Source: Leptospirales bacterium
GTDB taxonomy: Bacteria; Spirochaetota; Leptospiria; Leptospirales; Leptospiraceae
Assembly (NCBI GenBank): GCA_013297885.1
Contig: JAAFIR010000041.1
Location: 1-40,081 of the forward strand
DNA: 40,081 nucleotides
Reading direction: 5' to 3'
Under the pieces are notes generated by a model that saw nothing but the letters and a program-made list of their open reading frames with translations, searched no databases and was not told the origin of the DNA. How positions within the stretch are numbered: the stretch's first letter is position 1; each line of letters begins with the position of its first letter. The position numbers and the translations under genes were made by a program. This document shows, piece by piece, positions 1-40,081 of the stretch.

Positions 1-49
1 TGCATAACTATTCAGATTTAGGTGGGCTTCAGAATACGGAAAAGTTTCT

Positions 50-193
50 CAATACAAGCGAACGGGATTGTAGCGTTTCTGAATCCTCTGACTTTAGTCA
101 CAGGATTCAGAAGTAGCGAAAAGCCCGGTTTTTTTTCACCTAACCCTTTTTCTCTTCAAATAAAAAAGGGGTTAGGTGAAAAAAAATTCGCCC
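50..193 (-). repeat. Bipartite hairpin repeat element, copy 1
   Basis: Read on the minus strand it starts GGGCGAATTTTT, has a first hairpin (arms about 129-146 and 169-187, built on TTCACCTAACCC and its complement), the core GGGCTTTTCGCTACTTCT, a second hairpin (77-112, TTCTGAATCC pairing with GGATTCAGAA with one C/C mismatch) and the tail CAATCCCGTTCGCTTGTATTG. Skeleton shared with the elements near 3511, 6726, 24603, 31335 and 31536; the arm sequences are its own. It lies entirely between genes. Confidence 0.8.
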
Positions 194-239
194 TGAAAAA
201 ATTTTATTAGAAAATCCTTTTACCAATTTTAGAAATAGA

Positions 240-267
240 TTGACAAATTCTCAAAACAAAAAATAAT
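240..267 (+). promoter_or_regulatory. Candidate sigma-70 promoter with very short leader
   Basis: TTGACA at 240-245 and AATAAT at 262-267 are 16 bases apart. The next gene's ATG is at 278, so the transcript would have almost no leader, and no Shine-Dalgarno sequence is visible. Inferred from consensus only. Confidence 0.4.
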
Positions 268-277
268 TTCGTTTCTT

Positions 278-595
278 ATGAAATTCCTCTTTTTCTTAAT
301 TTTAACAATTCCCATTTTTTCTATAGACTCGTTTGTTCATTTAAAATCTGATGAAATTATTAAAGCTGAATTGATTGATGAAAATGATGATTCAATTATA
401 TTAATAGATTTGTCAACTGGAAGATACCAAATTATCCCCAAAGAAGATGTAAAAAAAATTACTTATTCCAATTCGGTTAACTCGGAAGAAGAACTTGAAT
501 TAATTCAGAAAAAATTCAAAAAAAACAAAAAGAAAAAAAAAGAATCCTCTGAAGACGAACCAAAATTCGAGTTTACCGATTTTGGATTAGCTTAA
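278..595 (+). CDS. Small secreted protein of unknown function
   Basis: 105 aa. An N-terminal signal peptide (about residues 1-16, MKFLFFLILTIPIFS) is followed by a short beta-rich stretch (HLKSDEIIKAELIDENDDSI, then TGRYQIIPKEDVKKITY). This recalls small proteins in which a signal peptide precedes an SmB-like module reading 'x increases/decreases K-x-G-x-V'. A lysine-rich segment (about 78-90) and an acidic tail follow. I recognise no family with confidence. The 3' end overlaps that of the convergent peroxiredoxin gene by 9 bases. A TTGACA/AATAAT promoter lies just upstream. Probably periplasmic or envelope-located (inferred from the signal peptide). Confidence 0.7.
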   Translation: MKFLFFLILTIPIFSIDSFVHLKSDEIIKAELIDENDDSIILIDLSTGRYQIIPKEDVKKITYSNSVNSEEELELIQKKFKKNKKKKKESSEDEPKFEFTDFGLA

Positions 596-1033
596 TAATT
601 TTTTTATTTCACCCATCACATCTTTAGTATCTTTATAAAACACAGGCAAAGATTCATTTTGATAAATTATTTTTCCTGTTTCATCAATCAAAAATAAATT
701 TCTTTTTACCCCAAAAAAACCTTTTGATTCATAAATTTCAGAAATTTTTCCACTCACATCAGCAAGTAATGGAAAACTCAAATTAAACTTGTATTTAAAT
801 TCTTTATGTGATTCAACAGAATCCATACTGATTGCTAAAATATTTACACCAAGTCCGTTAAATTCTTCCATACCTGAAGAATATGAACAAAGTTGTTTTG
901 TACAAACCGAAGTGTTGTCACCAGGATAAAAAACTAATAAAACTTTTTTACCATTAAAATTAGTCAGACTTATTTCTTTTCCTGTTTCATCAGGTAGAGT
1001 AAAATCTGGTGCATTTTTATTTAATAAACTCAT
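587..1033 (-). CDS. bcp: Thioredoxin-dependent peroxiredoxin, BCP/PrxQ type
   Basis: 148 aa, close to the usual BCP length. It reduces hydrogen peroxide and organic hydroperoxides using thioredoxin; no signal peptide, so cytoplasmic. The AhpC/TSA fold starts with NKNAPDFTLPDETGKEISL. The active-site run YPGDNTSVCTKQLC carries the peroxidatic Cys44 and a resolving Cys49 five residues later, the arrangement typical of BCP/PrxQ enzymes. Usual family sequence is P-x-D-x-T-x-x-C; here the residue before Val-Cys is Ser instead of Thr-Pro, a mild variant. Single gene, converging on the small secreted-protein gene. Family call is firm; the exact symbol is less so. Confidence 0.9.
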   Translation of the reverse strand: MSLLNKNAPDFTLPDETGKEISLTNFNGKKVLLVFYPGDNTSVCTKQLCSYSSGMEEFNGLGVNILAISMDSVESHKEFKYKFNLSFPLLADVSGKISEIYESKGFFGVKRNLFLIDETGKIIYQNESLPVFYKDTKDVMGEIKKLLS

Positions 1034-1219
1034 CTTACAATTTTTTCCTTTGCTATTTTTTTGTCTTCCAATTCTTAAATAGTTGTTTCCAAAAAATCAA
1101 AACAATCAAAATTAAATTTTTATACTCTATAGATTAATTCTGTCAACTTAAGATGATCTTTATTTATGATATTTTCTCATCTCTTCCTATTAAGAGGTTT
1201 TCTTGGATAAGCTCTTCCT

Positions 1220-1393
1220 TTAATTTCTGCAATTGGCTATTCTGCTATCAGAAATCAAATAATCAATCCAAGTTTCATCTTTTTTTCTCAGAAGAAATCT
1301 GACCAAATTATTTTTTACAGTTCCAAAAACAATATTTCTTAAGTTAAAAGTAATTAAATTACGGGAAAGAGGGTTAGTTATAAAAATTCGCAA
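1220..1393 (-). CDS. Possible small ORF in the 1034-1501 gap
   Basis: The 468-base gap between the peroxiredoxin and DsbA-like genes holds one protein-like frame on the minus strand: TTG start at 1393, stop at 1220-1222, 57 codons, containing NNLVRFLLRKKDETWIDYLI. It has no recognisable family and no clear ribosome site, and may be the remnant of a lost gene. The rest of the gap is AT-rich, with nothing else I can support. Confidence 0.2.
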   Translation of the reverse strand: MRIFITNPLSRNLITFNLRNIVFGTVKNNLVRFLLRKKDETWIDYLISDSRIANCRN

Positions 1394-1501
1394 TAAAATT
1401 TACAAAAGTATTATTATGAAAAGATTTTTTTTAACCTTGCATTTTTTTTAACTATTCTATGACTCCACTTTTGGGTATTTGGTATTTAGGAGTTCTAATT
1501 A

Positions 1502-2512
1502 ATGGATAAAAACCAGAAAATCTTAGCAGGACTTGCAGCTACATTTATCATCTATATTGCAGTTTCAATCTTGCCACTGATTAATTATTTCAAGCCAAAA
1601 AGTTATTTTACAGTAAACGGAAGCAAATTTTCTGAAACTGATTTAGAAAAAGACAAACCAGCATTAATTGCTAAACTTAAAAAAGAATATGTAGAGAAAT
1701 TAAAAAACTCTTTTGAAGAATTTGCATTTTCTAAAATAATGGAAATGGAAGCAAAAGAAAAAAAAGTTTCTGAAGATGATTTAATCAAAAATGTAACAAA
1801 AGATTATAATCCAACTGATGCAGAAATCACTGCTATCTTTGAACAATTCAAAAGCCAAATAGGAAAAAAAACACTAGAAGAAGTTAAACCAGACATCATT
1901 GGCTATTTAAAAAAATTAAAAGAACAAGAATTTTATGGTGAAATTTCCAAAAAATATAAAATAGAATATTTTATGGAATCCATACCAACAGTTCGCCAAA
2001 AAGTTGAAGTTAAAAATAATCCTTCACTTGGACCTGAAAATGCTAAAGTTACAATTGTAGAATTTTCTGATTTTCAATGTCCATGGTGTCAAAAAAGCCA
2101 AGGCACAACTAAACAACTCAGAGAACTATACAAAGACAAAATCAGATGGGTTTTTAGAGATTATTATATTGTTCATCCCCAAGCAAAGTTTATTCATGTA
2201 GCAGCAAATTGTGCTATTCCTCAAAATAAATATTGGGAACTATTTACATTATTATTTGAAAATGCAAATGGATTGGACAATGCTGGAATTAATATTCTAG
2301 CAAAAAAAGTTGGATTAGATATGCTAAAATTTGAAGCATGTACTTCAAACCCACCACAGTCAATTGAACAAGACATCAACGCTGATATCGCTGATGGAAA
2401 AGCACTTGGAGTAAATGGAACTCCAGCTTTTTTTATTAATGGGATTGTGGTTGAAGGAGCTGCCCCACTTGCAAATTTTCAAAAAATTATTGATGAAGAG
2501 TTAAGTAAATAA
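1502..2512 (+). CDS. Membrane-anchored DsbA-like thiol oxidoreductase with N-terminal helical domain
   Basis: 336 aa. One N-terminal membrane segment (about residues 8-29) anchors it in the inner membrane. Residues 35-160 are Lys/Glu-rich and helical, resembling the N-terminal part of SurA/PpiC-type chaperones. Residues about 170-335 form a DsbA/Thioredoxin_4 domain: VTIVEFSDFQCPWC with active site C193-P-W-C196, and the cis-proline loop GVNGTPAFFING. Expected role: forming or isomerising disulfides in exported proteins. It is followed after 9 bases, with a GGAG ribosome site, by mdh, so the two are probably co-transcribed although no functional link is obvious. The upstream helical part could instead be a plain spacer. 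Confidence 0.85.
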   Translation: MDKNQKILAGLAATFIIYIAVSILPLINYFKPKSYFTVNGSKFSETDLEKDKPALIAKLKKEYVEKLKNSFEEFAFSKIMEMEAKEKKVSEDDLIKNVTKDYNPTDAEITAIFEQFKSQIGKKTLEEVKPDIIGYLKKLKEQEFYGEISKKYKIEYFMESIPTVRQKVEVKNNPSLGPENAKVTIVEFSDFQCPWCQKSQGTTKQLRELYKDKIRWVFRDYYIVHPQAKFIHVAANCAIPQNKYWELFTLLFENANGLDNAGINILAKKVGLDMLKFEACTSNPPQSIEQDINADIADGKALGVNGTPAFFINGIVVEGAAPLANFQKIIDEELSK

Positions 2513-2521
2513 GGAGTTTAT

Positions 2522-3502
2522 ATGAGTAAAACAGTAAAAGTAGCAGTCACAGGAGCTGCAGGTCAAATCGGTTATTCCCTACTATTCAGAATTGCATCTG
2601 GTCAAATGTTTGGTCCAGATACAGCCGTTGAATTACAACTATTAGAATTAGAAGCTGCATTACCAGCATTAAAAGGTGTAGTAATGGAATTAGACGACTG
2701 TGCATTTCCATTAGTCCAAAAAATCACAACTACATCAGAATTAGATGTTGCATTTAATGATGTAAATTGGGCTTTACTTGTTGGTTCAGTTCCAAGAAAA
2801 GCTGGAATGGAAAGAGGAGATCTTCTCAAAATCAATGGTGGAATTTTTACAAAACAAGGAAAATCAATTGAAGCAAAAGCAGCTTCAGATGTTCGTGTGC
2901 TAGTTGTTGGTAATCCATGTAACACAAATTGCTTAATCGCAATGAACAATGCAAAAGGTATTCCACAAAATAGATTCTTCGCATTAATGAAGTTAGACGA
3001 AAACAGAGCGAAAAGCCAACTTGCTGAAAAATCAGGAATTGCAGTTTCAAAAGTTTCTAATGTAACTATTTGGGGAAATCATTCTGCAACTCAATACCCA
3101 GATTTTTACAATGCTAAAATTGATGGCAAGGCTGCAACAGATGTCATCAAAGATGAAAATTGGCTCAAGACAGATTTTATTTCTGGGGTTCAAAAACGTG
3201 GTGCAGCAATCATTGCAGCTCGTGGAGTTTCATCTGCAGCTTCAGCTGCAAACGCAGTAGTTGATACAGTTGTAAATTTAACTACTCCAACTAAACCAGG
3301 AGATTGGTTTAGTGCCGCTTGTATTTCTGATGGAAGTTATGGCACTGAAAAAGGTTTAATTTTTGGATTCCCACTTACATCTGATGGAAAAGATTTTAAA
3401 ATTGTTCAAGATGTTCCATTAAATGATTTTGGAAAAGAAAAATTTAAAATCACTCATGATGAATTAGTTTCTGAAAGAAATGACGTGAAGGACATGCTGT
3501 AG
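2522..3502 (+). CDS. mdh: Malate dehydrogenase (NAD-dependent)
   Basis: 326 aa, normal length for the cytosolic-type (MDH type 2) family. Catalyses malate + NAD+ to oxaloacetate + NADH in the TCA cycle. Visible: the nucleotide loop [19 protein letters not shown], substrate-binding arginines in [23 protein letters not shown], the Asp-Arg segment [12 protein letters not shown], and the catalytic His in [13 protein letters not shown]. All key residues are present, although the His of the usual LDHNRA run is Glu here. The ATG follows a GGAG site at good spacing. A hairpin repeat begins 9 bases after the stop and could end the transcript. Confidence 0.96.
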
Positions 3503-3510
3503 AAATTTTT

Positions 3511-3644
3511 GGGCGAATTTTTTTTGGTAAGGACTTAATGAATTAATTCCTTACCAAAAAAAACCGTGCTTTCCGCTACTTCTTCTAGTAACGTGAGACT
3601 TAAGTCTCTCGTTACTAAAAGAAACGCTTCAATCTCTTTCGCTA
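3511..3644 (+). repeat. Bipartite hairpin repeat element, copy 2
   Basis: Plus-strand copy: GGGCGAATTTTTTTT, first arm GGTAAGGA pairing with TCCTTACC, core GTGCTTTCCGCTACTTCT, second arm TAGTAACG-GAGACTT pairing with AAGTCTC-CGTTACTA (3586-3617, one T/T mismatch), tail CTTCAATCTCTTTCGCTA. The arms are unrelated in sequence to copy 1 but just as self-complementary. It starts 9 bases after the mdh stop and abuts a gene remnant. Confidence 0.8.
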
Positions 3645-3654
3645 ATTTTGATAA

Positions 3655-3858
3655 ACATATTATTCTGGTTTAACAATTAATCAATCAGCAGTAATTAACA
3701 ATGAAAATTATATTGTGATTAATTACAGAGATAATTCTTTTATAAAAAAAATCTGGATTTTATGGAATGCTGAAGATAGTTTTTTTCCTCAAAGAAGAAC
3801 AAATTCTAATGCTGGAGCAGTTGAACAAAAAAAAAGCAAAAAAGAATATTCAGATTAA
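3655..3858 (+). pseudogene. C-terminal remnant of an unidentified gene
   Basis: An open frame of 67 codons without a start codon begins immediately after the repeat element and ends at TAA 3856-3858. Its translation is protein-like (for example NYIVINYRDNSFIKKIWIL, then EDSFFPQRRTNSNAGAVEQK). Two stops (TGA, TAA) directly precede it. No family is recognised. Best explained as the tail of a gene whose 5' part was lost or displaced at the repeat; a chance ORF is possible. Confidence 0.4.
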
Positions 3859-3874
3859 TTAACACACCTCATTC

Positions 3875-4453
3875 TCAACCTCTATTTCTTTCTAGTAAAA
3901 CAAACATCATCGTTCCAAGAATTACTAATTCTTCATTTGTGGAATTTTGATCTAGTTTTATTAACTCAAAATTGCTTTCAAAAAAAGAACGAGATTTTTT
4001 TATTTTATACTTTAAATTATTTGAATAAATTAAATATTCTGGGTTTAAAAAATATCCAAGGAATAAGTTGAGAACTGGAATTTCGCCAAGAAGACTATCT
4101 AAAATTTTTATCCAAGGATTTCCTTCTTTAATAAAATAAATTTTATTTTTATAAGTATCAAAAATATTATATTGTGCTGACCAGATTGATTTTACACCTT
4201 CTCTTTTTATAGAACCTAATTTATTTCCATTAATATCTGTAAAATAATATTCAGCAGAAAAATCTATAATTCTATCAGCATTTATTTTATAAATGGGCCT
4301 TGTTTGTTTTTCATCAGAATAAATAATTATTTCTTCTTTGAATTTAAATATTTTTTGTTTAATGTATTGGATTAAAAAATTTTTTGAGTCATAAACATAT
4401 ATCTGTGAAGCAAAAGCGAAAATTTTAAATTTTAAGTTTAAAGGGAAGTTCAT
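3875..4453 (-). CDS. LURP-one-related (tubby-like fold) protein
   Basis: 192 aa, no signal peptide. The pattern is that of LURP-one-related proteins, a beta-barrel family also related to phospholipid scramblases: IKQKIFKFKEEIIIYSDE early on, ADRIIDFSAEYYFTDINGN in the middle, then LGSIKREGVKSIWSAQYNIF. A hydrophobic stretch near residues 118-138 (DSLLGEIPVLNLFLGYFLNP) matches the central hydrophobic helix of that fold. Bacterial members have no settled function; membrane or lipid association is the usual suggestion. Stands alone between a gene remnant and the operon starting at 4674. Family call moderate, function unknown. Confidence 0.7.
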   Translation of the reverse strand: MNFPLNLKFKIFAFASQIYVYDSKNFLIQYIKQKIFKFKEEIIIYSDEKQTRPIYKINADRIIDFSAEYYFTDINGNKLGSIKREGVKSIWSAQYNIFDTYKNKIYFIKEGNPWIKILDSLLGEIPVLNLFLGYFLNPEYLIYSNNLKYKIKKSRSFFESNFELIKLDQNSTNEELVILGTMMFVLLERNRG

Positions 4454-4673
4454 TCTTTATTTAAAATCTTCTTATTCGTTTTAATTACAAGAAATTTTTA
4501 AAATATATTTTTTTGACCTAAAAAAATTTAACAAAAAAAAATTTACCCAATAGTTCATTTTTCTAAAAAAACATTTTCTTTATCAAATTACAGCGAATTT
4601 TAAAACTTAGCCAATAATAATTGAAATTTTTCAACACTTGACAAAATGATTCTTAATCTGATTTTAGTAGTAT

Positions 4674-4982
4674 ATGATTTTTATTTCAATTTCTTTAACT
4701 ACATTATTTATTGTATTATTTTATATGGCTAATCAAAGTTTTGAATTTGCAACTTCCCCAAAAAAAATTTTTTCTGAATTAAAATTATTTCCATTTAAGT
4801 TGAATAATGTTCCTTATATTTATTTAGCTCTAGCATTTATTTGTTTTATGTTATTACCAATTTTTTGGGGTTTAAGTTTTTATTTAAATTCTGATGCAAA
4901 TGTGGTTGTCACTGTTTTTGGATTAGCTTGGATTTATAATTGGGTTAGAATTTTATATTTTCCAAAGAAAAAAGAAAATTGA
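4674..4982 (+). CDS. Small membrane protein, unknown function
   Basis: 102 aa with three likely transmembrane segments (about residues 2-18, 48-70 and 76-95) and a basic C-terminus ending KKKEN. No family recognised. The next gene starts at a TTG overlapping this gene's stop, so they are translationally coupled. TTGACA at 4638-4643 may be a -35 box; no convincing -10 at normal spacing was found. A second Met at 4725 is an alternative start, but it would remove the first membrane segment and has no better ribosome site. Confidence 0.65.
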   Translation: MIFISISLTTLFIVLFYMANQSFEFATSPKKIFSELKLFPFKLNNVPYIYLALAFICFMLLPIFWGLSFYLNSDANVVVTVFGLAWIYNWVRILYFPKKKEN

Positions 4983-5911
4983 AAACAGGTCTTGCTACCT
5001 CTGAATTTTTTTTAAAACATGAAACTGGTTCCTCACATCCAGAATGTAAAGAAAGGCTCAGTTCAATTTTAGAAAAAATAAACGTCCAGAGTTATTTTAA
5101 AGAATTAAATTTAATTGAACCTAGAGTTGCTACTCGAGAAGAAATTTCTTTAAATCACAACAAATCTTATATTACTGAATTTGAAAAAAAAGTAAATTCT
5201 GGTTCTGGCTATTTTGACATGGATACTCCTTATTCGAAAGATAGTTTTTTAGCTGCTTCAAAAGCAGTTGGTGCAGGTCTAGATATTGCAGATAAAATTT
5301 TAACAAGTGAATTAAAGAATGGTTTGGCATTAGTGAGACCACCTGGACATCACGCTGTTAAAGAGCATGCAATGGGATTTTGTATGTTTAATAATATTGC
5401 AATTACTGCAAAATATTTACAACAAAATGGTGTGAAGAAAATTTTGATTTATGACTTTGATGTACATCACGGGAATGGTACAGAAGAAAGTTTTTATGAT
5501 GAGGAAAATATTTTTTTTATTTCTACTCATCAGTTTCCATTTTATCCAGGAACAGGAAAATCAACAGATATTGGTGGTGGTCCAGGGAAAGGTTTTACTA
5601 AAAATATTCCACTAGCAAGCAGTACTAATGATACAAAATTTATAGAAACTATAAAAGAGGAAATTATACCAATTATAGATAATTTTCAACCAGAATTTAT
5701 ATTGTTATCAAGTGGATTTGATGCACATAAATTGGATCCACTTGGTGGATTAGAAATTTCTACAAAGGGTTTTGAAAAAATTACAGAAATTTTAAAAAAT
5801 AAAGCAGAAGAAATTTGTAAAGGAAGAATGATTTCATTTTTAGAAGGTGGTTACCATTTAGAAGCACTTGCTGAATCAGTAGAAACACATTTATCGGTAT
5901 TAAAAGGATGA
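4979..5911 (+). CDS. Histone deacetylase-family (acetylpolyamine/AcuC-like) amidohydrolase
   Basis: 310 aa, full length for the bacterial class II-like HDAC family of zinc deacetylases, which act on acetyl-lysine, acetylpolyamines or other acetylamides. The signature blocks are intact: RPPGHHA, GFCMFNN, the metal-binding DFDVHHGNGT, FYPGTG, SSGFDAH and the C-terminal LEGGY, so it should be catalytically competent. The TTG start overlaps the stop of the preceding small membrane-protein gene, and the last four bases overlap the start of the SDR gene (ATGA), giving a three-gene operon. The substrate cannot be read from the sequence. Cytoplasmic. Confidence 0.92.
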   Translation: MKTGLATSEFFLKHETGSSHPECKERLSSILEKINVQSYFKELNLIEPRVATREEISLNHNKSYITEFEKKVNSGSGYFDMDTPYSKDSFLAASKAVGAGLDIADKILTSELKNGLALVRPPGHHAVKEHAMGFCMFNNIAITAKYLQQNGVKKILIYDFDVHHGNGTEESFYDEENIFFISTHQFPFYPGTGKSTDIGGGPGKGFTKNIPLASSTNDTKFIETIKEEIIPIIDNFQPEFILLSSGFDAHKLDPLGGLEISTKGFEKITEILKNKAEEICKGRMISFLEGGYHLEALAESVETHLSVLKG

Positions 5912-6684
5912 AAAATAGAACTATATTAATCACAGGATCTTCAAGGGGAATTGGAAAAGCTACAGCATTACATTTAGCTAAGAAAAAAACAAATTTAATT
6001 TTAGTTTCAAGAACAGAAGAAGATTTAAAACAAGTTGCAATAGAATGTAATGAAATTGGAGCAAAAACAGAGTTCATTCTGGCTGATTTATCTTCTGTTT
6101 CAAATGCAAAAGAATTTTCTCAGTTCGTTCAAAAAAGATTTTTAAATATTACTGATTTAGTTTTGAATGCTGGAGTTTCAACTTCCCTTCGATTTGAAAA
6201 AAATAATTTAGACAATATTGAAAACGAACTCGGAGTAAATTATTTAGCTCCTATGACTTTGATTAAAGAATTTATTCCTTACTTTAAAGAAAATAAGTTT
6301 GGAAATATAGTTTCGGTTAGTTCTTTTTCGGCATTAACTCCCTTTCCGGGTAATTCGAGTTATGCGGCAACTAAGTCAGCAATTTTTTCTTTATGTAATA
6401 GTTTAAAAATAGAATTAGCAGAACATAATATCTATGTTGCATCAATTTTACCTGGTGGAACAAAAACTGATATGACTAAAGAATTTGAGAATTTTTCTTT
6501 TTTGCTAGATGATCCTGAAATAATTGCTCAATGTATTGAAAAAGCTTTACGAAGAGAAGAATCTGTTATTATTCCTGGACTACTTTATAATTCACTTGCT
6601 CAAATTTATAAATTTTTTCCAACTCCTGTAAATTCAATTTTGGAATATACAGTAAAGAATTTTTTTCCAAAATTTGGGAAGTAA
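5908..6684 (+). CDS. Short-chain dehydrogenase/reductase (SDR)
   Basis: 258 aa classical SDR. The N-terminal Rossmann motif is TGSSRGIGKATALHLA; NAG follows in LVLNAGVSTS. The catalytic Ser is in VSVSSFSAL and the Tyr/Lys pair in SYAATKSA, so the active site is complete. LPGGTKTDM marks the loop after the cofactor site. An NAD(P)-dependent oxidoreductase of unknown substrate, cytoplasmic. Its start overlaps the HDAC-family gene by four bases, so the two are co-translated. A minus-oriented hairpin repeat lies downstream. The family is sure; the substrate (lipid, sugar or sterol-like) is not. Confidence 0.92.
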   Translation: MKNRTILITGSSRGIGKATALHLAKKKTNLILVSRTEEDLKQVAIECNEIGAKTEFILADLSSVSNAKEFSQFVQKRFLNITDLVLNAGVSTSLRFEKNNLDNIENELGVNYLAPMTLIKEFIPYFKENKFGNIVSVSSFSALTPFPGNSSYAATKSAIFSLCNSLKIELAEHNIYVASILPGGTKTDMTKEFENFSFLLDDPEIIAQCIEKALRREESVIIPGLLYNSLAQIYKFFPTPVNSILEYTVKNFFPKFGK

Positions 6685-6725
6685 TTCTTTTAATTTTAAA
6701 AACTAATTTTTTAAATTGTCTTTAT

Positions 6726-6850
6726 CAATACTAAAGCGAGAGGGATTGTAACGGAAATCCTTTTGTTAATTTCAGTAAGTTAGTTCTTGAAATTAGAGTT
6801 TCAAAAGATTGAAGTGGAAAGCCCGTTTTTTGCGAAGCAAAAACTCGCCC
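6726..6850 (-). repeat. Bipartite hairpin repeat element, copy 3 (degenerate)
   Basis: Minus-strand copy: GGGCGAGTTTTTGCTTCGCAAAAA forms the first hairpin, then ACGGGCTTTCCACTTCAATC, a long imperfect second arm (ATCTTTTGAAA against AACAAAAGGAT, inner AATTTCA/TGAAATT), and the tail TTACAATCCCTCTCGCTTTA. The core is slightly altered compared with copies 1, 2, 5 and 7. Lies between the SDR and STAS genes. Confidence 0.7.
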
Positions 6851-6928
6851 TAGAAAAAAGTTATTTGCAAATAAAAAAGAGTTTCTAAAATTAAAATATT
6901 TTTTGTCATTGTTTTAGAAGTATAACAA

Positions 6929-7264
6929 ATGGAAATATCACATAAAAAAAAAGATGAAGTGATTATAATGAATATGGTTGGAAGTTTGGATATTTATACT
7001 TCAACAGATTTTAAAACTTATTTAACAGATGTATTGTCCCATAATCCAAAAAAAATAATAGTGAACATGGAAAAATTAACCTATATTGATTCTTCAGGAA
7101 TTGGTATGTTAATCAAATCCATGAACCAAGTTAAAGAATCTAACTGCGAATTTATAATTGCTAATATGAAAGAGCAATTAAATAAATTATTTATGGTTGC
7201 TGGTCTTTCAGCATATTTTACATTTATTTCAGAATCTGAATTTAAAGAGAAATATCTTGATTGA
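6929..7264 (+). CDS. STAS-domain anti-sigma factor antagonist
   Basis: 111 aa, a single STAS domain of the SpoIIAA/RsbV type. These proteins bind anti-sigma kinases in a partner-switching cascade and are inactivated by serine phosphorylation. The phosphorylation loop IDSSGIGML is present with Asp54 and the expected phospho-Ser55. A VGSLDIYTSTDFK strand-helix opens the fold. No kinase (RsbW-like) or phosphatase is next to it, so the partner must be encoded elsewhere. The downstream J-domain gene begins within the last codons of this gene, suggesting coupled translation. Confidence 0.92.
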   Translation: MEISHKKKDEVIIMNMVGSLDIYTSTDFKTYLTDVLSHNPKKIIVNMEKLTYIDSSGIGMLIKSMNQVKESNCEFIIANMKEQLNKLFMVAGLSAYFTFISESEFKEKYLD

Positions 7265-8093
7265 GACTTCTTCAAAAATTGAAATTTTAGAAGAAATTAT
7301 TTCTGAACTACAATCACAATGCTTAGAACTAGATTGGAAAATTTCTAACGAACGATTAATTGAAATTTTGGGACTAAAAAAAGAAAGTTTTTATAGAGAA
7401 CTTTATTCTTTTAGAAAAAATCATTCTGAATCTATTAATCTGAAAGAATTTTGCTTTAAAGATGGTGATTTATTTTTTGATTTTTTAAAACAAGTTTTAA
7501 AATTTGATTTGCTTGAGGAATATTTTTTAAAAGCAGGACTGTATTTTTCCCAATCTCATCTTGCTCAATTAGAGATTTATTTTCAATTGTATTTTGAAAA
7601 CTCATTAAATAAACATAAACTAGACTTAGAACTTATGCAACTTTTAGTTGGTTCTACAAAAACTTTTGAAGATGCATTTGATTCTTATTTTGATGATAAA
7701 TTTTCAATTAATTTTTTTATTCAAAGAGCTGTTCAAAATTTTATTACTGATAAAGAAATAGATATCTTAACTGGATCTGAAAATTATTTGATTAACTATT
7801 TACAAAATAAAATTAAATATAAAAAAATTTCAATTAATGAATTGACCGATGAGTATAGGAAAAGATATTATTATGAAATATACGGAAGGCATCAATTAGG
7901 CAGTAAAATGGAACAAGACAAACAAGAGCTTTTAGAATTTTTTGGATTAAATGAAACTTCTACCGTAAAAGATTTAAAAACAAAATTTAAAGAATTATTA
8001 ATGATTTATCATCCTGATAAAAATAAAGATGGTCATAAAAAAACTCAAGAGATAATAGAAAAATACAACCAACTATTTGAAGTAATTCGTTAA
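7257..8093 (+). CDS. Protein with C-terminal J-domain
   Basis: 278 aa if started at TTG 7257, which overlaps the STAS stop by 8 bases. The frame is open to an ATG at 7197, but that would need a 68-base overlap inside the STAS gene, so the TTG is preferred. The first ~220 residues are acidic, helical and unrecognised. The last ~50 form a J-domain (ELLEFFGLNETSTVKDLKTK, then MIYHPDKNKDG) with the HPD tripeptide at about 252-254, the motif that stimulates DnaK ATPase. No Gly/Phe or zinc domain, so it is a type III J-protein that recruits Hsp70 to a particular client. Its 3' end overlaps that of the convergent GT2 gene by four bases. Confidence 0.85.
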   Translation: MIETSSKIEILEEIISELQSQCLELDWKISNERLIEILGLKKESFYRELYSFRKNHSESINLKEFCFKDGDLFFDFLKQVLKFDLLEEYFLKAGLYFSQSHLAQLEIYFQLYFENSLNKHKLDLELMQLLVGSTKTFEDAFDSYFDDKFSINFFIQRAVQNFITDKEIDILTGSENYLINYLQNKIKYKKISINELTDEYRKRYYYEIYGRHQLGSKMEQDKQELLEFFGLNETSTVKDLKTKFKELLMIYHPDKNKDGHKKTQEIIEKYNQLFEVIR

Positions 8094-8878
8094 TCACAAG
8101 AGAATTTAATTCCCCATTTCCTAAAATACTTATACATACTTATCATAAAAATAAATGTCAATTTTTTACTTTTGTGAGCACCTCTTTTCCAAATATGAAT
8201 TACTGATGCTTTGGAATTGTACATTGTTTTAAAACCTGCTGTTTGAAATTTCCTAGATAGATCAGCATCTTCAAAATACATAAAATATCTTGAATCAAAC
8301 CCACCGACTTTTAATAAATATTCTTTTCTCGTTAGCATAAATGCTCCTGAAATAAATGGAACTTCAAAATTTTCTTCATAATTAAAATCTTTCATTTCAT
8401 AAATATCTAAAACATTTTGGAAATTATTTTGAATTTTTTTTGGAATAAACCTTCTGATAAATAAAGGAAAAATTGCCGGGTGACGTTTGTTTAAATATTG
8501 GATGCTTCCATCTTCATTTAAAACTTTTGGTATTGTAATTCCAACAATTGGATTTTTATCCATAAACTGAATTAACTTTTCTAATGCGTCATCAATAATA
8601 AATAAATCTGGATTAAGTATTAAAAAATATTTTGACTCTTCAGAAATTTCTAATGCTAAATTATTTCCTTTTGCATACCCAAGATTTTCCCCTTTTGTGT
8701 GAATATATTCTATTCTTTCATCTTCAGGAAAATTATACTTAGATGTTCCAGTGTTAATAATATAAATTTTTACTTTTAGTTTAGTATTTAAAAAAGATAA
8801 TATTGCTTTATTTAAAATATTTTCTTCTGTATCATAAACTACAATCGATGCAATACAATCATAAGTTCTTGTTTTCAT
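8090..8878 (-). CDS. Family 2 glycosyltransferase, rhamnosyltransferase-like
   Basis: 262 aa GT-A glycosyltransferase of the WbbL/rhamnosyltransferase-like group. NLGYAKGNN and ILNPDLF carry the nucleotide-sugar and metal-binding residues; VPFISGAFMLTRKEY and VGGFDSRYFMYFEDADLSRK give the acceptor-side and general-base acidic residues. All expected motifs are present. It would transfer a sugar to a surface polysaccharide or lipid-linked acceptor on the cytoplasmic side of the inner membrane. Last gene of the eight-gene chemosensory operon; its start overlaps the pseudo-ALDH gene by four bases. Sugar specificity is inferred only from overall resemblance. Confidence 0.88.
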   Translation of the reverse strand: MKTRTYDCIASIVVYDTEENILNKAILSFLNTKLKVKIYIINTGTSKYNFPEDERIEYIHTKGENLGYAKGNNLALEISEESKYFLILNPDLFIIDDALEKLIQFMDKNPIVGITIPKVLNEDGSIQYLNKRHPAIFPLFIRRFIPKKIQNNFQNVLDIYEMKDFNYEENFEVPFISGAFMLTRKEYLLKVGGFDSRYFMYFEDADLSRKFQTAGFKTMYNSKASVIHIWKRGAHKSKKLTFIFMISMYKYFRKWGIKFSCD

Positions 8879-10332
8879 CTAAATAAAAAATTCATAGCTT
8901 TAGAAATATAACCGTAAATTCTTCTTGAATGTGGGAACCACCAAATTTCATTTTCGATTTTCCAAAATTTTTTTGGATAATAAATCCTTTTTTTTCTAAT
9001 AAACGAAAATTCATCTATTTCTTGATTTTGTGAAGAAAATTTAAAACCGTTTTGAAAGATTTTATTATTAGAATAAGAACTTTCATTAATAAAAATACTT
9101 GAATACTCTAAATCTTTTGCAAGTTTAAAAACTTGTTTTATATTTTTTGTCCAAAAAGAAATTTCAGAACCAAATTGTGAATTATTTAATTCTCTAACTA
9201 AATCCTGTTCAGATGAATATTCAAATATTGTCAATATAGGTAAGGTAGAATTTGTTTTGAGAAAATTCATATTCTTATTTGCTGAAATCAAAATACATGG
9301 TGAAATAAAATTTGATTTTGAAATTTCACCACCTTTAATAAAATAACCTTTTTTACTTTTTATATCTTGAATAGTTTCTTGAAATTCTTTTATCATTTCC
9401 CTTGAATTAAGAAAACTTAAATGTTTTTCTTTTTGAAATTCTGTTTCAAAACTTTGTTCATATTCTAATTTTAATCCATGAATCAATTCAGATAAAATTG
9501 ATTTTTCTACGTAAACTAATCTAGTATTAAATTTTGTTTGTCCAGATTGAAAAAAAGCAGAATGTAAAATTGCTTTACACGTTCTTTGCAGATTGGATGA
9601 TTTTGTAATGATATGAATATTTCTAGTCTCCAAATCTAACTGTAACGAAAGAAATTTTTCACTACAAATTTTTACAATTTCAGATGCTACTTTATTATTT
9701 CCTGCATAATAAATTTTAGAAATTAATTCTGCTTTTAAAATTTCTTTTGTGGTGCTAAAGTCTCCTGTTAATACTTGAAAAATTCCTGCTTGAATTCCTG
9801 CTTTATGAAAAAAATCTAAAATTTTTAATAAGGCAATTGAATTTGACTCATTTGGCTTTACAATAACTGTATTTCCAGAAATTAGTGCTAAAAAACTGGG
9901 TTTTAAAATTGTAAAAATAGAATCTTTAGAATCGGATATAATTCCAACAACTCCGATTGGTTCAAATAAGATTTTATATTTTGAATTTAAAAAAGTTTCT
10001 AATTTTGGAGAAAATTTTTTTTTTGCAAATTTAATAATTAAGTTTAAATTTTGAATAGTTAAAAAAACTTCATGTAGGACATCAATTCTAGTTTTCGAAC
10101 TTTCTTCAATAACACGATCAATTAATTCTTCTTTATTTTTTAATAAAAAATTTTTAAATTTTTTTAGTTCATTAATTCTGATTTTTAAATTGATTTCTTT
10201 CCAAATTTTAAAAGAATCATAACTTAAATTTATTTTTTCTTCTATTTGTTTTTTTTGTAAAATAGGAAGCTTTGATATTATTTTATTTGTTTTAGGACAA
10301 ACAACATTAAAAAACTTTTCTTTGGGTTTCAT
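8875..10332 (-). CDS. Aldehyde dehydrogenase-fold protein lacking the catalytic Cys and Glu
   Basis: 485 aa, normal ALDH length, with recognisable family blocks: FEPIGVVGIISD, LKPSFLALISGNTVIVKPNE and a C-terminal region matching the usual FGG-x-K-x-SG stretch in degenerate form. The active site is lost. In SAFFQSGQTKFNTRLVYV the catalytic Cys of the GQ-x-C motif is Lys267, and the general-base Glu of LELGG is Asp233; the 34-residue spacing between them is exactly conserved. The Asn of the PWN motif is also missing (ISDSKDS). It therefore cannot form the thiohemiacetal and is probably a pseudoenzyme with a binding or scaffold role (inference). Overlaps its neighbours by 1 and 4 bases within the operon. 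Confidence 0.85.
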   Translation of the reverse strand: MKPKEKFFNVVCPKTNKIISKLPILQKKQIEEKINLSYDSFKIWKEINLKIRINELKKFKNFLLKNKEELIDRVIEESSKTRIDVLHEVFLTIQNLNLIIKFAKKKFSPKLETFLNSKYKILFEPIGVVGIISDSKDSIFTILKPSFLALISGNTVIVKPNESNSIALLKILDFFHKAGIQAGIFQVLTGDFSTTKEILKAELISKIYYAGNNKVASEIVKICSEKFLSLQLDLETRNIHIITKSSNLQRTCKAILHSAFFQSGQTKFNTRLVYVEKSILSELIHGLKLEYEQSFETEFQKEKHLSFLNSREMIKEFQETIQDIKSKKGYFIKGGEISKSNFISPCILISANKNMNFLKTNSTLPILTIFEYSSEQDLVRELNNSQFGSEISFWTKNIKQVFKLAKDLEYSSIFINESSYSNNKIFQNGFKFSSQNQEIDEFSFIRKKRIYYPKKFWKIENEIWWFPHSRRIYGYISKAMNFLFR

Positions 10333-12305
10333 TATTTTTTTTCAAGAATAATTTTATCTTTTGTTTGAAAATCTCTACTCCAGTTTTTTCCAACAGGAAT
10401 CCCTTCAGAAATAAATTCATCCGTTTTAATGATTTTAATTTTTCCTATTTCATTTAAATTTCTTATAACAGAAAATGAATCATCTTTTTTAATTCCGTGT
10501 CTAGAGCCTAGATTTACAATTAGAGTTTCTGGTTTAATTTTTAAAATTTTACCCTCAGTCGGAAGAACAGAAATAAACTTTTTTGCTATTCTGGTGCTTA
10601 TGTCAGCAAGAGCAGATCTATTTTCAGCATTAGTGTTTACTTCAGCAACATACTTCCCTGTCGTTCTATCGTATAATTTATATTTTACTGAAATTTTATT
10701 ATTTTCTTCTTTAAAACTTCCTAGTCCAACATAACGTATAAAATTATCTGATTTGCGAAATTGATTTATATTTTCTAAAACATCATTTGAATAATAAACT
10801 GCATTTGTATACGCTTCATTACCTTTTTTTTCTATAATTAAGTTTCTAATTTTTTCTTCTTCTTTTCCAATAATTATTTTTACCATTGGTGAAAGAGTTA
10901 ATGCAAATTTAATTGCTGAAGCAATTTGAAGACTTGAATCAGGATAAGAATTTACAGTTTGTTCTGGACTTGGATCAAAAATAAAAATTTCAGTTCCTGT
11001 AAAAATACTTTCATTTTTATTTCCTTTTTCATCAGCAATATTTTCTTGATAGATTAAAGATTGTTTGTATCGTTGAAAAACATTTTCTAAACGATTATGA
11101 ATTTTCATATCATCAACATCATTATCTCTAGCTCGAATTAAAATTTTTAATAAATATAAAAGATATTGATTATTATAATAATATTCACTTAAATATTGAA
11201 TAACTTGTTGATTATTAGGGGCTAATTTTTCAGCTCTCATTAAATGAAAATATGCCAAATCATTTAAATAATTTTGTTTATTAACTCTATATTGCTCTAA
11301 ACGATATTCAACTAATTTAGTTCTTAACTCATGATTTTCTGTTTGATTAGAATAAGAATAGTTTTCAGCAGAAAATCTTCCAATTTCATTAAGCTCTTCT
11401 AATTCCAATAGCTTTAAATAATTTTCAGACGATTTTTCAGTTTCAGATTTATGAAATTTGATATAACCAGCAATATATTGTAAAAACGGATCATTTGGAT
11501 ATAAGTCTAATAATTCATTTGTATATTTTTCAGCATCATCATACTTTATTTTATCATATTTTGCTAGCCAGATTTGATTTTTAATCATTAATCTTTTTGC
11601 TTCAACATTATCACCTTCTAAAGCTAATGCTGTTTTTAAAACTGATTCTGTTTCTTTCATTAATTTTTTTTGGTTATCTGAAAGTTGAAGTTTTTCAAAA
11701 TTTAATTCTGCTTTTTCAATAAAAGTTTCTGCATGTTCTGGATATTTTCCAATAATATCATTTAAAATTGATTCGGCTTTTTCAAATCGCTTATTAGCGA
11801 TATAAACTCTAGCAAGTAATAGTCTAAATTCTAAAGTTTCAGGAACTCTTTTTCTAGCTTCTTCAAGCCTTATTAATGCTAAATCTTTTTTGCCAGATTT
11901 TAATAATACGGAAGCTCTTGTTATTAATAAAATTTGATTGTATGGATCGTCTTTCAGACCTGTTTCAAGTAAGTCTAAACTTTCAGAATATTTTCCATAA
12001 TCAGCATAAATTTCTGATAATCCTGAAATAGCTTCTTTGTTTTTTGAATCAATTTCTAATGCTTTTTTGTATCCTGATTCAGCATCTGTTCTAGAACCAA
12101 GATGATAAGATGTTTTTGCAAAACCTAAATTAGCTCTTATTGAGCCAGAGTTTTTAGTTACAGCTGTTTTATAATTCGCTAATGCTTCTCTGTAATTTTT
12201 GTTAGCAAAATTTTTATCACCAAGTGTAAGATATTCACTAGTTTCTTTTTCAACAGAATAAAGACTAATTAAAAATAAGAATAATATGAAAGAATATTTT
12301 TTCAT
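10332..12305 (-). CDS. Secreted TPR protein with FlgT-like C-terminus
   Basis: 657 aa. A signal peptide (about 1-17) leads into many tetratricopeptide repeats from about residue 22 to 400, for example LTLGDKNFANKNYREALANY and LYDYGKYSESLDLL-type units. Residues about 440-570 look like the TolB/LpoB-like alpha-beta domain often found after TPRs (IRYVGLGSFKEENNKISVKY). The last ~75 residues (GKILKIKPETLIVNLGSRHG, then KKDDSFSVIR) match the small beta domain seen at the C-terminus of FlgT. Likely a periplasmic scaffold. Sits between the NHL-VWA and pseudo-ALDH genes with one-base overlaps, so co-expressed. Not claimed to be flagellar. Confidence 0.8.
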   Translation of the reverse strand: MKKYSFILFLFLISLYSVEKETSEYLTLGDKNFANKNYREALANYKTAVTKNSGSIRANLGFAKTSYHLGSRTDAESGYKKALEIDSKNKEAISGLSEIYADYGKYSESLDLLETGLKDDPYNQILLITRASVLLKSGKKDLALIRLEEARKRVPETLEFRLLLARVYIANKRFEKAESILNDIIGKYPEHAETFIEKAELNFEKLQLSDNQKKLMKETESVLKTALALEGDNVEAKRLMIKNQIWLAKYDKIKYDDAEKYTNELLDLYPNDPFLQYIAGYIKFHKSETEKSSENYLKLLELEELNEIGRFSAENYSYSNQTENHELRTKLVEYRLEQYRVNKQNYLNDLAYFHLMRAEKLAPNNQQVIQYLSEYYYNNQYLLYLLKILIRARDNDVDDMKIHNRLENVFQRYKQSLIYQENIADEKGNKNESIFTGTEIFIFDPSPEQTVNSYPDSSLQIASAIKFALTLSPMVKIIIGKEEEKIRNLIIEKKGNEAYTNAVYYSNDVLENINQFRKSDNFIRYVGLGSFKEENNKISVKYKLYDRTTGKYVAEVNTNAENRSALADISTRIAKKFISVLPTEGKILKIKPETLIVNLGSRHGIKKDDSFSVIRNLNEIGKIKIIKTDEFISEGIPVGKNWSRDFQTKDKIILEKK

Positions 12306-14356
12306 TATTGTTTCTCCGGAACAAAAAAACCAGACTGAGTCCGACCAATTACATCTCTGTAAAAACTAGTGACTTCTAAATCGATGTATCTCCCTGTCAA
12401 ATCTGGATTTAATTTGCTCTTATAAGTGATTATATATCTTTTATCTTTTTTATCATGAATCAAATTGTATAATTTTGTTTCGTCTTGGCTTCCAGGAATT
12501 TTGATAAATTTTCCACCAGTTCTTTTTGCCATATCTTTATAGATACTTGCCATTTCTCCTTCATCTGTCAGGGATAAAATATGAATAGGAATTGAATGAG
12601 CATTTGCATATTGAAGATTTCTTTGAATTGAATATTGGTTAAAAGCGTTTTGTAAATTTTCACCTGATACAATTAATACAACAGCCTTTGGTCCAATTTC
12701 AGGAATGACATCACCAATTCCTTGGAACAAAGATTTTCCTAAATTGATAAAACTTTCCGGGTTAGAAGATTTTCTAATTTTTGCAAAAATATCTAGTGGA
12801 GAATATCCAAAATTATAAACCTTCTCAGCATCTTTACCTGCACGAATCACTTCTACTTTATCTTTAACAGTTAGTGAAGAGAAAAAACTACTTAACACTG
12901 AATCTATGTTTTTATTAAAATCTGCCATTATTTTGGAATTTTCATAAATCATTGAAACAGAAATATTTTCATTAAAAGGTTTCATTTTAGTTGAACCAAC
13001 TAACGGATATACATTTTCATTTTCAATAACCCTGAACGCTGCACGATTTATTCCGGTTAAATCTTGTTTGCTGCGATTTCGAACTCTTACAAATAAAGAT
13101 ACTTCAGGAAAACGATTGAGCTCAACTCTTTCAATTAAAACATTTAAGTTTGAGTTTAAAGTATTTTTTGGGGCAAAAATATCTACACGATGTCTATCAT
13201 GATCTACAGAATACAAACTACCTGTGTCATCATAACTTGAATTAAATGATCGCAGTAACTTTACAAATTTACCTGTTTCATCTCTAAAGTTTGCTACTTT
13301 TGTCCATTTGTCTGAATCAGGATTATAAATAAGTAGTCCAGATTCTTCGTCAGCAACATACATTCTTTTTTTATAAAATTTTATACTTCTGGGGATTTTA
13401 ATGCTTGGATGGGTAATTTCACGAACAAAATTTCCTTCTTCATCAAATACAACAAGTCGTTTATTTCCTTTGTCAGCTACATAAAGTTGATTATTTTGGA
13501 AACATATTCCAGAAGGCATTTTTAACTTTCCAGATCCTTCTAGACCAAATTCAGAAATAAATTTTCCATCTATGTTTAATTTTTGAATTCGATTGTTTCC
13601 AGAATCAGCTACAAATAAAAGATTCTCATTTGAAAAAGCAATTCCAGTTGGACCGAAAAACTTTCCACCTTCTCTACCCTTACCAGCAAATCTGTTTTGG
13701 AAATAACCATTTGTGTTCATAACGTAAATTCTATCAGATTTAAAATCTGAAATATAAATTAAATCATCATGATAAGTAAAAAATAATGGACCTTCAAAAC
13801 TTCGTCCAAGACTACCTTTAAAATTTCCAACAGGAAAACCATTTGTATCCATTTTAATTATATTTGCAGTTTCGAATGCTAAAATAAAAATATTTCCTTC
13901 ATTATCAAATAATACATCAGTTGGATTTCTGAAACGGAAACCACGGTTTACATCACCAGAAAGATGTTTGTAAAAAGTTAAAGAATCATTTTTTCCAACT
14001 CCAGCAATATAAAGCCTTAAAATTTCTGAACGATTTTTCCATATTTGATTAATCTTTCCAGATGCTTCTATAATTTCTAATTCATTTAAACTTTCTTGCC
14101 ATTCACCATTTAAAAAATAAGCATCTGATAAATATTTTCTTGCAAGTTTAAAATCATCCATAATGGCAAGACTTTGGGTGAAACTATCTTTTGCAGCTGT
14201 GTATTGATAGTTATGAAGATAATTCAAACCTTGTTTAAAATAATTACGGGCTTGTTCTTTACCTAATTTAAACTCAGGAAGTTCTTCCGTTCCAAAAACT
14301 AGAATCGGAAGAAAAAATAATAAGGAGAGTGTTGTAAATATTTTCATTGGTTTCAC
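12305..14356 (-). CDS. Secreted TPR-NHL propeller-VWA-like protein
   Basis: 683 aa. A signal peptide (about 1-22, ending VFG) is followed by a short TPR pair (30-100), a six-bladed NHL-type propeller at about 115-385 (repeated PTGIAFSNENLLFVADSGNN-type blades), and a C-terminal von Willebrand A-like domain at about 400-683. In the VWA part the metal-site motif D-x-S-x-S reads ENSKIM, so Asp and the second Ser are altered and metal binding is doubtful. VVLIVSGENLQN and IPIHILSL mark its central strands. The mix of protein-binding domains suggests an envelope scaffold or adhesion factor (inference). It begins 9 bases after the MCP gene and overlaps the TPR gene by one base. Confidence 0.8.
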   Translation of the reverse strand: MKPMKIFTTLSLLFFLPILVFGTEELPEFKLGKEQARNYFKQGLNYLHNYQYTAAKDSFTQSLAIMDDFKLARKYLSDAYFLNGEWQESLNELEIIEASGKINQIWKNRSEILRLYIAGVGKNDSLTFYKHLSGDVNRGFRFRNPTDVLFDNEGNIFILAFETANIIKMDTNGFPVGNFKGSLGRSFEGPLFFTYHDDLIYISDFKSDRIYVMNTNGYFQNRFAGKGREGGKFFGPTGIAFSNENLLFVADSGNNRIQKLNIDGKFISEFGLEGSGKLKMPSGICFQNNQLYVADKGNKRLVVFDEEGNFVREITHPSIKIPRSIKFYKKRMYVADEESGLLIYNPDSDKWTKVANFRDETGKFVKLLRSFNSSYDDTGSLYSVDHDRHRVDIFAPKNTLNSNLNVLIERVELNRFPEVSLFVRVRNRSKQDLTGINRAAFRVIENENVYPLVGSTKMKPFNENISVSMIYENSKIMADFNKNIDSVLSSFFSSLTVKDKVEVIRAGKDAEKVYNFGYSPLDIFAKIRKSSNPESFINLGKSLFQGIGDVIPEIGPKAVVLIVSGENLQNAFNQYSIQRNLQYANAHSIPIHILSLTDEGEMASIYKDMAKRTGGKFIKIPGSQDETKLYNLIHDKKDKRYIITYKSKLNPDLTGRYIDLEVTSFYRDVIGRTQSGFFVPEKQ

Positions 14357-14365
14357 GATAATCTA

Positions 14366-15241
14366 TTATTTATTATCGAGTAAACCCTTTAAATCATTAG
14401 TCAACTTTGACAGTGCGTGAGCATATCTGAGGGATAAATCGGAGCCTTCAGTAGTGAGTTTTGACAATTTATAGACATTTAATATGTTATCATTCACTGA
14501 ATTGGTAGATTTTAATAGATTTGAAGAGTTTTTTGTAACTTCTGACAAATGCTCAGCTTGTTCTTCAATTGAATTTTCAATAACATCTTGAGAATTTTTT
14601 ATGTTCAAAATTTCTTTGCTAACATCATTTAAAGACTCAATTGCTTTTTTTGAATCTGTGTAAAAGTTATCAATTTTTGATTTGATATCGTCAGCAATTT
14701 TTGAAGTTTCTTTTGCAAGTTCCTTGATTTCATTTGCAACTACAGCAAAACCTCTACCTGCTTCACCAGCTCTAGCTGCTTCAATCGATGCATTTAGTGC
14801 AAATAAATTAATTTGTTGAGCTAACCCTATGATGATTTTATCAATTTTGTCTAAATCTTTGCTACTCTCCAAAAGACTACTAAAAACTTGGTTTGTAGAA
14901 TCAACTGCTTTTAAAGCTTGTACTGACGACTTAGAAGAAGTTTGAGCATTGGATGCAATTTTTTTAACACCTGTTTTAATTTTCTCAATAGAATTCCCAA
15001 CAGACATAACTGTTTGGCTTAGTTGCTTTCCAGCATTGGAAGCTTGATTTGTTTGTTTTTCAAGTTTGCTAGAATTTTTATTTAAATTTTCCGACATCTC
15101 CGAAAAGTCATGGATAGTTTGATTCATCGAAAATAAAATTTTATTAGAGTCATTATCTGAAGCTTCCACTTCATTAGTCGCCTCTTTAATTGATTTAATG
15201 GTTTCAAACGGATTGCTACCGACAGTCCTTCTAAGATTCAT
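14366..15241 (-). CDS. Soluble methyl-accepting chemotaxis protein
   Basis: 291 aa, almost entirely the antiparallel coiled coil of an MCP signalling domain. The hairpin tip that binds CheA and CheW is intact: [20 protein letters not shown] followed by [12 protein letters not shown]. There is no membrane segment, HAMP or ligand domain, so it is cytosolic and any signal must come through a partner. It directly follows the ParA-type gene with no spacer and precedes the NHL-VWA gene. Soluble arrays placed by a ParA-like protein are known in other bacteria, and the gene order here suggests the same (inference). Confidence 0.92.
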
Positions 15242-16021
15242 TTATTCCTCCTTAAATTTATTTTCTTGAAATAATACTTCTGCTGTAAATGCTTTATAAT
15301 CTAATGCTGCTTCTGTTCTGTTGTCATATTGAAAAATAGTTTGATGAAAACTAGCACACTCAGACATTTTTACATCTTCACGGATAAATGTTTTGTAAAC
15401 TAAGATACCAAATTTTTCAATCAAGATATCTAGAATTTCCAGACTATGTTTTAAATTTGTATCTACTCTACAAGGTAATATTCCAGAGATTTTTAAATTT
15501 GGGTTTAACTTTGATTGAACAGATTCTAATGTTTCAAGTAAAGATAATACTCCATATAATGCAAGAGTTTGTGCAACAACAGGAATTATGATTTCATTAC
15601 AAGTAGCAAGTGCATTAATCGTTGTGAGACTAAGCCCAGGTGAACAATCAAATAAAATATAATCAAAAGAATCTTTTGGTAATTTAGAAAATTTATTTTT
15701 TAATAAAAAAGGTTTATTAGGATAGGATTTCATTTCATTTGAAAATTTATTTTTAATTGGCGAAAATGGAATTATTTCTAAGTTTTTTACTTTGGTATTT
15801 TGTTTTAATTCAAAAATTAATTCTGGACCAGCTTTTAAATCAAATAATTCTTTGTCTGCAACATATTTATGATAACCCATCCAAATTGAAGATGATGCTT
15901 GAGGGTCTAAATCCACAATTAAAACTTTTTTTCCTCTTTCAGCAAGAGCTGCTCCAAGACTAACAGCTGTGGTAGTTTTTCCACTTCCACCTTTTTGATT
16001 ATTAATTACTATCTTTCTCAT
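15242..16021 (-). CDS. ParA/Soj-family ATPase of chemosensory operon
   Basis: 259 aa. Deviant Walker A motif NQKGGSGKTT with the signature lysine, Walker A' VLIVDLDPQASSS, Walker B DYILFDCSPGLS. These are the marks of ParA/Soj/MinD-like ATPases that position cargo on the nucleoid or membrane. No ParB or parS-like gene is adjacent; the flanks are cheW and a soluble MCP, so it resembles ParC-type ATPases that segregate chemosensory clusters. The next gene starts right at its stop, so translation is coupled. A plasmid-partition role is unlikely in this context. Confidence 0.9.
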   Translation of the reverse strand: MRKIVINNQKGGSGKTTTAVSLGAALAERGKKVLIVDLDPQASSSIWMGYHKYVADKELFDLKAGPELIFELKQNTKVKNLEIIPFSPIKNKFSNEMKSYPNKPFLLKNKFSKLPKDSFDYILFDCSPGLSLTTINALATCNEIIIPVVAQTLALYGVLSLLETLESVQSKLNPNLKISGILPCRVDTNLKHSLEILDILIEKFGILVYKTFIREDVKMSECASFHQTIFQYDNRTEAALDYKAFTAEVLFQENKFKEE

Positions 16022-16033
16022 AACTATCCTAAA

Positions 16034-16471
16034 TTAAGATACCCTATCTGATTTGAATTCTAATATCTTTTCTAAATTTATTATTAGCAAAGACTCTTCA
16101 TCTAAAATATCATACGCTTGTGAAATGAATTGTTTTTCTATTCCTTTCACAACTCTCGGTATTTCCATTCTTACAAAATTACGGTTTACTTCTTCAATTT
16201 CTAAAAAATCGTCCACGAGTAAACTAATTAATCCACTTCGACTTCTTAAAATCAAATGATTAAAACTTATTCGATTTCCATTTGGAATATCAAAAATTTT
16301 TCTTAAATCTATTACTGAAACTATATGTCCACGATGATGAATGATTCCTTCAATAAAGCGATTTGCCAGTGGAACTCTAGTAATTAATAAGTCTTTACAT
16401 AGTGTAAATACTTTTTGTATTTCAATTCCTAGTAATTGTCCATTTATTCTAAATGTAAAATATCTTTTCAT
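16034..16471 (-). CDS. cheW: CheW-like coupling protein
   Basis: 145 aa, a lone CheW domain that bridges MCPs to CheA. Typical elements are an N-terminal YFTFRINGQLLGIEIQKV strand pair, the RVPLANRFIEGIIHHRGHIV segment with the conserved R-G-x-I/V motif, VIDLRKIF, and a second subdomain ending in LLIINLEKIL. Starts four bases inside the end of the cheA gene (ATGA overlap) and ends 12 bases before the ParA-type gene. Part of a separate, non-canonical chemosensory system, since no methylation enzymes or response regulator are nearby. Confidence 0.92.
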   Translation of the reverse strand: MKRYFTFRINGQLLGIEIQKVFTLCKDLLITRVPLANRFIEGIIHHRGHIVSVIDLRKIFDIPNGNRISFNHLILRSRSGLISLLVDDFLEIEEVNRNFVRMEIPRVVKGIEKQFISQAYDILDEESLLIINLEKILEFKSDRVS

Positions 16472-18138
16472 TCAAATACCTCTTCTTCTTTTGGAAGAGT
16501 TAAATCTAAATTTTTTAAATGAGCTCTCATTATTTCACCAACATCCAAAATTAATGCAGCTGAATCATCTTGTAAAACTGTTACCCCGGAAAATAAATAA
16601 ACATTCTTAATTTCGTTTGTCAACGGCCTAACAATTATATCTTCTGTATCAATTATATTATCAGCTACTAAACAATATTTTACATAATTAACTTCAATAA
16701 CTAAAATAGAAATTTTTGAGTCCAAATCTTTTTCAGTTTCTTTATCATATTTTAAAACTTGCGTTAAATATAAAACTGGTAATAACTCCCCACGAAGTTT
16801 AAACACAGTAAATCCATTTATGTTTTGAAGTGAAGTTGCAAATTTATCTCTGGAAGAATTAAGTACTTCAAAAATATTTGCACGTGTAATAATATATTTT
16901 TCTTGTTGAACTTTTAAAATAATAGATGGAACAATAGAGTTGATTAAAGGTAAAGTCAAATGAAATTCAGTACCTCTTTTGGGAGTAGTTTTAAACAAAT
17001 AAAACTTTCCAGCAATTTGCTCTACTGAGTTTCTAACTACATCCAAACCCGCTGAAGATTTTGAATTTGATATTCCTTGTTCAAAAATAAAATCAATTGC
17101 TTCTTTATCTGAAAGTTCATTTGCTTCTTCAGTAAGAAGTAAATTTTTTTCGATAATTTTTTTACGAATCTTGGCTGGATCGATTCCCGAACCATCATCT
17201 TTTATTTTAAGATAAAACAATTCTCCATGATGGTATGCACTCATATGAATTTCTCCTTGAGGAGATTTTCCTGCTAGATCTCTATCAGCTGGAGATTCAA
17301 TTCCATGCTCAATTGCATTTTTAATTATATGAATTAAAGAGTTACGAAGTACATCCAGTGTTCTGATATCTAATTCTTTGTTTTCACCATCAATCATGAT
17401 TTGCACTTTTTTTTCTTGAGAAGTTGCAATATCAGAAACCACTTTATCAAAATTTACAAGCAATGTCGAGAGTGGTTTTACTTTTGCTTTATGAACTCTG
17501 GAATACATTTCTTTTAAAATCAAAGATTGTTTTCTAGCAACAGATTCTAATTCAGATTTTTTATCTTGGCTTGCTATTTCACGAACTTGAACTTGTGTAT
17601 ACATCAAAGATAGTACTAAATTCATAAGACCATCCATTAGTTCATCTTCAGTAAAAAAAGATGCAAAAGCAACTGGAATTTCAGCGGCAGAACCTCTTCG
17701 GGATAAATCTTCTAAGTCCTCATCTGTAGAAGCAACTATAAATTCTTCACCGGATTCTTGCTTTTTTATAACTTCTTCAATATCACTCACCATGCTGGAG
17801 TTAATTGTGTCTGGTTCTTCTCCTTTTTCATCTAATGAAAAAATAATTTCTCTAAGAGAAAAACTTAGCTTTAATAAAATTGTGATTAGTTCGTTTGAAA
17901 TATTGTATTCAGAATTTCTTAGATTTCCAACAAGTCTTTCTCCAATCACAGCCATTGAAATAAGTTTGTTAAAATTATACTGTTTAGAATTGTCAATAAT
18001 AGTACTAAAATAGGAATGTATTGAATCTAATAAAAGTCTTGCATCTGGATTTTTTCCAAGTTGAATTAATTCTTTATCTAGATTGTTTAATAATTCATAA
18101 TTTTGATCTAGAAATGATTTTAATTGCTCTTTATCCAA
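16468..18138 (-). CDS. cheA: Divergent CheA-type histidine kinase
   Basis: 556 aa. N-terminal HPt-like domain keeps a His (H41 in DSIHSYFST), but the usual H-[TS]-x-K-G surroundings are lost. There is no clear P2 CheY-binding domain. A dimerisation helix pair (about 195-255) precedes an HATPase with N-box HIIKNAIEHGIE and G1 box DDGSGID. The G2 region is shortened to SSAGLDVVRNSVEQ, lacking the usual GRGVG. A C-terminal CheW-like domain runs from about 400. Start is TTG 18138 with GGGAG eight bases upstream. It heads the operon. Kinase activity is uncertain because of the HPt and G2 changes, and phosphotransfer must use a regulator encoded elsewhere. Confidence 0.85.
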   Translation of the reverse strand: MDKEQLKSFLDQNYELLNNLDKELIQLGKNPDARLLLDSIHSYFSTIIDNSKQYNFNKLISMAVIGERLVGNLRNSEYNISNELITILLKLSFSLREIIFSLDEKGEEPDTINSSMVSDIEEVIKKQESGEEFIVASTDEDLEDLSRRGSAAEIPVAFASFFTEDELMDGLMNLVLSLMYTQVQVREIASQDKKSELESVARKQSLILKEMYSRVHKAKVKPLSTLLVNFDKVVSDIATSQEKKVQIMIDGENKELDIRTLDVLRNSLIHIIKNAIEHGIESPADRDLAGKSPQGEIHMSAYHHGELFYLKIKDDGSGIDPAKIRKKIIEKNLLLTEEANELSDKEAIDFIFEQGISNSKSSAGLDVVRNSVEQIAGKFYLFKTTPKRGTEFHLTLPLINSIVPSIILKVQQEKYIITRANIFEVLNSSRDKFATSLQNINGFTVFKLRGELLPVLYLTQVLKYDKETEKDLDSKISILVIEVNYVKYCLVADNIIDTEDIIVRPLTNEIKNVYLFSGVTVLQDDSAALILDVGEIMRAHLKNLDLTLPKEEEVFE

Positions 18139-18287
18139 ATTTTACTCCCTATTCATTTTCGGCTTTTCCTAACTCTGATTCTAATAAAATATTTTAAATC
18201 ATATTATAAAAAAAAATTTAATCAATTATGTCAAGTTTGAATTTTTTACTAGTGCTAGTGAAAAGTTAGAGATTTAAAGTAAAAGTT

Positions 18288-18384
18288 GGGCGATTCATTG
18301 TTTCACAATGACCAAGCTACAAAATGGTTTCGTCACTTCGTGACTCCTTTCAGGACATTTTGTATCTTTATCGCGAAGAGTTGG
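18288..18384 (+). repeat. Bipartite hairpin repeat element, copy 4 (divergent)
   Basis: In the 394-base gap between the divergent cheA and lipocalin genes. It begins GGGCGATTCATTG with a first hairpin CATTG-TTTCA-CAATG, then AAGCTAC, a second hairpin made by CAAAATG and CATTTTG with inner GTCAC-TTC-GTGAC, and ends TATCTTTATCGCGAA. The order of parts matches the other copies but the core and tail are weakly conserved. The remainder of the gap is AT-rich; TATAAT at 18456-18461 may serve the lipocalin gene, with no good -35. Confidence 0.5.
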
Positions 18385-18532
18385 ATTATTTTTTATTATT
18401 GTAAAGCTTTTTTTGTTTTTTCTTTTCTTAGTTAATAGTGACCAAACTTTTATTCTATAATAAATACTTTACATTAAATTTATTCAAGTCTAAAAACTAA
18501 ATTGTAAAATAAATCAATTCTGGAAGGTTAGC

Positions 18533-19072
18533 ATGAACAAACAAAATTTTTTTTATAAGGTAGCTGTTATGCTAATCTCATTAAGTGCAATCCAATGTTT
18601 CACAACCCCTGAAAAGTCTGCAAGGTCTATACCGTTAGTTGAGAGTTTAGATATTTCTAAATTCACAAAAGGGCCTTGGTTTGAAATTTCTAGAATTCCA
18701 ATTCCAATTGGTTCTGATTGGGTAAATACAATTTCTATTTATACATTAGTAGATGGTAAAATTCAAGCATCCTATGAAGGTAGAAAATTAACTAAAGATG
18801 GTGAAAAAAAATCTCTATCTGGTAAAGCAAATATAGAAACAAATTCTTATTGGAGAATTTCCTATATTCCACTTTTATACTCTGATTATAGAATTATAAA
18901 AGTGACTGATGATTATAAAAATGCACTTGTAACATCTGGAACAAAGGATAATCTTTGGATTTTATGTAAAGAACCAAAAATGGATTCAAAAATTTATGAT
19001 GAATTTTTAAATTTTTCTAAAGCACAAGGATTTGATATATCAAAATTAGAAAAAGTTTCACAAGAATGGTAA
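18533..19072 (+). CDS. Lipocalin-family lipoprotein (Blc-like)
   Basis: 179 aa. A signal peptide ends in a loose lipobox (LSAIQC), so it is probably lipidated and outer-membrane-associated, as usual for Blc. The lipocalin signature G-x-W is seen in FTKGPWFEISRIPIP; the closing region YRIIKVTDDYKNALVTSG followed by NLWILCKEPK and GFDISKLEKVSQ is typical of the Blc/apolipoprotein D branch. It binds lipids or other small hydrophobic molecules at the envelope. Transcribed alone, towards the 3' end of csrA. The usual YEIAR and FE segments vary, so the ligand may differ. Confidence 0.85.
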   Translation: MNKQNFFYKVAVMLISLSAIQCFTTPEKSARSIPLVESLDISKFTKGPWFEISRIPIPIGSDWVNTISIYTLVDGKIQASYEGRKLTKDGEKKSLSGKANIETNSYWRISYIPLLYSDYRIIKVTDDYKNALVTSGTKDNLWILCKEPKMDSKIYDEFLNFSKAQGFDISKLEKVSQEW

Positions 19073-19084
19073 AATAGAATGAAA

Positions 19085-19330
19085 CTATTCTTCTTTTTTC
19101 TTTTTTAATAAATCAGAAATATTCTTTAAGTCAGTAGGATTAATTTTTGTTTTTGTAGCTTCAATATTTTGTTGTTCAATTTCTTTGTAAACTTCAGCAC
19201 GGTGAACTGAAACAGACTTTGGAGCTTTAATTCCAATTTTGACTTGTTCACCTTTGATGTCAACAATGACAACTTCAATATCATTTCCAATCATGATAGA
19301 CTGATTTAGCCTTCTTGCCAGAACTAACAT
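19085..19330 (-). CDS. csrA: Carbon storage regulator CsrA
   Basis: 81 aa, slightly long for CsrA because of a charged C-terminal tail. The whole core is present: [35 protein letters not shown] and VHRAEVY with the RNA-binding Arg. It binds GGA motifs in mRNA leaders and represses translation; in flagellated bacteria it controls flagellin mRNA and is sequestered by FliW. The start overlaps the fliW stop by one base, so the antagonist and regulator are co-translated. Last gene of the flgN-like/flgK/flgL/fliW/csrA operon. Confidence 0.97.
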
Positions 19331-19776
19331 TATTTTGTCTCCGATGTTTGTTCTAAAATTAACTTTCGTACGGGATGTTTTTCATCTCTAGAAATATATT
19401 GTTTTGCTTTTTTAATTTTTGGATTAATTAAAATTGGTCCTTGTAAATTTGCTGTCATCATATTTGGATCTTGTGGAATTGTTACAATCACCATTAACAA
19501 AGATTCACTGATGTCAGAAATTTCAATTTGAGCTATTTCTTCTTTATCAAGTTGAGGTTTATAATTAGGTTCAAATAAAAAAGGTTCAATTACAATAAAA
19601 GCTAAATTTTTGTCATCAAGAGATTGAAGCCATTTAAAAGGTGTTTCATCATTTTCTTCAATTAATGCATAATTTGTAAATTCTTCAAAACCCATTAATC
19701 CTTCTGGAAAATGCAAAATTTGTTTTTCCTCAATCTGCATTTTACCAAAAGGTCTTGTTTCAATTTCTCTGCTCAT
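19330..19776 (-). CDS. fliW: Flagellar assembly factor FliW
   Basis: 148 aa, full length. FliW binds CsrA and flagellin, coupling flagellin level to translation. Characteristic residues include [39 protein letters not shown] and the later VIVTIPQDP with a [13 protein letters not shown] strand. It lies between flgL (one base away) and csrA (one-base overlap), the classic arrangement. Cytoplasmic. Confidence 0.96.
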
Positions 19777-19777
19777 T

Positions 19778-21043
19778 CTATCTCAAAAAATCCATTAATG
19801 TTGGTTTGATAATTTTTGATCCAACATTAAGTGCGTATTGGTGAATTGTTTCAATCCATCTAAGATTCATAATTGCTTCTGGGAAGTCTGTGCCTTCAGA
19901 TTTTGCAAGCATCTCAGTCATAAATGTTTTATCAAAATCAATTCTTTTTTCATGTTCTTCCATTCTGTTCATTTTAGCACCAACTACAGAACGATAACGA
20001 AGTACATTTTCTAAAGCTAAATCAATTTCTCCAAGATCCTTTCCTGAAATTCTTTCTTGGTCTTTTGCAGTGAGATCATTTCTTAATTGAATCAAAACAT
20101 CAAAAATAGAATTTCCAACCACAGTTGCATCTTTAGAATAATTAGATGGAGGCTCAGATGAATTAACTTCAATTAGCCCCAAATCTTTTAACACAGTTCC
20201 ACCTTCAATATCTTCTAACCAAATTTGGTGAGGAGCTGTTGAGCTTAGAGTTAAATTATCTTGTCCAAGTTTTGTAGCTTTAACTTCAAGAGCAGAAGAA
20301 TTTATTTTGTCAATGATGTCATCTATAGTATCCCCAGCTGAGATTGGAATTTCTACTCCATCAATTCTAATTTTTTGATCTGTGCTAGCCGAATAATTAG
20401 AAGCATCTTTGATGGATGTGATGCTCATATTAGTTCCATAAAAAACTTTGTTTCCTGGAACATTTACAGACATGTATTCACCTCTTTCGATTTCTCTAAG
20501 TTGCTCTCCAATATCACCTCTGTATTCTACACCGATGATTTGGTCTTGGGTTTCGATCCCTTTGAGTCCTTTCATCTTTGCTTCAATAGCTTCAAAAGGA
20601 GCTCTGTCGATTGTGTGACCACCAAAAATATAACGACCAGTTAAATCTCTTGTGTTTGCAATATCCACTAATGCTTTGAGATGTTCATTAATTTCTTTTC
20701 CAATTGCAACTTCTAATTCAAAACCTTTATCACCTTGGTAAATTCCATTGGATGCTTGCACTGTTAAAACTCGCACTCGTTGTAAAATTTCAGTTACTCT
20801 TTCAAGTTCACCATCAACTTGTTTTAATCTAGTTTTGCCTTCATTTGCATTTACACCAAATTGATCCAATTCATGAAGTCTAGTTCTGTAGTACATATTA
20901 TTTGCTGCAGTGGAAGGATCATCTGATGGTCTTGCTAATTTGATTCCGGTTCCAATTTGATTTTGAACATTGTCCATTTCAGATTGGTGGCGACCAAGTG
21001 TGTTTACTAAAGTGTTATTTGAAATTTGATTTGTGATTCTCAT
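19778..21043 (-). CDS. flgL: Flagellar hook-associated protein FlgL (HAP3)
   Basis: 421 aa. The flagellin-like N-terminal helix ([20 protein letters not shown], then IGTGIKLARPSDDPSTAAN) and the C-terminal helix (ETIHQYALNVGSKIIKPTLM) are typical of FlgL, the junction protein between hook-filament adaptor and filament. The longer middle region (about 180-330) is the variable surface-exposed part. Exported by the flagellar type III system; in spirochaetes it works in the periplasm. Shares one base with the flgK stop and leads directly into fliW. Confidence 0.95.
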   Translation of the reverse strand: MRITNQISNNTLVNTLGRHQSEMDNVQNQIGTGIKLARPSDDPSTAANNMYYRTRLHELDQFGVNANEGKTRLKQVDGELERVTEILQRVRVLTVQASNGIYQGDKGFELEVAIGKEINEHLKALVDIANTRDLTGRYIFGGHTIDRAPFEAIEAKMKGLKGIETQDQIIGVEYRGDIGEQLREIERGEYMSVNVPGNKVFYGTNMSITSIKDASNYSASTDQKIRIDGVEIPISAGDTIDDIIDKINSSALEVKATKLGQDNLTLSSTAPHQIWLEDIEGGTVLKDLGLIEVNSSEPPSNYSKDATVVGNSIFDVLIQLRNDLTAKDQERISGKDLGEIDLALENVLRYRSVVGAKMNRMEEHEKRIDFDKTFMTEMLAKSEGTDFPEAIMNLRWIETIHQYALNVGSKIIKPTLMDFLR

Positions 21044-22953
21044 TATAATCCCATCCTGTTAATTAATACGTCTAACATTTCGTTTTGTAAATTTATCATT
21101 TTTGCAGCAGCGTTATAGGAATGTTGAAACTGAACCATATTCGCCATTTCTTCATCTAGATTTACACCCATCACTGATTGTCTGAGTTTCTCAAATTCAG
21201 AAACAAGAGCAGACTGTACACCAAATTCTTGTTTTGCTTCTCTAGCTTCAGTTCCAAGTTTAGAAATCAAATTGGAATAAAATTCAAAAAAGTTTTTATC
21301 AGAATTTACCATCATTGGTTTGTCTTTTAGAAAAGTAGCTATGAGCAATGCGTTTGACCCATCTTTGCCGCCATTCCCTTTGTTGTAGTCACCAACTCCG
21401 CCGACATCTTTTCCACGAGCAGCAGCAATACTTTCTAAATTATTTGAAACATCATCAGTAAGTCTCACAAAAGATGCTGGATGATAAAATGGAGTAAATG
21501 TTGATTCAGAAATGCTTCCTTGAAATTTAGTGATCTCACCGATTTTTTTATAATCAAATGAACCAGCTTGACCTGAGCTGAGTAGTACACCTGTCATACC
21601 AACTAATAAATTCCCAGAATCTTCTAGATGTTTAATCATAAAATTTTCGCGAGAAGCAGAATCAGATGGAGTTGCTTTTAAAACCAATTGGTTGTCGTGA
21701 TTAAGCATTGCTACAACACCAGTTTCAGAACGATTAATTCTTTTGATTACATCATTTAATGTGTCATCAATATTATAAGGAATAATCACTGGAGTTGATT
21801 TTTCATCTGTTTTGTGAAGAGTAATTGCTCCACTAATTCCAATTGCTTTATCTCCATTGATAGAAGTTTTTCCAGTAACTCTAAAAATTGTAGTTCTATC
21901 TAAAACTCCGTCTCCATCAAAATCATATTCAGCGTTGGTATTTTGGGAAAGTTCTCTTGGTTGAAAAAAGTTTAAATTTGTTTTTCCGTTTAATCCAAAT
22001 CCGTCTCTATGAATTTCATTTACAGTATCAATTAAATTAATTGCAATAGAATCCACACCTGTAATTTTTTCTTTTAACATTACATCTCTAATTTCTTGGA
22101 GAGCTAAAAGTTTACCTGAACGAAAAATTACATCTCTTCCATCTCTGTCCCAAATGATTTTTAGTTTGCCTTCATTACCAGGATTTCCAAGAACATCAAT
22201 TTTTTCACGTTTCATTCCTTGGACTAAAATATCTTCACCGATATAAACCATAAACTCGTCTCTATCAGATCGAGATACTGATACATTTGCTAAACCAGAA
22301 AGTTGTTCTACTAGTGCATCTCTTTTATCATAAAGGTCATTTGGTCTGTCGCCCATTGCTTCTGCTTTAATAATTTTTTCGTTAAGATGACGAATGCTTT
22401 CAGCAGTTATATTTAACAAATCAACTTTGGATTTTAATTCTTCATTTGCTTGGTCTTGAAGCTGGGTTAATTTTCTGTAGCTATCTTCAATTCTATTTCC
22501 AAGCCCAATTGCTTTTTCTTTTACAACAGATCTATGTGCTGATTCATCAGGATAATTTGAAAGCTCTTGCCAAGAAGACCAAAACTGATCCATTTGATTT
22601 CTTATTGTGAGACCAGTTGGTTCATTAAAAATCATTTCTGTTCTGTATAGATAATCGTTTTTAGTTGACCAATAATCTTTGTGGGAAGTTGTTTCAGCAA
22701 TTCTATCGTCAATAAACGAATCTCTGATTCTTTCGATTACAGGAACTTGTGAGCCTTGTCCAATTTGACCAGCAACTTTTGCTCTGTTTAAAGAAGCATC
22801 GTATTGAGGTTCTGCAGTTGTGATTTCAACTCTTTGCCTCGCATAATTCTTATTATCCGCATTGGAAATATTATGACCAGTTGTGTGAAGGGCTTGTTGA
22901 TGAACTGAAAGACCTTTTTTTGCTACTTCTAGACCTGAAAATGTGGATCCCAT
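21043..22953 (-). CDS. flgK: Flagellar hook-associated protein FlgK (HAP1)
   Basis: 636 aa, normal size. The N-terminus has the rod/hook family signature [20 protein letters not shown] followed by [20 protein letters not shown]; the C-terminus ends with [20 protein letters not shown]. It forms the first adaptor ring at the hook tip. The broad middle region (300-520), with Asp-rich [11 protein letters not shown], is variable in this family. Starts 9 bases after the FlgN-like gene, its likely export chaperone, and overlaps flgL by one base. Expected to be secreted by the flagellar type III apparatus. Confidence 0.96.
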
Positions 22954-22962
22954 AAATTCTCC

Positions 22963-23451
22963 TTAAACAACCTTGTTTAACATGATATTAGTTCTTGATT
23001 TTGATTTATTATCTCCATATGTGTCTGGATGAATTGGCTCAGCTGCATTTTTTAATGCTTCAATGGACATGGAGAAAATTTCTAATTTTGATTTTAAAAG
23101 ATTTTCATTGATAATGATTTTTTCTTTAAGTTCCTGAACTGTTGATTTTAATTTTTCAGCTAAGGGTTTAAATTTAGCTTGAACAGTTTTTTCTAATGAA
23201 TTCAAAAAAATGCTAATAGTAATTTTTTCTTCTTGTTTTGGTAAAACAGTTTCAACTAATTTGATTCTTTTTTGTTCAATTCCTTGAAGAATGCTCATAT
23301 ATTCAGAAGATTTTTTTGTAAAACTTTCTAAGTTTTTTGCATCAGACCGCAATATAGCTTCTTTTTTACTAGTTTCTAATATTAATAAATTTTGGTACAT
23401 CGAAACTTCGTCTTGAAATACTTTTTCTAAATCTTGAAATTTGTTTTCCAC
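22963..23451 (-). CDS. FlgN-like flagellar export chaperone
   Basis: 162 aa from a GTG start, almost wholly helical and coiled-coil, with repeated heptads through about residue 130 (LILETSKKEAILRSDAKNLE). No signal peptide. Sequence identity to known FlgN is not evident by eye, but size, helicity and its place directly before flgK, where flgN or yvyG normally stands, support a chaperone for FlgK/FlgL. A candidate sigma-28 promoter lies just upstream, so this is probably the first gene of the operon. Confidence 0.7.
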   Translation of the reverse strand: MENKFQDLEKVFQDEVSMYQNLLILETSKKEAILRSDAKNLESFTKKSSEYMSILQGIEQKRIKLVETVLPKQEEKITISIFLNSLEKTVQAKFKPLAEKLKSTVQELKEKIIINENLLKSKLEIFSMSIEALKNAAEPIHPDTYGDNKSKSRTNIMLNKVV

Positions 23452-23471
23452 TGAATTAACCTTATTAATTC

Positions 23472-23497
23472 TAATCGGCTAAATTTTAAAATTGTTA
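23472..23497 (-). promoter_or_regulatory. Candidate sigma-28 (FliA) promoter of the flgK operon
   Basis: On the minus strand GCCGATTA (23472-23479; FliA -10 consensus GCCGATAA, one mismatch) is preceded after 10 bases by TAACAATT (23490-23497; consensus TAAAGTTT, five of eight). It sits 21 bases upstream of the FlgN-like GTG. The setting, a late flagellar hook-filament junction operon, fits class III control. Confidence 0.4.
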
Positions 23498-23546
23498 AGG
23501 GAAAAAAAGATATTTCTATTTTTAGATTATGTCGAGAATTATGTTC

Positions 23547-24386
23547 TCATTGGGAAGGTTTCAGGGAGAATGATCGATGAAATTTCATTTTTTTATGTGA
23601 GTTTTTTTCACCAAACAATCTAAAGTATTCATTTTGACTATCTTTATACTTATGACCTCTGAAGCTCACTGAATTTATTTTTAAATATTCTTTTAAAATA
23701 GATACTATTTTTAAAAATTCGTCAGACTTTGTAAAAACTTTATTATTTTTAATAAAAGTTTTTGAGTAATAAATCCAATATTCTTCACCTGTTTTAATAG
23801 AATTTTCTTCATTTGATTTAATTTCTTTTTTAATAAAATCAACTCCTCTTGGACTTAAAATTATAATTACCTCATTTTGCATCCAAAAATTTTCAAATTC
23901 TTTGGATATCCAATTGTAATCTATTATCTTATTGAATTTTTCTATTGAAAGAATGATATAATGATAGTCAACTTTTTGGATAAATTTGTCATAAACTGAA
24001 ATATATTCTAAATAATAAAGTAATTCAGATTCGTTATTAACTTTTGATCGACTAATCAAATTAGTTTTTGAATTTGAATGATCGTTTAAATATTCAACTA
24101 ATGAATTCATTTCTGATCGAGAAAAAAATCCAAAATATTCTTCAATATCATACTTTAAATTTGGATTTTCACAAATTCTTAATGGAGTTGTTATTAATTC
24201 TAAGCTATTAATTTTTAATTCAGCTTGATAAAAATTCTTTTTAGCCAAACAACTCTTACAGGTTCCTTTTACTGTATAACTCTTTATTCCTTCTTTATCA
24301 GGATAAAGTTTGTAATTCATAAAAATATTAAAAATATAATTTCCACAAATACATTTTTTTTCAATTGGGATTTTATTTCCGATCAC
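23547..24386 (-). CDS. Zinc-ribbon protein of unknown function (5'-truncated reading frame)
   Basis: 279 aa from the GTG/ATG-like start usable in this frame (MIGNKIPIEKK). It opens with a zinc-ribbon-type unit, KKCICGNYIFNIF followed by TVKGTCKSCLAKK (C-x-C-G, then C-x2-C). The remaining ~200 residues are Ile/Lys/Asn-rich with no recognised fold. No signal peptide or membrane segment. The frame continues upstream through a second, similar ribbon, so this start is probably not the original one (see 24387-24534). Neighbours: the flagellar operon on one side and a hairpin repeat and restriction-gene debris on the other, an accessory setting. Function unknown. Confidence 0.6.
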   Translation of the reverse strand: MIGNKIPIEKKCICGNYIFNIFMNYKLYPDKEGIKSYTVKGTCKSCLAKKNFYQAELKINSLELITTPLRICENPNLKYDIEEYFGFFSRSEMNSLVEYLNDHSNSKTNLISRSKVNNESELLYYLEYISVYDKFIQKVDYHYIILSIEKFNKIIDYNWISKEFENFWMQNEVIIILSPRGVDFIKKEIKSNEENSIKTGEEYWIYYSKTFIKNNKVFTKSDEFLKIVSILKEYLKINSVSFRGHKYKDSQNEYFRLFGEKNSHKKMKFHRSFSLKPSQ

Positions 24387-24534
24387 TAAATACCATAAAT
24401 CAATACTATCTGCAATAAAATAACTTTTAGCACAATCATTACATTGACAAATTCCAGAATCTTCTTTGACTCTAAGTTTAAATTCATTTTTACCACAAAT
24501 ACATTTTTTGAATTATCAATTCTAAATCACCCAT
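24387..24534 (-). pseudogene. Upstream half of the zinc-ribbon gene, out of frame by one A
   Basis: The frame of the preceding gene runs on upstream through KKCICGKNEFKLRV and GICQCNDCAKSYF, a second C-x-C-G...C-x2-C ribbon parallel to the first, then hits stops with no start codon. An ATG at 24534 opens a short frame (MGDLELIIQK) that would join it exactly if the A6 run at 24504-24509 had five A's. The full product would then be about 328 aa with tandem ribbons. A frameshift mutation, slippage-based switch or sequencing error could each explain it. Confidence 0.6.
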
Positions 24535-24602
24535 TTAAATTAATTCTCGGTTAAATTTTTTATTTTTCAGAATTTGGTTTTTAATTATTGATTTAAAAGT
24601 TT

Positions 24603-24748
24603 GGGCAAATTTTTTTGTGGGAAGAAAAAGATAGTTATGCAAAAAATTATTTATAAAATCTCCCACAAAAAAACCGGGCTTTTCGCTACTTCTGAATCCT
24701 CGGACTAAAGTCCGAGGCTATTCAGAAACGCTACAATCCCTTTTGCTT
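24603..24748 (+). repeat. Bipartite hairpin repeat element, copy 5
   Basis: Plus-strand copy: GGGCAAATTTTTTTGTGGGA pairing with TCCCACAAAAAAA around a ~45-base loop, core CCGGGCTTTTCGCTACTTCT, second hairpin GAATCCTCGGACT-AAAGTCCGAGG-C-TATTC (CTCGGACT pairs with AGTCCGAG), tail CTACAATCCCTTTTGCTTGA. At 24754 a further GGGCAAATTTT follows, which looks like the first bases of a truncated second copy. Forms the left boundary of the decayed restriction region. Confidence 0.8.
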
Positions 24749-24887
24749 GAATTGGGCAAATTTTATTGGATTAGAATGAATTAATTCATCAAGCACATAA
24801 GCGACATAAATTTTTGTTTACTATTTAATTTGGTTTTGTAAAATAGAATTCTACGGCAGAACTACTTTCTATTAAAGACACTTCAAT

Positions 24888-25593
24888 TTGGACTTCCAAA
24901 TTTTTAGAAAAAATGTAACTCCTTCTAATATTTCATACCTTGTACAATATGGTCGAATCAAAAAAATTGGTGATAATGGATCAACTAAAGTTTTGAAAAA
25001 TGAATTAATTGGAGAGCTTTATTCTGCTCAATTAAATCTTAGACAACTTAGAATAGATATAGGTCTCTAAATACAAACTTCGGAACAAGTATATTTGAAC
25101 CATTTGCAAAAGCACTCATGATAGAAAATTTTAAATCTGCAGAATCACAACAAGTTACTGGAAATCAAATTTCCACATAAGCTCAAAGAGTGATTCAAAA
25201 TATTATGGATAATCATTCTGGTGCTTCAAGTTCACCAGATAAGTTAAGTTAAATGAAATCAAATCAATTAGAAAAGTTTGCCAAACTGGTGAAATGAAAA
25301 CTGTTAAACCAACAAAAGTAGATGTTAAATTAGTTGGTCATGACGATACAATTTATTTATTTGATATTAAAACTGCAAAACCAAATGCTGGTGGATTTAA
25401 AGAATTTAAAAGAACTCTTCTTGAATGGGTTGCTATAGTTCTTGCAAAAAATCCAAAAGCAAAAGTTGAAACTATTATTGCTATTCCATACAATCATTAT
25501 GAACCAGAACCATATAATCGTTGGACTATAAGAGGAATGTTGGATTTAGAAAATGAATTAAAAGTAGCTACTGAGTTTTATCTTATCTTATGA
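24888..25593 (+). pseudogene. Decayed type II restriction system, TdeIII-like endonuclease
   Basis: Three segments in three frames make one degenerate locus. 24888-25070 encodes a short HTH-like piece (FRKNVTPSNISYLVQYGRIK, then GSTKVLKNELI) resembling the DNA-binding start of type II methyltransferases. 25070-25249 reads NTNFGTSIFEPFAKALMIEN with an in-frame TAA at 25178. From about 25252 to 25593 comes the body of the endonuclease: VKPTKVDVKLVGHDDTIYLF, DIKTAKPN (the PD-(D/E)xK-type D-I-K), FKRTLLEWVAIVLAKNPKAK, AIPYNHYEPEPYNRW and GMLDLENELKVA, as in the TdeIII family (GGNCC cutters by family knowledge). More coding debris with stops extends to about 25792. No intact methyltransferase is present. 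Confidence 0.7.
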
Positions 25594-25884
25594 TGAAACA
25601 AAAAAATTATGCAGTAGAAATGAAAAGTGAAATTTATTTTTATTTTTTTGAAAATGAAGGTGATATTAAATTTATAGATAAATTAAATTCGTAATAAGAA
25701 ATTAAAAATAAAATTGATGCTGTTATTGGCAGAATGATTTTGCATGAAGAAGACTCGTTGGAAGAAATCATAAGTTACCGAATAGATTTTTAATTCTATT
25801 TAAAAATAATAAAATGTTTTCAAAAAAATTCCAATAAGTTCGTTTTTAAGAGAACCTTTTTAAGCCAATATCAGTTTAATTTAT

Positions 25885-26394
25885 ATGAAATTAAAATTTA
25901 TTTTTACAAAAAAGCAGACTGCTGAACTTAGAGAAATGGATGAAGTAGTTGAAACTTCGTGTACACTTTTGATACCTGAAGAATATTGGTTAGAGCTTCA
26001 CTTGAAAATTCAGTCTCATGGAAGTCTAAAAATTTATTTTGCACATTTACTAAAAAAATATGAAATTTATTTGAAAAGTGGAATTTTGCCACATTCTAGT
26101 CGGCTAAAAACTGAATATCAACTTAAAGGACAGAATTTGATTAGGAAAGATTTCGAGCCGTGCAAGAAGGATTGGTTTTTGATGAAGTTGTATAGGGCAG
26201 CATTTAATTTTTCAATCAATAAATTATTTGTATTGCTGCTCCGCCTCGACTTGATGAATTTTGCAGAAGTGGTGGAATCTGCCGTGAACTTAGACTTCTC
26301 CGTTGCAACGGGTAAAGAGTGGGTTTTTCAATACGGGGGATTTTTTCAAGACAGCAAAATTCCCCAATACGAAAGGATTTTCGAGTTCGGATAG
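25885..26394 (+). CDS. DUF1564-like protein
   Basis: 169 aa, no signal peptide. The arrangement CTLLIPEEYW, then FAHLLKKYEIYLKSG, a run of basic residues, KKDWFLMKLYRAAFNFSINK and LLLRLDLMNFAEVVE matches the pattern I recall for DUF1564, a Leptospira-restricted family of unknown function often present in many copies. This supports the taxonomic placement but not a function. The GC content rises towards the 3' end (from about 26100). It follows the restriction-gene debris and precedes hldD on the opposite strand. Possibly a mobile or toxin-antitoxin-type accessory gene, unproven. Confidence 0.6.
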   Translation: MKLKFIFTKKQTAELREMDEVVETSCTLLIPEEYWLELHLKIQSHGSLKIYFAHLLKKYEIYLKSGILPHSSRLKTEYQLKGQNLIRKDFEPCKKDWFLMKLYRAAFNFSINKLFVLLLRLDLMNFAEVVESAVNLDFSVATGKEWVFQYGGFFQDSKIPQYERIFEFG

Positions 26395-26578
26395 ATTTTC
26401 CTAAGCAAAATATCACCTAAACAAAAGAATTTCCAATTTTCAAATAAATTCCACAATACAACTATCGATTTTTCAATTATTAAAAAATTTCTTCCAATAA
26501 AAGTTATCTTGCACTGGTATAATGAAACTTTTTAATCTCAATCACAAGCGAAATAATATGATATTTTTAAACATAAAA

Positions 26579-27535
26579 TTAGGTTTTTAGTAAATCCACA
26601 TAATCTTGAATAGCTTGCTCCAAACTGGTAAATCCATCTTTGTAACCTGAACCCAAAAGTTTTGTGGGATCAGCTTTTGTAAAATATTGGTAATTGGGTT
26701 TTAAAAACCCTGGCATATCAATATAATCCACAGACCATTCTTTTTTCATCGCTTGAAAAAGTGCTTTGGCAAGATCATTCCAAGATTCTGCAATTCCTCG
26801 ACCAACATTATAAAGACCAAATTTTTTTTGGAACAAAAGATGAAGAGTTATTTTTGCAGCGTCTTTGACATACAAAAAATCTCTTTTTTGTTCACCATCT
26901 TTATAATCTTCATGATAAGATTTAAATAATTTTAATTTTCCTGTTTCAGAAATTTGCTCATAACCTTTTAGCACAACAGATCGCATATCTCCTTTATGAG
27001 CTTCACCAAAACCAAATACATTAAAATATTTTAGTCCTGTAATTTTTTTTAGCCAACCTTTTTTTTGTGCATACAAATCAAACAATTGCTTAGAGTAACC
27101 ATACATGTTTAATGGGCGAAGTTTATTTATTTCCATTTCGTCAGAATATCCATGTTCACCTAGACCATAAGTTGCAGCACTAGAGGCATATATAAATGGA
27201 ATTTCTTTTTTTAAACATACTTCTGCCAAATTTTTTGTAAGTTCAAAATTATTTTGGATTAAATAAGTTCCATCTGTTTCCGTAGTGGAAGAACAAGCTC
27301 CTTCATGAATTAAATAATCAGGTTTAAAAGATTTAATAATTTTTTCATATTCCAAATTAAATTTTTCTTTTTCTATATAATCCGAAAATTTTAACCTTGA
27401 TAGATTTTTCCATTTTTCAGAATTTCCGATATGATCTATAACTAATATTTCTTCAAATTTTTTTTCATTTAAGAATGAGATGATATTGGAACCGATTAAA
27501 CCTGCTCCACCTGTTATTAAAAATTTCTTTTTCAT
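26579..27535 (-). CDS. hldD: ADP-L-glycero-D-manno-heptose 6-epimerase
   Basis: 318 aa, full length. An extended SDR that epimerises ADP-D-glycero-D-manno-heptose at C6 to provide the L,D-heptose of LPS inner core. Shows the NAD(P)-binding ITGGAGLIGSNIISFLN, the family block HEGACSSTTE, catalytic Tyr/Lys in MYGYSKQLF, YFNVFGFGEAHKGDMRSV, and QKRDFLYVKD. All catalytic positions are present. Not in an operon with other LPS genes here; preceded by a short gap and the FIST/kinase pair. Its presence implies an LPS with heptose. Confidence 0.95.
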   Translation of the reverse strand: MKKKFLITGGAGLIGSNIISFLNEKKFEEILVIDHIGNSEKWKNLSRLKFSDYIEKEKFNLEYEKIIKSFKPDYLIHEGACSSTTETDGTYLIQNNFELTKNLAEVCLKKEIPFIYASSAATYGLGEHGYSDEMEINKLRPLNMYGYSKQLFDLYAQKKGWLKKITGLKYFNVFGFGEAHKGDMRSVVLKGYEQISETGKLKLFKSYHEDYKDGEQKRDFLYVKDAAKITLHLLFQKKFGLYNVGRGIAESWNDLAKALFQAMKKEWSVDYIDMPGFLKPNYQYFTKADPTKLLGSGYKDGFTSLEQAIQDYVDLLKT

Positions 27536-27588
27536 AATTCAATATTTGGTTTTAGTGAACAAGTTTCAAGAAAAGTTTTTTTAAATTT

Positions 27589-29181
27589 CTATTTGAGAGA
27601 ATTGAGCAAATAAGCTTTTAAAAGTTTAAAATCAATTGGTTTTTTTAAATAAGAATCCATCCCTGCTTCAAGACATTTTTTTTCATCATCTTTTAAAGCT
27701 CCTGCAGTTAGTGCAATTATGTTTACATGAGAGTTGGATACTTTTTCAGATTCTCTGATTTTTTTTGTAGCTTCATAACCATCCATTTCTGGCATTTGAA
27801 TGTCCATAAAAATTATATCTGGTTTGTATTTTAGATACTGTTCAAATCCCTCAATCCCATTTCTAGCTTTATGAATAGAAGAATTTTTAGTAATCTTATA
27901 AATCATAGAATTTAATAAACTTAAATTAATTTCATTATCATCTACTATTAAAATACTAAATTGTTTTTTTGTATCTCCTTCAATAGTTTGATTTGAATTA
28001 TTTTGTCCAACTTGTAAATTTTTTTTTGTTTCTGAAGATGGAATGTTCATTTCTTCTTTAATATAGGTTAATTTTAAAGTAAAATAAAATTTACTACCTT
28101 TTCCAGATTCACTATCAAGTTCAATTGAGCTTCCCATTTTTTCAACTAGGCTCGCAGAAATTGCAAGCCCAAGTCCAGTGCCTCCAAACTTTCTAGTAGT
28201 TGATGAATCTGCTTGAGAAAACTTACTGAATAATTTCTTTTTTTGTTCAGGAGTAATTCCTATGCCAGTGTCTTGAACAGAAAAAGTGAATAAGCCAATT
28301 TCATTTTCAATTGACTGATTAAAAATTAGACTTAGTTCAACTTTTCCTTTATTCGTAAACTTGATTGCGTTATTAACTAAATTTATTAATATCTGTTTTA
28401 AACGAATTGAATCTCCAATTATCCATCTAGGAATATTTTCTTTTATATTAAAATTTAACTCAATTCCTTTTTGCTCAGCAGCAAATCTTAGAATATCTTT
28501 AACTTCGTTTATTAATTGAATAACATCTATTTGAATAGTTTCTAATTCTAATTTCCCAGCTTCAATTTTAGAAATATCTAATACATCATTAATCATAGAA
28601 AGTAAATTATTGCCAGATAAATGAATTAGTTCTACATAAGATTTTTGACTTGACTCCAACTCTGTCATTCTTAACAAATCTGAATATCCGATTACAGCAT
28701 TTAAAGGAGTTCTTAATTCATGACTCATATTTGCTAAAAATTCAGATTTTGCTTTATTTGCATTTTCTGCTTCCAGTTTTGCAATTTTATGTTTTTCTTG
28801 AATAATAAGATTTTCTTTTGCTAGATGAGAAATTTTTTCTGCAAGTTCTTCAGCACTGATATTTTCATAGTTAAAATTAAAATCTTTATTTAATATTTGA
28901 GCAGTGTTAATTAAATTATTTATAATTTGTTTATTTTTTTGTAATTCAATTCTTAGCAAAGCATTTACTTCGCTTAATTCTTTTGTACTAATTTCAACAC
29001 TTCTGGTGTTTAAAATACTAGCTCTTTCCATATCTACATATGAAAGATCTACTGAATTTATAAAACCTTGGATTTTCTTTTTATTTACTTCATCAAATCC
29101 ATTCAGAAAAGTTTCTAAGTCAATTTCACTTGAAATACCTAAATATTTTCTAAGTTGCCTTAAAAGTAATGAATTCATCAA
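27589..29181 (-). CDS. Hybrid sensor histidine kinase with receiver domain
   Basis: 530 aa, no membrane segment. An N-terminal helical/coiled-coil region (1-140) leads into HisKA with phospho-acceptor His154 in [20 protein letters not shown], then HATPase (N-box, [16 protein letters not shown]), and a receiver domain from about 400 with ILIVDDNE and phospho-acceptor Asp460 in [11 protein letters not shown], plus LKKPI. Cytoplasmic hybrid kinase; the final phosphorelay partner is elsewhere. Its start overlaps the end of the FIST gene by four bases, so the FIST protein is the likely signal-input partner. Confidence 0.94.
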
Positions 29182-30332
29182 ATATCTTTTTCATAAATAT
29201 AAGTAATAGTCATAGTTTGATTGTGTAGTTTGCAATTGGTTGAAGTTATAAACGGGCTAATTTCTCCATTTGAATAAAAACCTGAAATCAAACTTTTTTC
29301 TCCAATCATAGAACGAACTGCTTCAATTTCTTCCTCAGTTCTTTCACCCATAATTAATTTTCTACCAACACAGCTAACTAGAATGGTTAAAGAATTGGAA
29401 TCTGTACTTTGAATTTTTTGGAGAACTTGTGTTGCAGCTTTTTCAGCACCTTCAACAAGTAAATTTGTGTTGGAATGCATTAATTTTACAAAACTACCTT
29501 CTGGAATATCTCCTGCCAAAGTCATCGAAGATTCAGTTTCATTAATCCCTAAGATTGTGCGGATCAAACCTTCTTCTTCGTGATTTTTATTTAATAATGC
29601 AAGTGGATAAAGTAAAGCTGAAGTTGGTAAATCTTTTGCATATTCACCTAAATAAGTTTTGTAAAGTTCTAATGCTGGTTTATCATCTAATTCATATAGA
29701 ACATTTCCTTCTGATTTAGTTACTAATCTGGAAGGTCCAAAAGATTGCCACCCACCAAATGATCCATGAGAAATACCAACTGACTCCCCATAAAATCCTA
29801 GAGCTACATTAATATCTGATCTAACTTCTCCTTCATATATAACAAATGTTTGTTCAAACTTTCCATTATCAGCAGCTAAACCACCTGTTAAAATTACTGA
29901 ATCATTTAGATTACTAACTAAACCTTTTATAAAGCTACTTCCATTAATTTTTACACCTTGACCTATCACAAACAAGGATTTTAAATCTGGGCTGTTTAAT
30001 TTTTTTGCTAACTCTTTTCCAGAGTTCTCTGAATCTTCCATTTTTAAAATAACATTTGACTCAGCTTTAATTTTTACTTTTTCAAATTGAATAGCATTTA
30101 TAACTATGCTTTCTTCTGAAATTCCTGAATTAGAAATTTCACCAGCAGTTGTACAACCAATCATTTTAGTGTTTGGAAAAGAATTACTCAATTCTTTAAA
30201 AAAATCTTTTTTTAAAATACATTTTTCTACATTTCCAAAAATTAAAAAAATACTTGGTTCAATTTCTTGAATACCTTTTATAATATCTGAAGAATCAAAA
30301 TTATCTGTTAAGGTTACTTGTTTAAATTTCAT
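29178..30332 (-). CDS. FIST-domain sensory protein
   Basis: 384 aa with FIST-N ([20 protein letters not shown]) and FIST-C ([30 protein letters not shown]) domains. FIST proteins bind small ligands, thought to be amino acids or similar, and are found with histidine kinases or MCPs. No signal peptide or membrane segment. Overlaps the hybrid kinase gene by four bases, the usual coupled arrangement. The ligand is unknown. Confidence 0.92.
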
Positions 30333-30458
30333 ACTCTAAATTTTTTTACTAAATTAAAATTGTCTAGCTAAAAAAAATTCTATTTCAATAGTAAATTGTT
30401 ATTTAAAATTTTTATAAATTTATTTTTAATTAATTTAGTTTTATTTGAATATTTGATT

Positions 30459-31304
30459 TTAATTTAGAGAGTTTTCTGTTCTGGATTTTTTTAGAACTTC
30501 TATAATTTGGTCATGAATGTATTGATTGGAAATTACAATATCAGATGGAAAACTGATTAGTGGTTGATTTTTGTAATTGGTTAGTTTTGCTCCAGCTTCT
30601 TTTAAAATCACTGAAGCAGCTGCCATATCAAAAATACCCACAGATTTTTCCCAAATCCCATCAATTTTTCCTTCAGCAATCCAACAAAAATCTAACACAA
30701 TTGAACCTGTTCTTCTGATACTTCTACCAGCTGTTAAAAATGCTGAAAGGTCTGCAAGAATTTCAGTTAAAATAATTTTGCGATTAACAGGAAAAGCTGA
30801 AATTAACAAAGCTCTATCTAGTTTGTGAATTTCTGAACAACGAATTAAAGAATCATTTTTTCTGGCACCTTGACCAAGAATTGCTGAATAAAAATCTTTT
30901 AGTTCTGGAGCAAGCACCATTCCAGCAACCGAAGTATCCCTGTGTTGAATTGCAATCGAAACTACATAAAGAGGAAGTCTTCTTAAAAAATTCATCGAAC
31001 CATCAATTGGATCTAGAACCCATGTAAAATTATTTTGTCCAGAAATTTTAATTTCTTCTTCAGAAGAAATAGAATCATCTGGAAATTCTGATAAAATTAA
31101 ATTTCGAATCAAATCATAAACTTTTTTTTCAGAATTGTCCAATTGTTTTTTTTCAACTAAATCATCAAGAGTTGTTGATATAAAAACTTCTTCTTGGATA
31201 GTTTTAATTCCTGAAATTAAAAAACTAATTTTTTGCTCTATAAAATTAACTCTTTGTGTAATTTCTTCAATTGGAAAATTTAATTCAGGAGCAGTAGTAG
31301 CCAT
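30459..31304 (-). CDS. Inositol-monophosphatase-family phosphatase
   Basis: 281 aa, usual length for the IMPase/SuhB/CysQ superfamily of Mg2+/Li+-sensitive phosphatases. Motif A is WVLDPIDGSMNFLRRLP (three metal ligands with EE of SSEEEI); motif B is GIFDMAAASVILKEAGA. The middle GSIVLDFCWIAEGKIDG is typical. Substrate could be inositol-1-phosphate, 3'-phosphoadenosine phosphate or another sugar phosphate; it cannot be read here. Only about 30 bases separate its start from the hairpin element at 31335-31444, so its promoter or leader must lie within or next to that element. Confidence 0.9.
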   Translation of the reverse strand: MATTAPELNFPIEEITQRVNFIEQKISFLISGIKTIQEEVFISTTLDDLVEKKQLDNSEKKVYDLIRNLILSEFPDDSISSEEEIKISGQNNFTWVLDPIDGSMNFLRRLPLYVVSIAIQHRDTSVAGMVLAPELKDFYSAILGQGARKNDSLIRCSEIHKLDRALLISAFPVNRKIILTEILADLSAFLTAGRSIRRTGSIVLDFCWIAEGKIDGIWEKSVGIFDMAAASVILKEAGAKLTNYKNQPLISFPSDIVISNQYIHDQIIEVLKKSRTENSLN

Positions 31305-31334
31305 AATTCCTCAGAACAGTTTATCAAGATTAGC

Positions 31335-31444
31335 TAGCGTGAGGGATACGAAGCATCGCAGAGTCTTTGCTTGCAAAGACCGAAACAGCGTAGCGATAGT
31401 GAAGTGCGTAGTAGCCCGACCTTTCTGAAAGAAAGGACACGCCC
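31335..31444 (-). repeat. Bipartite hairpin repeat element, copy 6
   Basis: In the 344-base gap between fliG and the IMPase gene, minus orientation: GGGCGTGTCCTTTC with hairpin CCTTTCTTTCAGAAAGG, core TCGGGCTACTACGCACTTC, a large second arm with GTCTTTGCAAGCAAAGAC at its tip, and tail TTCGTATCCCTCACGCTA. It is the least AT-rich copy and keeps GGGCG, CGGGCT and CCCT-x3-CGCT. Together with copy 7 it fills most of the gap. Confidence 0.7.
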
Positions 31445-31535
31445 AATCATTTAATCAAAATTAAATGAAAATGATGCTTCTTAACTAATTTCATAAAAAG
31501 CTCAGTCCCGCAAGTATTATTTTATAGGTTTAATT

Positions 31536-31637
31536 GGGCAAGTTTTTGCTTTGCAAAAAACGGGCTTTTCGCTACTTCTGAATTTAACTGCTTCGCTTTT
31601 AAATTCAGAAACGCTTCAATCCCTCTTGCTTGTATTG
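31536..31637 (+). repeat. Bipartite hairpin repeat element, copy 7
   Basis: Shortest clear copy, plus orientation: GGGCAAGTTTTTGCTTTGCAAAAA (first hairpin), CGGGCTTTTCGCTACTTCT, second hairpin CTGAATTTAA pairing with TTAAATTCAG, tail CTTCAATCCCTCTTGCTTGTATTG. It ends 11 bases from the fliG stop codon on the other strand, so could also act in 3' end formation there. Confidence 0.8.
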
Positions 31638-31648
31638 AAAAATTTTTC

Positions 31649-32662
31649 TTAAACGATTAACTCGTCTTCACCTTGACGGGCAACCACAATCTCACCAGCT
31701 TCTTCAAGCTTACGGATAATGTTCACAATTTTTTGTTGTGCATCTTCCACGTCTTTTAAACGCACTGGTCCCATAAAGTCCATATCTTCTCGAAGTAAGT
31801 TGGCAGCACGTTTTGACATGTTCTTAAAAATTTTATCTTGCACTTCTGAATCTACAGACTTCAAAGCTTTTGCAAGCTCTGTATTGTCAACTTCACGCAT
31901 AACTTTTTGAATTGCACGGTCATCGAGTAATACAATGTCCTCGAATACAAACATACGTTTTTTAATTTCTTCTGCTAATTCTGGATCTTCTTCTTCAAGA
32001 GCTTCAATGATTGTTTTTTCAGTTCCTCTATCTACGTTGTTCAAAATTTCCACAACTGAATCAATACCACCAGCAACAGTATAGTCTTCTGAAGCAAGAG
32101 TGGAAAGTTTTCTTTCAAGAACTCGCTCTACTTCACGAAGAACGTCTGGACTTACTCTATCCATTGTAGCAATTCTTTTAGCAACTTCAGCTTGAATTGT
32201 GTGCGGAAGTGATGACAAGATTGTTGCAGCTTTGTTTGGATCAAGGTAAGATAAAATTAATGCAATTGTTTGAGGATGTTCCCCTTGGATAAAGTTTAAT
32301 AATTGTGCTGGGTCGGTTCTTCGCACAAAGTCAAATGGTCTAACTTGAAGTGAAGAAGTTAAACGATTGATAATATCAATTGCTTTTTGGTTACCTAATG
32401 CTTTTTCTAATAAAGAACGGGCAAAGTCAATACCACCATTTGTGATAAATCCTTGTGCCATCATGAGTTCGTTGAACTCAACTAACACTTTTTCTTTATC
32501 TTCTGGTGTAATTTTATCTAATCTTGCGATTTCAAAAGTGATTTGCTCGATTTCATCTTCTCTAAGATGTTTGAAAATTTCTGTTGATACCTCAGATCCA
32601 ACAGCAATTAAAAAAATTGCTGCTTTTTGTCTTCCGGTTAGATTGGTTTTCTTGCTAAGCAT
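31649..32662 (-). CDS. fliG: Flagellar motor switch protein FliG
   Basis: 337 aa, full length. FliG is the rotor protein that meets the stator and the MS ring. Visible: N-terminal helical domain (GRQKAAIFLIAVGSEVSTEI), the middle EHPQTIALILSYLDPNKAAT motif, and the C-terminal motor domain with MFVFEDIVLLDDRAIQKVMR carrying charged torque residues. Single gene in this window, away from the flgKL operon; spirochaetes often have two fliG paralogues, so this may be fliG1 or fliG2. Separated from the next gene by a short gap with no further flagellar genes. Confidence 0.96.
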   Translation of the reverse strand: MLSKKTNLTGRQKAAIFLIAVGSEVSTEIFKHLREDEIEQITFEIARLDKITPEDKEKVLVEFNELMMAQGFITNGGIDFARSLLEKALGNQKAIDIINRLTSSLQVRPFDFVRRTDPAQLLNFIQGEHPQTIALILSYLDPNKAATILSSLPHTIQAEVAKRIATMDRVSPDVLREVERVLERKLSTLASEDYTVAGGIDSVVEILNNVDRGTEKTIIEALEEEDPELAEEIKKRMFVFEDIVLLDDRAIQKVMREVDNTELAKALKSVDSEVQDKIFKNMSKRAANLLREDMDFMGPVRLKDVEDAQQKIVNIIRKLEEAGEIVVARQGEDELIV

Positions 32663-32727
32663 AGTTTATCCGACATTCTCAATATCGGTAAATTTTATGA
32701 ATTTCAACAAAATCTTTTAATAAAAAA

Positions 32728-32979
32728 TTAGGGAGCTGGAGTTGTTGAAGGAGCAGATTTATCACCACCAATTAAACCTTTGATTTTTTCCTGAGTTTTT
32801 GGATCTTTCATTTTTTCTTTAATGGTTTCAATTGCTTTTTTACCTTGCTCAGATTCAGCTTGTTGTTTGATTAAATCTACCATTCCAGTACCAGTTCCTG
32901 CACTGCTTGAATTGTTTGAATCAGTGTTCTGCCCTCCAGAACAAGATATAATAAAAATTGCTAATAAAATAAATTTCAT
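32728..32979 (-). CDS. Small putative lipoprotein
   Basis: 83 aa from the ATG at 32979 (MKFILLAIFIISCSGG), chosen because GGAG lies just upstream; an earlier in-frame TTG at 32991 would put that site inside the gene. The lipobox IISC gives lipidation at the Cys, then a Ser/Asn/Thr-rich linker, a Lys-rich helical stretch (EQGKKAIETIKEKMKDPKTQ) and a Pro/Ala tail. No known family; probably surface or periplasm-facing. Downstream of fliG on the same strand order, but not clearly in one operon. Confidence 0.75.
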   Translation of the reverse strand: MKFILLAIFIISCSGGQNTDSNNSSSAGTGTGMVDLIKQQAESEQGKKAIETIKEKMKDPKTQEKIKGLIGGDKSAPSTTPAP

Positions 32980-33115
32980 TTGTAACTCCAAAATAGTTTT
33001 TTTTCAAATTATAAATGCTAATTTTGAAAACAAGGAAATTTTAATGAATTTTAGGGATTTTTACAAATGAATAATTCTAAAATAAATTTTACGTTCGGCA
33101 TTTTTTCTTTCAAAT

Positions 33116-33283
33116 GCAGAGATTAAAATTTATTGGATAATAAATTTAGTTCAAAATGAAATTGAAGCTTATTAAAATCCTGAAAATAATGAATACAAAA
33201 ATAAAAAAATTTATTCTGCTTCTGAAATTATTCAAACGTCAACTCCACTAAAAATTTCAATTTCTTTAGCTGAGCTGATTTAA
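33116..33283 (+). pseudogene. Remnant of a Uma2-family (PD-(D/E)xK-like) gene
   Basis: A plus-strand frame ending TAA at 33281-33283 reads IYWIINLVQNEIEAY, a TAA at 33173-33175, then NPENNEYKNKKIYSASEI and TPLKISISLAELI. This matches the C-terminal part of Uma2 (DUF820) proteins, whose usual line is EYWIINL...VY-x-NP...Y. With no start and an in-frame stop it is dead. Lies in the gap between the small lipoprotein and the citrate synthase gene, whose stop is 5 bases away. Confidence 0.55.
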
Positions 33284-33287
33284 AAAT

Positions 33288-34577
33288 TCACCTATTTTCT
33301 ATTGGAATATAATTCAAATTCATTGGACCAGTGTAAATTTGTCTTGGTCTTGCTTTTTTGAAATTGGATTTGATTCTAAGCTCTCTCCAATGTGCAAGCC
33401 AACCAGGAAGTTTACCCATAGTTTGCATTACAGTGAACATTCTTTTTGGAATTCCGATTTCTTGAAAAACAATTCCTGAATAAAATTCTAAATTTGGATA
33501 TAGATTTTTTTCTTTATAAAAAGAATCATTATCAATATAATTTTCAAACTCTCTTGCAAAATCTAAAATTGGCGATTTTTTATTATCAAAATAATTGTGA
33601 AAAATTTCTCTTGCTACAAGTGATCTAGGACTTTTTGTCAAATAAGCTGTGTGACCAAGAAAATTGGATTTAGTTAATTCTTCTTTCACTTTTGAATCTG
33701 ATATATACTCTTTTACAGATTTTTTTGAAGTAGTTATTTTTTCTAAGAATTCAATTGCTGCAACACTTTGACCACCTTCACGTGAACCCCATAATGCAGA
33801 AATTCCAGCTGAAATTGAAGCAAATAAATTTGATTTTGTGCTACCAACTAATTGAACTGTTGAAGCAGCCACATTTTGTTCATGGTCCGCGTATAGAATT
33901 AAAAACTGATTTAACAATTTATCAATTTCTTGAGGGGCAACATGATTTTCTGATTCTGCAGGGATTGAAAAAAGCATATGTAAGAAATTGGAACAATAAG
34001 GCAAATTATCTTTTGGATATACAAATGGTTGACCAATAGTTTTTTTATAAGAAAAAGCAGCAATGGTTCTAATTTTACTCAAAAGTCTAGTAACTTGATC
34101 AACACCTTTATCAACTGATTCTTCATAATCATCAGGATAATAACTAGACAATGCCATAATCATTGTGGATAAAACTGCAAGTGGATGAGCTTTACCAGGA
34201 AAACCATCAAACAAATTGATCATATCTTCATGAATCATGGAATGTTTAGCTAATCGATTTGTAAAATCTTGAAGTTCAGCTTTTTTTGGTAAATTTCCAT
34301 AAATTAATAGATAAGAAGTTTCCACAAATGTAGAATGTTTTGCTAAGTCTTTGATGTCGTAACCACGATAACTTAGTGTTCCGTTTTCAGGATCTCTTCT
34401 AGAAACTTGGCTTTCACCAATTGCAGTATTAAAATTTCCTGGATCAACAGTGACTACGCCAGTCGAGTCATATAAAGTTTTTATTTCAATACCTTGTTTT
34501 CCATCAGTTCCTGTTACCAAATTTAAAGGAATAATTTTATCATCTAAATGAAGTTCTGCTTTTTTATAATTGGTCAT
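33288..34577 (-). CDS. gltA: Citrate synthase homologue with altered active site
   Basis: 429 aa from ATG 34577 (MTNYKKAELHL), the usual length and start for type II citrate synthase; the upstream in-frame TTG at 34604 is less likely. Family blocks: VTVDPGNF, TLSYRGYDI, FLILYADHEQNVAASTVQLV, LPGWLAHWRELR. Two of the three catalytic residues differ. The His of GPxHGGANE is Glu267 (ALWGSREGGQS) and the Asp of PNVDFYSGI is Glu364 (PNLEFYSGI). The third, His309 (FLGHTAYL), is kept, but GFGHRVYK lacks its Arg. Activity is uncertain. It may be a specialised or dead paralogue, not the main TCA enzyme. Preceded by a 306-base gap. Confidence 0.85.
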   Translation of the reverse strand: MTNYKKAELHLDDKIIPLNLVTGTDGKQGIEIKTLYDSTGVVTVDPGNFNTAIGESQVSRRDPENGTLSYRGYDIKDLAKHSTFVETSYLLIYGNLPKKAELQDFTNRLAKHSMIHEDMINLFDGFPGKAHPLAVLSTMIMALSSYYPDDYEESVDKGVDQVTRLLSKIRTIAAFSYKKTIGQPFVYPKDNLPYCSNFLHMLFSIPAESENHVAPQEIDKLLNQFLILYADHEQNVAASTVQLVGSTKSNLFASISAGISALWGSREGGQSVAAIEFLEKITTSKKSVKEYISDSKVKEELTKSNFLGHTAYLTKSPRSLVAREIFHNYFDNKKSPILDFAREFENYIDNDSFYKEKNLYPNLEFYSGIVFQEIGIPKRMFTVMQTMGKLPGWLAHWRELRIKSNFKKARPRQIYTGPMNLNYIPIENR

Positions 34578-34753
34578 AAATTCAATTTGAAAAATTGATT
34601 CCAAAAGTCAAATTTTAAATCGTAAAATTTTTTAGTTTTGATTTGCATCTTTATCAAAGTAAATCTCAAAATAATATTGCAATATGCCCTACATTTAATT
34701 ATTCTGTTCCAATTGTGATGTATTGATTAAATTATATTATTATTTTTTATAGA

Positions 34754-34871
34754 CTCTCTATTAAGTAAGAATAATTTATTTTGTGAAAAACCTAAGGCTT
34801 ATTATAGTTTTGGAAAAGATAAGTTTAATAAAATAAATCTTTCTCTGATGGGTACTTATTATTTAACATAA
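34754..34871 (+). other. Possible gene remnant in the 34578-34883 gap
   Basis: The gap upstream of the citrate synthase start and the next plus-strand gene is AT-rich. A plus-strand frame ending TAA 34869-34871 reads LLSKNNLFCEKPKAYYSFGK, then DKFNKINLSLMGTYYLT, which is protein-like but has no start and no known family. No terminator or clear promoter could be supported in the gap. Confidence 0.2.
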
Positions 34872-34883
34872 ATAGAGGAAACA

Positions 34884-35642
34884 TTGAGTTCAAATAAAGA
34901 TAAAAAAACCTTTTCTTTAAAGTTTAAAATGCTTTTGGGATTTATAGGTTTAAATCTAATTCTATCGACTTTACTTGGATTTGTTTTATTTCAAGTTTCA
35001 AATAATATTTATTACAAATCATTTTTAAATCATAAAAAATCTTTAGGAATTTCTATTGCAAATTCAATTGATGCAACTAAATACCAAACTTTTTATAATA
35101 AAAAATCAATCGGGGATCCTGAATTTAAAAGGTATTTGGAATTTATTAGATCAGTTGCTAAAAACGAAAAATTTATAACTTGGATTTATACTCTTGGTTA
35201 TGATGAGAAAAATGATAGATTAATTTATGCAATTGATGCTTCACCCTCTGACGTTGAAGCTATCTGGATCGGTAGTGAATTTTTAGGTATAAAAACTTTT
35301 ATAAATAATCGAAATAATATTTCAATTAGCTATGACTCAATTGAATATGAAGAAAAATTAGAAATTAATTTTAAAAATAAAAAATTTCATATTGAAATTG
35401 ATCAAAATAATAAAGAAATATATATCAACAAAGAAAAAGTATTAAGCATAATTCAATCTAATCCATTAGCTGGTGTAACCAATCTTTGTTTAAGTTTGGC
35501 CGCATTCACTTCAAATCGTTCAAAAGAAAATATAAAACTTGCTTTGGAAAAAACAACTGTCAAAGATATTAAAAACTGGACTTTTGAAAATATAGGAACA
35601 AGCTTGCACCAAATGAGACGTCAAGCTTTCTCTTATACTTAA
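34884..35642 (+). CDS. Membrane protein with extracytoplasmic sensor-like region, no output domain
   Basis: 252 aa from a TTG with GAGGAA upstream. A transmembrane segment at about 18-40 is followed by a helical and mixed region (45-130) reminiscent of the single-helix periplasmic sensors of chemoreceptors, adenylate cyclases and GGDEF proteins (NSIDATKYQTFY, KNEKFITWIYTLGYDEKNDR). No HAMP, cyclase, GGDEF or kinase domain follows; the last ~60 residues (VTNLCLSLAAFTSN... QMRRQAFSYT) look unrelated. It may be a truncated receptor or an extracytoplasmic partner of one. Family not identified. Confidence 0.55.
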   Translation: MSSNKDKKTFSLKFKMLLGFIGLNLILSTLLGFVLFQVSNNIYYKSFLNHKKSLGISIANSIDATKYQTFYNKKSIGDPEFKRYLEFIRSVAKNEKFITWIYTLGYDEKNDRLIYAIDASPSDVEAIWIGSEFLGIKTFINNRNNISISYDSIEYEEKLEINFKNKKFHIEIDQNNKEIYINKEKVLSIIQSNPLAGVTNLCLSLAAFTSNRSKENIKLALEKTTVKDIKNWTFENIGTSLHQMRRQAFSYT

Positions 35643-35684
35643 TTTTGTGGGGGGAAAAGCAACAAGAAGGTAAAAAAGAGATTT

Positions 35685-35711
35685 ACCCTCTTAGCTGACG
35701 GGTAAGAGGGT
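35685..35711 (+). terminator. Strong hairpin, possible terminator
   Basis: ACCCTCTTA (35685-35693) and TAAGAGGGT (35703-35711) form a perfect 9-bp stem with a 9-base loop, 42 bases after the preceding stop codon. No T-run follows, so rho-independent termination is uncertain. Confidence 0.4.
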
Positions 35712-35762
35712 AGAAGAAAGAATGTCTTTAGTACCTCTTGAATACGGAAAACAATGGTTTTT

Positions 35763-36476
35763 ATGAAAAAAATATTACTAATATTGATTTTGCTATTTTT
35801 AGTTGGGAATTGCGGTACATTTTTTACAATCCAACATTTAGACTATAATGCAAATAAAAAATTTTGGAATTCAAGAATATCCGGTGCGCCAGTTATTTAT
35901 TCTGGCACTCGATTCGATGGATATTATCTACTTGTTTCGGTCTGGGCAGTGAGTCCTTTAGCAATACCATTGTTTATGGATTTACCACTCTGTGTTGTAG
36001 CGGATACTTTACTTTTACCACTTACAATTCCGATTCATTATCAGCATAAATCAATCCGACAAAAAGATAGATTCACTGTAAAAGAACTCTTATATGCAAG
36101 TAGAACTGGCGACATAGAAAACGTACGTTTTTTTATTCAAACCGCAGACCATAAATTAGATATTAATTCTGTCGATGAATTTGGCACCAGTTCCCTAATG
36201 GAAGCCACGCGCCAAGGAGAGTTAGAAACAGTTATGTTCTTAATGGAGCACGGAGCAAATGTAAATAGCAAAGATTTTTCTGGAAATACGGCATTGCATT
36301 TCCCTGAAAATTTATCCACTGTGTATCCAGGGGATAATGACTCTTATGTGAAAATAATCGAGTATTTGATCCGAAGAAAAGCTGATATTACGATTAGAAA
36401 TAATGATGGTAAAACAGCAGTCGATCTTGCGTATGAAGGTGGAAACAAGGAACGAATAGCTGCTTTCCGAAAATGA
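35763..36476 (+). CDS. YceK/YidQ-like lipoprotein with ankyrin repeats
   Basis: 237 aa from the ATG at 35763 (MKKILLILILLFL); an ATG three codons earlier at 35754 is possible. The lipobox LVGNC gives a lipid-anchored N-terminus. Residues about 40-95 match the YceK/YidQ family: YSGTRFDGYYLL, then MDLPLCVVADTLLLPLTIP, resembling LDLP-x-S-x-x-x-DTLLLP. From about 110 to the end are roughly three ankyrin repeats (FGTSSLMEATRQGELETVMF, GANVNSKDFSGNTALHF, RKADITIRNNDGKTAVDLAY). Likely an envelope protein-binding module. Less AT-rich than its left neighbours, as is the gene after it. Confidence 0.75.
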   Translation: MKKILLILILLFLVGNCGTFFTIQHLDYNANKKFWNSRISGAPVIYSGTRFDGYYLLVSVWAVSPLAIPLFMDLPLCVVADTLLLPLTIPIHYQHKSIRQKDRFTVKELLYASRTGDIENVRFFIQTADHKLDINSVDEFGTSSLMEATRQGELETVMFLMEHGANVNSKDFSGNTALHFPENLSTVYPGDNDSYVKIIEYLIRRKADITIRNNDGKTAVDLAYEGGNKERIAAFRK

Positions 36477-36480
36477 ATCT

Positions 36481-38379
36481 TTATTTCTGAAGTAACCAAG
36501 GCACAATGCCAATCGACCAACTATGCGCAAGACTGGCATTAGCCTCTGTCTTTTCATAGATTGTACCAAAGTCGCGGGCGATCGGTCCATAGTATTCGCG
36601 AATGAACTTCATTGAACGTTCAATGGAAACGTACCTGAGAGCATTTGCTATAAAATACGCAAAATAGGGAGTAACCCGTTTTCGAAGATTGCCATTGGAG
36701 ATTTCTGCTTCTAAATACGACAATGCTTCTAGTCTTTTATCCTTTCCAGATGAGCAGGTAATCGCTGTTGCACTCGCATGTGGACTATTTTTGCTTTCTT
36801 TAAACGTTAGTGAATATGCCTCCCCTGTCCAGAATGCTGCATCGAATACACTGGCTTGGATTGCTAAATTCGGAGCCATGGTATCGCAAAGTTCAGACCA
36901 CCAAGCATTACAGACTGCATGCGGACTTATATCATCAATGGGCATGCGACTTGCAGCAACCATTGCATCAGTCGGATCCCAATCAGTAAAATACCAGCCG
37001 CGCATACCCTGAATTAGTCCGTCTTGTAGATAATGCTTCGTCCAAAACTCTATAGAATTATTGACTACAGACTTTACAAGAGGGTCTCGCTTCAATTCGG
37101 GATCATGTTCAATTGCAGTCAAGCAAAAGGAAAGATGGAAGGTGGGTATTGGTAAGTATTCACCTGGTGTCCATATAGGCCAAGCTCCACTTATCATTCC
37201 ATTTTTTGGATCATAGGATTTTGCAATCTGATGAAGAGCCAAATCTATCACTTCTAAATTATTAGTTAGTGACCGAAGAGCTTTAGAACTCATTCTGAGA
37301 TCACCAGTCCATTGCGATCTCTCTCGCCAACAAGTATCGACCACTCCACCATCAACACAGGCAATGAGATTATTTCTACATGCCTCTATGATTGGATAAT
37401 CGACTGTATCCGCAATGACAGTTTTCCATTCTAGTGGATATTCTCTTCGCCAGCCTTTCAGTATTGGTTTCGTTGTATTCACTTCATATAGTACATGGAC
37501 ATACCGACACCCACGAAATCCAAATACTCCTGTTTGAATTTCCTCTACGAATGCATCCGCCATCTGCACTTTTGCACGAGAAGACGTAGCAACTGCTTCA
37601 TCGAAAGAGGAAACTTCACTGTAAGTCAAAACACATTCTGAGTTTTCAGTTTTGATTTCAAAGCGGTATAATGCTATTTGTCCCAGATCGAAAGTCTCAC
37701 AAATTAAATCACAGGGCTGTTCCTCTCTAACGTACAATGCAATATTAGCCGCAGTCGATGGTTTAAATGCTTTTTGCTTTAGAACTTTTATGATTGTACT
37801 TTGAATAAGTTTCAATTCAATTGGAATGAAGTTAGAACGGGAAATCGGTGATAATAGAATTTTCCAATCAGTAAAGAGTTTGGCTGGAACTAGAGATATA
37901 TCAGTATTATGCGCCTTTGTAACAATTGTTTGGCGGGGTAGCTGCTCGCAAACTTTTGCACCGAAGTGGATCTTATTTTCTATAGAGCATTTCCATTCTT
38001 TTTCAGAAGGTAATCCCACAAAAAAGGGATCTTCGAATAGACATCGGAAGTAAACACGAGTAGCCGCTGGATTCATCCAATGCAAACGCACGAGGACTTC
38101 GGTAGCATTTTTTGTTTCATACCAATAGTCTGCCAACGCTTCTCCGTTAGCACATCTATGCCCACCATCACCGATAAATTTTCCATCTACCCAGACTTCA
38201 TACGGAAAATTGCTCGCAAGCGTAAGTGGCTCGCCGCCAGTAGTTGTGAAGTTGTAAATTCTTTCCGGAACATCGTCATTGACTAACGATTTAGCCCAGA
38301 GAAATTTTTCTTTTGCAATTACTAGTGTTTCTTCGTTATTAAAAAAGGAATTCGTTTTGCTTTGTTTCATACTCTTCAT
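36481..38379 (-). CDS. GH78-like (alpha-L-rhamnosidase family) glycoside hydrolase
   Basis: 632 aa. The six-hairpin glycosidase signature of alpha-L-rhamnosidases is visible in CWRERSQWTGDLRMSSKALR, matching the family's C-P-x-R-D-E-R-x-G-W-x-G-D line, with EYLPIPTFHLS and RGWYFTDWDPTDAM further on. N-terminal residues 60-130 resemble the beta-sandwich sugar-binding part (FPYEVWVDGKFIGDGGHRCA). No signal peptide is seen, so a cytoplasmic role is likely. Composition is clearly richer in G and C than most of the window, which suggests transfer. Starts 8 bases after the stump of a response-regulator gene on the same strand. Start at the second Met (38370) is equally possible. Substrate is not certain. 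Confidence 0.75.
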   Translation of the reverse strand: MKSMKQSKTNSFFNNEETLVIAKEKFLWAKSLVNDDVPERIYNFTTTGGEPLTLASNFPYEVWVDGKFIGDGGHRCANGEALADYWYETKNATEVLVRLHWMNPAATRVYFRCLFEDPFFVGLPSEKEWKCSIENKIHFGAKVCEQLPRQTIVTKAHNTDISLVPAKLFTDWKILLSPISRSNFIPIELKLIQSTIIKVLKQKAFKPSTAANIALYVREEQPCDLICETFDLGQIALYRFEIKTENSECVLTYSEVSSFDEAVATSSRAKVQMADAFVEEIQTGVFGFRGCRYVHVLYEVNTTKPILKGWRREYPLEWKTVIADTVDYPIIEACRNNLIACVDGGVVDTCWRERSQWTGDLRMSSKALRSLTNNLEVIDLALHQIAKSYDPKNGMISGAWPIWTPGEYLPIPTFHLSFCLTAIEHDPELKRDPLVKSVVNNSIEFWTKHYLQDGLIQGMRGWYFTDWDPTDAMVAASRMPIDDISPHAVCNAWWSELCDTMAPNLAIQASVFDAAFWTGEAYSLTFKESKNSPHASATAITCSSGKDKRLEALSYLEAEISNGNLRKRVTPYFAYFIANALRYVSIERSMKFIREYYGPIARDFGTIYEKTEANASLAHSWSIGIVPWLLQK

Positions 38380-38387
38380 ATAACAAG

Positions 38388-38585
38388 TCAGGGAAGCTTT
38401 ATTTTCAGAAGCTCAGAATTTTTTTTTAGAGGGGCTACTGTTGATTTTGCGACTAAGTCTTTTCGTCCTAATAGTTGAATGAGTTTTTCAGTTAGGATAT
38501 TTCGATTGAGTGGTTTTAAAATAAAAGAATTTATTTTAAGTTTTCCAAGATATAGAACAACCTCGCTATCAATATTCCTAATTAG
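38388..38585 (-). pseudogene. 3' stump of a response-regulator gene cut by the insertion sequence
   Basis: A frame ending TGA at 38388-38390 reads IDSEVVLYLGKLKINSFILK, PLNRNILTEKLIQLLGRKD, then VAKSTVAPLKKN. FILKPLNRNILTEKL is the last strand-helix of a receiver domain with its conserved Lys-Pro. The frame runs into the insertion sequence end at about 38585 and has no start. The missing N-terminal part, including the phospho-Asp, should lie beyond the element, outside this window. Its stop is 8 bases before the GH78-like gene, so the pair may once have been one operon. Confidence 0.6.
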
Positions 38586-40081
38586 GGTTTACTGAAAAAC
38601 TCAGCTCGAAATTTGTTTTTCAAAGAAAATCAATTTAAATACAGAAAAATAGTTCGCAAAAAAATTAGACAAAAGATCTCGTAGTCTTTTTTCTAAATTC
38701 ATCACTAGAACGATGAGTCCGATTACTGATTTCGAAGTTGCTTCAAGTTTTGCCATAATGCGCCCTAGACTGTAACGTCTTTTTGCTTCTCCGAATTTTC
38801 CTTCTATCGGATTTCGAATGGAAGTTCTCGCTTGACCTTCATCAATTAATTCTACAGGCATCATTCCTAAAGTTATTGTAATTCCATTTTCTTTGCAAAA
38901 TTTTTTATTTTCTTTGTTATGATAAATTTGATCCGCTGCGATTACTTTTGGAAAGACTCCGTGAATGGCAAAATAATTTTCTGCATGTTCTTTCAACAAA
39001 GTCGATTCATTGAAATTTTCCCAAGAATGTTTTTCTAATCTTGTAAATCCATCCTTCAAAGAAAAAGTTATCTTCGATCCAAATTCAACATTGGATGATA
39101 CCTTGCCTCGAACGATTGGTCTTATATGCGGCTGTGAAATGCTCACGATGCGAAATTCAATTCTATGTTTTTTTTCAACGAACATTTCTTGTTGCTGTCT
39201 GTGCAATTCGCAAATCACAAGTAGATCTTTGTATTCTTTCTTTTTTAAACACTGTAAAATTTTTGGATTATCATCAACTAACTTTGTTATATGTTTTAAA
39301 TCACGAGATACATATTCAAGCTGATTTTTCAACGTTTTACGCACTATTTTATACTTTGGTTTCTTCTTACCTATGAATACCAAAAATTTTTTCCTCGCAA
39401 TTTCACGATACGTTCTTGGCTTAGGAATTAATTTTGCGGTATGATTATAAATTTTATCGATCAACAATTCTAACTTTTCTCTAGCTTCGTTTAAGAGTGA
39501 TATGTCCGTAGGATAACGAATGTCCGCTGGTGCACAAGTCGCGTCCAATAAAAGCACGCCATCATTTTTATTTTCATCTTCACTCTTTTTACTTTTATCA
39601 ATTTTATTTTCTTGCGACTCTGAATTTTTCTCTTCTGGCTTTTTTTCCTGATTCAATTCAGCCAGATTGATAACCAACTCATTTATCTCATTCATCATTT
39701 CTAAATTTATTCGCTTCCGAAAATGAACCATCATACTCGAATCAAAAGGAGGTTCAATTTGAAATTCACGAAATCCTAAAAAAAATTGCAAGTAAGCATT
39801 TTCTGTTATTTGAGATACAGTCTCTTCATCTGAAAAGCCACATCTCTCTTTCACAATCAAAGCACCGAGTGCAGTCCGCAACTTCAACGCAGGCGCTCCT
39901 TTCTTCTCCGAAAATATTTTAGAATATTTTTCTTCGATCTTATCCCATGGAATTATTAGAGTTGTTGCAAAATAACAAATCGTCTTAAAAAAAACTTGTA
40001 CAAAAACAGTAGAATAATTTATTTTCCATATGAAAGATATAGAAAAGATTTTAAAAAAGAAAAGGTTATGTCTTGCGTTGA
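38585..40081 (-). mobile_element. IS5/IS1182-like insertion sequence, incomplete in window
   Basis: The left end is marked by GGGTTTACTGAAAAACTC at about 38585-38602; the transposase stop codon is inside this end sequence. The transposase runs towards the right and no matching inverted end (GAGTTTTTCAG...) is seen before 40081, so the other end is outside the window. Inserted in a response-regulator gene. A 13-base ACTGAAAAACTCA string also occurs inverted in the response-regulator stump at 38498-38511. Confidence 0.65.
38601..39887 (-). CDS. DDE transposase, IS5/IS1182 type (5' end unclear)
   Basis: At least 428 aa from TTG 39887. The DDE catalytic residues are visible: VLLLDATCAPADIRYPTD (first Asp), VIAADQIYHNKEN (second Asp), and RNPIEGKFGEAKRRYSLGRI (Glu). 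The N-terminal DUF772-type domain includes LKLRTALGALIVKERCGFSD and QFFLGFREFQ. The same frame is open beyond this start and contains the family's IPWDKIEEKYSKIF just upstream (to about 39965), but there is no ATG, GTG or TTG there before the window end. So the natural start is either outside the window or lost. A charged Lys/Glu linker near residue 100 is variable in this family. Confidence 0.85.
   Translation of the reverse strand: MKLRTALGALIVKERCGFSDEETVSQITENAYLQFFLGFREFQIEPPFDSSMMVHFRKRINLEMMNEINELVINLAELNQEKKPEEKNSESQENKIDKSKKSEDENKNDGVLLLDATCAPADIRYPTDISLLNEAREKLELLIDKIYNHTAKLIPKPRTYREIARKKFLVFIGKKKPKYKIVRKTLKNQLEYVSRDLKHITKLVDDNPKILQCLKKKEYKDLLVICELHRQQQEMFVEKKHRIEFRIVSISQPHIRPIVRGKVSSNVEFGSKITFSLKDGFTRLEKHSWENFNESTLLKEHAENYFAIHGVFPKVIAADQIYHNKENKKFCKENGITITLGMMPVELIDEGQARTSIRNPIEGKFGEAKRRYSLGRIMAKLEATSKSVIGLIVLVMNLEKRLRDLLSNFFANYFSVFKLIFFEKQISS

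Follow-up and report, generated by a model that had tools for sequence, protein, structure and literature searches.

A fixed citrate synthase paralogue of the Leptospirales with replaced catalytic residues and a possible role in carboxylate sensing

The 40,081-nucleotide stretch of Leptospirales DNA that we analyzed (contig JAAFIR010000041.1, hereafter the window) carries a Type II citrate synthase homologue on its reverse strand at 33288..34577, with the ATG at 34577 and the stop codon, included in these coordinates, ending at 33288. The ORF is full-length, contains no internal stop and encodes a 429-aa protein, hereafter CS-like, that matches Pfam PF00285 (Citrate_synt) at 347 bits against a gathering score of 27, and thus belongs to the citrate synthase superfamily. 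The best Foldseek matches of its AlphaFold model (mean pLDDT 85, pTM 0.86) were Type II citrate synthases (TM 0.83-0.86), indicating that the predicted fold is intact. The gene lies among fliG, a small lipoprotein-like ORF and a divergent membrane protein gene. None of its neighbors is conserved among the examined genomes of the window's own family, which led us to reject an operon in the window itself.

The window also contains mdh (2522-3502), as the initial annotation had reported. A CheA-like protein with HATPase and CheW domains and without a Pfam Hpt/P1 phosphotransfer domain is encoded at 16468-18138, adjoining genes for CheW, a ParA-like ATPase and a short MCP-type signaling protein (14366-16471). 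At 27589-30332, a FIST-domain sensor gene overlaps that of a hybrid histidine kinase with a receiver domain, the two being a probable small-ligand sensing unit. The sole match of a 632-aa protein encoded at 36481-38379 was alpha-L-rhamnosidase, below threshold, and a DDE_Tnp_1_2/DUF772-type transposase is found near the right end (38601-39887).

The initial annotation noted two substitutions in the catalytic triad and predicted that a second citrate synthase gene with intact motifs would be found elsewhere. A search of the window's genome (4.6 Mb, 99.99% complete) revealed exactly two PF00285 genes, the CS-like gene and one on contig C4 whose product scores 461 bits and keeps HGGAN, GHRVY and VDFYSG intact. 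The predicted gltA is therefore present, and the CS-like gene is not the only citrate synthase gene of this genome. A canonical citrate synthase was also found in every genome of the order that is at least 90% complete. The CS-like protein falls below the NCBIfam equivalog cut-offs for citrate synthase (436.3 vs 505 bits and 392.9 vs 485 bits), whereas its canonical paralogue exceeds both (658 vs 505 and 593 vs 485, respectively). It also remains well below the curated cut-off for 2-methylcitrate synthase (PrpC), at 257 vs 421 bits.

We compared the active-site residues of 27 full-length CS-like paralogues with those of 49 canonical sequences, using the E. coli numbering; all codons given here are on the reverse strand. 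The alignment bears out both substitutions in the window protein: Glu267 (33777..33779) corresponds to the catalytic His264, and Glu364 (33486..33488) to Asp362. The third catalytic residue, His305, is retained as His309 (33651..33653; 25/27 paralogues), immediately ahead of the change of GHRVY to GHTAY that had also been noted. Hence, the His264/His305/Asp362 triad of functional citrate synthases (EC 2.3.3.1) reads E, H, E in the window protein. Position 264 is Glu in all 27 paralogues, as well as in one CS-like fragment, and His in 49/49 canonical sequences. The conserved Glu/Glu pair that the initial annotation envisaged thus holds at position 264 in every orthologue and fails at position 362, which is Asp in 16 paralogues and Glu in 11; this position is acidic in 27/27, and the Asp-to-Glu change is not fixed.

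Furthermore, the replacements extend beyond the triad. Phe383, found in 49/49 canonical sequences, is Arg in 20 paralogues and Gln in seven, including the window protein (Gln385, 33423..33425). His226 and Arg387, both invariant in the canonical set (49/49 each), are replaced by Tyr in 27/27 paralogues (Tyr229, 33891..33893) and by Lys in 26/27 (Lys389, 33411..33413), respectively. Arg306, Lys309, Asn310 and the Gly-Gly-Ala-Asn loop that follows residue 264 vary among paralogues, Arg306 being replaced in nearly all of them. Conversely, His229 is invariant (27/27), as are the carboxylate ligands Arg314 (Arg318, 33624..33626; 27/27) and Arg407, which is contributed by the partner subunit (Arg410, 33348..33350; 27/27), while Y366 and S367 are strictly conserved. 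Among the oxaloacetate/citrate ligands H229, H305, R314, R387 and R407, the window protein departs from the canonical set only by the change of Arg387 to Lys. The initial view of a protein well kept outside two catalytic residues is therefore right about the triad and must be amended elsewhere, as Phe383, Arg306, Lys309 and the HGGAN loop are also gone, and it is the oxaloacetate-side residues that are kept.

In E. coli citrate synthase, Phe383 contacts the acetyl group, and the F383A and F383M mutations reduce kcat by 97% and 93%, respectively; the 267-297 loop, which includes A267, moves with acetyl-CoA (PMC11167817). In solved enzymes, the equivalents of His305, Arg314, Arg387 and the partner-subunit Arg407 bind oxaloacetate or citrate (PMC6386500), the archaeal residues being matched here to the E. 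coli numbering by order and spacing. Judging from the residues, the part of the predicted active site that holds the carboxylate has been preserved, whereas the part that handles acyl-CoA has been taken apart.

The CS-like gene was detected in 29 of the 30 genomes of the order examined, a sample that seemingly does not include Leptospira proper, and spans about 17 genera. Twenty-seven copies are complete and two are broken by contig ends; the one genome without the gene is 67% complete. In the other orders of the class, 18 genomes were examined; all lacked the gene and had only canonical or short citrate synthases. We take the sister family to be Leptonemataceae, the window's family to be relatives of Leptospiraceae, and the other orders to include Turneriella, all three tentatively. 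In a profile search of 393 genomes across the phylum, the 27 full-length CS-like members scored 681-776 bits and no other full-length match exceeded 534 bits. Spirochaetes outside the class that possess two citrate synthases (G057, G187 and G244) have His264 in both copies. Given this score gap and the His264 of these duplicates, we rejected the presence of the CS-like clade elsewhere in the phylum. In a plasmid search judged by identity alone, none of the 15 listed records exceeded about 43%.

Phylogenetic analysis placed all CS-like members in a single clade (support 100/100) whose two branches correspond to the order's two families, suggesting that the gene was present in the ancestor of both families and has been inherited vertically. 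The reading frame is intact in every full-length copy, and dN/dS between near relatives is about 0.02-0.09, values that are rough, several pairs being close to synonymous saturation, yet remain far below 1. The CS-like protein changes faster than the canonical enzyme, with a mean identity of 55% vs 75% across ten genomes. The CS-like gene is an ancient Type II citrate synthase paralogue, fixed in the order and under purifying selection. Its product combines loss of catalytic residues with a retained fold and purifying selection, as pseudoenzymes do. As the initial annotation anticipated when it raised neofunctionalization, a replacement of His264 that all orthologues share under purifying selection is a sign of changed function.

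In the sister family, the CS-like gene usually ends a conserved string composed of rsgA, HK1, HK2 and the CS-like gene. HK1 and HK2 are 7TMR-DISM membrane proteins (L055:4442-8223; also L056, L058-L063, L066 and L100-L108). HK1 keeps its ATP-binding boxes and lacks the phospho-acceptor His in 18/19 cases, while HK2 has no recognizable ATP site. In nine sister-family genomes, the CS-like gene directly follows a degenerate 7TMR-DISM kinase gene after a gap of 15-52 bases. HK2 is a single-copy gene in almost all members of the order; the genomes that lack it are G010 (91% complete) and three others whose completeness is 81% or less. In the window's genome, the HK1-HK2 pair is found directly after the polyphosphate kinase gene (L100:2798-8660, G000 contig C28), unlinked to the CS-like gene. 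The link between the CS-like gene and the two kinases is suggestive only, because two sister-family genomes lack HK2 and still carry the CS-like gene, and because synteny also extends to the downstream genes.

Given this retention of the carboxylate side and breakdown of the acyl-CoA side, the CS-like protein most likely no longer makes citrate, yet would still bind a di- or tricarboxylate. Glu264, together with Arg or Gln at position 383, could close or repel the acyl-CoA pocket, so that a ligand bound between the two domains would drive only the open-to-closed movement. The output would then be this movement itself, or binding of the protein to its canonical paralogue or to a signaling partner, which makes a carboxylate-sensing regulatory pseudoenzyme the most likely identity of the protein. 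In such a protein, citrate synthesis would be lost and the site for oxaloacetate, citrate or a similar ligand kept, a proposal that we consider about evenly balanced between right and wrong. It is the reading best in line with the canonical copy in the same genome, the single clade, the low dN/dS, the loss on the acetyl-CoA side, the scores below the curated cut-offs and the intact fold. The position of the CS-like gene directly 3' of a degenerate 7TMR-DISM kinase gene in nine sister-family genomes is suggestive of the same role. By analogy, Caulobacter CitA offers a precedent for control of the cell cycle without enzymatic activity. Several observations stand against a regulator. The acidic residue at position 362 in 27/27 paralogues is what a working acid/base would require, and a new enzyme fits it equally well. 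A protonated Glu in place of His264 could in principle leave weak citrate synthase activity. Finally, the CS-like gene and the sensor kinase genes are not syntenic in the window's own family, and HK2 is missing from two sister-family genomes that carry the CS-like gene, G010 (91% complete) and G017 (81% complete).

An enzyme that catalyzes a new reaction on the bound carboxylate comes a close second, and we regard it as a serious possibility with perhaps a third of the weight. The retained carboxylate site and an acid/base pair formed by Glu264 and Asp/Glu362 would then catalyze a different reaction (condensation, cleavage or hydrolysis, for instance), in which the partner would be smaller or would not contain CoA. 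An invariant Glu264, an always acidic residue 362, the strict conservation of H229, R314, R407, Y366 and S367 and the strong purifying selection are all compatible with such an enzyme. Conversely, the positions that contact CoA vary among orthologues, making a CoA ester an unlikely second substrate, and no metabolic gene is a common neighbor of the CS-like gene in the window's family.

The CS-like protein might instead be a subunit of, or an input to, the two degenerate kinases encoded upstream in the sister family, acting as the carboxylate sensor of a membrane signaling complex. We consider this unlikely; it is a special case of the regulatory pseudoenzyme, so that the confidence given to the two overlaps in part. 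The rsgA-HK1-HK2-CS-like order, with its 4-base overlaps and its gap of 15-52 bases, recurs in several genera, HK2 occurs once per genome and in the order only, and the degenerate state of both kinases (HK1 without its phospho-acceptor His in 18/19, HK2 without ATP boxes) would suit a partnership of this kind. However, the kinase pair is located elsewhere in the window's family, and G010 and G017 retain the CS-like gene without HK2. Furthermore, synteny extends beyond the CS-like gene on its downstream side, and its adjacency to the kinases may therefore reflect inherited gene order. Somewhat less probable again is a bolder form of this idea, in which the CS-like fold would be a citrate/oxaloacetate sensor reporting the state of the TCA cycle to a membrane complex of the two degenerate histidine kinases, a pseudoenzyme signaling module ancestral to Leptospirales.

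We attach little probability to a citrate synthase that works slowly or at an altered rate, or to an enzyme acting on another pair of 2-oxoacid and acyl-CoA, such as a 2-methylcitrate synthase or a homocitrate-type enzyme. The full-length Type II fold, His305 and the acidic residue 362 would allow it, but His264 and Phe383 are replaced in all paralogues and Arg306 in nearly all, and the protein scores below the curated cut-offs for both citrate synthase and methylcitrate synthase. Strong matches to the methylisocitrate lyase PrpB, as well as PrpD, were absent from all genomes of the order searched and present in sister lineages, and the sister orders with PrpB carry separate short citrate synthases. 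Taken with the cut-offs, the missing PrpB and PrpD render a methylcitrate synthase unlikely, and we set this identity aside. As for a decaying duplicate without function, the lost catalytic residues are outweighed by full-length copies that are all intact across about 17 genera with dN/dS of about 0.02-0.09, which excludes a pseudogene and leaves this option next to no probability.

The CS-like protein resembles the Type II enzyme GltA (NF004126, TIGR01798; E. coli, Hymenobacter 7e8n) in length, fold and the presence of H229, H305, R314 and R407, and differs from it by H264E, F383Q/R, R387K, H226Y, D or E at position 362, altered CoA loops and scores below the curated cut-offs. Citrate synthase II/2-methylcitrate synthase (TIGR01800, PrpC) belongs to the same superfamily; the CS-like protein is far below its cut-off, and its pathway was not found in the order. 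Citryl-CoA lyases (NF004864-NF004869) have the catalytic domain region in common with the CS-like protein, which matches them weakly and locally, far below their cut-offs, and unlike them possesses the full N-terminal Type II region. The closest functional parallel may be CitA of Caulobacter crescentus, a moonlighting citrate synthase whose control of the cell cycle does not depend on its catalytic activity (PMC7083601). In both cases, a citrate synthase fold is believed to have a regulatory, noncatalytic role, alongside another functional citrate synthase. However, CitA is catalytically active and the inactive forms that were tested were engineered, whereas the CS-like protein is a natural protein without the catalytic residues. 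Our searches of the open literature yielded no description from this group of a citrate synthase whose catalysis is naturally altered.

Two gltA loci have been reported in Leptospira interrogans, LIC12829 (PMC2841595) and LIC12925 (PMC5979558). One of them may be a CS-like orthologue, in which case the clade would include pathogens. The CS-like genes are probably annotated as gltA in the genomes studied here, and metabolic models built on this annotation would be misled, perhaps for pathogenic Leptospira too. On present sequence comparisons, the CS-like gene is a fixed and selected citrate synthase paralogue whose product is most likely a carboxylate-binding regulator, with a new enzyme as the next most likely identity. 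With its carboxylate side kept and its acyl-CoA side dismantled, it would allow a clear and cheap test of the idea that a citrate synthase fold can be put to new use as a metabolite sensor.
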